Positions 1-64,000 of a stretch of DNA of 64,000 nucleotides are shown in pieces. Source of the DNA: Sphingomonas sp. HF-S4 (GTDB taxonomy: Bacteria; Pseudomonadota; Alphaproteobacteria; Sphingomonadales; Sphingomonadaceae). A model generated the notes under the pieces. That model did no database searches. It worked only from the letters and a program-made list of their open reading frames with translations, and was not told where the DNA came from. The DNA is taken from contig NZ_JAWJEJ010000002.1 in the NCBI RefSeq assembly GCF_032911445.1, positions 186,001-250,000 on the forward strand, written 5' to 3'. Positions within the stretch are counted from its first letter, which is position 1. Each line of letters starts with the position of its first letter. Made by a program: the position numbers and the translations under genes.

Positions 1-384
1 TTCGCCGACCCTGGTCAGCCCGGTGGCGCGGACCAGGGTGAAGCCCTCGCTGACCATGCCCGGCGAGGAATGGAAATAGCCCAGATCCTCCACCGCGGCG
101 CAATCATAGCCGGTTTCCTCGACCAGCTCGCGCCGCGCGGCGTCGAGCGGGGTGTCGCCGTCCTGCGTGTCGCCGATCAGCCCGGCCGGGAGTTCGAGGC
201 AGCGCCGGCCGAGCGGCACGCGATATTGCTCGACGAGCAGGACATGGTCGTCGTCATCGATCGCGACGATCACCGCCGCCCCGATGCAGCGGGCGCGCGC
301 GACGAACTCCCATTTGCCCTGCCGCTTGGCGGTGATCCATTTGCCCTGCCAGACGGTTTCGACGGGCTCTTTGGGAATGCTCAT
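1..384 (-). CDS. Nudix hydrolase, ADP-ribose pyrophosphatase type (3' end outside window)
   Basis: This is the N-terminal 128 residues of a Nudix-fold pyrophosphohydrolase, and the gene runs off the left edge. An ELPAG segment at residues 64-68 precedes a Nudix box spanning about 71-93 (RELVEETGY). The usual first Glu of the box is Asp77, but the metal-binding RE..EE core is intact. The ELPAG lead-in and the EQYR element near residue 52 are typical of ADP-ribose or nucleoside-diphosphate-sugar pyrophosphatases, although the exact substrate cannot be read. The ATG lies in an ATGA overlap with the stop of the upstream TPM-domain gene, so it is the last visible gene of the lemA-TPM-TPM operon. 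Confidence 0.85.
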   Translation of the reverse strand, partial: MSIPKEPVETVWQGKWITAKRQGKWEFVARARCIGAAVIVAIDDDDHVLLVEQYRVPLGRRCLELPAGLIGDTQDGDTPLDAARRELVEETGYDCAAVEDLGYFHSSPGMVSEGFTLVRATGLTRVGE

Positions 385-1049
385 AGTTCGATCAGGCGGT
401 CCGGCAATTCGTTGGTGTCGCCCTGGCTGCGCGGGAAATGCTCGGCAAGCACCTTGCCGATCTGCGCGACGGCCTGTGCCATGCCTTCGCCGGGCCGCCC
501 TTGCTTCACCTCTGCGATCAGCACCGCCATCGCTTCGCCCCAGACATCCGCCGAGACCCTCGAATGGATCGCCTCGTCGGCGATAATCTCGGCGCGATGC
601 TCGGCGAGGCTGAGATAGAGGAGGACGCCGGTCGCGCCATGGGTCCGCAGCTCGACGGCGGTGCGGAACAGCGCCAGCGCGCGGGCATGGGTGCGCCGCG
701 TCTTGGTCCTGCCCGGGGTCAGCGCAAGGCGCAGCGCATCGAGCGCGAGCAGCACGCGCGCGACGAGGAACGTGACCGCCATCAGCACCAGCGCAAAGGT
801 GAGATACCAGCGTGGCGGCGTATCCGACCAGGCGTCGATCAGCGCCGCATGGAGCCATTCGACCGGCGTGGGTATCCAGGCGAGCAGCGCGAGGACAAAG
901 AGCATCGCCAACACCGTCCAGTGCAGCGCGACGTCGTGATAGGCGTCCGAACGCCCGGCGACGACCGTGACGATCTCGCCATCGGTCGTGCGCTCGGCTT
1001 GCGAGACCGCGGCAGTGACCCGCGCATGATCGGCTTCGCTAAGATGCAT
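381..1049 (-). CDS. TPM-domain membrane protein (second TPM gene)
   Basis: A 222-aa protein starts at MHLSEADHARV. An open frame extends further upstream, but only opposite the Gly-rich tail of the neighbouring gene, so it was not used. The N-terminal part (SQAERTTDGEIVTVV) and the part after the membrane region (FRTAVELRTHGATGVLLYLSL) match the TPM_phosphatase domain. Two hydrophobic helices (about 45-65 and 85-110) split the domain, an arrangement common in alphaproteobacterial TPM proteins. It overlaps the upstream TPM gene by one base (TGATG) and the downstream Nudix gene by four. LemA/TPM pairs are widespread envelope genes; their biochemical role is not established here. Confidence 0.8.
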   Translation of the reverse strand: MHLSEADHARVTAAVSQAERTTDGEIVTVVAGRSDAYHDVALHWTVLAMLFVLALLAWIPTPVEWLHAALIDAWSDTPPRWYLTFALVLMAVTFLVARVLLALDALRLALTPGRTKTRRTHARALALFRTAVELRTHGATGVLLYLSLAEHRAEIIADEAIHSRVSADVWGEAMAVLIAEVKQGRPGEGMAQAVAQIGKVLAEHFPRSQGDTNELPDRLIEL

Positions 1050-1921
1050 CACCAACTCCCCGAGGCGCCGCCGCCCCCGAACGATCCGCCGCCGCCCGAG
1101 AAGCCGCCGCCACCGCCGCCGCCTCCCCAACCGCCGCCGCCTCCGCCCCATCCGGACGAACCGCCGCCATGCGAGCCGCGGCTGATCTCGTTGGCGATCG
1201 ACCACAGGATGATCGGCAGTGCGCCGCCATCGCCGCCGCGGCTATAGCGCCGGTCGCCCCACGGCCCGCGGCGATATTTCCGCCCGCGCCCGCGCGCGAA
1301 CATCGGGATGATCACGAAGACGAGGATAATTCCCCAGAAGACGAGCCCCCAGGGGAAGCCGCCGCCACTCGACCGGCGGTTCTGCCGGGTCGCAGTGGTC
1401 GCCTTGTCGGCCTGCGCCTTGGCGCGCGCCTCCGCGGCTTCGAGCGGTAGCTTCATCTGCTCGCCGATCGCCTGCGCCCCGGCGACGATGCCGCCGGGCA
1501 TGTCGTTGGCGCGGAAGCGCGGCAGGATCGTATCCTGGATGATGCTGCTCGACATCGCATCGGTCATGATCGGCTCGAGCCCATAGCCTACTTCGATCCG
1601 GACCTTGCGTTCGTTGGGCGCGACGATCAGCAGGATGCCGTTATTGGCGTCTTTCTGCCCGATCCCCCAAGCCCGGCCGAGCCGATAACCATAGTCGGCG
1701 ATATCATAGCCCTGCAGATCGGGTATCGTCGCGACGACGAACTGGCGCGTCGTCGCCGTGTTGATCTCCTCGGCAAGCGCCGTGATCTGCGCTTTCTGCG
1801 CCGCATCGAGCAGATTGGCGGCATCGACCACGGGCTCGCGGTCGCGCTTGGGAAAGGTCTGCGCATGCACCGCAAGCGGCGCGAACAGCAGCAAAGCGAG
1901 CAGAAGCCGCAGGATACGCAT
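1049..1921 (-). CDS. TPM-domain secreted/membrane protein with Gly-rich tail (YgcG family)
   Basis: A 290-aa protein with a Sec signal peptide (residues 1-21, ending AVHAQ), a TPM domain at about 25-150 (VVDAANLLDAAQKAQI, IGQKDANNGILLIVAP), one transmembrane helix near 190-210, and a C-terminal tail of nearly uninterrupted Gly with Ser and Trp. The Gly-rich tail generates a spurious proline-rich ORF on the opposite strand. A GTG lies directly before the ATG, so the start is uncertain by one codon. It sits 73 bp downstream of lemA and is translationally coupled to the next TPM gene. LemA-YgcG pairs are a common conserved neighbourhood. Confidence 0.85.
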   Translation of the reverse strand: MRILRLLLALLLFAPLAVHAQTFPKRDREPVVDAANLLDAAQKAQITALAEEINTATTRQFVVATIPDLQGYDIADYGYRLGRAWGIGQKDANNGILLIVAPNERKVRIEVGYGLEPIMTDAMSSSIIQDTILPRFRANDMPGGIVAGAQAIGEQMKLPLEAAEARAKAQADKATTATRQNRRSSGGGFPWGLVFWGIILVFVIIPMFARGRGRKYRRGPWGDRRYSRGGDGGALPIILWSIANEISRGSHGGGSSGWGGGGGGWGGGGGGGGFSGGGGSFGGGGASGSW

Positions 1922-1994
1922 CACAGGATCTCGCGATTGGCTGCGGGGTCCGCGGCGATGCCGCCAGCCCCGCCAGCAAGGAACGGGTGCGGGA

Positions 1995-2576
1995 TCAGTT
2001 GGTGTTCCCGAAATCGACCGTCGGGGCCTTGTCCGCGCCGGCCTGGGCCTGGAACGGGGTCATCGGCTTCGAACCGTAGAAGATCTTGGCGCCGACCGCG
2101 TCGGGGAAGGTGCGGATGCGGGTGTTATAGTCCTGCACCGCGGTGTTGTAGTCGCGGATCGAGATGGCAATGCGGTTCTCGGTGCCTTCGAGCTGGTCCA
2201 TCAGCGTCTTGAAATTGCCCTGGCTCTGGAGCTGGGGATAGGCTTCCTGGAGGCGCTGGAGCGAAAGCGACAAGCCGTTCTGGGCCTGGTTGAACGCCGA
2301 GACCTTGCTCGGATCGGTCAAGTCGTCGCCGCTCAGCTGGATCTGCGTCGCGCGGGCGCGGGCGCTGGTCACGTCATTGAGGATCTTGCCCTCGGACGCA
2401 GCGGCACCCTTCACCGTGTTGACCAGGTTGGGCACCAGATCGGCGCGGCGCTGGTAGTTGGTCTGGACGTCGGCCCAGCGCGCCTTGGCGGTCTCCTCGG
2501 CAGTGGGGACGCTGTTGATTCCGCAAGCGGAGAGCAGGGCGGCGCCGGCGAGCGCGAGAACGGCACGAAACTTCAT
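1995..2576 (-). CDS. lemA: LemA family lipoprotein
   Basis: A LemA protein of about 193 aa with a lipoprotein signal (lipobox LSAC near residue 18) followed by the long helical-bundle domain. Family signatures include NYQRRADLVPNLVNTVKG and IRDYNTAVQDYNTRIRTFP. LemA proteins are envelope-anchored with unknown biochemical activity. A GTG codon precedes the ATG; a GGAGG element 9 nt upstream of the GTG makes either start possible. It heads the lemA-TPM-TPM-Nudix operon and is divergent from mscL. Confidence 0.92.
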   Translation of the reverse strand: MKFRAVLALAGAALLSACGINSVPTAEETAKARWADVQTNYQRRADLVPNLVNTVKGAAASEGKILNDVTSARARATQIQLSGDDLTDPSKVSAFNQAQNGLSLSLQRLQEAYPQLQSQGNFKTLMDQLEGTENRIAISIRDYNTAVQDYNTRIRTFPDAVGAKIFYGSKPMTPFQAQAGADKAPTVDFGNTN

Positions 2577-2695
2577 CACGTGGTTGATCCTCCGGATCTG
2601 TCGAGGAGTGTCTTATACGGCGGCAACACTGGAGCCCGATAGCGAAATCGGACATGGTTATGCGCGCAACGGGTTTGAAGAGGAGCAAGGGCCAC

Positions 2696-3154
2696 ATGCT
2701 GAAGGAATTCCGTACCTTCATCGCGCGCGGAAACGTGCTGGATCTCGCCGTCGGCGTGATCATCGGCGCGTCGTTCGGCACGATCACCAAGTCGCTCACC
2801 GACGACATCATCATGCCGGTGATCGGCTGGCTGTTCGGCGGGTTCGATTTCTCGAGCTATTTCATCCGGCTGGCGCCGATCCCGGCGACCTATACCGGAT
2901 CGCCCGACAATTACGCCGCGCTCAAGGCCGCTGGCGTCCCGCTGTTCGGCTATGGCGAGTTCGTGACGGTGGTGATCAACTTCCTGATCCTCGCCTTCAT
3001 CGTCTTCCTGCTGGTGCGCAGCGTGAACAAGATCATCGCCGCGGCCGAGCGCGAAAAGGCCGAAGGCGACGCGCCGCCGGCAGCCGATCCGGCCGATGTC
3101 GTGCTGCTGCGCGAGATCCGCGACGAACTGAAGCGCAAGAACGCCGCGAGCTAG
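2696..3154 (+). CDS. mscL: Large-conductance mechanosensitive channel MscL
   Basis: A 152-aa inner-membrane channel that opens under membrane tension to release solutes on hypo-osmotic shock. The N-terminus MLKEFRTFIARGNVLDLAVG is the classic amphipathic S1 helix plus start of TM1; TM1 spans about 15-45 and TM2 about 85-110, with a charged C-terminal helix (LREIRDELKRK). The start was chosen at the conserved MLKEF rather than at upstream in-frame codons, with a GAGGAG element upstream. Its TAG stop and the stop of the convergent Rrf2 gene share one CTAG. Confidence 0.97.
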   Translation: MLKEFRTFIARGNVLDLAVGVIIGASFGTITKSLTDDIIMPVIGWLFGGFDFSSYFIRLAPIPATYTGSPDNYAALKAAGVPLFGYGEFVTVVINFLILAFIVFLLVRSVNKIIAAAEREKAEGDAPPAADPADVVLLREIRDELKRKNAAS

Positions 3155-3582
3155 GCTGCGGCAAGTTCCTCCGCGACGGCATCGGCGAGGCTGGTGCCGT
3201 CGAGGATGCGCGCAGTTTCGTCGCGTACGCGCGCCATTGCGTGGCGGATCGCGCAGCTCGCTTCGTCCTTGCAGTCGTTGCAGGGGCGATACGCGGTGCG
3301 GCTGACGCAGGGGACTAAAGCGAGCGGCCCCTCGATCACGCGGATGATCTCGCCCAGCGAGATCAGGTGCGGCGCACGGGCGAGGCGATAGCCGCCCATC
3401 TTGCCGCGCGTGGAAACCAGGAACTGCGCCTCGCGCAGATCGGCGAGAATCAGCTCGAGGAATTTCCGGGGCACATTGGCCTCGGCGGCGATGCGGTTCA
3501 TCGGCACCGGGCCGGTCGCAGCCTGTTGCTGGGTAAGGAAGAGCATCGCGCGAAGCGCGTAGCGAGACCGCTGCGTCAACAT
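3151..3582 (-). CDS. Rrf2 family transcriptional regulator, probably Fe-S
   Basis: A 143-aa winged-helix regulator. The N-terminal MLTQRSRYALRAMLFL and the wing STRGKMGGYRLAR are diagnostic for Rrf2/IscR-type proteins. Four cysteines at residues 92, 101, 104 and 110 (PCVS...CNDCKDEASC) lie in the loop that binds an Fe-S cluster in family members, so redox, NO or iron-sulfur sensing is plausible; the spacing is not that of IscR. There is no isc/suf operon next to it, and the target is unknown. It is divergent from the tmRNA gene and convergent with mscL. Confidence 0.9.
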   Translation of the reverse strand: MLTQRSRYALRAMLFLTQQQAATGPVPMNRIAAEANVPRKFLELILADLREAQFLVSTRGKMGGYRLARAPHLISLGEIIRVIEGPLALVPCVSRTAYRPCNDCKDEASCAIRHAMARVRDETARILDGTSLADAVAEELAAA

Positions 3583-3667
3583 GATGCACTCTCCATGCCA
3601 AGTGATTGGATCGGTGGAAAGGCCCTTAACGGCCCCAACCTGACCTTTTCATTAAGCGATCGCGCGC

Positions 3668-3957
3668 CTATATGGGTGCTGTCGGGCTTGCCCGGCTGCC
3701 GGCTTCGGCCGGCTATGGGGATAAACGAAGGCGTGCAATAGGCGCAGCGGACCCGGGGGCAGTACCCGGCGGCTCCACCATAACCGGTGGTGTATCTGGA
3801 CACCGTTTCTGACGGGGCCGAACCAGGATCGACGTGTGTTGAAAAGCGCCATCCATCTCTCAGCGTGGGCCACTGTGACGGTCTGAAACACAAGTGCCAA
3901 CGATAACGAAGCACTCGCTATTGCGGCCTAACCCAACGGCTTAACGGCCCAAGGTTA
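3668..3957 (+). ncRNA. ssrA: Two-piece (circularly permuted) tmRNA, ssrA
   Basis: Acceptor piece first: a T-arm-like GACCCGGGGGCAGTACCCGG and 3' acceptor strand CGGCTCC-ACCA ending with encoded CCA at 3778-3780. A 33-nt intervening segment (3781-3813) contains a hairpin. The coding piece then begins with GGGGCCG at 3814-3820, which pairs with CGGCTCC through one G-U. The tag frame runs GCC at 3896 to TAA at 3929-3931 and reads ANDNEALAIAA, with the usual -AA end recognised by ClpXP. This is the permuted order known from alphaproteobacteria. Outer 5' and 3' ends are approximate. It makes the reverse-strand ORFs here spurious. Confidence 0.9.
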
Positions 3958-3980
3958 GACTAAAATGCGCGGTCGGACCC

Positions 3981-4040
3981 CACCGGGCAACAGAAGGGGA
4001 TTCCAGCGGTACGGGGAGCACCGGGCAACAGAAGCTCCCC
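3981..4040. repeat. Paired 16-bp direct repeat, each copy within a hairpin
   Basis: CACCGGGCAACAGAAG occurs perfectly at 3981-3996 and 4019-4034 (38-bp period). The second copy is bracketed by GGGGAGC and GCTCCCC, a 7-bp stem. The first is bracketed by a shorter CCCC/GGGG pairing. It lies between the tmRNA and the 3' end of the hemerythrin gene. There is no U-run, so it is not a clear intrinsic terminator. Confidence 0.6.
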
Positions 4041-4049
4041 ACTTTCCCC

Positions 4050-4475
4050 TCAACCCGCCTTCCGGCTCTCGCCCAGCGTGGCGTGGAAAAGCAGCTCGTT
4101 TTCCAGGCCGACCCGGGCGCGCAGCCGCGGCAGCATCGCGCGCGTTGCGCAGACGAACTCGGCGTGGTTCGCGGCGATCGCCTCGGGGCTCCACAGCGTG
4201 AGATAGGCGCCCCAATCGGCCTTGAGCTGCTCGAACGTGGTGCGCATCCGCTCGATGCCAGCGGCATCGCTGCCCGAACGCGCCTGCAGCGCCAGCGTAT
4301 AGATCATCGAATCTTCGATCGACAGGTGATCAGCGACCGTCTCGACGAGATGATCGAGCGTCATCGCCAGTTCGCTTGCGCCGGCATCGCGGTCGATCAG
4401 CGCGGCAAGGCGCGCCGATAAGGATTCGATCGCGGCGTGATCGCGCAACAGATCGGCGGCATTCGGCTTGGACAT
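4050..4475 (-). CDS. Hemerythrin HHE-domain protein
   Basis: A 141-aa all-helical protein with HHE-domain spacing: DHAAIESLSARL near residue 13, LDHLVETVADHLSIEDSMIY near 52-70, and ANHAEF plus ENELLFHATL in the C-terminal half. These are the His/Glu ligands expected for a non-haem di-iron site that binds O2 or protects iron centres. The start was chosen at MSKPNAADLL, 24 nt inside the longest frame, because it has a G-rich Shine-Dalgarno element upstream. It is a single gene. Confidence 0.85.
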   Translation of the reverse strand: MSKPNAADLLRDHAAIESLSARLAALIDRDAGASELAMTLDHLVETVADHLSIEDSMIYTLALQARSGSDAAGIERMRTTFEQLKADWGAYLTLWSPEAIAANHAEFVCATRAMLPRLRARVGLENELLFHATLGESRKAG

Positions 4476-4559
4476 GATGAAACCCCCGGCCCGGCGCATA
4501 ACGTTCCGCGAAGGGCGCGCCTTCTCCGTACAATTGCAGTGGCTTGCGGCGAAACGGTG

Positions 4560-5357
4560 TCAGGTCCGGAAGGGCACATTGGAGATATCGATCCGCACCT
4601 CGTAGCCCTTGCGTTCGAGATATTGCTTCACGCTCTTGCGGGTGAGTTCGACATCGGGTCCGGGTCCGATCTTGACTGCCCTGATCGGCAGCCGCCCGTC
4701 CTGCCCCCCGATCTCGAGATACGGCAGGATGACGTTGCGCCGAGCGCGGAATTTCACGGCCTCGTGCAGCGTCTCGTGCTGCGCGACGAGTCGCCATTCG
4801 AGTTCACCCTTGAACCCGATATGTTTGAATCGCGGGATGAGCGCGCTGAGCAAGTGATAGACCTCGCCTTCCGGCGCCTCGTCCGAGAGCTCGGCGAGCC
4901 GCACCTTGAGTTCGGCGTTGATCCGGCTCCGGGCAGTGACCACGCCATATTCGACCGGCGCGAGATAACGCCCCTTCGCGCCGGCTAGTTCTTCGAGCCC
5001 AGCGCGGCTGAACTGGATCGCGACCCCCTGCTCGCCGCCTCCATAGCCGCGCCACTGGCTTAGCAAATCCGCCTTCTCGCAGAAGCAGGCGGCATAGGTG
5101 TCAGGCATCCGCCCCGATTCGATCTGTGCGACGACGGTCTCGATAGGCTCGGCCCAGCCGGCGAGCCGGGAACTACCGACGATACGATCGAGCGCCTTTC
5201 GGGCGCAGCGGACCCCGTGGAGCAGTTCCTCGCGATCGTTGAGATAGGCGACGTTCGACGCGCGGATCACGCCCTGGTCGACGATCCCGATCAGCCCGGG
5301 CAGGTCGGTGTAATGGCTGAGCCACCCGGGAAGCTTCGGAGGAGTCGTCTCGGACAT
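4560..5357 (-). CDS. DUF2971 domain protein
   Basis: A 265-aa protein with the DUF2971 pattern: LSHYTDLPGLIGIVDQG at the N-terminus, YLNDREELLHG, then ACFCEKADLLSQWRGYGGGEQGVAIQF, and HIGFKGELEWRLV. The family is of unknown function and often occurs as solitary or defence-associated accessory genes. Here it stands alone between a hemerythrin gene and pnp, with no recognisable partner. The start is at MSETTPPKLPG; the longer frame reaches into the pnp terminator and was rejected. Confidence 0.85.
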   Translation of the reverse strand: MSETTPPKLPGWLSHYTDLPGLIGIVDQGVIRASNVAYLNDREELLHGVRCARKALDRIVGSSRLAGWAEPIETVVAQIESGRMPDTYAACFCEKADLLSQWRGYGGGEQGVAIQFSRAGLEELAGAKGRYLAPVEYGVVTARSRINAELKVRLAELSDEAPEGEVYHLLSALIPRFKHIGFKGELEWRLVAQHETLHEAVKFRARRNVILPYLEIGGQDGRLPIRAVKIGPGPDVELTRKSVKQYLERKGYEVRIDISNVPFRT

Positions 5358-5382
5358 TGCGGGAGCTTGTGCGCGAAGCCTC

Positions 5383-5416
5383 AACGAAAGAAGGGGCCCG
5401 CGTCGCCGCGAGCCCC
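5383..5416 (-). terminator. Rho-independent terminator after pnp
   Basis: On the minus strand the pnp stop is followed about 30 nt later by a 10-bp GC-rich stem (GGGGCTCGCG paired with CGCGGGCCCC, one G-T pair, loop GCGA) and then the T-rich TTCTTTCGTT. It closes the translation operon before the DUF2971 gene. Confidence 0.8.
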
Positions 5417-5444
5417 TCCGCATTCGATCCGAGCTATCGCTGGA

Positions 5445-7805
5445 TCAATCCTTGTCGCCGGTGAGGAAGGCGGGAAGGCCGATATCGTCACCGCCCTTGT
5501 CCTCGCCGCCTTCGCGACGCGGGCCGCGGTCACCACGGTCGCCGCGAGGACCACGGTCGCCGCCGCCTTCGCGACGCGGACCGCGGTCGCGGTCACCACC
5601 ACGGCCACCGCCGCGCTGACGGTCACCGCGATCGCCGCGGTCACCGCGCGGGCCACGATCGCCGCCTTCGCGGGGCTCGCGTGCCGGACGCGTGTCCTCC
5701 AGCTCTTCGCCGGTCTCCTGGTCGACGACGCGCATCGACAGGCGGACCTTGCCGCGCTGGTCGATCTCGAGGACCTTGACCTTGACTTCCTGGCCTTCGC
5801 TCAGGGCGTCCGAGACCTTCTCGACGCGCTCGTTCTTGATCTCCGAGACGTGGACGAGGCCGTCCTTGCCGCCCATGAAGTTCACGAACGCACCGAAATC
5901 GACGAGGTTGACGACCTTGCCGTTGTAGATCTTGCCGACCTCGGCCTCTTCGACCAGGCCCTTGATCCACTTGATCGCGGCTTCGATCTGCGACGTGTCG
6001 GACGACGACACCTTGATCACGCCCTCGTCGTCGATGTCGACCTTGGCGCCGGTGGTGGCGACGATCTCGCGGATCACCTTGCCGCCGGTGCCGATCACTT
6101 CGCGGATCTTCGACTTGTCGATCGTGAAGGTCTCGATGCGCGGCGCATGTGCCGAGAGCTCAGTGCGGGCTTCGCCCAGCGCCTTGTTCATCTCGCCCAG
6201 GATGTGCGCGCGGCCTTCCTTGGCCTGATGGAGCGCGGCTTCGAAGATCTCCTTGGTGATGCCGGCGATCTTGATGTCCATCTGCATCGTCGTGATGCCT
6301 TCGGACGTGCCCGCCACCTTGAAGTCCATGTCGCCGAGGTGATCTTCGTCACCCAGGATGTCCGACAGGATCGCGAAATCCTTGCCCTCGAGGATCAGGC
6401 CCATCGCGATGCCCGAGACCGGGCGCTTGATCGGCACGCCGGCGTCCATCATCGCGAGCGACCCGCCGCACACCGACGCCATCGACGACGAGCCGTTCGA
6501 CTCGGTAATGTCGCTGGTCAGGCGGATCGTGTAGGGGAACTCTTCCTTGGTCGGCAGCACCGGGTGCAGCGCGCGCCATGCCAGCTTGCCGTGACCGACT
6601 TCGCGACGGCCAGGCGCGCCGAAGCGGCCGACTTCACCGACCGAGTACGGCGGGAAGTTATAGTGCAGCATGAAGTGCTGGTACGAGAGACCGCCGAGAC
6701 CGTCGATCATCTGCTCCGCGTCGCGGGTGCCCAGCGTCGCGGTGGCGATCGTCTGGGTCTCGCCACGCGTGAACAGCGCCGAGCCGTGCGCGCGCGGCAG
6801 GAAGTGGGTTTCCGCTTCGATCGGACGGATCTGGGTGGTGGTGCGGCCGTCGATGCGCTTGCCGTCCTTGAGGATGGCCTGGCGGACGATGTTCGCCTCG
6901 AGCTTCTTCACCAGCTTGAGCGTGCCGAGATACTGCGCCGGATCGCTTTCCTTGAGGTCGGCGAACGCGTCGCGCGCCTTGGTGCGAGCCTCGTTGAGCG
7001 CGTTCTGGCGCTGCTGCTTGTCGGTGAGCTTGTAGGCGGCGGCGATGTCCTTGCCGATCGCCTTGTCGAGCTTCTTGAGCGTCGCGGCCTTGTCGTCGAC
7101 CGGGGCGAGCTCCCACGGATCCTTGGCGGCCTGCTCGGCGAGCTTGACGATCGCCTTGACGATCTCACGGCATGCGTCGTGCGCGAACAGCACGGCGCCG
7201 AGCATGATCTCTTCCGAAAGCTCCTTGGCTTCGGACTCGACCATCATCACCGCGTCGTAGGTGGCGGCGACGACGAGGTCGAGCTCGCCCTGCGCAACCT
7301 GCTCGTCGGTCGGGTTGAGGATGTACTCGCCATCGACATAGCCGACGCGCGCGGCGCCGATCGGGCCCATGAACGGCACGCCCGAGATGGTCAGCGCAGC
7401 CGATGCCGCGACCATCGCGAGGATGTCGGGCTCGTTCTCGCCGTCATAGCTGAGAACCTGGGCGATCGCGTTGATCTCGTTGTAGAACCCTTCCGGGAAC
7501 AGCGGGCGGATCGGGCGGTCGATGAGACGCGAGACCAGGGTCTCCTTCTCGGTCGCGCCGCGCTCGCGCTTGAAGAAGCCGCCGGGGATGCGGCCCGCGG
7601 CCGAGAACTTCTCCTGATAGTGAACCGTCAGCGGGAAGAAGTCCTGGCCTTCCTTCACGCTCTTGGCCGCGGTCACTGCGCAGAGCACCACGGTCTCGCC
7701 GAGCGTCGCGATCACCGCGCCGTCGGCCTGGCGGGCAACCTTGCCCGTTTCGAGAGTCAGCGTCTTGCCGCCCCACTCGATCGATACAGTCTTCTTGTCG
7801 AACAT
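5445..7805 (-). CDS. pnp: Polyribonucleotide nucleotidyltransferase (PNPase)
   Basis: A 786-aa phosphorolytic 3'-5' exoribonuclease of the RNA degradosome. Two RNase PH-like domains flank a helical domain; the first carries [11 protein letters not shown] and [17 protein letters not shown] domain ([15 protein letters not shown]) and an S1 domain ([24 protein letters not shown]) follow. The C-terminus is a repetitive Arg-Gly-Asp-rich tail of about 75 residues ending [10 protein letters not shown]. Such tails occur in alphaproteobacterial PNPases and may contact RNase E or RNA. It is the last gene of the translation operon, 199 bp after rpsO. Confidence 0.98.
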
Positions 7806-7974
7806 TGGTTTTCCTTCACTCCCGCTGCCCGATGCGGCGGGGGCCTATGAGTCGGACCGGGTTGGTCCGCGGAGATCGGCCGGATTGCCGGTCTCCGATC
7901 CTGTCCAGTCCAGCGGCTGGGGAAGCGCCTTGCGCTTCGGTGATGCTGGAGCCCGGCGGTTACGCCGGGATGAC

Positions 7975-7999
7975 AAAAGGGCGCCGCGAGGGCGCCCTT
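7975..7999 (-). terminator. Intrinsic terminator/attenuator between rpsO and pnp
   Basis: Immediately after the rpsO stop on the minus strand, GGGCGCC-ctcgc-GGCGCCC forms a 7-bp perfect stem followed by TTTT. It would end most rpsO transcripts, so pnp probably depends on read-through or on its own promoter in the 199-bp gap. Confidence 0.85.
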
Positions 8000-8003
8000 C
8001 CGG

Positions 8004-8273
8004 TTACTTGCGAAGCCCGAGCTTCGCGATGAGGCTGGTGTAGCGGCCCTCGTCCTTCTTGCGAAGATAGTCGAGAAGGCTGCGGCGCTTGTTGACCATC
8101 AGCAGCAGACCGCGGCGCGAGTGATTGTCCTTCGCGTGGGTCTTGAAGTGCTCGGTCAGGTTGGTGATCCGCTCGGTGAGGATCGCAACCTGGACTTCGG
8201 GGCTGCCGGTGTCGCCGCTCTCGCGGCCATGTTCCTTGACGAGCGCGTCCTTGCGCTCCTGCGTGATCGACAT
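8004..8273 (-). CDS. rpsO: 30S ribosomal protein S15
   Basis: The protein is 89 aa, the normal S15 length. It starts [30 protein letters not shown] and carries the 16S rRNA-contacting [22 protein letters not shown]. It lies between truB and pnp, the order conserved across bacteria, and is followed by a strong intrinsic terminator. Confidence 0.99.
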
Positions 8274-8294
8274 GCGTTTTCCTACGACATCTGC

Positions 8295-9203
8295 TTACAG
8301 GTTGAAGCCGCGGACGACCCGGACGAGTCCGGATTGAGCCTCCACCAGCGCGACCGGAATTTCCCCCAGCAGCGCGAAATATTGGCCATCATCGGCGGCG
8401 ATCCCGGCCAGAACCTGCCCCTGTCGGAGCAGCCCTGCCTGGTCGGGGGTGAGGAGTAGAGCCGGGATGTCGTCCAGCCCCGCCCTCAATGGCAGGAGGC
8501 ATTGTTCAAGGGCGCGGTGCTTAGCGGCATCGGCCAGTTTGTCCAGCGAAATCGCGGAATCGAGCGTGAACGGGCCGGCCTTGGTGCGGCGGAGCATGGT
8601 GACGTGGCCGACGGTGCCGAGCGCCAGCGCGATATCGCGTGCGAGGCTGCGGATATAGGTGCCCTTGGAGACGTGGGCAGTAAGCGTGACCTCCTCCAGT
8701 GCGTCCCCGGCCGCAGGCGAAGTCAGAGTCAGCGCGTGGATCGTCACGTCGCGGCTCGGCAGGACGACCTCTTCCCCCGCCCGCGCCAGATCATAGGCGC
8801 GTTCTCCGTCGACCTTGAGCGCAGAATAAGCCGGGGGCACCTGCGCAATCGGCCCGGTGAAGCGTGGCAGCACCGCCTCGACTGCGTCCAGCGCCGGGCG
8901 AACATCGGATTCGGCGATCGGCTTGCCCTCGAGGTCGAGCGTGTCGGTCTGCACCCCGAACCGACACGTGAAGTCATAGACCTTGTCGCTGTCGAGCATC
9001 CGCCCCGCAAGCTTGGTCGCTTCGCCGAGCGCGATCGGCAGCACCCCGGTCGCAAGCGGATCCAGCGTGCCACCATGCCCGACCTTGGGCATGTCCTTTT
9101 TCTTTGGGCCGTACCCGCCGTCGCGCAGCGCGCGCTTGACCGCGCTCACGCCCTGGGTCGAGCCGAGCCCGAGCGGCTTGTCGAGGATGATCCAGCCGTG
9201 CAT
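8295..9203 (-). CDS. truB: tRNA pseudouridine(55) synthase TruB
   Basis: A 302-aa pseudouridine synthase making Psi55 in the T-loop of tRNAs. The N-terminus MHGWIILDKPLGLGSTQGV and the catalytic block VGHGGTLDPLATGVLPIALGEATK, containing the nucleophilic Asp, are canonical. The ATG overlaps the tdk stop by one base (TGATG); the longer frame is antisense noise inside tdk. It belongs to the rbfA-truB-rpsO segment of the translation operon, here separated from rbfA by three unrelated genes. Confidence 0.98.
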   Translation of the reverse strand: MHGWIILDKPLGLGSTQGVSAVKRALRDGGYGPKKKDMPKVGHGGTLDPLATGVLPIALGEATKLAGRMLDSDKVYDFTCRFGVQTDTLDLEGKPIAESDVRPALDAVEAVLPRFTGPIAQVPPAYSALKVDGERAYDLARAGEEVVLPSRDVTIHALTLTSPAAGDALEEVTLTAHVSKGTYIRSLARDIALALGTVGHVTMLRRTKAGPFTLDSAISLDKLADAAKHRALEQCLLPLRAGLDDIPALLLTPDQAGLLRQGQVLAGIAADDGQYFALLGEIPVALVEAQSGLVRVVRGFNL

Positions 9204-9781
9204 CAACCGCATACGCGCTGCATGAAATGGCGGCGGCACAGCGCGACATAGCGTTCGTTTCCGCCGATCTCCTTTTGCGCCCCCTCGCGGATCGCCGCGC
9301 CCGATTCGTCGACCCGGAGGTTCATCGTCGCCTTGCGCCCGCATTCGCAGACCGACTTGATCTCGACGAGCGAGTCGGCGAGCGCGAGCAGTTCGGACGA
9401 GCCGGGGAACAGCTTGCCCTGGAAATCGGTGCGCAGCCCGTAGGCGAGCACGGGGATGTCGTCCTCGTCGCACAAAGCGGCGAGTTGGCGGACCTGCTTG
9501 GCCGAGAGGAACTGCGCCTCGTCGACCAGCACACAGGCGAGCGGCGCTTCGAAATGCGCGTCCTGCGCGATCTGCTGGAGATCGGTATCGGCATCGAACG
9601 GTATCGCCGTGGCGCTGATCCCGAGCCGCGAATCGATCACGCCCTTGCCGCCGCGATCATGCACCCCTGCTGTGAACAGCAGCGTCCGCATCCCGCGCTC
9701 GCGATAGTTGAAATCGGCCTGCAGCAGCGTGGTCGATTTGCCGGCATTCATCGAGGCGTAGTAGAAATAGAGCTTAGCCAT
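9203..9781 (-). CDS. tdk: Thymidine kinase
   Basis: A 192-aa type II thymidine kinase of the nucleotide salvage pathway. The P-loop SMNAGKST is near residue 10, the lid-like segment FTAGVHDRGGKGVIDSR follows, the Walker B-type motif is LVDEAQFL, and the zinc-binding CECG plus the C-terminal CRRHFMQRVCG supply the Cys/His ligands. It is coupled to the PIN toxin gene upstream and to truB downstream by one-base TGATG overlaps. tdk is not normally in this operon, so it probably arrived here with the toxin-antitoxin pair or by an independent insertion. Confidence 0.96.
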   Translation of the reverse strand: MAKLYFYYASMNAGKSTTLLQADFNYRERGMRTLLFTAGVHDRGGKGVIDSRLGISATAIPFDADTDLQQIAQDAHFEAPLACVLVDEAQFLSAKQVRQLAALCDEDDIPVLAYGLRTDFQGKLFPGSSELLALADSLVEIKSVCECGRKATMNLRVDESGAAIREGAQKEIGGNERYVALCRRHFMQRVCG

Positions 9782-10170
9782 CAGGCGAGAGTCTCGATCG
9801 ATAAACGCGTCACATTGCCAATCTTGGCCACCCCTTTGTCGAAGGTGGCAAACCGGTCAGCCGCATCTTCGGACATGACCAAATGCATCGTGTCTCCCCA
9901 GTCGGCGCCCGACCGGTATTGCTCCACTGCCCAGCGCAGGCGGTCGGGAACCAGCGTCTGCACGGTTTCGATCGACAGCAGGATGGTAATCGCATCGGCA
10001 ACGGCATCGCGACGCAGCTTCAGCTTCTTGCCGAGCAGCCAGCCAAGTTCGAGCCACACGGTCGGGGTTACCCAAACCGGCTCCAAGAGGATCGATCGCG
10101 CGACATCATGTTGCGCGAGATCATCGGCGAGGACGAACCGTGCCAGCACATTCGTATCGACTGACCTCAC
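9781..10170 (-). CDS. PIN-domain toxin (VapC-like)
   Basis: A 129-aa PIN-fold putative RNase. It has the N-terminal acidic residue in SVDTNVLARFVLADD (Asp5) and the C-terminal cluster WGDTMHLVMSEDAADRFATFDKG, matching the acidic Mg-binding residues of VapC-type ribonucleases. It overlaps the AbrB-type antitoxin stop by four bases (ATGA) and the tdk start by one. Its RNA target is unknown. Confidence 0.88.
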   Translation of the reverse strand: MRSVDTNVLARFVLADDLAQHDVARSILLEPVWVTPTVWLELGWLLGKKLKLRRDAVADAITILLSIETVQTLVPDRLRWAVEQYRSGADWGDTMHLVMSEDAADRFATFDKGVAKIGNVTRLSIETLA

Positions 10171-10430
10171 AGCTCGTCCGGCACGTCAGGCGACCAGTTG
10201 AGGTCCTGAACGGCGATCGGCGGCCCAGAGTGCCGATATATGGTCCTAAGCTTCTCGACAGCCTGATCAACCGTCAACATCGCCTGCCGGGTCTGCCGGC
10301 GCGTAAGGTAAATGCCGCTCGTAGTTTCGATCACTTCCAGGTCGGCGCCCGCCGTCCAGCCAAGCCGATCCCGGACGGATTTGGGAACGACGACCTGCCC
10401 CTTGTCCGACATTCTGGTGTGCGCGTTCAT
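10167..10430 (-). CDS. AbrB/SpoVT-family antitoxin
   Basis: An 87-aa protein whose N-terminal half is a swapped-hairpin AbrB DNA-binding domain (MSDKGQVVVPKSVRDRLGW). The C-terminal half (VDQAVEKLRTIYRHSGPP) probably binds the PIN toxin. The gene precedes the toxin and overlaps it by four bases, the standard arrangement for autoregulated pairs. A 20-bp palindrome ends two bases before its ATG, and no Shine-Dalgarno sequence is visible, so translation may start on a leaderless or very short-leader mRNA. Confidence 0.9.
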   Translation of the reverse strand: MNAHTRMSDKGQVVVPKSVRDRLGWTAGADLEVIETTSGIYLTRRQTRQAMLTVDQAVEKLRTIYRHSGPPIAVQDLNWSPDVPDEL

Positions 10431-10432
10431 CG

Positions 10433-10452
10433 GAGTAAGATGCGTCTTACTC
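10433..10452. promoter_or_regulatory. Palindromic operator of the AbrB/PIN module
   Basis: GAGTAAGA-TGCG-TCTTACTC has perfect 8-bp arms with a 4-bp centre. It ends two bases from the antitoxin start and touches the rbfA stop codon region. Position and symmetry fit autorepression by the AbrB-type antitoxin. Confidence 0.7.
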
Positions 10453-10844
10453 TACTCCCCGTCAAGATCCTGCGCCACTTTGGGATCGCGGAGCAGCTGG
10501 TCGATATGGCTGCCCTCGTCGAAGCTCTCGTCGGCGAGGAACTTGAGCTTGGCGGCGTATTTCATCTTCACGCGATGAGCCACTTCACGCTGGAGATAGG
10601 CGGTGTTGGTGCGCAGCGCCTTGAGCACCGCTTCCTCGTCCTTGCCAAGCAGCGGCTTCACGAACACCGTGGCGTGTCGCAGATCGGGCGACATGCGGAC
10701 TTCGGTGATCGACACCATGTGGCTGGCCAGCACCTCGTCATGCACGTCGCCGCGCTGGAGGATCTCGCTCAGCACATGGCGCACCTGCTCGCCCACCTTG
10801 AGCAGGCGGACGGAGCGGTTCTCGGTGGTTTCGGCGTGCTTCAT
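10452..10844 (-). CDS. rbfA: Ribosome-binding factor A
   Basis: A 130-aa RbfA, needed for 16S rRNA maturation and cold adaptation. KH-like family motifs include [19 protein letters not shown] and [20 protein letters not shown]. It lies 41 bp downstream of infB; the gap holds a GC-rich inverted repeat (CCCTCTCC and GGAGAGG). Its stop codon abuts the operator of the inserted toxin-antitoxin pair. Confidence 0.97.
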
Positions 10845-10885
10845 AGCGATGTGCCCTCTCCCCCGGAGAGGAGAGGGCTAGTTCC

Positions 10886-13603
<2,718 letters not shown>

Positions 13604-13611
13604 GCGCGTGC

Positions 13612-14385
13612 TCAAAGTCCTTCAGTCGAGTTCGTCATATTCGGCGACCCGTCCGGCGGGAACGCCGATGCGCCTTGCGGGCCTGTTTCGCAAGGGCGGG
13701 GAGCGGGGTCGGGTCCGATAAAGTGCAGCCACCGGTCGAGCGCTTCGCTCACCCGCTTGGCCGCTTTGGCGTCGGTAATGCCGGCGTGTACCACATTTTC
13801 GCGGCCGAGCGCCAAGGACAATATGGTACGCGGCAAGGGCAATGTAACCCCCTTGCGTCCGCTTCCTTCCATATCCGAGCCGACGCGCCAGGCCTGGGCG
13901 AGCTTGCCCGCCCCATCCTGGCCTGCGTCCGAGGCGTGGAGCAGCAGGTGCAGCTTCCCCGAGCGCGCCGCCTTGTCGAGCTTCTCGCCGCCGATCGTGA
14001 CATGACCCGCCTTGGATTCGAGTCCCATGCGATCGAGCAGGTTGCGCTCGAGCTGGGCAGCGATCCGCGCGCCGAGATCGTCGGGGATACGCAGATCCTG
14101 GGTCTTGAACGCACGCGACAACGCGCCGCGCAGCTTGCCCTTGGCCTGTGCGGCGTCGAGCGCGGCGCGGTCGACGCCGATCCAGGCGCCGCGGCCCGGC
14201 GCCTTGGCGCGCACATCGGGCAGCACCTCGCCATCGGGCGAGAGCGCGAGTCGGACCAGCCCCTCGCGCGGGGATTCCTCGCGCGACAGGATGCAGGTAC
14301 GCAGCGGCTCGCTCCCCTGCCCTGAGGCAGGAGAGGAGTCAGCCTTGGCAGTTACGCCAGCGGTATCATTGCTCGGAGTCCGCAA
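13612..14385 (-). CDS. YlxR/DUF448 RNA-binding protein fused to an L7Ae-like domain
   Basis: A protein of about 257 aa. The N-terminal YlxR fold carries RTCILSREE and the signature LPDVRAKAPGRGAWI (about residues 30-80). After a linker, a second domain (LHLLLHASDAGQDGAGKL, ALGRENVVHAGITD) matches the L7Ae/L30e-like RNA-binding fold that is commonly fused to YlxR in alphaproteobacteria. The frame opens at a GTG (14400) without a Shine-Dalgarno; a TTG at 14385 has GGAGGA five bases upstream and is preferred. It overlaps the nusA 3' end and sits between nusA and infB. Confidence 0.9.
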   Translation of the reverse strand: MRTPSNDTAGVTAKADSSPASGQGSEPLRTCILSREESPREGLVRLALSPDGEVLPDVRAKAPGRGAWIGVDRAALDAAQAKGKLRGALSRAFKTQDLRIPDDLGARIAAQLERNLLDRMGLESKAGHVTIGGEKLDKAARSGKLHLLLHASDAGQDGAGKLAQAWRVGSDMEGSGRKGVTLPLPRTILSLALGRENVVHAGITDAKAAKRVSEALDRWLHFIGPDPAPRPCETGPQGASAFPPDGSPNMTNSTEGL

Positions 14386-15997
14386 CAGCGTCCTCCGCAC
14401 CGGCAGCCGCCGGCTCTTCTTCGTCCGCGAACCAGTGTGCGCGGGCGGCCATGATGATCTCGTTGCCCTGCTCGTCGCTGAGGCCGTATTCGGCGAGGAT
14501 CCCGCCCTTGTCCTCGGCGCGCTCGGACGTCTTGGCGTTCTCGGCGCGGCGGCGCGGCTCCTGGCGCTTCTTCTGGACCAGTTCGTCGGTCGCCAGGTCG
14601 GCGAGGTCGTCGAGGGTCTTGATCCCCGCGCGGCCGAGCGTGACCAGCATCGCTTCCGTCATGTACGGCATCGTCGCCAGATCGTCCTCGACGCCGAGCT
14701 CGCGGCGCAACTGGCGATTGGCTTCCTCGCGGCGCTCGAGCGCTTCCTGCGCGCGGCTCTGCAGCTCGGCGCCGAGATCTTCGTCGAATCCTTCAATGTC
14801 CGCGATTTCGGAGAGCTCGACATAAGCGACCTCTTCGAGCGACCCGAAGCCCTCGGCGACGAGCAGCTGGGCGAGCGTCTCGTCGACATCGAGCTCGTTC
14901 TGGAACATCTCGGAATTCTGGACGAACTCCTTCTGGCGCTTCTCGCTGGCATCCTGCTCGGTGAGGATGTCGATCGCCTTGGCGGTGAGCTGCGAGGCGA
15001 GGCGAACGTTCTGGCCGCGGCGGCCGATCGCGAGGCTGAGCTGATCGTCGGGGACGACGACTTCGATGCGGTCATCCTCTTCGTCGATCACCACGCGGCT
15101 GACATTGGCCGGCTGAAGCGCATTGACGACGAACGTCGCGGTGTCGGGCGACCAGGGGATGATGTCGATCTTCTCGCCCTGCATTTCCTGCACGACGGCC
15201 TGGACGCGGCTGCCCTTCATGCCGACGCAGGCGCCGACCGGATCGATCGAGCTGTCGTGCGAGATGACGCCGATCTTGGCGCGCGATCCCGGGTCGCGGG
15301 CGGCCGCCTTGATCTCGATGATGCCATCGTAGATTTCGGGGACTTCCTGCGCGAACAGCTTCTTCATGAAGTCCGGATGCGCGCGGCTGAGGAAGATCTG
15401 CGGCCCGCGATTCTCGCGGCGGACGTTGAGGATGATCGAGCGGACGCGATCGCCGACACGGACGACTTCGCGCGGGATCTGCTGGTCGCGGCGGATCACG
15501 CCCTCGGCGCGGCCCAGATCGACGACGACGTGGCCGAACTCGACGCGCTTGACCACGCCGGTGATGATCTCACCCATGCGGTCCTTGAATTCCTCGTGCT
15601 GGCGCTCGCGCTCGGCGTCGCGGACCTTCTGGAAGATGATCTGCTTCGATGCCTGGGCCTGGATGCGGCCGAACTCGATCGGGGGCAGCGGATCGACGAT
15701 GAAGTCGCCGATGCTGGCATCCTTCTGGAGCTTCTGCGCGCCCTTGAGGTCGACCTGCTTGAAATAATCGTCGACCGCCTCGACCACTTCGACGACGCGC
15801 CACAGGCGGAGATCGCCGGTGTTGGGATCGAGCTTGGCGCGGATGTCGTTCTCACTGCCATAGCGGTTCTTCGCGGCGCGCTGGATCGCATCCTCCATCG
15901 CCTCGATGACGATGGCCTTGTCGATCAGCTTTTCCTTCGCAACCGAATCGGCGATCGCGATCAGCTCGGCCCGGTTGGCGGTAATGGCAGTGGCCAT
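14366..15997 (-). CDS. nusA: Transcription termination/antitermination protein NusA
   Basis: A 543-aa NusA starting MATAITANRAELIAIADSVA. It contains the N-terminal RNAP-binding domain, an S1 domain (GEIITGVVKRVEFGHVVVDLG), KH1 and KH2 (ACVGMKGSRVQAVVQEM, LAIGRRGQNVRLAS), and a C-terminal acidic helix-hairpin-helix region with TLDDLADLATDEL. The start overlaps the rimP stop by one base (TGATG). The position between rimP and ylxR is canonical. Confidence 0.98.
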   Translation of the reverse strand: MATAITANRAELIAIADSVAKEKLIDKAIVIEAMEDAIQRAAKNRYGSENDIRAKLDPNTGDLRLWRVVEVVEAVDDYFKQVDLKGAQKLQKDASIGDFIVDPLPPIEFGRIQAQASKQIIFQKVRDAERERQHEEFKDRMGEIITGVVKRVEFGHVVVDLGRAEGVIRRDQQIPREVVRVGDRVRSIILNVRRENRGPQIFLSRAHPDFMKKLFAQEVPEIYDGIIEIKAAARDPGSRAKIGVISHDSSIDPVGACVGMKGSRVQAVVQEMQGEKIDIIPWSPDTATFVVNALQPANVSRVVIDEEDDRIEVVVPDDQLSLAIGRRGQNVRLASQLTAKAIDILTEQDASEKRQKEFVQNSEMFQNELDVDETLAQLLVAEGFGSLEEVAYVELSEIADIEGFDEDLGAELQSRAQEALERREEANRQLRRELGVEDDLATMPYMTEAMLVTLGRAGIKTLDDLADLATDELVQKKRQEPRRRAENAKTSERAEDKGGILAEYGLSDEQGNEIIMAARAHWFADEEEPAAAGAEDAVADSEQ

Positions 15998-16545
15998 CAG
16001 TCTTGTTCCTCTGCTTCGAATTCGTCGGCGCCCTCGGCGGAAAGCGGGGCGGTTGCGGCAATGAGTGCGTCGGTCATCAGCAACTTGGCGTCGGCGATCT
16101 GCGCGAACGGCACGATGACCTGCTTGTACTTTTGGACGTCGATGCTGACCTGTTCGCCCTCGATGCCGAGCAGTACCCCGGTGAACTGTTTCCGCCCGTC
16201 CGCGGTCGGCTCGACGAGGTTGAGCCGTGCCTCGTGGCTCTTCCAGTCCTCGAAGTCCTGGAGACGCGTGAGCGGGCGATCGATGCCGGGCGAGCTGACT
16301 TCGAGCCGATAGGCATGGTCGATCGGGTCGCGACCCTCGGCCTCGAGCGCGTCGAGCCGGTCCGAGATGCGGCGCGACAGATCGGCGCAATCCTCGATCG
16401 TCAGCTGGCGCGTGTCGGGTCGCTCGGCCATCACCTGGAGCGTCGGATCCGACTGGCCGCCGAACATTTTCACGCGCACGAGCGCCAACCCCAAAGCCTT
16501 GGCTTCGGGTTCGATCAGGCTGGTCAGTGCGGCGATGTCCGCCAT
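15997..16545 (-). CDS. rimP: Ribosome maturation factor RimP
   Basis: A 182-aa RimP, first gene of the translation operon. It starts MADIAALTSLIEPEAKALGL with GGAGAT five bases before the ATG. The family core is EDCADLSRRISDRLDALEAEG followed by YRLEVSSPGIDRPL. It assists 30S subunit maturation. The 127 bp upstream, up to the S9 peptidase gene, should hold the operon promoter, but no convincing -35/-10 pair could be assigned by eye. Confidence 0.97.
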   Translation of the reverse strand: MADIAALTSLIEPEAKALGLALVRVKMFGGQSDPTLQVMAERPDTRQLTIEDCADLSRRISDRLDALEAEGRDPIDHAYRLEVSSPGIDRPLTRLQDFEDWKSHEARLNLVEPTADGRKQFTGVLLGIEGEQVSIDVQKYKQVIVPFAQIADAKLLMTDALIAATAPLSAEGADEFEAEEQD

Positions 16546-16672
16546 TGGATCTCCGGCAATCAGATAAGCAGCTTCGGCGCCGGAGCCCTGCTGGGCCCCG
16601 ACCTCGGCATGTGTAACGATGTCGAGAAAGCAAGTGCGATATACGCGCTCACTACGCGCCAAGCAAGGGGTG

Positions 16673-18562
16673 CTAGGCGGGATTGTGCGCCGCTAGAAAC
16701 GCACCCACACGATCGAGGAAATCGGCATTGTCCGCCGGGCCTTCGAGCGTGTGCCCCTGCCCCGCGTACACGACATAGTCGTGCGCACGGCCAAGCCGTT
16801 TTAGCGCCAAATGGAGCCGCTCGGACTGATCGGCGGGAACGGTAGTGTCGGCGGCGCCATGCGCGATCAGGATCGGCATGGTCAGCCTGGCTACCCGCGT
16901 GATCGGCGAGAGCGCGGCGAGCGATGGGGCCGAGCCCTGGATTCGCGCCTTCCATGCACGGAAGTCGTGCTCCTCGAAGGTCTTCCGATCGAAGGCAAGC
17001 TGCGCATCGACATCCGAGATGCCGGCAAAGCTCACGGCGCAGCGATAGCGGGGCGAGGCCTGCGCCGCCGCCCACATCGCGGCGTATCCCCCATAAGACG
17101 CGCCCATGATGCAGACGCGCTTCGAATCGGCGATCCCCTGCGCGGCGAGCCAGTCGACGCCGTCATCGACATCGTCCTGCATGCCGCGGCCCCATTGGCC
17201 GTCGCCCTTTTCGCGAAACGCGCGGCCGAATCCGGTCGAGCCACGATAATTGGGCTGGAGCACGGCATAGCCGCGATCGGCGAGATACTGGACCCAGGGA
17301 TCATAGCCCCAGCTGTCGCGCGCGAAGGGGCCGCCATGCGGCATGACGATCAGCGGTAGCCCGCGCGGATCGCGTCCGGCAGGGAGCGTGAGGAAGCCGC
17401 CGATCTCGAGCCCGTCACGGGCGCGGTAGCGTACCGCCTTCATCTCGGTCTCCGGCTTGCCGAGGCGCGCCGGGCTGACCGCCGCGACCAACGCGGCACG
17501 ACCATCGGCATAGACGTGGAAAGCCCCGGGATCGCCCGCCGATTCGCTGAACACCAGGGTGCGCGATCCGTCTATGCTCGACGAGAGGATGCGATTGGCG
17601 CGGCCCGGCAGCGCAGCATCGATCGCGGCCTGGCGCTCGGCCATCTTTGCATCGAACCAACGCGAGACCGGGCGCTCGGCGGAATATTCGACTCCGGTCA
17701 GCCGGCCATCGGCATCGGTCTGGAAGCCTTCGAGATCGACCTGGGGGTTTTCGTGGAGCAGCGTGCCGAGCTTGCCCGCAGCGAAATCATAGGCGTAGAG
17801 CCCCAGGCGACCCTCGGGCGTCTGGGCGAGCGCATAGCCGCGATCGGTGCCTCGCACGGGGACGAATCGCTCGATGCCCGAGCGCATGTCGCCCGCGCCG
17901 CGCGCCGAGCGGGCAAAGCGGGCATGCTCGTCCTTGCGATAGAGCAGCCATGAGCGCTTGCCGTCCTGCGCCATACCGGCGCGGATCACCCCCGCCGAAT
18001 CGGCGTACCAGTCCCAGACATGGTCCTGCGGCGTCACTGCGAGCGTGGTGCGGCCCGTGGTGAGGTCGATTCGATAGACCCCCGGGGTAGTGCTGCCCGG
18101 TACGTCGGCGCTGAGCAGCAGAAACGAACCGTCTGGGGCGACATGGATGACGTCGCCGCTCGATTCGGCCGAGCGCGGCTTGCCGATCTGGCTGAGCGCG
18201 CCCGAGGCAAGGTCGATCGTGACGAGGTGCGTGGTCGGCGCCTTGCCCTGGCGCAGCAGGCTGACGAGCAGCCGGTCGGCACCCAGCCAGCGATGCCATT
18301 CGAGTCGCTCGGCCTCGGGAAGCGCGACGGCGCGCGGAGCAGAGACGCTTCCGCCGATATCGAACAGCGCAAGCCGGGGGCGCCCATTGACGAGCGCGCG
18401 CGCCGCGACATGGCGCCCGTCGGGTGACAGCGCCGCATCCTCGATCGCCGGCGGCGCGAAATAATCCGCGGCGCTACCCGGCGCGTCGGTCCCGGCCATC
18501 GCCGGTCCGCCCTGAATGAGCGCGCACGCCAGCGCGGCGCCACGCAGAAATCGTCCGATCAT
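16673..18562 (-). CDS. S9 family peptidase (prolyl oligopeptidase-like), secreted
   Basis: A 629-aa protein with a Sec signal peptide (about 1-23, ending AMAG), a beta-propeller region (about 35-370), and a C-terminal alpha/beta hydrolase domain. The nucleophile elbow is GASYGGYAAM, the Asp/His region includes LIAHGAADTTVPADQSERL, and YAGQGHTLEGP supplies the catalytic His. LPLIVMPHGGPFARDSWGYDPWVQYLADRGY is typical of acylaminoacyl-peptidase/DPP-like enzymes. It is probably periplasmic and degrades short peptides. It is divergent from the sugar dehydrogenase genes across a 187-bp region with several TTGCG/CGCAA repeats. Confidence 0.92.
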   Translation of the reverse strand: MIGRFLRGAALACALIQGGPAMAGTDAPGSAADYFAPPAIEDAALSPDGRHVAARALVNGRPRLALFDIGGSVSAPRAVALPEAERLEWHRWLGADRLLVSLLRQGKAPTTHLVTIDLASGALSQIGKPRSAESSGDVIHVAPDGSFLLLSADVPGSTTPGVYRIDLTTGRTTLAVTPQDHVWDWYADSAGVIRAGMAQDGKRSWLLYRKDEHARFARSARGAGDMRSGIERFVPVRGTDRGYALAQTPEGRLGLYAYDFAAGKLGTLLHENPQVDLEGFQTDADGRLTGVEYSAERPVSRWFDAKMAERQAAIDAALPGRANRILSSSIDGSRTLVFSESAGDPGAFHVYADGRAALVAAVSPARLGKPETEMKAVRYRARDGLEIGGFLTLPAGRDPRGLPLIVMPHGGPFARDSWGYDPWVQYLADRGYAVLQPNYRGSTGFGRAFREKGDGQWGRGMQDDVDDGVDWLAAQGIADSKRVCIMGASYGGYAAMWAAAQASPRYRCAVSFAGISDVDAQLAFDRKTFEEHDFRAWKARIQGSAPSLAALSPITRVARLTMPILIAHGAADTTVPADQSERLHLALKRLGRAHDYVVYAGQGHTLEGPADNADFLDRVGAFLAAHNPA

Positions 18563-18614
18563 TCGACTTGCCCCCAAGCCTTTTGTCCGACGCCCAGCAT
18601 ATTGCGGCAAGAAA

Positions 18615-18624
18615 ATTGCGCAAT
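18615..18624. promoter_or_regulatory. TTGCG/CGCAA repeat cluster in divergent promoter region
   Basis: ATTGCGCAAT is a 10-bp palindrome at 18615-18624. Further half-sites are ATTGCG just upstream (18601) and CGCAATA about 20 bp downstream. The cluster lies between the S9 peptidase and PQQ dehydrogenase genes, where a shared operator could be; the binding protein is unknown. Confidence 0.35.
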
Positions 18625-18681
18625 ACCGTGAAATCACGCAATAAATCGATGCGCTCCCGCAACGACGGCGAAAGGAGATAA

Positions 18682-18735
18682 ATGGACGGTGGAGCGCAAA
18701 TGCGCGATGAGCGTTGCATCCGAAACAATCCTTGA
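18682..18735 (+). CDS. Short upstream ORF (17 codons) with strong Shine-Dalgarno
   Basis: AAAGGAGATAA immediately precedes an ATG that opens 17 codons (MDGGAQMRDERCIRNNP) and stops at TGA, 14 nt before the ATG of the sugar dehydrogenase gene. The ribosome-binding site is better than that of the downstream gene. It could be a leader peptide giving translational coupling, or it could be chance. No family is recognised. Confidence 0.35.
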   Translation: MDGGAQMRDERCIRNNP

Positions 18736-18749
18736 AACAAGGTGACCCA

Positions 18750-19880
18750 ATGCGCCTCGTCCGCCTGATGCTCCCCGCCGCCGCGCTGCTCGCCGCGTGC
18801 AATCCCCAGACCGACGCCGTCGCACAGGAGCAGGCCGCCGCGCCCGCCGGCGCGTTGCCGTTCAAGGTTACCCCAGTCGCCGATTTCGACGCGCCCTGGG
18901 CGATCGCATTCCTGCCGGACGGATCGATGCTGGTCACCGAGAAGGCAGGAGCGCTGGTTCACCTCTCGGCCGACGGCAAGCAGAAGCAGAATTTGGCAAG
19001 CTTCCCGGTCGATTCGGCCGGACAAGGTGGGCTGATGGACGTCGTGCTCGCGCCCGATTTCGCCACGAGCAAGCATGTCTATCTGAGCTATTCGGCGGCC
19101 GGCGATGGCGGCAAGGGCGTCGTGCTGGTGCGCGGCGTGCTCGGCACCCGGGCGCTGACCGGCATCACCGAGCTCTTCCGCGCGACGCCGTTCGTCTCGG
19201 GCAACGGTCATTATTCGGGCCGCATCGCCTTCTCGCCAGACGGCAAGTATCTGTTCTTCACCAATGGCGAGCGCCAGAAGTTCGATCCTGCGCAGGATCC
19301 CAAGGCGACCCTGGGCAAGGTGCTGCGCCTGACCCCCGACGGCAAGCCCGCGGGCGATCCCGGGCTGACCGCGAAGGGCTTCCATCCCGCGGTCTGGTCC
19401 TATGGCCACCGTAACCTGCTCGGCATCGCATTCGACGCGAAGGGCAATCTCTGGGAGCAGGAAATGGGTCCCAAGGGCGGCGACGAAGTCAATCTCGTCC
19501 TGCCCGGGCGCAACTATGGCTATCCCAAGGTCTCGAACGGCAGCCATTATGACGGCCGCGACATTCCCGATCATGCGCCGGGCGACGGCTTCGAGGCGCC
19601 CAAGGTCTGGTGGAACCCGGTGATCAGCCCGGGCGGGCTGCTCGCGTATTCGGGGGCGATGTTCCCGCAATGGCAGGGCGATCTGTTCATCGGCGGGCTC
19701 TCGAGCCAGTCGCTGGTCCGCGTCGACGTCAACGGCACCAGTGCCACGAAGGGCGACCAATGGCCGATGGGCGCGCGCATCCGCGACGTCGAGCAGGGCC
19801 CGGACGGCGCATTGTGGCTGCTCGAGGATGGCGACGCCCCCTCGCAGGGCCGGCTGCTCAAGCTGACTCGGAACGAATGA
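18750..19880 (+). CDS. PQQ-dependent sugar dehydrogenase-like lipoprotein (first copy)
   Basis: A 376-aa protein with a lipobox (LLAAC, Cys17), probably outer-membrane or periplasmic. The rest is a glucose/sorbosone dehydrogenase six-bladed propeller: APWAIAFLPDGSMLVTEK, GQGGLMDVVLAPDF, YGHRNLLGIAFD, LWEQEMGPKGGDEVNLV and VEQGPDGALWLLEDG. It matches soluble aldose sugar dehydrogenases (YliI/Asd type) that use PQQ. No PQQ biosynthesis genes lie nearby. The start at MRLVRLM has AAGGTGA upstream. It is followed 41 bp later by a paralogue. Confidence 0.92.
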   Translation: MRLVRLMLPAAALLAACNPQTDAVAQEQAAAPAGALPFKVTPVADFDAPWAIAFLPDGSMLVTEKAGALVHLSADGKQKQNLASFPVDSAGQGGLMDVVLAPDFATSKHVYLSYSAAGDGGKGVVLVRGVLGTRALTGITELFRATPFVSGNGHYSGRIAFSPDGKYLFFTNGERQKFDPAQDPKATLGKVLRLTPDGKPAGDPGLTAKGFHPAVWSYGHRNLLGIAFDAKGNLWEQEMGPKGGDEVNLVLPGRNYGYPKVSNGSHYDGRDIPDHAPGDGFEAPKVWWNPVISPGGLLAYSGAMFPQWQGDLFIGGLSSQSLVRVDVNGTSATKGDQWPMGARIRDVEQGPDGALWLLEDGDAPSQGRLLKLTRNE

Positions 19881-19921
19881 AGCGCGGGCGCGCTTGATCT
19901 GCTCCAACACGGAGTAGGCGT

Positions 19922-21097
19922 ATGCGTGGAGTGGCTTGGCTGACGGGCGCGGCGCTGCTTGCGCTTGCAGGATGCGGCGGTGGCGGAGACGGTGGAGCAG
20001 TGGTGACACCCACGCCCAGTCCGAGCCCGAGCCTATCCCCTTCGCCGACGCCCACCGCGACGCCGATCGCCTCGGTGACCGCGACTCCGGTGGCGACGAT
20101 GGCGTCGCCGTGGGCGATGGTATTCCTTCCCGACGGTAGGCTGCTCGTCACCGAGAAAGGCGGGACGCTACGCATCGTCACCCAGGCCGGCGCCAAGTCG
20201 GCGGCGTTGGGCGGAGTGCCGGCGGTGGCGGCCAGCGGCCAGGGCGGCCTGCTCGACGTCGCGCTGCACCCCGATTTCGCGACCAACCGCCTCGTCTATC
20301 TGAGCTATGCCGAGCCCGGCACCGGCGGCGCGGGACTCGCGGTGGCGCGTGGGACGCTCACCGAGGATACCGGCGGCGCGCGGCTTACCGGCACTGTGGT
20401 GATCTGGCAGCAGGCGCCCAAGGTCGGCGGCTCGGGGCATTTCGGCGGGCGCATGGCGTTCGGCCCGACCGGGCATTTGTTCGTCACCGCGGGCGAGCGC
20501 CAGCAGGGCTCGCCCGCGCAGGACCTGAGCAAGACGCTCGGCAAGATCGTCCGATTGAACGCCGACGGGACGATCCCCGCCGACAATCCGTTCGTCGGCA
20601 CCGCCGGCGCGCGGACCGAGATCTGGTCGTACGGCCATCGCAATCCCTATGGGCTGTTCTTCGATCCTGCCGGGCGGCTGTGGGAGAACGAGATGGGGCC
20701 AGAGGGCGGCGACGAGTTCAACCTAGTCGCGCGTGGCGGCAATTATGGCTGGCCCAACGCCTCGAACGGCCAGGATTATGGCGGCGGCAACATCCCCAAT
20801 CACACCCCTGGCGACGGCTATGTCGCGCCGCTGGCCTGGTGGACTCCGGTGATCGCCCCGGGCGGCATGATCCTCTATTCGGGCACGCTGTTCCGCGACT
20901 GGCAGGGCGACGCGATCATCGCCGGGCTGGTCAGCCAGGGACTGGTGCGCGTGCGCTTCACCGCGACCAGCGCCGCCGAGGTCCAGCGCATCGCACTCGG
21001 CCAGCGCATCCGCGAAGTCGAGCAGGGTCCGGACGGCGCGATCTGGGCGCTCGAGGACACGGCGAACGGCCGGCTGCTCAAGCTGACGCCGGGTTGA
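19922..21097 (+). CDS. PQQ-dependent sugar dehydrogenase-like lipoprotein (second copy)
   Basis: A 391-aa paralogue of the preceding protein. The lipobox is LAGC (Cys19), followed by a Gly stretch and an approximately 40-residue Thr/Pro/Ser repeat linker before the propeller (ASPWAMVFLPDGRLLVTEKGG, GQGGLLDVALHPDFATN, YGHRNPYGLFFD, LWENEMGPEGGDEFNLV). The tether would hold the enzyme away from the membrane. The two copies probably arose by tandem duplication and are co-transcribed. Confidence 0.92.
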   Translation: MRGVAWLTGAALLALAGCGGGGDGGAVVTPTPSPSPSLSPSPTPTATPIASVTATPVATMASPWAMVFLPDGRLLVTEKGGTLRIVTQAGAKSAALGGVPAVAASGQGGLLDVALHPDFATNRLVYLSYAEPGTGGAGLAVARGTLTEDTGGARLTGTVVIWQQAPKVGGSGHFGGRMAFGPTGHLFVTAGERQQGSPAQDLSKTLGKIVRLNADGTIPADNPFVGTAGARTEIWSYGHRNPYGLFFDPAGRLWENEMGPEGGDEFNLVARGGNYGWPNASNGQDYGGGNIPNHTPGDGYVAPLAWWTPVIAPGGMILYSGTLFRDWQGDAIIAGLVSQGLVRVRFTATSAAEVQRIALGQRIREVEQGPDGAIWALEDTANGRLLKLTPG

Positions 21098-21105
21098 CCC
21101 GCACC

Positions 21106-21176
21106 CGTTCGTTTCGAACGTAGTCGAGAAACGGGGTCTGGGGACGGTGTCTCGATTTCCCTCGACGCGAACGGAA
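21106..21176. repeat. Imperfect inverted repeat (REP-like) in convergent intergenic space
   Basis: CCGTTCG...TCGA...GTCGAGAAAC on the left is mirrored by GTGTCTCGATTTCCCTCGACGCGAACGG on the right, separated by a G-rich loop. The arms are about 28 nt with several mismatches. The position between convergent genes (sugar dehydrogenase and thioesterase) and the TCGA-rich arms resemble dispersed extragenic palindromes of sphingomonads. It could serve as a bidirectional terminator. Confidence 0.5.
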
Positions 21177-21194
21177 TAGGAGCGGCCTGCGTCG

Positions 21195-21566
21195 TCAGCG
21201 CACGATCAGATAGTTCATCCGCGCCGCGGCAATCGGGCGGTCGGGTTCGTCCTGCCAGGCGATCGCTTCGACATTGGCGACGCGGCTGCCGAGCCGGGTG
21301 ACGGTGCCGCGCGCGCGCGTCACCTTGTCGCGGCCGCCGCGCATGTAATCGACGGTCAGGTTGATCGGCTTGATCCGCCCGCCGCCCTCGGCCTCCAGCG
21401 CCTGTTTGAGCGCACCGATCGCCGCGACTTCGAGCAGCCCGCCGATGGCGCCGCCATGGAGGAAGCCGGGTCGCCCGATCACGTCCGTAGCGAACGGCAT
21501 GACCAGGGTCGGCGCGGTCTCACCCGGCTCGATCTCGAGCCCGAGCAATTCGCCATAGGGGATCAT
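21195..21566 (-). CDS. PaaI-family hotdog thioesterase
   Basis: A 123-aa single hotdog domain. The helix motif GRPGFLHGGAIGGLLEVAAIGAL carries the HGG of the PaaI/4HBT superfamily. The following NLTVDYMRGGRDKVTRARGTV is the conserved strand region. It probably hydrolyses an acyl- or aryl-CoA; the substrate is unknown. The ATG overlaps the upstream thioesterase stop by four bases, suggesting a heteromeric pair. Confidence 0.85.
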   Translation of the reverse strand: MIPYGELLGLEIEPGETAPTLVMPFATDVIGRPGFLHGGAIGGLLEVAAIGALKQALEAEGGGRIKPINLTVDYMRGGRDKVTRARGTVTRLGSRVANVEAIAWQDEPDRPIAAARMNYLIVR

Positions 21567-21997
21567 CGATAGCCCTCCACGGCCATGAAGGTGCCCGCGA
21601 CATGCGCGATCGGATCGTCGGGATCGCCATCATGCGCCTGGCCGCGGACGAATGCGATCGAGCGCGTGATCCGATAGCATTCGGCGCGGCCGATCACGGT
21701 CTGGCCGGGACGCGCCGGGCGGAGATAGTCGATCCGCAGGTCGAGCGTGGCATGCGCCTTGAACGCCTCGAGCTTGCTCCACACCGCGATGCTGGCGGCC
21801 ACGTCCATCAGCGCGAGGATCGGGCCCGAGGCGATCACCCCCGAAGCCGGATCGCCGACCAGCGCCTCGGCATAGGGCAGCGCGAGCTCGGACCAGTCGG
21901 CGCCGCAATCCTGGAAGGCCATCCCGAGCCGCCCGCCATGCCCGCCGAAGCGGCCGCCGAACCATTTCCGGGGATCGAAGCGCGGGCTGTCGGTCAT
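21563..21997 (-). CDS. PaaI-family hotdog thioesterase
   Basis: A 144-aa hotdog protein (MTDSPRFDPRKWFGGRFGGHGGRLGM). The catalytic helix region is ASGVIASGPILALMDVAASIAVWSK, with the usual HGG replaced by SGP. THE strand RIDYLRPARPGQTVIGRAECYRI is typical. The very long frame extending upstream is antisense to the peptide/cupin operon and was rejected. It is divergent from the 53-aa peptide gene across 129 bp. Confidence 0.85.
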   Translation of the reverse strand: MTDSPRFDPRKWFGGRFGGHGGRLGMAFQDCGADWSELALPYAEALVGDPASGVIASGPILALMDVAASIAVWSKLEAFKAHATLDLRIDYLRPARPGQTVIGRAECYRITRSIAFVRGQAHDGDPDDPIAHVAGTFMAVEGYR

Positions 21998-22052
21998 CGG
22001 CGAGGCCCTAGCGCGGCGGCCGGTGGCGCGCAAACCGGCGCGGGGCGCAACA

Positions 22053-22067
22053 TTACAGAAATTGTAA
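22053..22067. promoter_or_regulatory. Inverted repeat TTACA-N5-TGTAA in divergent promoter
   Basis: TTACAGAAATTGTAA lies in the AT-richest part of the gap between the thioesterase pair and the peptide operon, 60 bp before the peptide ATG. It is a plausible operator; the cognate regulator may be the wHTH protein at 24153. Confidence 0.4.
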
Positions 22068-22126
22068 CGTGCGTCGGTGCCTGCCCACGCTAGCCTCGAA
22101 GCCGGGTCGAACTGGAGGAGCGGCAA

Positions 22127-22288
22127 ATGAAGCTGGTACAGATAGATCCCTCGGAAATCGTCGAACTCGATACGCAAGTGGCGATGCATGGCGCGGTCCG
22201 CGCCACCGAGGTCGCCGCAGCAGACGACCTCTTCGAGCTTCTCGTCGGCATCGCGGTGCTGATCTACGAGCTGGCCCCGGGCGGCTGA
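22127..22288 (+). CDS. 53-aa acidic peptide, putative precursor or signal peptide
   Basis: A 53-residue ORF with a perfect GGAGGAG six bases before its ATG. It begins MKLVQIDPSEIVELD, is acidic (nine Asp/Glu against two Lys/Arg), has no Cys, and ends in a hydrophobic segment ELLVGIAVLIYELAPGG. The stop lies four bases before the GTG of the next gene, so it is the first gene of a tight three-gene operon with a HEAT-like protein and a cupin-like protein. The organisation recalls ribosomally made, enzyme-modified peptides, but no transporter or peptidase is adjacent and few classic modifiable residues are present. Function unknown. Confidence 0.75.
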   Translation: MKLVQIDPSEIVELDTQVAMHGAVRATEVAAADDLFELLVGIAVLIYELAPGG

Positions 22289-22292
22289 GCCG

Positions 22293-23225
22293 GTGCAGAT
22301 CGACGGGGCGACGCGCGATGCGCTGATAGCGGCGGGATCGCGCGCCCGGGCGACGATGCAGGCCTGGCGCGAGGGGGCGGCGTTCGCGGCGGGCGTCGCA
22401 GCCTTCGCCGGTTGCGGCGATTCGCCCGGGCGCGCGGCCGACTGCGCCGAGAGGCTGCTCGAGGATGGCGACTGGGCCGCGGCGTTGCTCGCGCCGCTGC
22501 TGGTCGCGCTGGCGGCGGATCCGCTGTTCGAGCCGGCGCTCAAATTCCATCGCGATTCGATGCGCATCGGTGCCGTGGTGTTCGACTGCCCGGCGGCGTC
22601 GATCGCGGCGAGCGTGACGCGCCCGGCGCCGCCCCCGGCGACCATCGTCTTTACCGGAAGGATCGCCGTGACGCGCACGATCCGCACCGGCGGCGCAAGC
22701 TTGCGGCGCTGGCTGGCCGAGCCGATGGGCCCCGATTTCGTGGCGGCGGACGCGGGGCGCTGCAGGCCGGCGGGCGCTGTGCCACTATGCGACGGCGTAG
22801 TGCATCGCACCGATGGACGAACCGAGGCGCAACTGGTCTGCGACGCCGCAAGCGACGTGGTGACGCTGACCGCGACGATCCGCACCGGTGCGGCGTCGCT
22901 AATGCGCGAGTACGACATCGCGACCGGCGCGCTGCTGCGCGTCGCCGACGCCGACGACCGGCCGTCGCGCACTGCGATGCTGCTGCGCTTCCTGCGGGTC
23001 GCCGGACGCGCCGATGCAGGCGCATGCTTTGCAGAAGCGACCCGCGCGGAGGGTTTCCATCTGCGTTGGGCGGCGATGCGCGAATGGCTCGCGCTCGACG
23101 CGGCAGGCGCGCTGCCGCGGCTGACCGAAATGGCGTTGCGCGATTCGAACCGCGAAGTCCGCGCCGCCGCCGCCTGCATGCTTTCAGTGGTGACGAATCG
23201 GCTGGAGCAGCGATGCCCCGGCTGA
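22293..23225 (+). CDS. Uncharacterised protein with HEAT-like C-terminus
   Basis: A 310-aa protein with a GTG start four bases after the peptide stop. The N-terminal third is helical and Ala-rich; the middle (about 100-230) looks beta-rich (IVFTGRIAVTRTIRTG, VVTLTATIRTGAASLMREYD); the C-terminal 60 residues (HLRWAAMREWLALDAAGALPRL, REVRAAAACMLSVV) have HEAT-repeat character. The same layout, helices, beta-rich core then HEAT-like tail, is seen in the next gene, suggesting divergent paralogues, but an HxH pair is missing here. No known family was recognised. Its 3' end overlaps the next gene by 13 bp. Confidence 0.75.
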   Translation: MQIDGATRDALIAAGSRARATMQAWREGAAFAAGVAAFAGCGDSPGRAADCAERLLEDGDWAAALLAPLLVALAADPLFEPALKFHRDSMRIGAVVFDCPAASIAASVTRPAPPPATIVFTGRIAVTRTIRTGGASLRRWLAEPMGPDFVAADAGRCRPAGAVPLCDGVVHRTDGRTEAQLVCDAASDVVTLTATIRTGAASLMREYDIATGALLRVADADDRPSRTAMLLRFLRVAGRADAGACFAEATRAEGFHLRWAAMREWLALDAAGALPRLTEMALRDSNREVRAAAACMLSVVTNRLEQRCPG

Positions 23226-24103
23226 TCGCGCCGGGCGAGGGCGGGGCGATCGGGCTCGACGACCTGGTCGAGGCGCTCGACACGACCGCCTTCGATGCCC
23301 GCGACGAGGACAGCTTCGCCGCGCTGGGCCCGATGCTCGCGCGGCTGGGGCGCAACCCGGATTTCCTCGCCGAGCTTGCGATCGACGAATTGAAGGGGCG
23401 CTGCGAAACCCAGCATCGCGGCAACGGCTATGGCGCGCAGGTCCTCCTGCTACGCCCACCCAACGGCCGCTATGTACTTCGCGCCAATTTCTGGCCGGCT
23501 GCGGACGATCCGGTGGTGCGCGCGAGCGGCGCGCAAGCCTTCTATTACGGCCTGCCGCACGACCATAATTTCCCGTTCCTCACCTATGGCTATCTGGGGC
23601 CGGGCTATTGGAGCGACTATTTCGACTATGACGTCGACGCGCTGGCCGGGGTACCGGGCGAGGATGCCGTGCTGCGCTTCGTCGAACGTTCGCGGCTCGA
23701 GCCTGGGCGGCTGATGCTCTATCGGATGCGGCGCGACATCCACGTCCAGCTCCCGCCGGACGCCTTTTCGGTCTCGCTCAACATCCTCGGCGCCGATCCG
23801 GCCCAGCCTTGGCTCGACCAGTATCGCTTCGACATCCGCCGCGGCGTGATCGCCGAGGGCCTGACCTGTACCGGTGCCGAGGCCTTGCTCGCGCTTGCCG
23901 TGCATATCGCCAACGGCGCGGATCTAGCGACGCACTTTGCGCTGGCGCATCCGTGCGAGCGGATGCGCGTGACCGCGATCGATGCGCTCGCTTCGGCGCG
24001 GGTGCCTGGACGGATGGCGACCCTCGAACGCGCAGCGGACGCCACGAGTCGCTATGTCGCGGAACATGCACGGTTGCGGCTAACGGCGCGGACCACTCCA
24101 TAA
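23213..24103 (+). CDS. Cupin-like putative metalloenzyme with HEAT-like tail
   Basis: A 296-aa protein. Residues 70-200 appear to form a beta-barrel with an HxH pair at His116/His118 (FYYGLPHDHNFPFLTYGYLG), an aromatic-rich strand (YWSDYFDYD, 132-140), and a third His at 177 (RRDIHVQLPP). An HxH...H triad is what cysteine-dioxygenase-like cupins use to bind Fe(II). The C-terminus (AHPCERMRVTAIDALASARVPG) is HEAT-like. The ATG lies inside the previous gene, so the two are translationally coupled. The enzyme could modify the co-encoded peptide; this is inference, and a sensor role is possible. The frame is open far upstream, but the operon layout favours this start. Confidence 0.75.
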   Translation: MPRLIAPGEGGAIGLDDLVEALDTTAFDARDEDSFAALGPMLARLGRNPDFLAELAIDELKGRCETQHRGNGYGAQVLLLRPPNGRYVLRANFWPAADDPVVRASGAQAFYYGLPHDHNFPFLTYGYLGPGYWSDYFDYDVDALAGVPGEDAVLRFVERSRLEPGRLMLYRMRRDIHVQLPPDAFSVSLNILGADPAQPWLDQYRFDIRRGVIAEGLTCTGAEALLALAVHIANGADLATHFALAHPCERMRVTAIDALASARVPGRMATLERAADATSRYVAEHARLRLTARTTP

Positions 24104-24152
24104 TGGACAGGTTTTAATCCGAAGTGGATCGGTGCCGCGCTAGGCTGGGCCA

Positions 24153-24800
24153 GTGGCCGGAATTGTCGCTTGCGCGCTCCATATCCCGAGACTGCGCGAG
24201 GCGGCTGGCGCGCGAGGGCTCAAGCTCGTCCCCGTCGCTATTGCCGCGCTGGCGCAAAGCGGGGCGCAGGCCGCGATCGTCGGGCTCGAAGGCCGTGATC
24301 CTGCCGCGTGCGTGGCGATGGTCCGCGCGCAAGGGTGGTATGGCACGCTGATGCTCGCGCTCCCGCAGGGCGATGGTGCCAGCGTTGCGGGCGCGCTCGA
24401 CGCCGGCGCCGACGATGCGGTGGCGCTGCCTGCCTGCCCCGGCGAGATCGCCGCCCGCCTGGCTGCACGGCTTCGTGGCCAGGGGTCGGCGATACTGCTG
24501 GGACCGTTGCGTATCTACCCCGTAGCGCGGCACGTCGAGCGCGACGGTCGCGCGATGGCGCTGCTGCCGCGCGAATATGCGCTGCTGCACTACCTCGCTA
24601 GCGCTCAAGGCCGCTGCGTCGGGCGGGCCGAACTGCTCGCCGCGATATGGGGGCTGCGCTTCGATCCGGGCACCAATGTCGTCGAGGTCCATGTCTCGCG
24701 GCTGCGCGCCAAGCTCGACCGCGGTTTCGCAGCGCCGATGCTGGTGACAGAGCGCGGACGCGGATACCGATTGATCGACCCCGGCCAGGCGCTCGGCTAG
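24153..24800 (+). CDS. OmpR-type winged-helix regulator with degenerate receiver
   Basis: A 215-aa protein with a GTG start. The C-terminal half (about 115-211) is a clear OmpR/PhoB winged helix: LLPREYALLHYLASAQGRCVGRAELLAAIWG, then VEVHVSRLRAKLDRGF and LVTERGRGYRLI. The N-terminal half has receiver-like length and pattern, but the strand that should end in the phospho-acceptor Asp reads AAIVGLEG, and the conserved Lys is absent. It should therefore act without phosphorylation, perhaps by ligand or protein binding. It lies 49 bp after the cupin-like gene on the same strand and is its best candidate regulator. Confidence 0.85.
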   Translation: MAGIVACALHIPRLREAAGARGLKLVPVAIAALAQSGAQAAIVGLEGRDPAACVAMVRAQGWYGTLMLALPQGDGASVAGALDAGADDAVALPACPGEIAARLAARLRGQGSAILLGPLRIYPVARHVERDGRAMALLPREYALLHYLASAQGRCVGRAELLAAIWGLRFDPGTNVVEVHVSRLRAKLDRGFAAPMLVTERGRGYRLIDPGQALG

Positions 24801-24825
24801 CATGCGCGGGTCAGGAGGGAATTCC

Positions 24826-25605
24826 ATGTCCGAGCAGCGCGTCACGATCGATTTCGACCAGCATGTTGCCGATGTCCGGCTGGCCAGGCCCGACAAGCTC
24901 AACGCGCTCGACCCCGCGATGTTCGCTGCGCTGATAGACGCGATCGCGCAGCTCGAGACGACGCTTGGGCTGCGCGCAGTGGTGTTGTCGGGGGAGGGGC
25001 GCGGATTCTGCGCGGGGCTCGACATGGCGAGCATGGCCAGCGCCGGCTCGGGAATCGACCTCGCGGTGCGGACGCATGGCCTCGCCAACGATTTCCAGCA
25101 AGTCGCCTGGGGTTGGCGCACGCTCCGCGTGCCGGTGATCGCAGCGATCCACGGCGTCGCGTTCGGCGGTGGGCTGCAGATCGCCAGCGGCGCCGATGTG
25201 CGGATCGCGGCCCCCGAAACGCGACTGTCGGCGATGGAGATGAAATGGGGTATCGTCCCCGACATGGCGGGCTTCGCGCTATGGCGCGGCACTGTCCGTG
25301 ACGATGTGTTGCGCGAGGTCGCCTATACCGCGCGCGAGTTCGGCGCCGCCGAGGCGCAGTCCCTGGGCTTCGTCACACGCATTGCCGCCGATCCGCATGC
25401 CGAGGCGCTGGCCCTCGCCCGGGCGATTGCGGGGCGCAATCCGAATGCAGTGCGCGCGGCCAAGCGGCTCGCCAATTTCGAAGGTGATGCTGCCGCAATT
25501 CTCGTCGCCGAGAGCGAGGAGCAGGCGGCGCTGCTGCGCTCGCCCAACCAGATCGAGGCGGTGATGGCCAATATGCAGAAGCGCGCGCCCAGCTTTACCG
25601 ACTGA
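24826..25605 (+). CDS. Enoyl-CoA hydratase/isomerase family protein
   Basis: A 259-aa crotonase-fold protein with AGGAGGG before MSEQRVTIDFDQ. The oxyanion-hole segments are VLSGEGRGFCAGLDMASM and AIHGVAFGGGLQIASGADVRIAAPETRLSAMEMKWGIVPDM. The usual catalytic Glu of hydratases is not obvious in the second segment, so isomerase or another crotonase chemistry is possible. It is followed by a thiolase gene, consistent with a short beta-oxidation cassette. Confidence 0.88.
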   Translation: MSEQRVTIDFDQHVADVRLARPDKLNALDPAMFAALIDAIAQLETTLGLRAVVLSGEGRGFCAGLDMASMASAGSGIDLAVRTHGLANDFQQVAWGWRTLRVPVIAAIHGVAFGGGLQIASGADVRIAAPETRLSAMEMKWGIVPDMAGFALWRGTVRDDVLREVAYTAREFGAAEAQSLGFVTRIAADPHAEALALARAIAGRNPNAVRAAKRLANFEGDAAAILVAESEEQAALLRSPNQIEAVMANMQKRAPSFTD

Positions 25606-25657
25606 GTTGGCGCCGCTAGACCTGAGCATACCCGAAACTCGAAAAGCGAGTCCCAGG

Positions 25658-26851
25658 ATGCGAGAGGCTGCCATTGTTTCGACTGCACGAACCGGCGTGG
25701 GCAAGGCCGGGCGCGGCTATTTCAACGATACCGAAGCGCCGGTTCTCGCCGCACACGTGATCAACGCGGCCGTCGAGCGTGCAGGGGTTGACCCTGCGCG
25801 GATCGACGACGTCTTCTACGGCATGGGCAATCAATGGGGCACGCAGGGCGGCAACATGGCGCGGCTCGCACTGTTCGCCGCGGGGGTTCCGCACAGCGTC
25901 CCGGCGTTCAGTCTCGACCGGAAATGCGGCTCGGGGCTGACCGCGATTGCGCTCGCAGCCCGGTCGATCATGACCGACGAGATCGACGTCGCGCTCGCGG
26001 GGGGCATGGAGTCGATCAGCCTGACGATGCAGAATGCGCCGCGCGTGGTGAACCGGTCGGTGGTCGAGCGCGTGCCCGCGGCGTACATCCCGATGATCGA
26101 GACCGCCGAGATCGTCGCCGAGCGTTACGGGATCAGCCGCGCGGCGCAGGACGCATTCGCCGCGACCAGCCAGCAGCGTGCCGCGGCGGGGCTCGAGAAC
26201 GGCGCGTTCGCGGAGGAAATCGCGCCGATCACGGTTCAGAAGGCGCTGTTCGACAAGCAGGGCAATCGCATTGGCAACGAGACCGTGACGGTGGCGCAGG
26301 ACGAGGGCATCCGCCCGGGCACCACCGTCGAAGCGCTCGCCGACCTCAAGACCGTGTGGAAGGACGGCGCGTTCGTGCAGGAGGGGCGCAACGTTACCGC
26401 CGGCAACGCCAGCCAGCTCTCCGATGGCGCCGCCGCGCAGATCCTGATGGACCGCAGCACCGCCGAGGCCGAGGGCAGGGACGTGCTCGGCATCTATCGC
26501 GGCTTCCAGGTCGCTGGATGCGAACCCGACGAGATGGGAATCGGCCCGGTCTTCGCCGTCCCCAAGCTGCTCGCACGGGCCGGACTGACGGTCGACGATA
26601 TCGGGCTGTGGGAGATCAACGAGGCGTTCGCCAGCCAGTGCCTCTATTGCCGCGACACGCTTGGCATCGATCCCGACAAGCTCAACGTCAATGGCGGCGC
26701 GATCGCGATCGGCCATCCGTTCGGGATGACCGGATCGCGGCTCGTCGGCCATGCGCTGATCGAGGGGCGCAAGCGCGGGGTGCGCTTCGTGGTCGTCTCG
26801 ATGTGCACCGCCGGCGGCATGGGCGCCGCCGGACTGTTCGAGATTCCCTAG
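25658..26851 (+). CDS. Thiolase (acetyl-CoA C-acyltransferase)
   Basis: A 397-aa thiolase. The nucleophilic Cys is in [20 protein letters not shown], the His in [26 protein letters not shown], and the second Cys in [19 protein letters not shown]. The start at [20 protein letters not shown] matches the family N-terminus; the longer frame was trimmed. The product would cleave 3-ketoacyl-CoA in fatty- or aromatic-acid degradation. Its TAG stop shares a CTAG with the stop of the convergent AHSA1 gene. Confidence 0.95.
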
Positions 26852-27366
26852 CCCAGCGCAGTTGTGGCGCGTTGCTCGGCTTCGGCATGGAGCGCCCAGA
26901 AGCTGGCGACATGCTCGCCAGCCAGCCGCTTCTCGAGCACCGCGAGGTGCGCGCCCCAGCCGCCGCCGAAATTCTTCGCGTCCGGAATCCCGCGGATCCC
27001 GGCATGCGTGAGCATCAGCCGGGTGCGACCCTCGCCCGCCTGTGCGAGCTCGATCGTCACTTCGCCGGCGGCCCCGCCATCCCAGGTGAAGGCGAGCAGA
27101 TGCGGCGGCTCGATCCGGGTGATCGTCTCCGACCACGCCTTGCCGTCAAAGGGCGCGTAGCGCTCGGGCATTGGATCGGGACCGTCGGCGAGATTGCCGT
27201 GGCGCATCGTCATGCCGATCGCGCCGCCCGCGCGCGCCTCGGTCGGGCCGCCCATGAACCAGCGCGCGCGCAGTTCGGGATCGACGAGATATTGCCAGAC
27301 GGTCTCGATCGGGGCGGCGAGCTCGCGTTCGAAGCGCAGCGTGTCGGCAGTGATCGTATCGGCCAT
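26848..27366 (-). CDS. SRPBCC/AHSA1 domain protein
   Basis: A 172-aa START-like fold protein: LRFERELAAPIETVWQYLVDPELRARWFMGG at the N-terminus, SETITRIEPPHLLAFTWD in the middle, and a long C-terminal helix (NFGGGWGAHLAVLEKRLAGE). These proteins bind hydrophobic ligands and are typically encoded with an ArsR-type repressor, as here. It is the last gene of the four-gene ArsR-VOC-AHSA1-AHSA1 cassette, one base after the previous gene. Confidence 0.85.
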   Translation of the reverse strand: MADTITADTLRFERELAAPIETVWQYLVDPELRARWFMGGPTEARAGGAIGMTMRHGNLADGPDPMPERYAPFDGKAWSETITRIEPPHLLAFTWDGGAAGEVTIELAQAGEGRTRLMLTHAGIRGIPDAKNFGGGWGAHLAVLEKRLAGEHVASFWALHAEAEQRATTALG

Positions 27367-27367
27367 G

Positions 27368-27805
27368 TCAGTTCTCCAGGATGCGCGCGAGGCTCTCGAG
27401 GATCGTCGTCCAGCCCTTGCGGGTCCGCGCCTCGTACGCCGCCCATTGCGGGTCCATTTCGTGCGTGAGGGTGAGCATGCAGCCCTCGGCCGTATCGACG
27501 ATCTCGATCGTCACGCGCGTCCATTCCTCTTCCTCCGCAGGACCGGCGGCGAACAGAAAGACGAGGCGGTGCGGTCGATCGATCTCGAGATAGCGCCCGC
27601 GATGCTCGGCATCACCGGCGGGGCGCCGCTCGGTGAGCGTGAAGCCGCCGCCGACACGCGGATCGATCTCGCAGCGGATCATTTCGCCGTCGGGCGTGGC
27701 GAACAGGAAGCGCGCGGCATCGGCGGGATCGAACCAGGCGTCGAACACGCGGGCTGCCGGGGCGGCGAAATCGCGTTTCACCTTGAGGGTCACCGGGCCG
27801 CTCAT
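27368..27805 (-). CDS. SRPBCC/AHSA1 domain protein
   Basis: A 145-aa AHSA1-type protein starting MSGPVTLKVKRDFAAPAARVFDAWFDP, with the family tail GWTTILESLARILEN. It overlaps the VOC gene stop by four bases and precedes a second AHSA1 gene by one base. The two domain proteins are only distantly alike, so the duplication is old. The ligand is unknown. Confidence 0.85.
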   Translation of the reverse strand: MSGPVTLKVKRDFAAPAARVFDAWFDPADAARFLFATPDGEMIRCEIDPRVGGGFTLTERRPAGDAEHRGRYLEIDRPHRLVFLFAAGPAEEEEWTRVTIEIVDTAEGCMLTLTHEMDPQWAAYEARTRKGWTTILESLARILEN

Positions 27806-28197
27806 TGCAGGTTGATCTGCCACGAGACGCCGAACTTGTCCGAAACCCAGCCGAAGCGTCGGCTCCAGCCGTAATTGTCGAGCGGCATCAAAATCTGGCC
27901 ACCTTCGCCGAGCGCGGCGAACAGTTGTTCGGCTTCCGATTCCCCATCGCATTCGAGAAATAAGGACCAGGAAGGTGTGAAATCGAAGCTGTGGTCGAGG
28001 AAGCTGTCATGCGCCATGACCGATTGGCCGGCGATCTCGACAGTGGCACGCAGCACACTGCCTTCGGGGCCCGGGCCTTCGGGGCCGAAGCGCTCGATCG
28101 AGACGATGCGGCTGCCGGGGACGGTGGCGACGTAGAAATCGAGCGCCGCCTGCGCCTTGCCGTGCTGGAACATCAGGAAAGGAGTCGCTTTTGTCAC
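27802..28197 (-). CDS. VOC/PhnB-like protein
   Basis: A 131-aa protein of the glyoxalase/PhnB-like type (often annotated 3-demethylubiquinone-9 3-methyltransferase-like): TKATPFLMFQHGKAQAALDFYVATVPGSRI, then VMAHDSFLDHSFDFTPSWSLFLEC and the terminal GWVSDKFGVSWQINLQ. The GTG start sits in a GTGA overlap with the ArsR stop, so the longer frame was rejected. PhnB-like genes commonly accompany ArsR/AHSA1 cassettes; no enzymatic activity can be assigned. Confidence 0.88.
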   Translation of the reverse strand: MTKATPFLMFQHGKAQAALDFYVATVPGSRIVSIERFGPEGPGPEGSVLRATVEIAGQSVMAHDSFLDHSFDFTPSWSLFLECDGESEAEQLFAALGEGGQILMPLDNYGWSRRFGWVSDKFGVSWQINLQ

Positions 28198-28517
28198 GGT
28201 TTCTGCTCCTCGATGAGCGACGCGAGCCGATCGAGCCGGAAATTCCAGAACTGCTCCCATTGGCGCAGCCACTTGTCCGCTTCGGCGAGCGGGCCGGCGT
28301 TGAGCCGGCAGAGCTGGTTGCGCCCGACTTTCCGCCGCGCGACGAGGCCGGCGCCTTCGAGCACCTTCACATGTTTGGCGGCGCCGGCGAAGCTCATCGC
28401 AAAGGGCTCGGCCAGCTCGCCGATCGACTTCTCGCCGAGCGCGAGCGTGGCGAGCATGCCGCGCCGCGTGGGATCGGCGAGAGCGTGGAAGGTCGTGTCG
28501 AGTCGTTGTTCAACCAT
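28194..28517 (-). CDS. ArsR-family transcriptional repressor
   Basis: A 107-aa winged-helix protein: VEQRLDTTFHALADPTRRGMLATLALGEKSIGELAEPFAMSFAGAAKHVKVLEGAGLVARRKVGR. It has no metal-binding Cys motif, so it belongs to the SdpR-like branch that regulates AHSA1 genes rather than to the arsenic sensors. Its start codon lies inside a perfect 20-bp palindrome and a second palindrome lies 22 bp further upstream, strongly suggesting autoregulation of the cassette. Confidence 0.92.
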   Translation of the reverse strand: MVEQRLDTTFHALADPTRRGMLATLALGEKSIGELAEPFAMSFAGAAKHVKVLEGAGLVARRKVGRNQLCRLNAGPLAEADKWLRQWEQFWNFRLDRLASLIEEQKP

Positions 28518-28527
28518 ATGGTTGAAC
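28508..28527. promoter_or_regulatory. Perfect 20-bp palindrome over the arsR start (operator 1)
   Basis: GTTCAACCATATGGTTGAAC is perfectly self-complementary and contains the ATG of the ArsR gene. A bound ArsR dimer would occlude translation-start DNA, consistent with tight autorepression. Confidence 0.75.
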
Positions 28528-28549
28528 TTGGCAGATGCTCGACCCTTAG

Positions 28550-28565
28550 TCAACCAGTTGGTTGA
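28550..28565. promoter_or_regulatory. Second ArsR-type palindrome overlapping the rarD stop (operator 2)
   Basis: TCAACCAGTTGGTTGA repeats the TCAACCA/TGGTTGA half-sites of operator 1. Centre-to-centre distance is 40 bp, close to four helical turns, so two dimers would lie on one DNA face. It coincides with the last codons and stop of the RarD-like gene. Confidence 0.7.
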
Positions 28566-29452
28566 ACTTTCGGCGCCCGCGCCGTGCGGATGCTGTCGAA
28601 AGCGTAGAGCGCGCAGCCGGTCCAGATCAGCGTGAAGGTAATGATGTGAACGGCACGGACCGGTTCGCCGAACACCAAAACGGCCTCGGCGAACTGGAGC
28701 GTAGGGGCGATATATTGGAGCAGCCCCAGGGTCGCGAGGGGCAGGCGGCGCGCGGCCGCGGCGAACAGCAGCAGCGGCAGCGCGGTCACCACGCCGGCGA
28801 AGACGAGCAGCCAATCCAGACGCGCCGACTGGCCGAACGCGTTGGTGCCCGTCTGGCTGGCATAGAGCAGCAGGGCGATGCTGAACGGCGCAAGCAGCAG
28901 CGTCTCGACGCTCAACCCGCCAAGCGCGTCGATCGCCGCGACCTTGCGGATCAGGCCGTACAGCCCGAAGCTCAGCGCGAGCAGCAACGAGATCCACAGC
29001 GCGCCGCCGCCGCTCACGGCGAGCACCACCACGCCCGCCGCCGCAATCGCGATCGCTACGCTCTGCAGCCGCCGCAGACGCTCGCCGAGAAAGCCGAAGC
29101 CCAACGCGACATTCACCAGCGGGGTGATGAAATAGCCCAGGCTCGCCTCGAGCACATGGCCGTTCTGGACCGCCCAGATATAGACGATCCAGTTGACGCC
29201 GATCGTCAGTGCGCTCGCCATGAGGAGCAGCAGCGTGCGGCCCCGCGCGGCGGCGACGATCCCCTTCGCGCGCCGGAGGACTAGGATGAGCACCGCGACC
29301 AGCAGCAGCGACCACAGCACGCGGTGCGCGAGCACCTGGAGCGCCGGCACGCCCTTGAGCAGATGGATGTAGAGCGGCAGCAGGCCCCAGATCGTGTAGG
29401 AACCGATGCCGAAGACGAGACCCGCGGCACCGGGCTGGGACGAACTGCGCAT
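28550..29452 (-). CDS. rarD: EamA-type permease, RarD family
   Basis: A 300-aa membrane protein with about ten hydrophobic helices. The N-terminus GLVFGIGSYTIWGLLPLYIHLLKGVPALQVLAHRVLWSLLL and the internal GVNWIVYIWAVQNGHVLEASLGYFITPLVNVALGFGFLGE are hallmarks of RarD. These are drug/metabolite-superfamily exporters with poorly defined substrates. It lies upstream of the ArsR cassette on the same strand, and its stop codon is embedded in an ArsR operator. Confidence 0.93.
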   Translation of the reverse strand: MRSSSQPGAAGLVFGIGSYTIWGLLPLYIHLLKGVPALQVLAHRVLWSLLLVAVLILVLRRAKGIVAAARGRTLLLLMASALTIGVNWIVYIWAVQNGHVLEASLGYFITPLVNVALGFGFLGERLRRLQSVAIAIAAAGVVVLAVSGGGALWISLLLALSFGLYGLIRKVAAIDALGGLSVETLLLAPFSIALLLYASQTGTNAFGQSARLDWLLVFAGVVTALPLLLFAAAARRLPLATLGLLQYIAPTLQFAEAVLVFGEPVRAVHIITFTLIWTGCALYAFDSIRTARAPKVQPTG

Positions 29453-29578
29453 ATGCCCCCTTTGCCCGGCGCGCCGCGATCGGCAAGCCGCGGCTGCTTT
29501 GTCGCGCGATAGCCGCACTACGCCCCTTGCCAGCCACGCCGCGCCCGCTAGCTTCCGCGGCGAACAGGGGGGGATAGC

Positions 29579-30529
29579 ATGGACGAAATCGAAGAAGGGG
29601 GTCGGCAGACTCCGTACGACCATCCGGTGATTGCGACCTTGGCGGGCGCAGCGATCCTGGTGATCGCCGCGCTGCTCGCGCCGCGCTTCGTGCCGCAGCA
29701 GCCGCTGGGGACGCTGATCGGCATCGGCGTCGGCGGGGGACTGGTGCTGTGGGTGATCGGCTTCGTCGTGACGACGCGCTACTCGACATTGCCGTGGAAG
29801 CTGGGTTCGCTCGCGGTGCTGCTGGCGACGGGCGCTGGCGCCGCACTGATCGCACACGGCCAGTTCGAGACCCTATCGCGCGCCGATGCGAGCACCTTTG
29901 CCGAGGTCGAGTTCGGCCCCGGCGGCGGGGTCAAACTGCCCGCGGGCGCCGCGGGGCGCGGACCGCTGTCGAAGCGCTTCGCCGAGGCCGTGACCGCCGA
30001 CGCGCAGGCGCAGCGCGATTTCGGCACCGCGTTCGGCCGTCTCGGCGTCGCCAACCTGACCAGCCCCTATCTGCTCGAACAGGATCCCAAGGCCCTGGCG
30101 CAATGCGATGCGGTCAAGGCGTTGGCGACGCTCGCACAGTCGCAGGCGGCGGCGCGGGCGCAGCGGACCCGGGCGATGACCGAAGCGCTTGCCAAGGCGA
30201 ACCTGCCGGCAAAGGCCAAGGAAGGAATCACGATCATGGCGGGGCCGCCAGCCGGCGCGCCCGACCCGCGGCTCGACAACCAGCTCGCGATGGTGCGCGC
30301 GACCGCCGACCTGTGCGGGCTGCTCGCCGGGCGCGGCTGGTTCAACAATGGCGGCTATTTCGGCTTTCGCAGCGGTGCCGACGAGACGCGCTTCCGGGCG
30401 CTCTCCAAGGCGCGGATGGAGCTGACCGGGCAGGTCGAGGCGATCGAGCGCGGCTCCCAGGAGCGCATGGCGCAGGGCCGCGACATGGTCCGCGACGTGT
30501 TGAGCAAATCGATCTTCGCGGGGAGCTAG
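29579..30529 (+). CDS. Uncharacterised membrane protein with large C-terminal domain
   Basis: A 316-aa protein with GGGGGAT before its ATG. Three hydrophobic helices (about 18-36, 44-65 and 74-93) are followed by a roughly 220-residue, mainly helical, probably periplasmic domain containing LAQSQAAARAQRTRAMTEALAKANLPAKAKEG and two isolated Cys. No family is recognised. It stands alone between divergent rarD and the convergent YciI-like gene; its stop shares a CTAG with the latter. Confidence 0.7.
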   Translation: MDEIEEGGRQTPYDHPVIATLAGAAILVIAALLAPRFVPQQPLGTLIGIGVGGGLVLWVIGFVVTTRYSTLPWKLGSLAVLLATGAGAALIAHGQFETLSRADASTFAEVEFGPGGGVKLPAGAAGRGPLSKRFAEAVTADAQAQRDFGTAFGRLGVANLTSPYLLEQDPKALAQCDAVKALATLAQSQAAARAQRTRAMTEALAKANLPAKAKEGITIMAGPPAGAPDPRLDNQLAMVRATADLCGLLAGRGWFNNGGYFGFRSGADETRFRALSKARMELTGQVEAIERGSQERMAQGRDMVRDVLSKSIFAGS

Positions 30530-30825
30530 CCCGGCCGCACCGGGTTCGCCGCTTCCGCGCCGACAACAGTGTTCCAGGGCTGGACGTGCCAATGCGCGAC
30601 CAGCCCTTCAATCACATAGGGATCGGCCTCGGCGAAAGCGCGTGCGGCATCGGCATGGGTGAACAGCAGCAGCGCCGATTCGACCGGATCGCCGACCGCG
30701 CCGCCGAGCAGCAATTCGCCGCGCTCGGAGGCCGCCCAGGCTAGCGCGAGATGCGCGTCGCGAAAGCCGGGGCGGCGCTCGAGATAGTCGGAGGCGAGTT
30801 CATAGAAGAGCAGGTGATGCGCCAC
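30526..30825 (-). CDS. YciI-like protein
   Basis: A 99-aa dimeric alpha/beta-barrel-type protein: HHLLFYELASDYLERRPGFRDAHLALAWAASERGELLLGGAV, then PYVIEGLVAHWHVQPWNTVVG. The His/Asp residues of the YciI fold are present; the biochemical role is unknown. The start is a GTG one base after the E2 stop, so it is the last gene of the bkd operon. Confidence 0.8.
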   Translation of the reverse strand: MAHHLLFYELASDYLERRPGFRDAHLALAWAASERGELLLGGAVGDPVESALLLFTHADAARAFAEADPYVIEGLVAHWHVQPWNTVVGAEAANPVRPG

Positions 30826-30826
30826 C

Positions 30827-32131
30827 TCAATCGGCGAACAGCAGCACCGGGGTCTCGAGCAGCTTGCGCACCGCCTGGACGAAGCTCGCCGCGTCATGGC
30901 CATCGACGACGCGGTGGTCGCAGCTGATCGACAGGTTCATCAGCTTGGCGCGGACGATATCGTCGCCGTGGAACACCGGGCGCTCGACGATCTTGTTTGG
31001 GCCGATGATCGCGACTTCGGGGCGGTTGATCACCGGCGTCGTCGCGATCCCGCCGAGTGGCCCGAGCGAGGTGACGGTAAGGGTCGAGCCACTGAGCTCC
31101 TCGCTCTTCGCCTTGCCGGTGCGCGCCGCCTCGGCGAGGCGCGTGATCTCGGTGGCGAGCTGCCAGACGTTGCGATCCTGCGCGTCGCGGATCACCGGGA
31201 CCATCAGCCCCGCGTCGGTCTGCGCTGCCATGCCGAGATGCACGCTGCCGTGGCGGGTGACCACGCCGGCCTCGTCATCGTAGCGCGCGTTGAGCATCGG
31301 GAAGTCGGGGATCGCCCGGCAGATCGCGACGATCAGGAAGGGCAGCATCGTCAGCTTGGGGCGGTTGCCGCGATTGGTGTTCAAGTCGGCCCGCATCGCT
31401 TCGAGCGCGGTGACGTCGATCTCGTCGACATAGGTGAAATGCGGGATCGCGCGCTTCGACGCAGCCATGTTCTCGGCGATGCGGCGGCGCATGCCGATCA
31501 CTTTCACCGGCTCGTCCACGCGGGCGCGGCTGGCGTGCGGCGCGTGATAGCCCTGCCCCTGGCCGTAGCGGAGATACGCGTCGAGGTCGGCGTGGCGGAG
31601 GCGGTCGCCCTCGGCGGGCTTCACGCTGGCGAGGTCGATGCCGAGATCCTTGGCGCGGGCGCGGACTGCGGGCGAGGCGAGGACGTGCTTCTCTTCTCCC
31701 CTTCCGCTTGCGGGAGGGGTCGGGGGAGGGGATGTCTCTTCGGAGGTAGCGGTCGTAACAGGCCCTCCCCCAGCCCCTCCCGCAAGCGGAAGGGGAGCGA
31801 TTGGGGAGGGTTCAACCACCTCCTCCACCCCTGGATTCTCGGCTTCGACCTGTTCCTCGACTTCCTCCGAAACCGGCGCTTCGCCTGCGTCGTCGGTCTC
31901 GACCACCATCAGCGCCGAGCCGATCGCAACCTGGTCGCCGACGTCGCCGGCGAGTTCGAGAACCACGCCCGACACCGGCGATTCCATCTCGACGGTGGCC
32001 TTGTCGGTCATCATGTCGGCGACCTGCTGGTCTTCCTCGACGCGCTCGCCAACCTTGACGTGCCAGGCGACGATCTCGGCCTCGGCGATGCCTTCGCCGA
32101 TGTCCGGCAGGCGGAAAGTGAAGCGGGCCAT
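30827..32131 (-). CDS. bkdB: Branched-chain 2-oxoacid dehydrogenase E2 (dihydrolipoyl acyltransferase)
   Basis: A 434-aa E2 subunit. The lipoyl domain (1-80) has Lys44 in MTDKATVEM; an acidic linker follows, then the peripheral subunit-binding domain (LASPAVRARAKDLGIDLASV, about 150-185) and the catalytic domain with His406/Asp410 in SCDHRVVDGHDAASF. It transfers acyl groups from branched-chain 2-oxoacids to CoA. The linker between lipoyl and binding domains (about 111-146) is encoded by a REP-like inverted repeat inserted in frame. It is five bases after E1beta. No E3 gene is in the window. Confidence 0.95.
   Translation of the reverse strand: MARFTFRLPDIGEGIAEAEIVAWHVKVGERVEEDQQVADMMTDKATVEMESPVSGVVLELAGDVGDQVAIGSALMVVETDDAGEAPVSEEVEEQVEAENPGVEEVVEPSPIAPLPLAGGAGGGPVTTATSEETSPPPTPPASGRGEEKHVLASPAVRARAKDLGIDLASVKPAEGDRLRHADLDAYLRYGQGQGYHAPHASRARVDEPVKVIGMRRRIAENMAASKRAIPHFTYVDEIDVTALEAMRADLNTNRGNRPKLTMLPFLIVAICRAIPDFPMLNARYDDEAGVVTRHGSVHLGMAAQTDAGLMVPVIRDAQDRNVWQLATEITRLAEAARTGKAKSEELSGSTLTVTSLGPLGGIATTPVINRPEVAIIGPNKIVERPVFHGDDIVRAKLMNLSISCDHRVVDGHDAASFVQAVRKLLETPVLLFAD
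31696..31797. repeat. REP-like 35-bp inverted repeat inside the E2 gene
   Basis: Arms at 31696-31730 and 31763-31797 match in 33 of 35 positions when one is reverse-complemented, with a 32-nt spacer. Each arm also contains its own small palindrome (CCTTCCGC/GCGGGAGG). In the E2 frame it encodes PLPLAGGAGGG and PPPTPPASGRG. It looks like an extragenic palindrome that entered a coding region where the product tolerates flexible sequence. Confidence 0.85.
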
Positions 32132-32136
32132 GCGGA

Positions 32137-33150
32137 TCAGTCCTTCAGGAGTTTCTGGAGCGCCGTTCCGATGCGCACCGGGCCGGGGAAATACGCCCAT
32201 TCGAGGCTGTGGGGGTACGGCGTGTCGAAGCCGGTGACGCGCTCGATCGGGGCTTCGAGATGGTAGAAGCAGCGCTCCTGGACGAGCGCGGAGAGTTCGG
32301 CACCGAAGCCGCCGGTGCGGGTGGCTTCGTGGACGATCATGCACCGGCCGGTCTTCTTGACCGACGCCTCGATCGCCTCGATGTCGAGCGGGACGAGGGT
32401 GCGCAGGTCGATGATCTCGGCATCGACGCCGAGTTCCTCCACCGTGTTGGCGACGACATGGACCATCGTGCCGTAGGCGAGGATCGTCACCGCCTCGCCC
32501 TCGCGGACGGTCGCGGCCTTGCCGAGCTCGACGCGGTAATGCCCTTCGGGAACTTCGGATGCCGGATGCCCCGCCCAGGTCTTGGCCGGGCGGTCGTAAT
32601 GGCCGTGGAACGGGCCGTTATAGATGCGCTTGGGCTCGAGGAAGAGGACGGGATCGTTGTCCTCGATCGCGGCGATCAGCAGCCCCTTGGCATCATAGGG
32701 GGTGGACGGGATCACCGTCTTGATCCCCGAGACGTGGGTGAAGATGCCCTCGGGCGACTGGCTGTGCGTCTGGCCCCCGAAGATACCGCCGCCATAAGGC
32801 GAGCGCACGGTGATCGGCGCAGTGAAGTCCGCCGCCGAGCGATAGCGCAGCCGCGCGGCTTCGGAGACGAGCTGGTCGAGCGCGGGATAGATGTAATCGG
32901 CGAACTGGATCTCGGGGACCGGGCGAAGGCCGTACGCGCCCATGCCGATCGCGACGCCGATGATGCCGATCTCGGTGATCGGGGTGTCGAAGGCGCGGGT
33001 CTTGCCGTATTTCGCCTGGAGCCCGGCCGTGGCGCGGAACACGCCGCCGAAATAGCCGACATCCTCGCCCATCACGACGACGTTGGGATCGCGCTCCATC
33101 ATCACGTCCATGGCCGAATTGATCGCCTGGATCATGTTCATCTGCGCCAC
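32137..33150 (-). CDS. bkdA2: Branched-chain 2-oxoacid dehydrogenase E1 beta subunit
   Basis: A 337-aa transketolase-like beta subunit: MNMIQAINSAMDVMMERDPNVVVMGEDVGYFGGVF, then RSPYGGGIFGGQTHSQSPEGIF and the C-terminal SVKKTGRCMIVHEATRTGGFGAEL. It forms the alpha2-beta2 E1 with the alpha subunit encoded upstream, although a hydrolase gene is inserted between them. The E2 gene follows after five bases. Confidence 0.96.
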   Translation of the reverse strand: MAQMNMIQAINSAMDVMMERDPNVVVMGEDVGYFGGVFRATAGLQAKYGKTRAFDTPITEIGIIGVAIGMGAYGLRPVPEIQFADYIYPALDQLVSEAARLRYRSAADFTAPITVRSPYGGGIFGGQTHSQSPEGIFTHVSGIKTVIPSTPYDAKGLLIAAIEDNDPVLFLEPKRIYNGPFHGHYDRPAKTWAGHPASEVPEGHYRVELGKAATVREGEAVTILAYGTMVHVVANTVEELGVDAEIIDLRTLVPLDIEAIEASVKKTGRCMIVHEATRTGGFGAELSALVQERCFYHLEAPIERVTGFDTPYPHSLEWAYFPGPVRIGTALQKLLKD

Positions 33151-33152
33151 GG

Positions 33153-34013
33153 TCAGCCCTCCCGCACGATGTAGCGGTCGCCGGGGGCGACGGTCATCTG
33201 GGCCAATGCGGTCTTGGCGGCGGCGTTGGGCGGAAGATAGGCGGCGAGGAAGCGGCGCGCGGCAAGCTGGGCGCGGGTGAAGGGCCCGGTGCCCGCATCG
33301 CCGATCAGCCCGTGACTGCCGTCCTGGATGACCAGCGCATATTTGTCGCCCGCCGGGCTCTGCTCGATCGGCTGGAGGTGATCGGCGGGATCGGTGACGA
33401 AGCCCTGGACCAGATCCTTGGTGCCGGTGACCAGTATCGTCGGGACGCCAAGCGACGCATAGGCGCCGGGACGGACCAGCCCGGGGACCGCACCGGGCGA
33501 CGAGAAGCCGAGCACCGCCGTGACGCTGGGATCGCGCATCGGCATGAGGTTCGCATAGGCGCCACCCATGCCGAGGCCGATCAGCGTGCCGAAGCTGTGC
33601 CCCATCACCGCGACGGGGATGCCGGGGAAAGTCTTGGCGGCGTGCGCGCTGGTCGCCCTCATATCGGCGACGCGCTCGAAGAAGCGGGCGCGGCCGTCGA
33701 ACTTTTCGTTGCCTGGATAGCGGACCGAATCGACATGCAGCGGGGCAAGTACGGCATAGCCGTCGGCGACGACCGCGCCGACGATCGCCTCATAGCGCTC
33801 GGGCCAGCCGCCGAACCCCGTCGAGAACAGCACTACGCCCCGCGGCGCGGCGGCGGGGCGCCAGATCGTCAGCTTGGTGGTGCGCGCGCCGACGGTGAGG
33901 TCGATCGTCTCGGGCGCGGCGGGGGCGGCGAGCAGCCCGGAGGGGAGCAGCGCGAGGCCACCCAGTGCGGCGGCACCCTTGAGCAGCGCGCGGCGGTCGA
34001 GGAGCAGGTTCAC
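33153..34013 (-). CDS. Tat-signal alpha/beta hydrolase
   Basis: A 286-aa hydrolase. The N-terminus LLLDRRALLKGAAALGGLALLPSGLLAAPA has the twin-Arg motif and hydrophobic stretch of a Tat signal. The fold includes RGVVLFSTGFGGWPERYEAI, the nucleophile elbow VAVMGHSFGTLIGLG and the His region IQDGSHGLIG. It resembles PET-hydrolase/acetylhydrolase-type periplasmic esterases; the substrate is unknown. The GTG start overlaps the E1alpha stop by four bases and it ends two bases before E1beta, so it is fully embedded in the bkd operon. Confidence 0.88.
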   Translation of the reverse strand: MNLLLDRRALLKGAAALGGLALLPSGLLAAPAAPETIDLTVGARTTKLTIWRPAAAPRGVVLFSTGFGGWPERYEAIVGAVVADGYAVLAPLHVDSVRYPGNEKFDGRARFFERVADMRATSAHAAKTFPGIPVAVMGHSFGTLIGLGMGGAYANLMPMRDPSVTAVLGFSSPGAVPGLVRPGAYASLGVPTILVTGTKDLVQGFVTDPADHLQPIEQSPAGDKYALVIQDGSHGLIGDAGTGPFTRAQLAARRFLAAYLPPNAAAKTALAQMTVAPGDRYIVREG

Positions 34014-35275
34014 AGTCCGGCCGCCTTTTGTTCGTCGAGCATCTGCTGCTGCTGTTCCTTGAGGTGCCAGGGGATCGTCTCGAACACCCCCTCGAACATC
34101 GAATCGAAGGGCTGGTGCATGCCGTGGCCGAGGATGCCGTTCTTCTCGGCTTCCTTCTGCGCGGCCTTGACGATCTCGGCGAGCTCGCGATCCTGCGCGG
34201 TCTGGCGCTCCTCGTCCCATTCGCCGAGCGCGATCAAGTGATCCTTGAGCCGGCGGATCGGATCGCCGAGCGGCCAGGCATTGGGCTCGCCGGCGCTGCG
34301 ATAGGCGGTGGGGTCGTCGGAGGTCGAATGGCCCTCGGCGCGATAGGTGAAGTGCTCGATCAGCGTCGGGCCCTGGTTGGTCCGCGCGCGCTCGGCCGCC
34401 CACTGCGTGGCGGCGTACACCGCGAGCGCATCGTTGCCGTCGACGCGCAGCCCGGCGATGCCATAGCCGATCGCGCGCGCCGCAAAGGTCGTCGCCTCGG
34501 CGCCGGCGAAGCCCGAGAACGAGCTGATCGCCCATTGGTTGTTGACCACGTTCATGATCACCGGTGCCCGGTAGACCGTCGCGAAGATCATTGCCGAGTG
34601 GAAGTCGCCCTCCGCGGTCGAGCCCTCGCCGCACCAGGTCGCGGCGATGCGCGTATCGCCCTTGGCCGCGCTGGCCATCGCCCAGCCGACCGCCTGGGGA
34701 TATTGCGTCGTCAAATTGCCCGAGATCGAGAAGAAGCCGTATTCCTTCGACGAATACATGATCGGCAGCTGGCGGCCCTGGAGCGGATCGGCGGCGTTGG
34801 AATAGATCTGGTTCATCATCGTGACCAGCGGATAGCCGCGCGTGATCAGGATGCCCTGCTGGCGATAGGAGGGGAAGCACATGTCGTCGCTGGCGAGCGC
34901 CATCGCGGCGGCGACCGAGACGGCCTCTTCGCCGGTCGACTTCATGTAGAAGCTGGTCTTGCCCTGGCGCTGGGCGCGGAACATGCGCTCGTCGAACGCG
35001 CGGACCAACGCCATCGCGCGGAGCATCTTGCGCAGCGCCTCCGGATCGAGCCGCGGGTTCCACGGGCCGACCGCCTGGCCCGAATCGTCGAGCACGCGCA
35101 CCAGCGTGTAGGCGAGTTCGTGGAAGCTGTCGGCCGGGGCGGCGGTATCGGGCCGTCGCGCCGAGCCCGCCGGGGGCACCTCGACGGCGCTGAAATCGGC
35201 CTCGTCGCCGGGGCGGAACCGGGGTTCCGGCACGTGCAGCGAGAGCGGCGGCAAATTGGCGCGCGGAGCGTCCAT
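34010..35275 (-). CDS. bkdA1: Branched-chain 2-oxoacid dehydrogenase E1 alpha subunit
   Basis: A 421-aa thiamine-diphosphate enzyme subunit. An N-terminal extension (LSLHVPEPRFRPGDEADFS) typical of bacterial BkdA1 precedes MALVRAFDERMFRAQRQGKTSFYMKSTGEEA. The ThDP motif GEGSTAEGDFHSAMIFATVYRAPVIMNVVNNQWAIS and the phosphorylation-loop-like YRAEGHSTSDDPTAYR follow. It decarboxylates 2-oxoacids from Val, Leu and Ile. It is the first gene of the operon, with GGAGAG six bases before ATG. Confidence 0.96.
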   Translation of the reverse strand: MDAPRANLPPLSLHVPEPRFRPGDEADFSAVEVPPAGSARRPDTAAPADSFHELAYTLVRVLDDSGQAVGPWNPRLDPEALRKMLRAMALVRAFDERMFRAQRQGKTSFYMKSTGEEAVSVAAAMALASDDMCFPSYRQQGILITRGYPLVTMMNQIYSNAADPLQGRQLPIMYSSKEYGFFSISGNLTTQYPQAVGWAMASAAKGDTRIAATWCGEGSTAEGDFHSAMIFATVYRAPVIMNVVNNQWAISSFSGFAGAEATTFAARAIGYGIAGLRVDGNDALAVYAATQWAAERARTNQGPTLIEHFTYRAEGHSTSDDPTAYRSAGEPNAWPLGDPIRRLKDHLIALGEWDEERQTAQDRELAEIVKAAQKEAEKNGILGHGMHQPFDSMFEGVFETIPWHLKEQQQQMLDEQKAAGL

Positions 35276-35338
35276 GATCTCTCCGAATTGCGGACCGTGT
35301 CGCTGCTAGCAACGCACGGGCCCGGTTTCCGGACGCTT

Positions 35339-35386
35339 GTTATAAAATTTCAAAAGCCTTGTCGAGTAGGTCAGCAAGCCTGACCT
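35339..35386 (-). promoter_or_regulatory. Putative bkd promoter with upstream palindrome
   Basis: On the minus strand TATAAC (35339-35344) and TCGACA (35360-35365) form a possible -10/-35 pair with a short 15-bp spacer. Directly upstream, AGGTCAGCAAGCCTGACCT (35368-35386) is an inverted repeat with 7-bp arms, well placed for an activator such as an Lrp/BkdR-type protein. It abuts the purH stop region; no T-run follows, so it is less likely a terminator. Confidence 0.45.
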
Positions 35387-35391
35387 TAAAG

Positions 35392-36963
<1,572 letters not shown>

Positions 36964-37002
36964 GGCCCGCCCTCCTAAGGATCGCGCCTCGCCCCGCAAC
37001 CC

Positions 37003-38736
37003 CTATTTGGCGCGGTGGAACAGCCAGCTGACATTGGCGCCGCCTGCCGGGCTCGCCCCGGTGACGACGAGTTGCTGGCTGGAGAGCGCCCGGCCGCGCC
37101 CGTCGACCCACAGGCTGTCCTCGACCTCCAGGCTGCCGCCCTTGCAGCGGAACTGCCAGAGATGCCCCGAGGCTGTGCGCAGGATCGCGGCAAGCCCGTC
37201 GGCAGTGGGCGTGACCTGGATCCGCGGATGCAAATGAAAGCGGATCGCGAACACCGCCGGCGCCTTGTGCTTCCGCCGATCGGCCGGAAGCAGCATGTCC
37301 TCGCCGCGGACATCCTTGCCGTCGGGCGACATCGCGACGACGCGGCGATGGAGGAAGCCGAACCGGCGGACATAGCCATCATGGCTCGCCTCGATCCGGC
37401 TGGCGGTATCGGTCTCGTGCCGCGCGAGCTCGACTTCGACCACGCCGCGGCCGAGCGTGCCGTCGGCATGGATCGCCGTCGAATTGCTGTTGCTCAGCAC
37501 CAGGGTCGAATGCGCCGCGGTGGTACGCAGGCCCTCAGCAAGCGCTGCCGGGAGCTGGGCGCCGGCAGCCCGCGCGCCGCCGCAATTGACGACGAGCCGG
37601 TCGGCGCCGTCCGAAAGCTCGAACGCCAGCGTCGAGGCGCAGCCGCCCTCGACCAGCCGCGCAAGCGGCGGCGGCGCGGCATCGAGGATAAGCACGCTCT
37701 GCCCCTGCGACAGCCGCTGATAGCCCCATTCCTTGGCCTGTTTGAGCGGACGGGTGCGCACGCCCGTTGCCTCGGCCAACTGCTCGATCGTGTCGCCGGC
37801 GATCGGGCCTGAACCCTGCCAGCTCGACAGCCCCTTGTCGCCGTGGCTGAGTCCGAGCAGCGCGGTGACCATGCGGGCGCGTGCGGCGTCAATGAAGTCG
37901 GGCACGCCGATCCGGCGCGCGGCATAGGCCTCGCCTAGGATGGTCAGGATCTGGATCGATTCGACCTGCGCGGCGGGCGAGCGCGTGACGCTGCCGCCAT
38001 CCTCGAACACCGACTGGTCGAGCGCGCGACGCATCCCGCTTTCGCCGAACGCGCGGCGCGGATCGCCGCCGGGCATCGACAGGCCGGCGACCAGCACCCC
38101 CGCCCAGGCCGCGAGCCGCCCCGCGCCGGGCTGGAGGCGATCGGCGCCGCGATCGAGGTGGCGCGCGCCGCGGGCGAGCGCGTGGAGCACGCTCGAGCGA
38201 TAGATCAGGTCGGTCGACGAGAGGATCAGCGGCGCATGCGCGGTCCAGAACAGGATGCGGCGGCCCCAGAGATCGGCGCGCCAGGCGGGCTCGGACACCT
38301 TCTCGCCATGCACCGCGAGCCAGCGCCGCATGATCTCCTCGGCGATCGGCACGCCCTGGGCGCGCGTCGTGACGCTGGAAAGGTCGCGCAGCCAGGCGAA
38401 GCTCTGGAGATAGTCGCCGAAATCGGGCGACCAATCGGGAGCAGCGAAATCGAGCGCCTGGATCGCACGCTCTTCACCGCGGAAGCGGACCTTGCCGTCG
38501 AGCAGCGCACTGCCGCGCTGGACATCGCCGAAGAACGGATCGTCGGGGATCGCGATCAGCTTGAGCGGGTGCCGCCCCTTCAGGCGCATCGCATGGAGCG
38601 GGGTGCCCCAGGTCAGCCGCTGGAAACGCTCGGAGATACGTTCGGCGAGGCTCAGGCCGCGATCGCCGCCGGTGCGGATCAGCCGCTTGCCTTCCTCGAC
38701 TCCGTCGGCACCGGACTCGGGCGGGGCGTCCTTCAT
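37003..38736 (-). CDS. Heparinase II/III family protein
   Basis: A 577-aa protein with an N-terminal alpha/alpha-toroid region ([52 protein letters not shown]) and a C-terminal beta-sheet lyase-like domain ([49 protein letters not shown]). Family members lyse acidic polysaccharides, but this chromosomal type next to rpe/purH has no known substrate. No signal peptide is evident. The ATG overlaps the rpe stop by four bases, and purH follows after 39 bp. Confidence 0.88.
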
Positions 38737-39392
38737 CCGCCCCTTAACGCGGCGATATTGGCGGCGTAGCGATCGGGGCCGCCGGTAAAGGTGGCGGTGC
38801 CCGCGACAAGCGCATCGGCGCCCGCGGCGATCACGCGCGGTGCGGTGTCGCGATCGACCCCGCCATCCACTTCGAGGTCGATCGCGCGGCCCGACGCGTC
38901 GATCCGCCGGCGCAGCTCGGTGATCTTGGGCAGCTGGCTCTCGATGAACTTCTGCCCGCCAAAGCCGGGATTGACGCTCATCACCAGGATCAGATCGACC
39001 ATGTCCATGACGTGGTCGACAACGTCCACCGGGGTCGCCGGGTTCAGCACCACCCCGGCGCGCTTGCCGAGCGCCTTGATCGTCTGGAGCGTGCGATGGA
39101 GGTGCGGGCTCGCCTCGGGATGGACCGAAATCGTGTCCGCACCGGCATCGGCGAAGGCCGCGAGCAGCGGATCGACCGGCGCGATCATCAGATGGACGTC
39201 GAACGGCTTGGCGGTGTGCGGGCGCAGCGCCTTGATGACGGCGGGCCCGATCGTGATGTTGGGCACGAAGTGGCCGTCCATCACATCGACATGGATCCAG
39301 TCGGCCCCCGCCGCGTCGATCGCACGGATCTCCTCGCCCAGGCGGGCGAAATCGGCGGAAAGGATCGAAGGCGCGATGCGGACGGCGGACAT
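38733..39392 (-). CDS. rpe: Ribulose-phosphate 3-epimerase
   Basis: A 219-aa TIM-barrel epimerase interconverting ribulose-5-P and xylulose-5-P. Motifs: [37 protein letters not shown] (metal/catalytic His and Asp), [14 protein letters not shown] and [13 protein letters not shown] (catalytic Asp). The start was chosen at [11 protein letters not shown]; the longer frame runs antisense through intergenic DNA. It is coupled to the heparinase-family gene. Confidence 0.97.
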
Positions 39393-39441
39393 GCACGAAT
39401 CCTTAGGCATGGCGCGACTCGGGCGCAACAGCGGTTGCGGG

Positions 39442-39735
39442 CTATTCGTTGAGCCATCTTGCCGCGTCCATCGAGCGGTGGAGCACGCGGAGGACGAGAA
39501 TTCGCTCGGGCTCGATCTGGTAGTACAGCCGATGCGCGCGATAGGGGAGTGACCGGACCAACGGATCGATATCCGGATGGGCCACGCCGGCGGCCGGGTG
39601 ATCAATCAACAGCTCGGACGCTCGCTTGATTCCGCCCACGTAGATTTCGGCGGCGGCTCGGCCGTGGCTGGCGATGCTATAGGAAAGTATCTCAGCGATG
39701 TCGGCGTCGGCGGCCTCGCTGAGCGTTACCCGCAC
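39442..39735 (-). CDS. ParE/RelE-family toxin
   Basis: A 97-aa ParE-type toxin: [32 protein letters not shown] at the N-terminus, [34 protein letters not shown] at the C-terminus, the usual ParE beta-sheet tail. ParE toxins poison gyrase. It is two bases downstream of its antitoxin gene. Confidence 0.92.
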
Positions 39736-39737
39736 GT

Positions 39738-39971
39738 TCAGTCTTGCTCGCGAGACGCCTGAATGATGTCGTCGATCGTACGGTTGCTGATACCCGATGC
39801 CCTGCCGATCTCGATCGCAGCCTTCAGGCGGCGGCGGGCTTCCTCAGCTTCGCGATCGCGGCGAACCAGATCGCCGATATACTCATGGGTGCTGGCATAT
39901 GCACCTTCCGAAACGCGCGTCTCGGCCCAGGCTTCGAGATCCTCGGGAAGGCGCGGGTTCATCTCTGCCAT
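39738..39971 (-). CDS. ParD-like antitoxin
   Basis: A 77-aa ribbon-helix-helix antitoxin: MAEMNPRLPEDLEAWAETRVSEGAYASTHEYIGDLVRRDREAEEARRRL, matching the ParD N-terminal DNA-binding domain, with a C-terminal toxin-binding helix. It precedes parE by two bases. The module occupies the gap between rsmB and rpe; the 35 bp upstream would hold the autoregulated promoter. Confidence 0.92.
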   Translation of the reverse strand: MAEMNPRLPEDLEAWAETRVSEGAYASTHEYIGDLVRRDREAEEARRRLKAAIEIGRASGISNRTIDDIIQASREQD

Positions 39972-40006
39972 GTCACGAATATAGAGTTTCGCGCCAAGCC
40001 TGCCAA

Positions 40007-41296
40007 CTAGCTGCGCCGCAGCCGGACGATGAAGAAGCCGTCGAGACCGCCCGCCTCGGCGAGCGCGCCGGGGAGGAGGCGGAGGCTGCCGTTGTCGCGC
40101 GGGGCTATCCCGGCGGGAAGCTCGTCCGGGGTGACCGGCTGGATCGCGAAGTCGGAATGTTCAGCCAGGAAACGTTCGAGCTGCGCCTCGCCTTCCTGGG
40201 GCTCGAGCGAACAGGTCGAAAAGACCAGCGTGCCGCCCGGCTTCACCCATTGCACCGCCCGAGCGAGCAGCTTGGCCTGGAGCGCCGCCATCTCGGCAAT
40301 CAGCGAGGGGCGGACGCGGTGGAGCACGTCGGGGTGGCGGCGGAAGATGCCGGTGGCGCTGCACGGCGCGTCGAGCAGCACCGCATCGGCGGGCGCTTCG
40401 GGTTGCCATTGCAGCAGATCGGCGGCGATCACCTTTGCCGAAAGCCCGGTGCGCTCAAGATTCTCGTGAAGTCGCGCCAGACGACTTTCGGAGACGTCGA
40501 CCGCAGTCACGTCCCATCCCGCCGCGGCTAGCTGGAGCGTCTTGCCGCCCGGCGCGGCGCACAGGTCGAGCGCGGTGCCAGCCCCCTTGCCGATCAGCCG
40601 GGCAGGGAGCGAGGCAGCGAGATCCTGCACCCACCAGTCGCCCTCGGCATAGCCTTCGAGCGTAGGGATCGCCGCCTTTTCGTCGAGCCGGAGATGGCCG
40701 GGGAGCAGGCTGGCGCCGGCAAGGTCGGGCACACGGGCCGAGTCGCGCAACGTCAGGTCGAGCGGCGGCGGGACCGCGATCGCCTTTTCGGCATCCTCGA
40801 TCATCTGGTCGCCCCAGGCGGCATGCCAGCGCAGCGCGACGGGATCGGGGAGCGTCGGCGGCTCGGGCAGCGTCGCGCCCTGGCGGACCAGCGTGCCGAA
40901 CACGCCGTGGACGAGCTTTCGCGGGCCGCCATCTACCAGCGGCAGCACGGTGGAGATCGCGGCATGCCCCGGCGTGCCCAGCGCCAGCGCCTGGACCAGC
41001 GCGATGCGCAGCGCGAATCGGGGCTTGGCGTCGTCGGGGAGCGGGCGCTGGGTCGCCGAATCGATCAGCGCGTCGAGATCAGGGAGTCGGCGCAGCGCCT
41101 CGGCGGCGATCGCGTGGGCGAGCCCGCGGTCGTTGGGCGCGAGGCCGTGGGCCGCCGAATCGAGCGCCTGTTCGAGCGCGAGGCCGCGGCGGAGTACCGC
41201 GTCGAGCAGCTTGAGCGCGGCGCGGCGCGCGGGGACGCCGGGGGCATCGGGCTCTTGACCGTCCGGGCGACGGCGACGATGGGGAGGCTTGTTCAT
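40007..41296 (-). CDS. rsmB: 16S rRNA (cytosine-5) methyltransferase, RsmB/NOL1-Nop2-sun family
   Basis: A 429-aa protein with an N-terminal NusB-like domain (GVPARRAALKLLDAVLRRGLALEQAL) and a C-terminal SAM methyltransferase domain: LDLCAAPGGKTLQLAAAGWDVTAVDVS, ADAVLLDAPCSATGIFRRHPDVLHRV (catalytic PC motif) and LVFSTCSLEPQEGEAQL (second Cys). It modifies position 967 of 16S rRNA by homology. It is divergent from the SDHAF4-type gene with only 13 bp between the two ATGs. Confidence 0.95.
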   Translation of the reverse strand: MNKPPHRRRRPDGQEPDAPGVPARRAALKLLDAVLRRGLALEQALDSAAHGLAPNDRGLAHAIAAEALRRLPDLDALIDSATQRPLPDDAKPRFALRIALVQALALGTPGHAAISTVLPLVDGGPRKLVHGVFGTLVRQGATLPEPPTLPDPVALRWHAAWGDQMIEDAEKAIAVPPPLDLTLRDSARVPDLAGASLLPGHLRLDEKAAIPTLEGYAEGDWWVQDLAASLPARLIGKGAGTALDLCAAPGGKTLQLAAAGWDVTAVDVSESRLARLHENLERTGLSAKVIAADLLQWQPEAPADAVLLDAPCSATGIFRRHPDVLHRVRPSLIAEMAALQAKLLARAVQWVKPGGTLVFSTCSLEPQEGEAQLERFLAEHSDFAIQPVTPDELPAGIAPRDNGSLRLLPGALAEAGGLDGFFIVRLRRS

Positions 41297-41309
41297 TGGA
41301 GCCAGCGCA

Positions 41310-41462
41310 ATGGGCCAGCGCCCGAGCCATGTGAAGCCCCCCAGCTATCTTTCGAAGAGCCCGCCGGTGCCCAAGCCCGAGGCCGCAGCGCCGGCGAAGG
41401 ACCCGCTCGACCCGACGCGCTACGGCGATTGGGAGCGCAAGGGCGTCGCGATCGACTTCTAG
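41310..41462 (+). CDS. SDHAF4-type succinate dehydrogenase assembly factor (DUF1674)
   Basis: A 50-aa ORF with GGAG upstream of its ATG. Its C-terminal DPLDPTRYGDWERKGVAIDF is the nearly invariant DUF1674 signature that ends SDHAF4/Sdh8 proteins, which in mitochondria protect flavinylated SdhA before complex II assembly. The N-terminus is the usual unconserved Pro/Lys-rich segment. No sdh genes are nearby. Its TAG stop shares a CTAG with the convergent DUF1697 gene. Confidence 0.88.
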   Translation: MGQRPSHVKPPSYLSKSPPVPKPEAAAPAKDPLDPTRYGDWERKGVAIDF

Positions 41463-41995
41463 GCGTCGAGCAACGCGCGGAGCTTCTGCACCGTATTCCA
41501 GTTGCGCGCAGTGGCGAGCGCCGGAAATTTGAGCTTGGCCATCGCGCGGTCGAGCTTCGATTCGCCGATATTTTCAGGATAATCGACGAACAGCTCGCGA
41601 CCCTCCGCATGGAGATGCTCGGGGCCGGTGTAGATTTCCGCCACCTTGTCGATCAGCCCGCCGGGGAAGGGATCGCGGTGGAACACCACGAGCAAGTGGC
41701 TGGGATGGTCCTCGGCGGCGTAGGCAAAGGGGTTGGCGTCGATCACGGCGTCAATCTCGGCCAGGTCGCGGAGCAGCACGTCGGTCTTGCAGCCGTGCTC
41801 GGCCAGCGCAGCCTCAAGTTTCGCGACGATGTCTGCGGCGGCGCCCGGCGCGTCGAACACGACATTGCCCGAAGCGAGCAGCGTTTTGACGTTATCATAG
41901 CCAAGGCCTTCGACGAGCACTCGCAACTCGGCCATCGGCAACTTGCGGTTGCCCCCGACATTGACGCCTTTCAGGAGCCCAGCCCAGCGCTTCAC
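41459..41995 (-). CDS. DUF1697 protein
   Basis: A 178-aa protein: WAGLLKGVNVGGNRKLPMAELRVLVEGLGYDNVKTLLASGNVVFDAPGAA, then HLLVVFHRDPFPGG and TARNWNTVQKLRALL. This is the DUF1697 pattern (two ferredoxin-like repeats); its function is unknown. It overlaps the gpsA stop by four bases, so it is the last gene of the tsaD-gpsA operon. Confidence 0.93.
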   Translation of the reverse strand: MKRWAGLLKGVNVGGNRKLPMAELRVLVEGLGYDNVKTLLASGNVVFDAPGAAADIVAKLEAALAEHGCKTDVLLRDLAEIDAVIDANPFAYAAEDHPSHLLVVFHRDPFPGGLIDKVAEIYTGPEHLHAEGRELFVDYPENIGESKLDRAMAKLKFPALATARNWNTVQKLRALLDA

Positions 41996-42969
41996 GCCAG
42001 TTCCTCGCGCAGCGGGCGGCTGAGCAAGGCCTCGATCACCTCGCGCACCGCCGCGCCTTCGAGCAGCGCGTTGACCGCCGCGGTCACGGGCATGTCGACG
42101 CCTGCCTCGGCTGCGGCCTCACGGAGGACGGGGGCGGTATGCGCGCCTTCGGCAACGGTCTTGCGGTCGGCCAGCAGCGCGGCGGCGCTGCGGCCCTGGC
42201 CGAGCCCGACGCCGAGCGAGAAGTTGCGCGAATTGGTCGAGCTGCAGGTGAGGACGAGATCGCCAAGCCCCGACAGCCCGGTGAGCGTCTCGGCCTGCCC
42301 GCCACGCGCGAGGCCGAAGCGCGTCATCTCGGCAAAGCCGCGCGCGATCAGCGCGGCGCGCGCGTTGAGCCCGAGCCCGGCGCCCTCGACCACGCCGCAC
42401 GCGATCGCGAGGACGTTCTTGACCGCGCCGCCGATCTCGGCGCCGATCACGTCGGCCGAGGCATAGGTGCGGAAGGCGGGGCCGGCGAGCCGCTCGGCGA
42501 GCGCGGTGCGCAGCGCCTCGTCCTCGCAGGCCAGCGTGACCGCGGTCGGCAGCCCCCTGGCGACTTCGTGCGCGAAAGTCGGACCGGACAGGACTGCGAT
42601 CGGCGCATCGGGCGCGGCCTGGTGCGCGACTTCGCCGACGAGCAGCCGCGTGCCGGCCTCGATGCCCTTCGCGCAGAGAACGAGGGGCGTACTGCCGACG
42701 GGCGCCGCGGCTAGCACCGCCCGCACATGCTGGGCGGGCGCGACGACGAGCAAGGCATCGTGATTCGCCAGTTCGGCAAGGTCGCCGGTGGCGCGGATCG
42801 ATTCGGACAGCGGCACCCCGGCGAGAAACTGGCGGTTCTCATGGGCCGCATTGACGCTCTCGACTACGTCGGGCTCGCGCGCCCAAAGCGTGACGGGCTG
42901 GCCACCGCGCGCAGCGACCTGCGCCAACGCAGTGCCCCAGGCGCCGCCGCCGATGACGCCAATTCTCAT
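41992..42969 (-). CDS. gpsA: Glycerol-3-phosphate dehydrogenase [NAD(P)+]
   Basis: A 325-aa cytoplasmic enzyme making sn-glycerol-3-phosphate for phospholipid synthesis. Rossmann motif [40 protein letters not shown], the catalytic Lys in [19 protein letters not shown], and [22 protein letters not shown] are all present. The ATG overlaps the tsaD stop by four bases; the longer frame lies antisense in tsaD. Confidence 0.97.
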
Positions 42970-43991
42970 GCCTTCACCCCTGCGCCACGCACCTTCTCGG
43001 CATCCGGATCGAGTGGCCAGCGCGGTCGCGCGGGAACGTCGAGCGGATCGGTCAGCCCCGCAGCGAAGCGTTCGGCACCGGCCCAGGCGATCATCGCGGC
43101 ATTGTCGGTGCACAGCCAGAGCGGCGGCGCGACGAAGCGCAGTCCATGCTCTGCGGCGAGCGATTCGAGCGCGCCGCGCACCGCCTTGTTCGCCGCGACG
43201 CCGCCGGCGACGACCAAGGCGGTCGGCCGGACGCTGCGCAGGGCAATGCGAGTGCGGTCGACCAGGCAATCGACCACCGCCTGCTGGAACGATGCGGCGA
43301 GATCGGCGACGGGGAACTTGCCCGCCTTGCGCGCGACGTCGCTTTTTAGACCCGCGAACGAGAAATGCGGCTCGCCCGATCCGACCAGCGGACGCGGCAG
43401 CGGCACTGCATGCGGGTCGCCGGCCATCGCCGCCTTTTCGACCGCGGGGCCGCCGGGGAAGCCGAGCCCGAGCAGCTTGGCGGTCTTGTCGAACGCTTCG
43501 CCCGCGGCATCGTCGATCGTGGTGGCAAGCCGGCGATAGCGTCCGACTCCTTCGACCAGCAGCAGCTGGCAATGCCCGCCCGAGACGAGCAGCAGCAGAT
43601 AGGGGAAGGCAAGGTCGGGATCGCTCAGCCGCGGCGACAGGCCATGCCCTTCGAGATGGTTGACCGCGACCAGGGGCTTGCCGCTCGCCAGCGCCAGCGC
43701 CTTGCCGGTGACGAGGCCGACCATGACCCCGCCGATCAGCCCGGGCCCGGCCGTTGCGGCAATGGCATCGACCTCGGCCAGCGTCACCCCAGCCTCGGCC
43801 AGCGCCGCCTCGACCAGCGGTGCCATCACTTCGACATGCGCGCGCGCCGCAATCTCGGGCACGACGCCGCCATAGGGACGGTGCGCGGCCTCCTGCCCGG
43901 CTAGCGTATGCGCGAGGATACGGCGGTCGCTGGTCACCAGCGCGGCGGCGGTTTCGTCGCAGCTCGATTCGAGACCCAGAATGAGTGCCAT
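42966..43991 (-). CDS. tsaD: tRNA N6-threonylcarbamoyladenosine synthase subunit TsaD
   Basis: A 341-aa ASKHA-fold protein that makes t6A37 in ANN-decoding tRNAs with TsaB/TsaE. The N-terminus [39 protein letters not shown] (metal-ligand His), [24 protein letters not shown] and [13 protein letters not shown] are family signatures. An alternative ATG lies three codons upstream (44000). It is divergent from hemC, the arrangement common in alphaproteobacteria. Confidence 0.97.
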
Positions 43992-44028
43992 TGCATCCAT
44001 CTAAGCGCTGAGGGCATTAGCACAAGCC

Positions 44029-44943
44029 ATGCCTATCTTCCGCCTCGGCACCCGCGGCTCGCCGCTCGCCCTCACCCAGGCCCATATGGTCCGCGACGCG
44101 CTGGTCGCCGCGCACGCGCTTGCCGCCGACGCCATCGAGATCGTCCCGATCCGCACCACCGGCGACAAGGTGCAGGATCGCGCGCTCGCCGAGATCGGCG
44201 GCAAGGCGCTGTGGACCAAGGAGCTCGATCGCGCGCTGCTTGCCGGCGAGATCGACGCCGCGGTGCATTCTATGAAGGATGTCGAGACGGTGCGGCCCGA
44301 GGCGATCTCGATCGTTGCGATGTTGCCGCGGGCGGACGTTCGCGACCGGCTGGTCGGGGCCGAGTCGATCGACGCACTGCGCCAGGGAGCGGTGATCGGG
44401 ACCAGCTCGCCGCGGCGCGCGGCGCAGATGCGCCACCTTCGCCCCGATTTGGAGACGATCGTCTTCCGCGGCAATGTCGATACCCGACTGGCGAAGCTCG
44501 CAGCGGGCGAAGTCGATGCCACCCTGCTGGCCGCGGCGGGGCTAGAGCGACTGGGACGTCATGACGTCGGCACCGCGATCCCGATCAACGTGATGCTGCC
44601 CGCGCCGGCGCAGGGGGCCGTGGGGATCGAATGCCGCACCGATGACGACCGCGCTCGCGGAATGCTCGCCAAGATCGACGACCCGCAGACGCATGCCTGC
44701 GTGCTCGCCGAGCGCGCGCTGCTCGCCGCGCTCAAGGCCGATTGCCACTCCCCGGTCGCGGCACTGGCGACGATCGAAGGCGCGATCATGACGCTGCGCG
44801 CCGAGCTGCTGTCGGAAGACGGCAGCGTCCATGTCTATGCCCAGGAGGCGGGGGCGCCGACCGACCCGGTGCTATCGATCGCCGTCGCGCGCGACCTCCT
44901 GGTCGGGGCGCCGCCGGAAATTCGCCGGCTGTTCGGCGGATGA
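44029..44943 (+). CDS. hemC: Hydroxymethylbilane synthase
   Basis: A 304-aa porphobilinogen deaminase. The substrate-binding Arg and Lys segments (FRLGTRGSPLALTQ, GGKALWTKELDRALLAGEIDAAVHSMKD), TSSPRRAAQMRHLRPD, and the dipyrromethane-cofactor Cys239 in LKADCHSPVAAL are present. It builds the linear tetrapyrrole for heme. hemD follows with an ATGA overlap. Confidence 0.97.
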   Translation: MPIFRLGTRGSPLALTQAHMVRDALVAAHALAADAIEIVPIRTTGDKVQDRALAEIGGKALWTKELDRALLAGEIDAAVHSMKDVETVRPEAISIVAMLPRADVRDRLVGAESIDALRQGAVIGTSSPRRAAQMRHLRPDLETIVFRGNVDTRLAKLAAGEVDATLLAAAGLERLGRHDVGTAIPINVMLPAPAQGAVGIECRTDDDRARGMLAKIDDPQTHACVLAERALLAALKADCHSPVAALATIEGAIMTLRAELLSEDGSVHVYAQEAGAPTDPVLSIAVARDLLVGAPPEIRRLFGG

Positions 44944-45608
44944 GCCGCGCGATCGCGGTGTTGCGGCCCGAGCCGGGCAACCGCGTCACCGCGGCGGCGA
45001 TCGAGGCGCACGGCCGCAGCGCGATTCGCATGCCGCTGTTCGAGGTGCGGCCGGTAATGTGGGGCGTTCCCGAGGTCGAGCGCTTCGACGCGTTGATACT
45101 GACCAGCGCCAATGCCGTGCGGCATGGCGGGGCGGGTCTTTCGGCGCTTCGACGCCTGCCGGTCTACGCGGTTGGCAAGGCGACCGCCGATGCGGCAGCG
45201 CGCGCCGGATTCGATGTCGCAGGCATCGGCACGGAAGGCGCCGCGATGCTGGTGGCGCACGCGGAAGCGGCCGGGGTGCGCCATGCACTGCACCTGGCGG
45301 GGCGCGAACGCACGCTGGAGGCCGGCGGAATCGTAGCCGATGTGCGTACCGTCTATGCCAGCGAAACGCGCGATCCCGAACAGGTCGAGCGGCTGGCAGG
45401 CTGCATCGCGTTGGTCCAGTCAGCGCGTGCCGGTGGCGCGCTTGCCAAGCTCGTCGGCGAGGCGGGGCTCGATCGATCCGCGATCGCGCTGGTTGCAATC
45501 AGCGCCGCGGCTGCGACGGCTGCCGGTCCCGGCTGGGAGCGTGTGCGGGTGCCCGCCGCGGCCACCAGCGAGGCACTGATCGAAGCGGCAATCGCGCTCG
45601 CCGATTGA
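44940..45608 (+). CDS. hemD: Uroporphyrinogen-III synthase
   Basis: A 222-aa protein that closes and inverts ring D of hydroxymethylbilane. Sequence conservation in HemD is low, but FDALILTSANAVRHGG, LPVYAVGKATADAA, HLAGRER and the final AAATSEALIEAAIALA, together with the four-base overlap after hemC, make the call secure. Confidence 0.92.
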   Translation: MSRAIAVLRPEPGNRVTAAAIEAHGRSAIRMPLFEVRPVMWGVPEVERFDALILTSANAVRHGGAGLSALRRLPVYAVGKATADAAARAGFDVAGIGTEGAAMLVAHAEAAGVRHALHLAGRERTLEAGGIVADVRTVYASETRDPEQVERLAGCIALVQSARAGGALAKLVGEAGLDRSAIALVAISAAAATAAGPGWERVRVPAAATSEALIEAAIALAD

Positions 45609-45638
45609 CCGCGCGGGCGCCAGCGCGAATAAGGGGGC

Positions 45639-46496
45639 ATGAGCGACGAGCCCCTCGCGCTGGAGCCGCCCCGCGGCCCCGAAACGCGGACCCACTATCT
45701 CATTGGCGGCCTTGCCTTTGTCGGCGGGATCGCCGTGACTGCGGCGGCATTCCAGCTTGCGGGCGGAATCGGATCGCCGCGCACTGCCCCCACACCGGCA
45801 CCGACCGAGGCTTCGACGCCCGCGCCGACTCCGGCGCCGCCGCTCCCCACGGGCACCGATCTCGCGACGCTCAATGCGCGTGAGCAGGAGCTCGCCGGGC
45901 GGCTCGACCAGCTCTCGCTGCGACTGCGCGATGTGGACGGCAGCGCGCGCAACGCCGCGAACCATGCCAGCCGCGCCGAGCAGTTGCTGATCGCCGCTGG
46001 GGTTCGCCGCGCGCTCGACCGCGGCCAGCCGCTCGGACCGCTCGACGCGCAACTGCGCCAGCGCTTCGCCGAAGTGCATGGCGAGGCAGTCGCGATGATT
46101 CTACGCGCCTCCGCCGAGCCGGTGACGCTGGGCGATCTCCGCCTCGCGCTCGAGACGATCGCACCGCGGCTCGCGAGCGGTGCCGACGACAGCATGTGGA
46201 TGGGCGTCCGCCGGCTGCTCGGCGACCTGGTGGTCGTCCGCCAGGCCGAATCGCCGAGCCCGCGCACGTCGGACCGGCTGCGCCGCGCCCGGCTCGCGCT
46301 CGAATCGGGCGATGTCGAGGCGGCGCTAGCCGAAGTCGTCCATATGCCCGGGGTCGCCAGCGCCGAAAGCTGGATCGCCGCCGCGCGCCGCTACATCGCC
46401 GCGCGCCAGGGATTGCTAGAGATCGAACGGGCCGCGCTTGCCGCGCCGCCCGCCACGCCGCCGGCCGCAGCACCTGCGCGCCCGGCAGCCAACTGA
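45639..46496 (+). CDS. Mitofilin-like inner-membrane protein after hemD
   Basis: A 285-aa protein with one N-terminal transmembrane helix (about 20-42), a Pro/Thr/Ala linker (45-75), then a long helical region ([23 protein letters not shown], coiled-coil-like) and a C-terminal [20 protein letters not shown], which resembles the alphaproteobacterial mitofilin-like/HemX-like proteins encoded beside hemCD. In mitochondria related proteins shape cristae; the bacterial role is less defined. It is 30 bp after hemD and probably in the same operon. Confidence 0.78.
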
Positions 46497-46506
46497 GAGA
46501 AGACCA

Positions 46507-47691
46507 ATGGCAGAGATGGGCCGGTTCGACTGGCAGGATCCGTTCGCGCTTGATGCTCAGCTCACCGACGAGGAACGGATGGTGCAGGGTGCCGCGCGCG
46601 ACTACGCGCAGGGCGAGCTGCTGCCGCGCGTCACCAGCGCGTTCCTCGAGGAGCGGTTCGACCGCGCGATCATGTCCGAAATGGGCGCGCTCGGGTTGCT
46701 CGGCCCGACGATCCCCGAAAGCTATGGCGGCGCCGGGCTCGGCTATGTCGCCTATGGCCTGGTCGCGCGCGAAGTCGAGCGTGTCGATTCGGGCTATCGT
46801 TCGGCGATGTCGGTGCAGAGCAGCCTCGTGATGCACCCGATCTTCGCCTACGGGACCGAGGCGCAGAAGCGGAAATACCTGCCCAAGCTCGCGACCGGCG
46901 AGTGGATCGGCTGTTTCGGGCTTACCGAACCCGATGCCGGCTCCGATCCCGGCGGCATGCGCACCCGCGCCGAGCAGATCGACGGGGGATACCGCCTCAC
47001 CGGCACCAAGATGTGGATCACCAATTCGCCGATCGCCGATGTGTTCGTCGTGTGGGCGAAGAGCGACGCGCATGGCGGCGGGATCAAGGGCTTCGTGCTC
47101 GAGCGCGGGATGAAGGGGCTTTCGGCGCCCAAGATCGAAGGCAAGCTCTCGCTCCGTGCCTCGGTGACCGGCGAGATCGTGATGGACGGCGTCGAAGTAA
47201 GCGAGGACGCGCTGCTGCCCGAGGTCCAGGGGCTTCGGGGTCCGTTCGGCTGCCTCAACCGTGCGCGCTACGGCATCGCCTGGGGCACGATGGGCGCCGC
47301 CGAGGCGTGCATGCACGCCGCGCGGCAATACACGCTCGACCGTGCCCAGTTCGGCAAGCCGCTCGCGGCGAACCAGCTCGTGCAGTTGAAGCTCGCCAAT
47401 ATGGAGACCGAGATTGCGCTCGGCCTCCAGGCGGCACTGCGCGCGGGACGGATGTTCGACGAGGGGACGCTCAGCCCCGAGGCGATCAGCATCATCAAGC
47501 GCAACAATTGCGGCAAGGCGCTCGATATCGCGCGCGTCGCCCGCGACATGCACGGCGGCAACGGCATCTCGGCCGAGTTTCACGTGATGCGCCACGCGAT
47601 CAACCTCGAGACGGTCAACACCTATGAGGGGACGCACGACGTCCACGGGCTGATCCTCGGCCGCGCGATCACGGGGATTGCGGCGTTTTAA
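46507..47691 (+). CDS. gcdH: Glutaryl-CoA dehydrogenase-type acyl-CoA dehydrogenase
   Basis: A 394-aa FAD acyl-CoA dehydrogenase. [21 protein letters not shown] and [21 protein letters not shown] bind substrate and flavin; the catalytic base Glu374 is in [20 protein letters not shown]. The start [19 protein letters not shown] and [13 protein letters not shown] N-terminus are typical of GcdH, which oxidatively decarboxylates glutaryl-CoA to crotonyl-CoA. A CoA-transferase two genes downstream supports glutarate degradation. Confidence 0.92.
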
Positions 47692-47706
47692 CTGCCAGGA
47701 GGAAAT

Positions 47707-48231
47707 GTGACCGAACCCGATCGGCAACCGACCCTCACCGGCGAGCGTGTGATCCTGAGACCCAGCACGCCGGACGATTGGGACGCGCTCTTCGCCGTCG
47801 CGTCCGATCCGCTGATCTGGGAAGTCCATCCCGCGCACGATCGCTGGCAGGAAAGCGTGTTCCGCGCCTATTTCGACGCCGGGATCGCCAGCGGCGGCGC
47901 GCTGACCATATTCGACAAGGCCACCGGCGCCGTCATCGGCTCCTCGCGCTTCGATAATTGGAAGCCCGAGACCGACCAGATCGAGATCGGCTGGACCTAT
48001 CTCAAGCGCGACTATTGGGGCGGCAGCTATAATCGCGAGATCAAGCGCCTGATGCTCGATCATATCCACCGCTTCGTAGCGACAGCGGTGTTCACCGTCG
48101 GCGAGGGCAATATCCGCTCGCGAAAGGCGATGGAGAAGATCGGCGGGGTGCTGCGCAGCGGGCCGCCCGAGATGCGATTCATGGCGGGCGAGATGAAGTC
48201 GCATGTGATCTACGAGATCAGCAGACCGTGA
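47707..48231 (+). CDS. GNAT acetyltransferase (RimJ/RimL type)
   Basis: A 174-aa N-acetyltransferase: LTGERVILRPSTPDDWDALFAVASDPLIWEVHP, TGAVIGSSRFDNWKPETDQIEIGWTYLKRDYWGGSYNREIKRLMLDHI (acetyl-CoA motif A region) and VGEGNIRSRKAMEKIGGVL. The start is GTG with AGGAGG upstream. It sits between gcdH and the CoA-transferase with a GTGA overlap, so it is co-expressed with them; the acceptor is unknown. Confidence 0.9.
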   Translation: MTEPDRQPTLTGERVILRPSTPDDWDALFAVASDPLIWEVHPAHDRWQESVFRAYFDAGIASGGALTIFDKATGAVIGSSRFDNWKPETDQIEIGWTYLKRDYWGGSYNREIKRLMLDHIHRFVATAVFTVGEGNIRSRKAMEKIGGVLRSGPPEMRFMAGEMKSHVIYEISRP

Positions 48232-49340
48232 AGCCGCTGGAGGGCATCAAGGTCGTCGAGTTGGCGCGGATCCTCGCCGGGCCGTGGTGCGGCCAGTTGC
48301 TCGCCGATCTCGGTGCCGAAGTGATCAAGGTCGAGCGGCCGGGCGAAGGCGACGACACGCGGCATTGGGGGCCGCCCTTCATGCACGGCCCGGACGGCGC
48401 CGACCTCGACGCCGCCTATTTCCACGCGACCAATCGCGGCAAGGAAAGCCGCGCGATCGACATCGCGACGCCCGAGGGCCAGGCCGAGGTCCGCGCGCTG
48501 ATCGCCGAGGCCGATGTGGTGATCGAGAACTACAAGGTCGGCGGGCTGGTCAAATACGGGCTCGATGCCGCCAGCCTTCGCACGGCGCACCCGCGGCTGG
48601 TGATATGCTCGATCACGGGGTTCGGGCAGGACGGGCCATATGCGCACCGCGCCGGCTACGACTTCATCATCCAGGGGATGGGCGGGATCATGTCGCTGAC
48701 CGGCGAGCCCGGTGGCGCCCCGCAAAAGGCCGGGGTCGCCTATGCCGACCTTTTTACCGGGATCTATTCGTCGACAGCGATCCTCGCGGCGCTGCGACGT
48801 CGTGACGTCACCGGCGAGGGCGCGCATATCGACATGGCGCTGCTCGACACCCAGGTCGGCGTGCTCGCCAACCAGGCGCTCAACTGGATGGCCAACCCCG
48901 CAAAGGTGCCGCACCGGATGGGCAATGGCCACGCCAACCTCGTCCCCTATCAGGGGTTCGAGACAAGGGACGGCGCGCTGATCGTCGCGGTGGGCAACGA
49001 TTCGCAGTTTGCGAAACTCTGCGGCGTGCTCGGGCTCGATCTCGCCGACGACGAACGCTTCGCGACCAATCCGGCGCGAGTGACCAACCGGGCGACGCTG
49101 CTTCCGCAGATCGACGTGGCGATCCGCGGCTGGGCCAAGGCCGATCTCTACGAGGCGCTCGACGCGGCGGGCGTGCCGGCGGGGCCGATCAATGCGGTGG
49201 ACGAGGTTTTCGCCGATCCGCAGGTGCGCGCGCGGGGGATGGCGATCGAACGCGACGGCGTGCCAGGGCTGGCGAGCCCGATCGTGATCGACGGCGAGCG
49301 GATGGTCTCGGACCGGTCGAGCCCGCGGCGGCCGGGCTGA
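48228..49340 (+). CDS. CaiB/BaiF class III CoA-transferase
   Basis: A 370-aa family III CoA-transferase: MKPLEGIKVVELARILAGPWCGQLLADLGAEVIKVERP, ENYKVGGLVKYGLD, and the catalytic Asp in EGAHIDMALLDTQVGVLANQ. Together with gcdH this matches succinyl-CoA:glutarate CoA-transferase (SUGCT-type), which activates glutarate. The GTG start overlaps the GNAT stop by four bases. Its own stop overlaps an unusual CTG-initiated reading frame of the next gene. Confidence 0.92.
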   Translation: MKPLEGIKVVELARILAGPWCGQLLADLGAEVIKVERPGEGDDTRHWGPPFMHGPDGADLDAAYFHATNRGKESRAIDIATPEGQAEVRALIAEADVVIENYKVGGLVKYGLDAASLRTAHPRLVICSITGFGQDGPYAHRAGYDFIIQGMGGIMSLTGEPGGAPQKAGVAYADLFTGIYSSTAILAALRRRDVTGEGAHIDMALLDTQVGVLANQALNWMANPAKVPHRMGNGHANLVPYQGFETRDGALIVAVGNDSQFAKLCGVLGLDLADDERFATNPARVTNRATLLPQIDVAIRGWAKADLYEALDAAGVPAGPINAVDEVFADPQVRARGMAIERDGVPGLASPIVIDGERMVSDRSSPRRPG

Positions 49341-50497
49341 GGCCGCTCGACATCGCGATCGCCGGCTGCGGGCCGGCGGGTCTCGCCGCGGCGCTGCTGC
49401 TCCACCGCGACGGGCACCGCGTCACGTTGTTCGAGCGCTTCGAGGCGCCGCGGCCGATCGGATCGGGGCTGATGCTCCAGCCGACCGGGCTCGCGGTGCT
49501 GCGCCACCTCGGGCTGGAGGATGCGCTGGTAGCACGGGGCGCGCGGATTGCGCGGCTGACCGGCGAGGCCGATGGCCGTACCGTGCTCGACGTCCACTAT
49601 GCCGCGCTGAGGGGCGAACGCTTCGGGCTGGGTATCCACCGCGCCTCGCTGTTCGAAATGCTCCACGAAGCCGTGATCGCGGCGGGAATCCCGATCCGCA
49701 CAGGGTGCGAGGTTCGCGATGTGATTCGGGGTGACGACGCGATTCGGCTGCGGACCGCGGGCGGCGATTCGTCGGCAGGCGACCTGGTGATCGACGCGCT
49801 CGGCGCGCGCAGTCCGCTGGCGGCGGGAGGGCGCGGGCTGGCATATGGCGCCTTATGGGCAACCTTGCCCTGGCAGGCGGGGTTCGACCCGGCGGCGCTC
49901 CAGCAGCGCTATCGGCGGGCGAGCGTGATGGCCGGGGTGCTCCCGACGGGGCAGGGGCAGGCCGCGTTCTTCTGGTCGCTGCGCGCCGACCGGCTGGAGG
50001 CATGGCGCGCGGCGGGTCTCGATGCGTGGAAGGCCGAAGTGGCGGCGTTGTGGCCTGCGACCCAGCCTCTGCTCGACGCGATCGTCGATCCCGACCAGCT
50101 CACCTTCGCGCGTTATGCCCACCGCACGCTCGCCGCGCCGGCTGCGCCCAGGCTGATCCATATCGGCGATGCCTGGCATTCGACCAGCCCGCAGCTCGGC
50201 CAGGGCGCCAACATGGCGCTGCTCGATGCGTTCGCGCTCGCCAAGGCGCTGCGCGAGGGGGAGTCGCTGTCCGAGGCGCTGGCGCACGCGGTGGCGCTGC
50301 GGCGGCGGCATGTGCGGCTGTACCAGGCGATGAGCCGGGTGCTGACGCCGGTCTACCAGTCCGACGGACGGCTGGTGCCACTGGTGCGCGACCGGCTGGT
50401 CGGGCCGATCTCGCGGCTGCGGCCGGTGATGACGCTCCAGGCGGCGATGGTCAGCGGGTTGGTGGGCAATCCGCTGCGTCCGCTCGGGCTAGGCTAG
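49337..50497 (+). CDS. FAD-dependent monooxygenase, probable CTG start
   Basis: A 386-aa flavoprotein hydroxylase if read from CTG at 49337, which overlaps the CoA-transferase TGA (CTGA). The Rossmann motif IAIAGCGPAGLAAALLLHRDG lies within the first 30 residues, upstream of the first standard in-frame start (TTG at 49427). GIHRASLFEMLHEAVI and the FAD-binding RLIHIGDAWHSTSPQLGQGANMALLDAFALAKAL follow. No ATG/GTG/TTG occurs in frame between the CoA-transferase end and the Rossmann motif. It resembles aromatic hydroxylases of the UbiH/PHBH type; the substrate is unknown. Confidence 0.82.
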   Translation: MRPLDIAIAGCGPAGLAAALLLHRDGHRVTLFERFEAPRPIGSGLMLQPTGLAVLRHLGLEDALVARGARIARLTGEADGRTVLDVHYAALRGERFGLGIHRASLFEMLHEAVIAAGIPIRTGCEVRDVIRGDDAIRLRTAGGDSSAGDLVIDALGARSPLAAGGRGLAYGALWATLPWQAGFDPAALQQRYRRASVMAGVLPTGQGQAAFFWSLRADRLEAWRAAGLDAWKAEVAALWPATQPLLDAIVDPDQLTFARYAHRTLAAPAAPRLIHIGDAWHSTSPQLGQGANMALLDAFALAKALREGESLSEALAHAVALRRRHVRLYQAMSRVLTPVYQSDGRLVPLVRDRLVGPISRLRPVMTLQAAMVSGLVGNPLRPLGLG

Positions 50498-51286
50498 CCG
50501 CCGGATCAGCTCCTGCGCCGCGGCGGGCGCGCGGACCTTGCCGCCGTGGATAAAGAAAATGAAGGTTTCGCGCGGTTGCCGGGGCGGCGCCTTGTCCTCG
50601 ACATAGGGCAGGCCGTCGGGCCGTCCGCCCGACGCCCAGGTCGTTGCCGCCTCGATCCAGCGCGGGAAGTCGCCCTCGGGATAGCAGAGCGGGTTATCGT
50701 CTTCGCCCGCTTCCAGCCGCGCATAGACGAAGTCGCCGGTGATGTCGGCGATCGCCGGATAGGTCGGCGAATCGGCATAGACGATCGCCACGCCGGCTTC
50801 GCGGCACATCGCGACGAATTCGGGCACTGCGAAGCTATCGTGCCGAACCTGGATCGCGTGGCGCAGCGGCACGCCGGCCTCTTCAAGGGGCAGCAGCGCC
50901 AGGAAGGCACGGAAATCCTCGGGCTCGAACTTCTTGGTCGCCATGAACTGCCAGAAGATCGGGCCGAGCTTGTCGCCGAGCTCGACCAGCCCCTGGCCGA
51001 CGAAGCGCCGCACCGAATCGCCCGCCTCGGCGAGCACTTTCCGGTTGGTGCAGAAGCGCGAGCCCTTGAGCGTGAACACGAAGCCGTCGGGCGCGGTCCT
51101 CGCCCAGCCCTCGAACGTCGCCGGCTTGAAGGTGGAATAATAGGTGCCGTTGACTTCGATCGCGGTCAGCTGGCGCGACGCGTATTCGAGTTCCTTCTTC
51201 TGGGCGAGCCCCTCGGGATAAAAGGTCCCGCGCCAGGGTTCGAAGGTCCAGCCGCCGATGCCGATTCGAATGGGTGCGCTTGCCAT
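50489..51286 (-). CDS. DUF72 protein
   Basis: A 265-aa TIM-barrel-like DUF72 protein: IRIGIGGWTFEPWRGTFYPEGLAQKKELEYASRQLTAIEVNGTYYS, FVFTLKGSRFCTNRKVL, and HAIQVRHDSFAVPEFVAMCREAGVAIVYADS. The family resembles AP-endonuclease-like barrels, but its function is not settled. It converges on the flavoprotein gene with a nine-base overlap containing two CTAG sites. Confidence 0.92.
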   Translation of the reverse strand: MASAPIRIGIGGWTFEPWRGTFYPEGLAQKKELEYASRQLTAIEVNGTYYSTFKPATFEGWARTAPDGFVFTLKGSRFCTNRKVLAEAGDSVRRFVGQGLVELGDKLGPIFWQFMATKKFEPEDFRAFLALLPLEEAGVPLRHAIQVRHDSFAVPEFVAMCREAGVAIVYADSPTYPAIADITGDFVYARLEAGEDDNPLCYPEGDFPRWIEAATTWASGGRPDGLPYVEDKAPPRQPRETFIFFIHGGKVRAPAAAQELIRRLA

Positions 51287-51355
51287 GACGCCGGTCTAGC
51301 CGAGTTTTGCCGGGCGGTCAGTCCGGAAGCTGCGCCCTAAATCGACCACTGCGAA

Positions 51356-51769
51356 TCAGCGGATCCGCGTCCAGGTCTGCGACTTGCAGATTACGCCGAA
51401 CAGCACGCAGCCCTTGCCGATCATCTTGTCCGTGCCCGCGAAGCTGATCGTGCCGGAGAAGGTCTTGCGCATATCCGGCACGAACACCTTGCCGCGCCAG
51501 CGGCCGCTGCCGGCGGGAGCGAGATCGCGGAACAACTTGGTGCCGACGAGGTTCTCGGTGCCGCCGCGGCGCGCATCTCCCTTGGCCTTGTCGCTCGCCC
51601 AGGTCACCGTCGCGCACAGCTTGGCGCCGCATTCGTCGATCTGGACGTGCACGCTGTTCGACGGGTTGTGCCATTGCGTGCCGATCGGCGGGGCCATTTC
51701 GTCGGCAGAAGCGGGGATCGCAGTGAGGGGCAGCGCGGCGAGCGCGAGGGCAAGCAGGTTGGCGGTCAT
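51356..51769 (-). CDS. DUF2147 periplasmic protein
   Basis: A 137-aa protein with a Sec signal peptide (about 1-22, ending PASADEMA). The mature part (IGTQWHNPSNSVHVQIDECGAKLCATVTWASDKAKGDARRGG, VGTKLFRDL, WRGKVFVPDMRKTFSGTI, CVLFGVICKSQTWTRI) is the DUF2147 beta-barrel fold with two cysteine pairs. Function unknown. A single gene. Confidence 0.88.
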   Translation of the reverse strand: MTANLLALALAALPLTAIPASADEMAPPIGTQWHNPSNSVHVQIDECGAKLCATVTWASDKAKGDARRGGTENLVGTKLFRDLAPAGSGRWRGKVFVPDMRKTFSGTISFAGTDKMIGKGCVLFGVICKSQTWTRIR

Positions 51770-51851
51770 TGCGGCCTTTCTCGAACACCGGCGATGGCCC
51801 TATGCTGAACGGCCAGGGCGGCGGGTGCAACGGGCTTTTAGCGATGCGCGC

Positions 51852-51890
51852 CGCGGCAAAGCCGCGTCGTCGGACACGGCAAGCGCCGTG
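51852..51890. repeat. Two consecutive GC-rich hairpins
   Basis: CGCGGC-AAA-GCCGCG (51852-51866) and CACGGC-AAGC-GCCGTG (51875-51890) are both perfect 6-bp stems nine bases apart. With the tRNA terminator they form a run of three hairpins in an 86-bp gene-free stretch. The pattern resembles dispersed palindromic units rather than a coding gene. Confidence 0.6.
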
Positions 51891-51908
51891 CCGGCCGCGC
51901 TGCCGATC

Positions 51909-51937
51909 AAAAGCGGGATTTAGTTCCTAAATCCCGC
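51909..51937 (-). terminator. Intrinsic terminator of tRNA-Gly
   Basis: GCGGGATTTAG and CTAAATCCCGC form a perfect 11-bp stem with a 3-nt loop. On the minus strand it is followed by TTTT and lies 13 bp beyond the tRNA 3' end. Confidence 0.9.
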
Positions 51938-51950
51938 GCGGCAGCGCTGG

Positions 51951-52022
<72 letters not shown>

Positions 52023-52193
52023 TCTGGCGTTCTGCCCCGTGCTGCAAGCGCTTCGGGGCGGGTGAGGCGCGGCCACTAGCAGCGGGTTTCTGGCAGCGCA
52101 ACCCCCTTCGACCGATTTTGGAAAAGGCTTGGCGCGAGAAGCGCGAACGCCCACATAGCCCGCAACCGCGTTCACTCGCCCAGGAGCATAGCT

Positions 52194-53096
52194 TTGGCCA
52201 CGCTAGGACTGTCCCCGCAAGAGAAGGAAGCCGTCGACGCCTTCCGCCGTGACGTCGTCGAGCCGTCGATGACCAGCCTCGTCGTCATCGATTTCTGGGC
52301 CGAATGGTGCGGGCCCTGCAAGGCGCTGACCCCGGTGCTCGAAAAGGTGACCGCCGATTATACGTCGAAGGGCGTCATGCTCGCCAAGGTCGACGTCGAT
52401 GCGAATCAGTTCATCGCCGCGCAGTTCCAGGTGCGATCGATCCCGACCGTCTATGCGATGTTCCAGGGCCAGCTCGTCGCCGACCTGACCAGCGCGCGGA
52501 CCGAATCGCAGCTGCGCACGATGCTCGACCAGATTCTCCGGCAGCTCCCGGTGCAGAGCGAAGACTCCGCTGCCGAGGCCGAGCTCGAGCCGCTGATCGC
52601 GATGGGCGAGCAGATCCTGGCCGAGGGCGATCATGAACGCGCGCTCTCGGTGTTCGAGCAGATCGCCGAGATGGCGCCCGAGCATCCCCAGGTTGCCGCG
52701 GGCCGCGCCCGCGCGCTGATCGGGCTGGGCCGTGCCGACGAGGCCGAGGCGGTGCTTGCGGCGCTCCCCGAAGAAGCGGCCAAGGGTCCGGAGATCGAAC
52801 GCGCGCGTGCCGCGCTGGCGCTGGCGCGCGAAGCGACGCCGGTCGAGGATCTGTCCGAGCTCGAAGCCAAGGCCGCGACCGGCGACATGGAAGCGCGCTA
52901 CGAACTCGCCGGCGCCCGGATGGCGAGCGATCGCGATGCCGCCGCCGCGACCTTGCTCGCGATGATCGCCGAGGATCGCGACTGGAACGAAGGCGCCGCC
53001 CGCGCGCGGCTGCTCACGCTGTTCGAAGCGGTGGGGCTCGAGGATCCCTGGGTGTCGGCGCAGCGGCGGAAGCTCTCGGCGATCCTGTTCGGATGA
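52194..53096 (+). CDS. Thioredoxin-TPR protein (CnoX/YbbN type)
   Basis: A 300-aa protein. The N-terminal thioredoxin domain (about 10-115) keeps the active site FWAEWCGPCKALTPVLEKV; a TPR-like helical region follows (LAEGDHERALSVFEQIAEMAPEHPQVAAGRARALIGLG). This is the architecture of the chaperedoxin CnoX, which protects proteins from oxidative aggregation and hands them to GroEL. The start is TTG with AGGAG nine bases upstream. The Lon-domain gene follows in an ATGA overlap. Confidence 0.92.
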   Translation: MATLGLSPQEKEAVDAFRRDVVEPSMTSLVVIDFWAEWCGPCKALTPVLEKVTADYTSKGVMLAKVDVDANQFIAAQFQVRSIPTVYAMFQGQLVADLTSARTESQLRTMLDQILRQLPVQSEDSAAEAELEPLIAMGEQILAEGDHERALSVFEQIAEMAPEHPQVAAGRARALIGLGRADEAEAVLAALPEEAAKGPEIERARAALALAREATPVEDLSELEAKAATGDMEARYELAGARMASDRDAAAATLLAMIAEDRDWNEGAARARLLTLFEAVGLEDPWVSAQRRKLSAILFG

Positions 53097-53704
53097 CCGC
53101 GACGCGGCTCTCGGTGTTTCCGCTTGCCGGCGCGCTGCTGTTTCCGCGGATGCACCTGCCGCTGCACATCTTCGAGCCGCGCTATCGCGCGATGGTCTCC
53201 GACGCGCTCGCCCGCGACCGGCGGATCGGGATGATCCAGCCACGGGACGCGAGCGACCCGCCGACGCTGTTCGATATCGGCTGCGTCGGCCGGATCGCCG
53301 ATGTCGAGGCGCTGCCCGACGGGCGCTACGACATCGTCCTCGAAGGGCTGGCACGCTTCACGGTGCTGCGCGAGCTCGACGTCACGACGCCGTTCCGCCA
53401 GGTCGAAGCCGAACTGGAAGCGGCAAGCGAAGAGGAAGCGCTGGCACTCGCCGAGCGCGCGTCGCTGGAGATGGAGTCGCGGCGATTCGCCGACGGGCTC
53501 GGCTATGCGGTCGATTGGGAGGCGGTGACGCGGCTCGACGATGAGTCGCTGGTCAACGGCATCGCCCAGATCGCACCGTTCGACACCGCGTCGAAGCAGG
53601 CTTTGCTCGAAGCCGATGGGCTATCGGCGCGGGCCGAGCTGATCGTCCAGCTGATGCAGTTCTTCGGCCGGCATGGCGAGGAAGGCGGAGTGACGCTGCA
53701 ATGA
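53093..53704 (+). CDS. Lon protease N-terminal (LON substrate-binding) domain protein
   Basis: A 203-aa stand-alone Lon N-domain: [46 protein letters not shown], then [27 protein letters not shown]. It lacks the AAA+ and Ser/Lys protease parts, as is usual for the LonN/YcaE-like proteins of alphaproteobacteria. Coupling to cnoX and a Trm112-like gene by ATGA overlaps on both sides suggests a shared proteostasis role. Confidence 0.93.
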
Positions 53705-53880
53705 GCGATTCGATCGATCCGTGGCTGCTCGAAAGGCTGGTGTGCCCGGCGACGCGCACGCCGTTGCGGTATGACGAGGAGGCGCAGGCGCTGGTGTCCG
53801 ATGCGGCGGGCATTGCCTATCCGATCCGCGACGGCGTGGCGGTGCTGCTGATCGAGGAAGCGCGGCGGATCGGGGCCTAG
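53701..53880 (+). CDS. Trm112-family small protein
   Basis: A 59-aa protein: [52 protein letters not shown]. This is the UPF0434/Trm112 pattern, in which the first Cys-Pro motif remains (CPAT) but the second zinc-binding pair is missing, common in bacterial members. The ATG overlaps the preceding stop by four bases. Confidence 0.92.
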
Positions 53881-53905
53881 TCGCGCTATCGATCGGGAGC
53901 GCGGT

Positions 53906-54382
53906 CTATCGCCGCCCGGCGACCAGCGCTCGAACGCCTTCGAGCACCCAGCCATACACCAGGTGCGAAGCTGCCCCATAAGCGTGGGTAGCGAGCGGCG
54001 TCTCGCTCGGCGCGGAGCCCAGCCCCAGCGCGGGCACCGCCGCCTCGTCGAACAACGCCGCCGTCGCGACGCCATAGGCGCTGCCGAACCCGGCGCTCGC
54101 CTCGGGCTTATACTCGGTCAGCACGCCATAGATTCCGCCGATCACCGCGCCGGCGATATAATGGACCGCCTGCCCCGCGGGCTCGCGATAGGGCTCGGGT
54201 ACCGGATCGCCGATCACGGCTTCGCTCGCCGCGTCGGCGGCCTTGAGCGTCGCGGGATCGCCATCGTCCTCGGGCAGCAGCTTCTGCGCCTGCACCTGGA
54301 ACGCCGCCATCGCCGCCGAGGCGACCAGCCCCGCGGCGATTCCGACGAACAGCCCGACGAACGGACGCGGACCCTTGGACAT
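53906..54382 (-). CDS. YagU/DUF1440-like membrane protein
   Basis: A 158-aa protein with an N-terminal membrane helix (FVGLFVGIAAGLVASAAMAAFQ) and further hydrophobic Gly/Ala-rich segments (AVHYIAGAVIGGIYGVLTEY, GFGSAYGVATAALFDEAAVPALGL). The pattern fits YagU/DUF1440 inner-membrane proteins. The role is unknown. It is 18 bp after the TraB/GumN gene. Confidence 0.7.
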   Translation of the reverse strand: MSKGPRPFVGLFVGIAAGLVASAAMAAFQVQAQKLLPEDDGDPATLKAADAASEAVIGDPVPEPYREPAGQAVHYIAGAVIGGIYGVLTEYKPEASAGFGSAYGVATAALFDEAAVPALGLGSAPSETPLATHAYGAASHLVYGWVLEGVRALVAGRR

Positions 54383-54400
54383 GCGATTCTCCCTGCGCGG

Positions 54401-55279
54401 TCAGTAGTGGATGCGCTTGGCGGTCAGCTTCCGCTTCGCCAGCCACGCCTGAACGCTGTCCTTGCCCGCAAGGTGCCCCGCGCCGACCGCGACGAACACA
54501 TTTCCCGGCTGCGCCATGCGCTTTTCGATCCACTCGGCCCAGCGCGCGTTGCGATCCGATAGCAGCACCTTGGCGATCTCGGGGGTTTCGCGCATGCCTT
54601 CGTTGATCTTGGCGGCGAGCGTCTCGGGATCGCCCGCAGCCCAGCTCGTCACCATCGCGTCGAGCTCGCTGCCCATCTTGGGGAAGTCGTCGATCGTCGA
54701 GACGAGGAACTTCACCTGGAGCGGCTCTGCCAGCGAATCGAAGAAGCCGAGCTGCTGCTCGGGGGTCTCGAGACCGGCGATCTTCTTGTTCGCCGCCTTG
54801 GCCGCGGCGGTGAGCACGGCCTCGGCGCCCTGTGCAGGGTCATAGCCGAGCTTGGGCAGCCCGGCGACGCTCAGCGTCACTGCGGCGAACCAGGGATCGA
54901 AGCGATCGAGTGCCGCCGCGGGCATGCCGAGATCGGCAAGTGCCTTGGCATAGGCCGCGCGCTTGTCCTCGGGCAGCTTGTCGGTCAGCGACGGGCCGGT
55001 CGGATTGACCGCGAGGTTCATCACCAGCGTGCCCATCGCCGCCTGGTCGGGCTCGACCATCTCGAGCACCAGCTCGTCGCTGCCCTCGAATGCCTTCGCC
55101 ACCGCCTCGTCGAACCAGCTCAGCCCGGGCTTGAGCACATGGACGGTACCGAACAGATAGATGGTGGTGTCGTCGTCCTTGACCACCCACAAAGCCGGAT
55201 CTGCGTCCTTGGTCGCCTGGGCGTGCGCGGGCAGCGCGAACGCCAGCGCAAGGCCGGCCAGCAGGGAACGGAAACGCAT
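54401..55279 (-). CDS. TraB/GumN family protein
   Basis: A 292-aa secreted protein with a Sec signal (MRFRSLLAGLALAFALPAHAQ). The mature part begins ADPALWVVKDDDTTIYLFGTVHVLKPGLSWFDEAV, the GTVHVL motif typical of TraB/PrgY/GumN proteins, and ends VFVAVGAGHLAGKDSVQAWLAKRKL with the second conserved GxxH motif. These are metalloprotease-like (Tiki/TraB) proteins; the activity here is unproven. Confidence 0.92.
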   Translation of the reverse strand: MRFRSLLAGLALAFALPAHAQATKDADPALWVVKDDDTTIYLFGTVHVLKPGLSWFDEAVAKAFEGSDELVLEMVEPDQAAMGTLVMNLAVNPTGPSLTDKLPEDKRAAYAKALADLGMPAAALDRFDPWFAAVTLSVAGLPKLGYDPAQGAEAVLTAAAKAANKKIAGLETPEQQLGFFDSLAEPLQVKFLVSTIDDFPKMGSELDAMVTSWAAGDPETLAAKINEGMRETPEIAKVLLSDRNARWAEWIEKRMAQPGNVFVAVGAGHLAGKDSVQAWLAKRKLTAKRIHY

Positions 55280-55331
55280 CGGGCACCTCATTCTTGGCAG
55301 ATCGGATCGAGACCTAGCGGCTCGGCGGGGT

Positions 55332-56549
55332 TCAGGCGAGTTCCTTGAGCGGGACGGCGGCGTCGGCGAGCCGTGCCGGATCGACTGCCGCGCCCTCGAT
55401 CACCAGTTTCCGACCCTGGACATAGTCGCGCGTCGCGTTGACGCAGTCGAGCGCGATCACCCGGCCCGCGCGCAGATAGACCAGCGAGAAGCTCCGGCTC
55501 GCCGGGTCGCCGCGCAGCACGCTGGCATCGTGTCCGTCCGAGATCCCTACGGTCTGGAGCTTGAGGTCGTACTGGTTCGACCAGAACCAGGGGACGGCAT
55601 CATACGCCGCGTCGGCTCCGAGGATCGTCTTGGCCGCGACGGTCGCCTGGTCGTTGGCGTTCTGGACCGATTCGAGCCGGATGCAGCGGTCGTCGGCGAA
55701 GCGATTGGCGTGGAGCGCGCAGTCCCCGACCGCGAAGATGTCGGGCAGCGACGTACGGCATTGCGCATCGACCAGCACGCCGTTGCCCCCGGCCGCGCCG
55801 GCATCGAGCAACGGTGCCACCGCGGGCGCGATGCCGATCCCGACGATCGCCATTTCGGCCTGCACGACCTCGCCGCTCGCCAGCCGCACGCCGGTTACGC
55901 GCGTGTCGCCCTCGATCGCCTCGACCGAAACGCCGAGCCGGATTTCGACGCCGTGCGATCGATGTTCGTCCTCGAAGAAGCGCGACAGCGGTTCGCCGGC
56001 GACGCGCGCAAGCACGCGACCCTGCGCCTCGAGCACCACCACCTCGCGGCCGAGCTTGGTCAGCACCGCCGCCGCTTCGAGCCCGATATAGCCCCCGCCG
56101 ATCACCGCGACGCGCCGGACCCCGGGCAGCTCGGCGATCATCGCGTCGACATCGGCGCGGGTGCGGACGCTATGGACTCCGGCCAGGTCGCCGCCTGCGC
56201 ATGCCAGCCGCCGCGGCTTGCCCCCGGTCGCCCAGACCAGTGCGCCATAGCCGATCATCTCACTTTCGGTGGCGACACGATGCGCGACCGGATCGACTTG
56301 CACGACGCTACGCCCCGGCAGCAGCGTCACGTCGCGCTCCTCCCAAAAGGCGGCGTTGCGGATCAGCAGCCGCTCGAACGGCTTGTCGCCCGCCAGATAC
56401 TCCTTGGAGAGCGGCGGGCGCTCATACGGAAGCTCGGGCTCGTCGCCGAGCAGGCCGATTGTCCCCTCGAACTTGCCCTGTCGCAGCGCGATCGCCGCCT
56501 GCGCTCCGGCATGCCCCGCCCCGACGATCAGGATGTCGAAGCGCGTCAT
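55332..56549 (-). CDS. FAD-dependent pyridine nucleotide-disulphide/ferredoxin reductase
   Basis: A 405-aa flavoprotein with two dinucleotide-binding motifs ([18 protein letters not shown] near residue 10, [21 protein letters not shown] near 150), [10 protein letters not shown], and the FAD motif [14 protein letters not shown]. It matches the ferredoxin/rubredoxin-NAD reductase (RhlD/ThcD-like) family that feeds P450s or dioxygenases. No ferredoxin is adjacent. The ATG overlaps the S-formylglutathione hydrolase stop by four bases, placing it in the formaldehyde operon. Confidence 0.93.
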
Positions 56550-57379
56550 GCCTCGAGCCGCTGCGCGTGCCAGGCGACATGCTCGGCAAGGAAGGTCGAG
56601 ATGAAATAATAGCTGTGGTCGTAGCCTGGTTGAATCCGCAGCGTCAGGTCGATCCCCGCGGCGTCGCACGCGGCGCGCAGCAGCTCGGGACGAAGCTGTT
56701 CGTGGAGGAACTGGTCGGCATCGCCGACATCGACGAGCAGCTCGGGCACGCGCGCACCGTCGAGGATCAGCGCGCAGGCATCATAGGGCCGCCAGCCGTC
56801 GCGATCCTCGCCCAGATAGCCGCCCAGCGCCTTCTCGCCCCACGGTACCACGCTGGGCGCGACGATCGGCGCGAACGCCGAGACGCTGCGGAAGCGCGTC
56901 GGGTTGCGCAGCGCGACGGTCAGCGCACCGTGCCCGCCCATCGAGTGGCCGGTGATGCCCTGCCGCGCCATGTCGGCGGGGAATTCGGCGGCGATCAGCG
57001 CGGGCAGCTCGTCCTCGACATAGGCCCGCATGTGGAAGTGCGAGGCCCACGGCGCCTGTGTCGCGTCGACATAGAAGCCCGCGCCCTGGCCGAAATCATA
57101 GGCCTCGTCATCGGGCACGCCCTCGCCGCGCGGGCTGGTGTCGGGCGCCACCAGGATGACGCCATGCTCGGCGCAGGCGCGGCGATACTCGCCCTTGTCG
57201 GTGACGTTGGCGTGGGTGCAGGTCAGCCCGGAGAGATACCAGAGCACCGGCAATCGCGTGCCCCGCACATGCTCGGGGACATAAACCGAGAAAGTCATGT
57301 CGGTGCCCGTGGCGAGCGAGGCGTGGCGGTAGACGCCCTGCACGCCATTATGCGCCTGGTTCTGGCTCAGCGTTTCCAT
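56546..57379 (-). CDS. fghA: S-formylglutathione hydrolase
   Basis: A 277-aa serine esterase ([21 protein letters not shown]). [31 protein letters not shown], the nucleophile [17 protein letters not shown] and [17 protein letters not shown] are diagnostic of FghA/esterase D. It cleaves S-formylglutathione, the product of the FrmA reaction, to formate and glutathione. The operon order is frmA-VOC-cupin-fghA-reductase. Confidence 0.97.
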
Positions 57380-57459
57380 CGAACTCTCCAAATCGGCTGG
57401 CCAAATCGGCTGGGCTGTCGCGCGTATCGAAATGCCGCCTCCGGGAGGTGGCGCGGGAT

Positions 57460-57819
57460 TCATCGGGCCTCGATGACCGGTTGCTGCGGCGATCCCTCGC
57501 CGAGATTGTGGGTGCCGCCCGGCTCGATATTGATCAGCCGCACTTCGCCGTGCCGCGCGACGGGGCGATGCTCGACCCCGCGCGGCACGACGTAGAGCTC
57601 GCCTGGGCGCAGCCTGATCGTGCGGTCGCGCAACTCGATGTCGAGAATGCCGTCGATCACCAGGAAGAAGTCGTCGGTGTCGTCATGCGTGTGCCAGACG
57701 AACTCGCCTTGCACTTTCACGATGCGGATGTCGTTGCCGTTATAGCTGGCGACCAGGCGCGGCGCCCAATAATCGCTGAAGGCGGCGAATTTCTCCGCGA
57801 GGTTGACCGCCTCGTTCAT
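57460..57819 (-). CDS. Small cupin protein in the formaldehyde operon
   Basis: A 119-aa single cupin domain: IRIVKVQGEFVWHTHDDTDDFFLVIDGILDIELRDRTIRLRPGELYVVPRGVEHRPVA. The metal ligands HTH..D..F and the later EH are present. The ATG overlaps the VOC stop by four bases. Such cupins often accompany glutathione-dependent formaldehyde genes in proteobacteria; a biochemical role is not established. Confidence 0.9.
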   Translation of the reverse strand: MNEAVNLAEKFAAFSDYWAPRLVASYNGNDIRIVKVQGEFVWHTHDDTDDFFLVIDGILDIELRDRTIRLRPGELYVVPRGVEHRPVARHGEVRLINIEPGGTHNLGEGSPQQPVIEAR

Positions 57820-58214
57820 GCCTGGCGGTATATCGCGCAGAGCTTGTTGCCGTCGGGATCGCGGACATAGCTCAAGTGCATCGTGCCCAGCGCACCGCCG
57901 TCGCGTTCGCCGGGCGGATCCTCGATCGAGCGTCCGCCATGCGCGACCGCAACGTCGTGAAACTGCTGCACCTGCTCCGGCGAGCTGCACTTGAACCCGA
58001 TCGTGCCTCCGTTGGCGCAGGTCGCGGGCTCGTCGTTGATCGGCTGGGAGATGCACAGGGTGCCGCCGGCGTGGCGGTAGAACAGCCGGATATGCCCACT
58101 GCCGGCCGTGTTGCGCAGCGGTTCGCCGGCAAAGCCGAGCGTGCCGAGCACGGCGGTGTAGAATTGCCTCGAACGTTCGATGTCGTTCGAACCGATCACG
58201 ATGTGATTGAACAT
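57816..58214 (-). CDS. VOC (glyoxalase-like) protein in the formaldehyde operon
   Basis: A 132-aa vicinal-oxygen-chelate protein: MFNHIVIGSNDIERSRQFYTAVLGTLGFAG, FQFHDVAVAHGG-type helix, and the final LSYVRDPDGNKLCAIYR. It could be a glyoxalase-type or glutathione-binding protein. It lies 10 bp after frmA and overlaps the cupin start by four bases, so it is an integral operon member. Confidence 0.92.
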   Translation of the reverse strand: MFNHIVIGSNDIERSRQFYTAVLGTLGFAGEPLRNTAGSGHIRLFYRHAGGTLCISQPINDEPATCANGGTIGFKCSSPEQVQQFHDVAVAHGGRSIEDPPGERDGGALGTMHLSYVRDPDGNKLCAIYRQA

Positions 58215-58224
58215 GGGTGTTCCC

Positions 58225-59337
58225 TCAATAGACCACGACGCTGCGGATGCTCTCGCCGGCGTGCATCAGGTCGAAGCCCTTGTTGATCTCCTCGAGGCTC
58301 AGCACATGGGTGATCATCGGGTCGATCTCGATCTTGCCGTTCATGTACCAGTCGACGATCTTGGGCACGTCGGTGCGTCCCTTGGCGCCGCCGAACGCGG
58401 TGCCGCGCCAGTTGCGTCCGGTGACGAGCTGGAACGGGCGCGTGGCGATCTCCTTGCCCGCCTCGGCCACGCCGATGACGATGCTGGTGCCCCAGCCGCG
58501 ATGGCATGCCTCCAATGCCGTGCGCATCACTTCGGTGTTGCCGGTGCAATCGAAGGTGAAGTCGGCGCCGCCGTCGGTGAGTGCCAGAATCGCGGCGATC
58601 GTCTCGTCGCGCGACTTGCCGCGGCCGTCGACATAGTCGGTCATGCCGAAGCGGCGGCCCCATTCCTCGCGATCGGGATTGATGTCGACGCCGATGATCT
58701 TGCTCGCCCCGGCCATCCTGGCACCCTGGAGCACGTTGAGCCCGATCCCGCCCAGCCCGAATACGACGATATTGTCGCCCACCTGGACCTTGGCGGTGTT
58801 GACCACTGCGCCGACCCCGGTGGTGACGCCGCAGCCGATATAGCAGCTCGTCTGGAACGGCGCGTCCTCGCGGATCTTCGCGACGGCGATCTCGGGCAGC
58901 ACGGTAAAGTTCGAGAAGGTCGAGCAGCCCATATAATGGTAGATCGGCTGGCCCTTATGGCTGAACCGCGTGGTGCCGTCGGGCATCAGCCCCTTGCCCT
59001 GGGTGGCGCGGATCGCGGTGCACAAATTGGTCTTGCCCGAGAGGCACGACTTACACTGGCGGCATTCGGGGGTGTAGAGCGGGATGACATGGTCGCCCGG
59101 CTTCACGCTGGTGACTCCCGGGCCGACTTCGCGGACGATGCCGGCGCCCTCATGGCCGAGGACCGACGGGAAGATCCCCTCCGAATCGAATCCGTCGAGC
59201 GTATAGGCGTCGGTATGGCAGATGCCGGTCGCCATGATCTCGACGAGCACCTCGCCCGCCTTGGGCCCTTCGAGGTCGAGCTCGACGATCTCGAGCGGCT
59301 TCTTCGCCTCGAATGCGACGGCGGCTCTGGTCTTCAT
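58225..59337 (-). CDS. frmA: Glutathione-dependent formaldehyde dehydrogenase (class III ADH)
   Basis: A 370-aa zinc alcohol dehydrogenase of class III. Catalytic zinc ligands are in [21 protein letters not shown] and [18 protein letters not shown]; the structural zinc lobe is [15 protein letters not shown]; the NAD-binding motif is [21 protein letters not shown]. It oxidises S-hydroxymethylglutathione and can reduce S-nitrosoglutathione. AAGGAGATACCC precedes the ATG, the strongest ribosome-binding site of the operon. The 288 bp upstream contain no gene. Confidence 0.98.
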
Positions 59338-59625
59338 GGGTATCTCCTTGCTTACGCGTCTGATCGGGGAACCGACCTGCGGTTGCAAGAAAGGAAAATC
59401 GGCGTTTCCGGGGAAGGGGTAGGACGGCCTCCGCTCAACCTGTTCCTGATACCGGTCTTGTTATCGCCCCGGGGTTCCCGAAGTATCAATCGAATGGGGG
59501 GTGGTCGCCGGCAAAGATATCAAGCGGGCGGCAGACGCGACGGAGGCGCGCGCCGAGGCCTCTCCGCGCAAGCGCCGCCTCCCGGAACGAGATTCTTTTG
59601 ATCGACCGATCCCCGCATACCCCGG

Positions 59626-60489
59626 CTAGCCGACGTGCCTGCCCATGAACGTGCGGACCAGCGCAGCGATCTCGCGATGATGGGTTTCCAGCGCGAAATG
59701 TCCGGTGTCCAGCAAGTGGACCTCGGCATTCGGAAGGTCGCGGATATAGGCCAGCGCGCCCGCCGGCAGGAACGCGGGGTCATTGCGCCCCCAGGGCGCC
59801 AGGAACGGCGGGCGGCGTTCGCGCAGATACGCCTGGAAGGCGGGATAGAGCGCAACGTTGCTGCGATAGTCGAGGATCAGGTCGAGCTGGATATCCTCGG
59901 CGCCAGGCCGCGCCATATAGGCGATGTCGAGTTCGTATCCGTCCGGCGACAGCAGGTCCGGGTCGGTGCCGGTCCCGTATTGCCAGTTGCGGATCGTTTC
60001 AGGCGCTAGCGACGCCCGGCACGCTTCGCGGTTCTCAGGGCTGGGATCACGCCAATACGCCTGCCACGGCTCCCACGCGTCGCTAAAGCCGTCCTCGTAC
60101 GCGTTGCCATTCTGCGAAATGATCGCGGTGATACGCTCGGGGTTTTTCATCGCGAGCCGCAAGCCCGTCGGGGCGCCATAGTCGAAGATGTAGAGTGCGA
60201 AGCGGTCCAGTCCGATCGCGTCGACGAAGCCCTCGACCACGTGAGCCAGCGAGTCGAAGCTGTAGGCGAAGGCGCCGCGTGGGGGCGCCTTGGTCTGTCC
60301 GAAGCCGGGAAGGTCGGGCGCGATCAGGCGATAGCGATCGGCCAACAGTGGGATAAGATCCCGGAACATGTGGCTGGCCGACGGAAAGCCATGGAGAAGC
60401 AGCAGCACCGGCCCGTCCGCCGGACCCGCCTCCCGATAGAACATCTCGACGTCGCCGACCTGCTGGGTGCGGAAGTGAACGGTAGTCAT
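59626..60489 (-). CDS. Alpha/beta hydrolase (haloalkane dehalogenase / epoxide hydrolase-like)
   Basis: A 287-aa hydrolase: GPVLLLLHGFPSASHMFRDLIPLLADRYRLIAPDLPGFGQTKAP (oxyanion HGFP), nucleophile region FALYIFDYGAPTGLRLAMKNPERI, an Asp nucleophile instead of Ser, and LLDTGHFALETHHREI with the catalytic His. An Asp nucleophile is what dehalogenases and epoxide hydrolases use. The start MTTVHFRTQQVGDVEMFY is preferred over the long upstream frame. It is divergent from an HxlR regulator that probably controls it. Confidence 0.9.
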   Translation of the reverse strand: MTTVHFRTQQVGDVEMFYREAGPADGPVLLLLHGFPSASHMFRDLIPLLADRYRLIAPDLPGFGQTKAPPRGAFAYSFDSLAHVVEGFVDAIGLDRFALYIFDYGAPTGLRLAMKNPERITAIISQNGNAYEDGFSDAWEPWQAYWRDPSPENREACRASLAPETIRNWQYGTGTDPDLLSPDGYELDIAYMARPGAEDIQLDLILDYRSNVALYPAFQAYLRERRPPFLAPWGRNDPAFLPAGALAYIRDLPNAEVHLLDTGHFALETHHREIAALVRTFMGRHVG

Positions 60490-60565
60490 GATGATTCCTC
60501 GCATGATCAGAGAGCCGTCCGCCAGCGAGCGTGCGACGCTGGCCCGGGATCGGTTGCGTGCCAAG

Positions 60566-60595
60566 ACTTGATCGCATACGAACTGTAGCTCAAGT
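60566..60595. promoter_or_regulatory. Inverted repeat ACTTGA-N18-TCAAGT between hydrolase and hxlR
   Basis: Perfect 6-bp arms at 60566-60571 and 60590-60595 in the 124-bp divergent promoter region. The TTGA cores could also serve as -35 elements on both strands (TTGATC, TTGAGC), so binding of the HxlR protein here would cover both promoters. Confidence 0.55.
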
Positions 60596-60613
60596 ACACA
60601 CCCAGGAGTAAGT

Positions 60614-60997
60614 ATGGATTTTTTGCCCGGCGGGTCCCCCAGGCTGGATGTGATGCGCGCGGATTGCCGTGCGCGATCGGTGCTCACCGTCCTGGCGGAG
60701 AGGTGGGCTTTGCTCATCATCGATGCACTGGGCGAAGGCCCCAGGCGTACGAGCGAGCTTCGACGCCGGATTGGCGGGATCTCGGAGAAGATGCTGATCC
60801 AGACGTTACGCAGGCTCGAAGCACTCGGGCTGATCGAGCGTCGGGACTACCGTGAAGTACCGCCCAAGGTCGAATACGCGCTCACCAAGCGAGGTGCGTC
60901 GCTCAGCCCCATCGTGTCCACGCTCGACCGATGGGTGGAAGAGAATGCCTTAGACATGTTGCCAGGGGCGGCCGCATCGACTGCGGGGGAGATGTGA
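60614..60997 (+). CDS. HxlR-family transcriptional regulator
   Basis: A 127-aa winged helix: DCRARSVLTVLAERWALLIIDALGEGPRRTSELRRRIGGISEKMLIQTLRRLEALGLIERRDYREVPPKVEYALTKRG. HxlR regulators often sense redox or electrophiles through an N-terminal Cys (here in ADCRAR, about residue 17). It is divergent from the Asp-nucleophile hydrolase with a shared inverted repeat. Confidence 0.93.
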   Translation: MDFLPGGSPRLDVMRADCRARSVLTVLAERWALLIIDALGEGPRRTSELRRRIGGISEKMLIQTLRRLEALGLIERRDYREVPPKVEYALTKRGASLSPIVSTLDRWVEENALDMLPGAAASTAGEM

Positions 60998-61127
60998 GTC
61001 GGAAGCGCCTCACATGAGGTCCGCCGGCCGTTTCTCAGGAACGGTGCAGCGGTGAAATGTCCGCTGCGCATGCCCTATGCGGAGCATGAGGGGCCTTGCG
61101 CCGTCGCAACGGTCAAGGTGTTGAAAA

Positions 61128-61202
<75 letters not shown>

Positions 61203-61292
61203 ACTCGCCGGTCGGGACCGGGCGGGAGGGGCCTATGTGCTTGGGGGCGAGTGATTGTCAACCCGAAGCAGGACGGTTTATCGAGACTATCG

Positions 61293-61439
61293 ATGCACGA
61301 CGATGAAAAGAAGGCCCGGCTCGCCGAGGCGCTCCGCGAGAATCTGCGCAAGCGCAAGGCACAGGCGCGCGCGCAACGCGCCGAGGACGCGCCTCAGCGC
61401 GGATGCACCCAGAGCGCGGCTGATTCGGCCAAGTCATAG
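61293..61439 (+). CDS. Small basic protein (48 aa)
   Basis: MHDDEKKARLAEALRENLRKRKAQARAQRAED begins a 48-aa ORF rich in Lys/Arg and Ala with strong helix propensity. Very similar short KAxLAxALRxNLRRRKxQ proteins are common and unnamed in alphaproteobacteria, which supports it as real. No good Shine-Dalgarno is visible. It overlaps a small minus-strand ORF by 46 bp. Confidence 0.6.
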   Translation: MHDDEKKARLAEALRENLRKRKAQARAQRAEDAPQRGCTQSAADSAKS

Positions 61440-61543
61440 CCTTTGGCGAGGATGGCGTGCGGCCCCATCATGTACATCGCCATCGTCACGGCCCCCGCCA
61501 TGAACCACATCATGCGATTGGGGCGATCTTCGCTTCCAACCAT
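61394..61543 (-). CDS. Small membrane protein (49 aa)
   Basis: A 49-aa ORF with GAGGAAG nine bases before ATG. MMWFMAGAVTMAMYMMG is an unusually Met-rich membrane segment; a hydrophilic C-terminus follows. It overlaps the aminopeptidase P 3' end by 34 bp, so it may be translated as the last gene of that transcript. No family is recognised, and it is antisense to the end of the KRKAQ small protein. Confidence 0.5.
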   Translation of the reverse strand: MVGSEDRPNRMMWFMAGAVTMAMYMMGPHAILAKGYDLAESAALWVHPR

Positions 61544-63306
61544 TGTCGTTCTTCCTCAGCCAGTTGCGGGCCCACCACCTCGAGAACCCGCGCGTGATAC
61601 GCATTAAGCCACTGAAGTTCCTTTGGGGTTAACAGTGCGGGCTCGATCAGGTCGCGCTCGATCGGCGCGAAGGTGAGCGTCTCGAAGCCGAGCATTGCCT
61701 GCTCGGCGCCGGGGATCGCCGCCTCGACGATCAGCACCAGGTTCTCGATGCGGATGCCGAATTCGCCGGCCTTGTAGTAGCCCGGCTCGTTCGAGAGGAA
61801 CATGCCGGCGCGCAGGGGCTCGAGGCTCTGGCCGCCGGGATAGAAGGGCTGGGCGATTCGCTGCGGCCCCTCGTGGACCGAGAGATAGGCGCCGACGCCG
61901 TGGCCGGTGCCGTGGCCGAAATCGAGTCCTACTTCCCAGAGCGGCGCGCGCGCGAAGCTGTCGAGCTGGGCACCGGTAGTGCCATCGGGGAATACCGCGG
62001 TGGCGATGCCGATATGGCCCTTGAGCACGCGGGTGAAGCGGTCCTTCATCTCCGCGCTGGGCTTGCCGACGGGGATGACGCGGGTCACGTCGGTGGTGCC
62101 GTCGGCATATTGGCCGCCCGAATCGACGAGGTAGAGCTGGCCCGGCTCGATCGGCAGGCTCGATTGCTCGGTGACCTTGTAGTGCGGGATCGCGCCGTTG
62201 GGGCCGGTGGCGGAGATCGTGTCGAAGCTCAGGTCCTTGAGCAGTCCGGTCTCCGCGCGGAACGCCTGGAGCTTGTCCGCGGCCGACATTTCGGTGAGCC
62301 CGCCTTGGGGAGCGGTCTCCTCGAACCATTTGAGGAAGCGGACCAGCGCGGCGCCATCGCGCGCCTGGGCGGCCTTGTGCCCTGCGATCTCGGCGGGGTT
62401 CTTGAGCGCCTTGGCGAGCACGACGGGATCGCGCAGGCCGAGGATTTTCGCGCCGCCGGCATCGAGCGAATCGAAGATCGCGGCGACTGCGCGCTCGGGA
62501 TCGGCGGCGACGCGCTTGCCGGCCAGGGCTTTGAGCGCGGGGGCGAAGGCGGTGCGGTCGTGGAGCCGGATCGCGTTGCCGAGATGCTGGCGCACCGCAT
62601 CGGTGAGCTTCTCCGGCGCGACGAACAGGTCGGCGGTGCCGTCGGCATGGGCGATCGCATAAGCGAGCGCTACGGGCGTGTGGCTGACGTCGTTGCCACG
62701 GATGTTGAAGGCCCAGGCAATCGAATCCAGCGCCGACAGCACGACTGCGTCGGCTTTCCGGGCCTGGAGCCACTCGGCAATCTCGGCGCGCTTGGCGGCG
62801 GAGGTGCGTCCCGCGGCGGCATCGTCCTGCACGCTCAGCGTGGCGTCCGAGGGCGCCGGTCGGTCTGGCCACACCGCGTCGACCGGGTTGGTGTCGACCG
62901 CAACGAGCTCGGCGCCCTTCTCGGCGAGCGCCTTCCGCGCGTCCTCGACCCAGGCGCGGGTGTGCAGCCAGGGATCGTAGCCGATGCGGCCGCCCTCGGG
63001 GGCGTGCTCGCCGAGCCAGCTGGCGATGCTCACCTGCGGCACCGGAACATATTGCCAGTGATCGGCCGAGACCTGCTGGCGGACCTGGAGCGTGTAGCGC
63101 CCGTCGGTGAAGATCGCCGCTTCGCTCGACAGCACCACCGCGCTGCCGGCGCTGCCCTGGAACCCGGTCAGCCAGCCGAGCCGCTGGGCATAGGCGCCGA
63201 CATATTCGGACATGTGCTCGTCGGTGAGCGGCACGACGAACCCGTCGAGGCGGTCGCGCTTCAATTGTTCGCGAAGGGCGGAGAGGCGATCGGCATAGCT
63301 GGACAT
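61510..63306 (-). CDS. Aminopeptidase P family (Xaa-Pro aminopeptidase, three-domain type)
   Basis: A 598-aa M24B metallopeptidase: two creatinase-like N-domains (MSSYADRLSALREQLKRDRLDGFVVPLTDEH..., residues 1-300) and a pita-bread catalytic domain with metal ligands in YLVDSGGQYADGTTDVTR, GHGTGHGVGAYLSVHEGPQ, NEPGYYKAGEFGIRIENL. It removes N-terminal residues before Pro. The length equals the eukaryote-like three-domain XPNPEP1 type. It is divergent from the partial aldolase. Confidence 0.95.
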   Translation of the reverse strand: MSSYADRLSALREQLKRDRLDGFVVPLTDEHMSEYVGAYAQRLGWLTGFQGSAGSAVVLSSEAAIFTDGRYTLQVRQQVSADHWQYVPVPQVSIASWLGEHAPEGGRIGYDPWLHTRAWVEDARKALAEKGAELVAVDTNPVDAVWPDRPAPSDATLSVQDDAAAGRTSAAKRAEIAEWLQARKADAVVLSALDSIAWAFNIRGNDVSHTPVALAYAIAHADGTADLFVAPEKLTDAVRQHLGNAIRLHDRTAFAPALKALAGKRVAADPERAVAAIFDSLDAGGAKILGLRDPVVLAKALKNPAEIAGHKAAQARDGAALVRFLKWFEETAPQGGLTEMSAADKLQAFRAETGLLKDLSFDTISATGPNGAIPHYKVTEQSSLPIEPGQLYLVDSGGQYADGTTDVTRVIPVGKPSAEMKDRFTRVLKGHIGIATAVFPDGTTGAQLDSFARAPLWEVGLDFGHGTGHGVGAYLSVHEGPQRIAQPFYPGGQSLEPLRAGMFLSNEPGYYKAGEFGIRIENLVLIVEAAIPGAEQAMLGFETLTFAPIERDLIEPALLTPKELQWLNAYHARVLEVVGPQLAEEERQWLEAKIAPIA

Positions 63307-63494
63307 ATCAGAAAATCCCTGCCCGATCCGGGCGACGAAGTTGACGAAGTTGACTCAGTTTACCAGTGCCATCGCGCAAGGAGAGGCGGCTCGCCGCCAG
63401 CGTCATGCGGGTGCGGAAGGCACGAGCCAACATGGGTTCGGGATTGCAGACGAAAACCTACATTGGAAGCACTAAGTCGCGCTATTGGGGGCGC

Positions 63495-64000
63495 ATGGAC
63501 GCTTTTCCTTTGCCTCGCCACGCGGTGCCGACGCCCGCCCTGTTGCTCGATCGCGCCGCGCTGGACCGCAACATCGCCGCGATGGCCGCGTTCGCCGAGG
63601 CGCAGGGCGTCGAGCTGCGCCCGCACGCCAAGACGCACAAGTCCGCTGAAATCGCCCGGCGCCAGATCGACGCGGGTGCGGTGGGGATTTGCTGCGCCAA
63701 GCTGGGCGAGGCCGAGGCGCTAGCCGAAGGTGGCGTGGCCGATATCCACCTGACCTCGCCGGTGGTGGCGCCGGGGGCGATCGCCCGGCTCGCGGCGCTC
63801 CATGCGCGGATCGCGCTGTCGGTCGTCGTCGATCATCCGGGCAATGCGCGCGCGCTGGGCGCGATCGATGGCCTCACCGTGTTCATCGACGTCGATCCGG
63901 GCAGCCACCGCACCGGCGTGACTTCGCCCGAGGCCGCGGTCGACCTGGCGGAGGCGATCGCGGCGACCGGCTCGCTACGGCTCGGCGGCGTCCAATATTA
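63495..64000 (+). CDS. D-threonine aldolase / D-serine dehydratase-like PLP enzyme (partial)
   Basis: The first 168 residues of an alanine-racemase-fold PLP enzyme, running off the right edge: VPTPALLLDRAALDRNIAAMAAFAEAQGVELRPHAKTHKSAEIARRQIDAGAVGICCAKLGEAEALAEGG. The Lys in HAKTHK is the expected PLP Schiff-base residue, and FIDVDPGSHRTGV follows. Family members cleave D-threonine or dehydrate D-serine; the C-terminal metal site is outside the window. Confidence 0.9.
   Translation, partial: MDAFPLPRHAVPTPALLLDRAALDRNIAAMAAFAEAQGVELRPHAKTHKSAEIARRQIDAGAVGICCAKLGEAEALAEGGVADIHLTSPVVAPGAIARLAALHARIALSVVVDHPGNARALGAIDGLTVFIDVDPGSHRTGVTSPEAAVDLAEAIAATGSLRLGGVQY

Follow-up and report, generated by a model that had tools for sequence, protein, structure and literature searches.

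Upstream of two larger genes in Sphingomonas sp. HF-S4 lies a gene for a 53-aa acidic peptide, and the question raised by this arrangement is whether the peptide is a substrate of the proteins encoded beside it, a part of them, or an incidental reading frame. The original prediction, made within the 64,000-nt stretch of DNA analysed here (the window), was of a peptide-modifying or peptide-sensing system. The relevant features are:

22114..22120, + strand: ribosome-binding site GGAGGAG of the peptide gene, 6 nt 5' of its ATG, read from the sequence
22127..22288, + strand: gene for the 53-aa acidic peptide, a putative precursor (ATG at 22127, stop at 22288)
22293..23225, + strand: gene for the partner protein, 310 aa, a putative pseudo-enzyme with a degenerate thiol-dioxygenase-like cupin and a C-terminal HEAT domain (GTG start)
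23213..24103, + strand: gene for a putative 3-His iron enzyme, 296 aa, with a thiol-dioxygenase-fold cupin and a C-terminal HEAT domain (ATG start)
23558..23566, + strand: codons of His116-Asp117-His118 (HxH, putative metal ligands), from invariance and alignment to CDO_I-family proteins
23741..23743, + strand: codon of His177, putative third ligand, from invariance and alignment to CDO_I-family proteins
24153..24800, + strand: gene for an orphan OmpR-type DNA-binding protein (Trans_reg_C; Pfam PF00486, E 1.2e-21)

A conserved small gene in a three-gene operon

The peptide and partner genes are separated by 4 bp, and the partner and enzyme genes overlap by 13 nt. The coordinates first given for the peptide gene, its near-perfect Shine-Dalgarno, the 4-bp gap and the overlapping third gene were all correct on a check of the sequence, and the peptide is indeed acidic, with a net charge of -7. 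Scans for sigma-70-like promoters and terminators found nothing. None of the three proteins was assigned to a family in scans of Pfam, NCBIfam and PHROGs, the partner having a weak, sub-threshold HEAT_2 match. A scan of the window for CxxxCxxC motifs gave one match, within the upstream extension of a peptidase ORF (identified by eye). Thioesterase-like genes immediately 5' of the operon, also named by eye, point the opposite way. Named by eye in this region are two adjacent small thioesterase-like genes (21195-21566 and a reverse-strand ORF ending near 21563) and two similar sugar-dehydrogenase-like genes in tandem at 18714-19880 and 19922-21097.

Searches with the enzyme found 75 loci in the named-genome collection; among 296 sampled genomes of the order, 98 have a match. 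The order peptide-partner-enzyme on one strand was found in 100 of 105 loci, representing 100 distinct enzymes; the 105 include five duplicates, and the count depends on a profile for which 58 peptides of those same loci were used. The exceptions are a locus with the enzyme cut short and no partner found (L076), one at a contig end (L072), and three in which a small ORF is visible and scores below the peptide profile (L084, L085, L097). The figure of 69 of 69 for partner genes is conditional, as their starts were picked with the peptide already located. Alignment A1 was made from 58 and A2 and A3 from 49 of the then 76 loci, leaving out close relatives of included rows and those with uncalled coordinates (L004, L021, L027, L061, L063, L072 and L076). 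Some uncalled loci were put back by hand in A1; L055 was left out of A2 and L032 out of A3, their ORFs having been wrongly called or cut.

The order-wide search for the small ORF beside enzyme homologues that had been proposed with the original prediction gave a clear result. The peptide profile alone matches 90 of the 296 genomes, 89 of them enzyme-positive, so that the peptide occurs in 89 of 98 enzyme-positive genomes and 1 of 198 others; kinship inflates the Fisher value, but the contrast is strong. In 87 of the 89 the peptide is within 3 kb of the enzyme, and in the other two (G215, G097) they are on separate contigs. The one match without an enzyme (G235) is weak, and of the nine enzyme-positive genomes without a peptide match, several have another small ORF in its place. 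The small ORF, whose absence from relatives had been named beforehand as grounds for abandoning the idea, is thus conserved at 100 of 105 loci and in 89 of 98 genomes. With these counts (and 1 of 198 elsewhere), what is found is a ribosomally encoded putative precursor kept beside putative modifying enzymes, one of the features expected of a RiPP pathway.

The trio occupies two chromosomal neighbourhoods, one in Sphingomonas and the other in Erythrobacter and Novosphingobium, and its linkage is therefore not a by-product of synteny conserved over a larger block. In the second the operon lies among argH, lysA, ruvX, lepB, acpS, pdxJ and pyrE (names assigned by eye from sequence). No relative was found in viral contigs. 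In a few genomes the enzyme or partner gene is broken (L076, L111, L113, L115), and the system may therefore be decaying in some lineages.

Within the window peptide three blocks can be distinguished: a leader-like segment (residues 1-23) ending in G22-A23, a variable linker (24-33) and a hydrophobic segment (34-50). The family pattern of the first is roughly ID..[IL]P.LD...G..G[SAT], and the window version is IDPSEIVELDTQVAMHGA. All 58 aligned peptides have G22, with S, A or T as the next residue, and in all of them the most hydrophobic 12-mer begins in the C-terminal half. Cys occurs in four of the 58, and none is conserved across the family. The 45 pairs among ten Sphingomonas copies have a mean pN/pS of 0.49 (pN 0.20, pS 0.43), and codon differences fall mostly at third positions (887, vs 534 and 395 at the others). 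Divided by residues, pN is 0.22 for 1-13, 0.17 for 14-23, 0.41 for 24-33 and 0.09 for 34-50. The putative core is then the most conserved part of the peptide in Sphingomonas, so that a fixed structural role is possible for it. Two conserved blocks around a variable linker could equally be a leader, linker and core or the contacts of a two-contact small protein; the bipartite layout is clearer in the outgroups considered below, in tandem peptides (L177) and in double-glycine leaders. The family profile matches 605 of 749 candidate database proteins at E up to 1. By one rule, a small ORF with a ribosome-binding-like site also stands ahead of 81 of the 659 other genes in those loci. On this sequence evidence the small ORF is more than a product of chance.

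Two cupin proteins, one with a putative metal site

The enzyme consists of a cupin domain (about residues 14-217) and a C-terminal HEAT domain (about 226-292). Its AlphaFold model is confident (pLDDT 92.1), with a cupin fold that Foldseek matches, as a predicted model, to that of small-molecule thiol dioxygenases. Structure prediction for this product was among the checks suggested at the outset, and it places the three His of the putative site on a thiol-dioxygenase cupin, their register coming from the fold match and hhalign. All three of the residues originally named (H116, H118, H177) are present, and without exception all 49 aligned relatives keep them, as do all 21 proteins of a far wider sample. 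They align by hhalign with H87, H89 and H138 of CDO_I-family proteins, the comparison of the enzyme family with four such proteins giving 38.8 % and E 3.2e-4. The enzyme is accordingly modelled as a putative 3-His iron site on a thiol-dioxygenase fold.

The cupin fold and three-His register are common to the thiol dioxygenases (cysteine, 3-mercaptopropionate and mercaptosuccinate dioxygenase; Pfam CDO_I), but the enzyme differs from them in its extra HEAT domain, its place in an operon beside a peptide gene and a pseudo-enzyme paralogue, and the absence of any listed CDO_I match in Pfam at E up to 10. It differs also in the Ser-His-Tyr of thiol dioxygenases, termed the SHY motif (PMC10966181). 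The corresponding residues are Ser188-Asn190-Leu192, of which S188 and N190 are invariant in 21 of 21 proteins; the motif itself is not kept. Searches of solved structures gave nothing useful with the single protein or alignment A3 and nothing with A2; with A5 the strong matches were to the HEAT part only.

The partner had been described as HEAT-like. It does have a HEAT domain, but is not merely HEAT-like: its model (pLDDT 94.4) has thiol dioxygenases as its best Foldseek and VIA matches, and is of a thiol-dioxygenase-like cupin with HEAT. The helical, beta-rich and HEAT layout proposed as common to both large proteins is borne out by the two confident models, by Foldseek and by profile comparison. 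With broad alignments the partner matches the enzyme family clearly by hhalign (95.9 %, E 6e-9), whereas with the close family alone the match is weak (8.8 %). The partner family has no invariant His. Sequence and models together thus point to a degenerate paralogue of the enzyme, a putative pseudo-enzyme, as anticipated in the suggestion of a duplicated pair of which only the second member keeps the putative metal site.

Divergence of the peptide follows that of the enzyme (partial r 0.53) more than that of the partner (0.19), and peptide-partner coevolution beyond the enzyme is weak; recognition of the leader by way of the partner is therefore not supported.

Divergent relatives with exporters and tandem peptides

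Searches with divergent enzymes reached other alphaproteobacteria, a plasmid of Alteromonas stellipolaris, a Vibrio plasmid and same-phylum genomes outside the class. Twenty-one divergent loci were examined with their flanks, counting L163 and L164 as one and excluding L153, which lies at a contig end, and L144, where the match covers the HEAT part alone. Small ORFs in these outgroups were chosen by eye, mostly from ORFs with a ribosome-binding-like site, and on this basis one lies beside the enzyme-partner pair in 18 of the 21. None was found directly upstream in L124, L178 or L180; L124 has a 59-aa ORF downstream.

The claim that the operon has no linked ABC transporter holds, by motif scan, for the 64-kb window and for all 105 main-clade loci, 34 of which are shorter than 5 kb, but not for the divergent loci, where ABC exporter genes adjoin the pair in five of 21. 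L108 has a Peptidase_C39 ABC transporter and HlyD. L123 contains Yip1, an HlyD-type protein, a MacB-type ATPase and permease, two small ORFs, the partner, the enzyme, an ABC ATPase and an ABC2 permease. In L163/164 (G1272:C1:345519-360845) three enzyme-partner pairs and several small peptide ORFs fall within about 15 kb, with a peptide directly upstream in one of the three copies and, as neighbours, HlyD-type, MacB-type and Yip1 proteins, an ABC ATPase and a weakly matching ABC2-like permease. L177 has a MacB-type ATPase and permease, three tandem peptides, the partner, the enzyme and a second ABC ATPase; the tandem peptides share an N-terminal I...[IV]P.L...V and differ elsewhere. In L178 an HlyD-family protein and MacB-type genes are divergent to the pair.

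Double-glycine peptides are exported by C39-ABC or MacB-type systems. Canonical double-glycine leaders were found in small ORFs of four of the divergent loci (L121, L154, L167, L168), and in no locus examined do such a leader and an ABC exporter occur together. Compared with double-glycine systems, the window has no linked exporter, and the G-A after its leader-like block only resembles the motif. A search of the HF-S4 genome for Peptidase_C39 (PF03412) found no cognate C39-peptidase ABC exporter; its one match (24.8 bits, against a cut-off of 22, at G000:C1:1232215, L122) appears by eye to be an ABC transporter of RTX type with an HlyC-like gene nearby, and a catalytic Cys was not recognised in it.

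In a midpoint-rooted tree of 44 enzymes, those of the exporter-linked L123 and L177 pair together (0.97) and adjoin the main sphingomonad clade (0.93), outside which fall the sphingomonad second copies L106 and L107. The N-terminal block of the sphingomonad peptide profile aligns with the L177 peptides (hhalign 59.8 %, E 8.8e-5).

Two other features of divergent loci were observed. In L167 and L168 the trio lies close to a large gene that by eye resembles an NRPS, and a small ORF beside the pair in L179 (7710-7841) and L181 (2601-2732) repeats an M[LP]PPQ[ND]Q-like motif, possibly as a repeated-core precursor.

Explanations for the operon, and nearest parallels

Taken together, a conserved tiny gene, an enzyme with its inactive twin, and relatives that adjoin exporters probably mark an undescribed route to an oxidised peptide. 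The operon is best read, with fair probability, as a RiPP-like pathway in which a precursor is oxidised by an iron enzyme working with its dead paralogue. The 53-aa product would be the ribosomal precursor, with its leader-like N-terminal block, variable linker and hydrophobic C-terminal block. The enzyme would bind Fe(II) through H116, H118 and H177 and use O2 to oxidise the bound peptide, the identity of the metal, the catalysis and the choice of substrate all being part of the proposal. The partner, a duplicate without the metal site, would be obligate, perhaps presenting the substrate or stabilising the enzyme. Some divergent relatives would export the product through C39- or MacB-type ABC systems, such genes being unlinked in the main sphingomonad clade; the precursor would presumably be cleaved, to give a product with a role of its own. 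The altered Ser-His-Tyr motif and the lack of a conserved Cys in the peptide make C-H hydroxylation or another side-chain or backbone oxidation likelier than thiol sulfination. At a guess, then, the chemistry is hydroxylation or some other C-H oxidation, with sulfination of the precursor unlikely; given Cys in just four of 58 peptides, a thiol substrate may lie elsewhere.

A fuller version can be offered more tentatively, as something that may or may not hold: a new RiPP class in which a HEAT-carrying heterodimer, a thiol-dioxygenase-fold iron enzyme and its dead paralogue, oxidises a Cys-free hydrophobic core, moves between proteobacteria in exporter clusters (one plasmid-borne), and has become fixed in sphingomonads as a chromosomal, exporter-less operon whose peptide has a housekeeping or signalling role. 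The absence of a linked exporter from the sphingomonad operon, with its highly conserved C-terminal block, suggests such a fixed cellular role.

The same observations are compatible with a different reading, an unlikely one though still to be weighed, in which the peptide is never itself modified and serves as a third subunit, structural or regulatory, in a hetero-oligomeric dioxygenase acting on a small-molecule thiol or other metabolite. It would fit the conservation of the putative core in Sphingomonas, the housekeeping neighbours of the operon in Erythrobacter and Novosphingobium, the small-molecule thiol dioxygenase fold of the enzyme and the lack of a linked exporter in the main clade. 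Against it are the loss of the Ser-His-Tyr motif and the relatives with tandem precursors that diverge in their C-terminal halves, with double-glycine leaders, or with exporter neighbours.

ADO and plant cysteine oxidases are thiol-dioxygenase-type cupins that act on proteins with an N-terminal Cys (PMC8503633), and the enzyme has the same fold. By analogy with them the trio could be an oxygen or redox sensor, in which the DNA-binding protein at 24153 responds to the oxidation state of the peptide, or of a Cys protein, as set by the enzyme. This is improbable: ADO and its plant counterparts oxidise N-terminal Cys, whereas the peptide family conserves no Cys at all, and the regulator gene, although it starts 50 bp 3' of the enzyme gene on the same strand, is a neighbour (cluster c16) in 23 of 76 loci, on the Sphingomonas branch, and absent from the Erythrobacter and Novosphingobium loci among those listed. 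Its association with the operon is uncertain. Of the two roles first proposed, sensing consequently has little behind it, and modification is favoured by the tandem precursors, double-glycine leaders and exporters of some divergent loci.

The 4-bp gap and the strong ribosome-binding site ahead of a GTG-started gene might suggest an upstream ORF whose translation serves to adjust that of the partner gene, its product being of trivial function. Conservation of the amino acid sequence over 100 loci and across genera, and the related tandem copies in L177, make this very improbable, and at the level of peptide sequence it appears largely refuted. A mobile-element gene is scarcely credible: 14 of the 120 homologues listed (counted by eye) bear the source name "transposase", the other database name being hypothetical, but neither Pfam nor NCBIfam matched a transposase family at E up to 10, the fold is that of a cupin and the neighbourhoods are stable, so that transposase identity was rejected and the name is likely a propagated misannotation.

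MNIOs are TIM-barrel, multinuclear iron enzymes, and methanobactin, 3-thiaglutamate and the bufferins are examples of RiPPs made by an MNIO with a partner. MNIO (DUF692) systems combine a small precursor, an iron oxygenase and a dedicated partner gene (PMC12452194). The window has a comparable putative set, but both of its large proteins are modelled as cupins, without a Pfam match to DUF692, and its enzyme and partner are paralogues. PbsQ, a cupin-like hydroxylase related to a JmjC-domain protein, acts in a biphenomycin-like RiPP pathway alongside an MNIO and a B12 radical SAM enzyme (PMC12257519); the accessible part of that report mentions no pseudo-enzyme twin. SbzM of altemicidin biosynthesis is likewise a cupin dioxygenase, with unusual cascade chemistry, but acts on free L-cysteine and involves no precursor peptide (PMC6331615). 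The nearest parallels are thus the MNIO-plus-partner RiPPs and PbsQ, and in the accessible parts of those sources the fold pair is seen in neither. In the open-access full-text literature searched, no account was found of a precursor peptide acted on by a thiol-dioxygenase-type cupin that has a HEAT partner.

The exporter-linked relatives are ready test systems. Should the proposal prove true, it would bring a new enzyme fold into the oxidative chemistry of ribosomal peptides and provide a case of an enzyme that uses its own dead duplicate as a partner. It would also hint at a function for a family now named "transposase" or hypothetical, in 98 of the 296 sampled genomes of the order.
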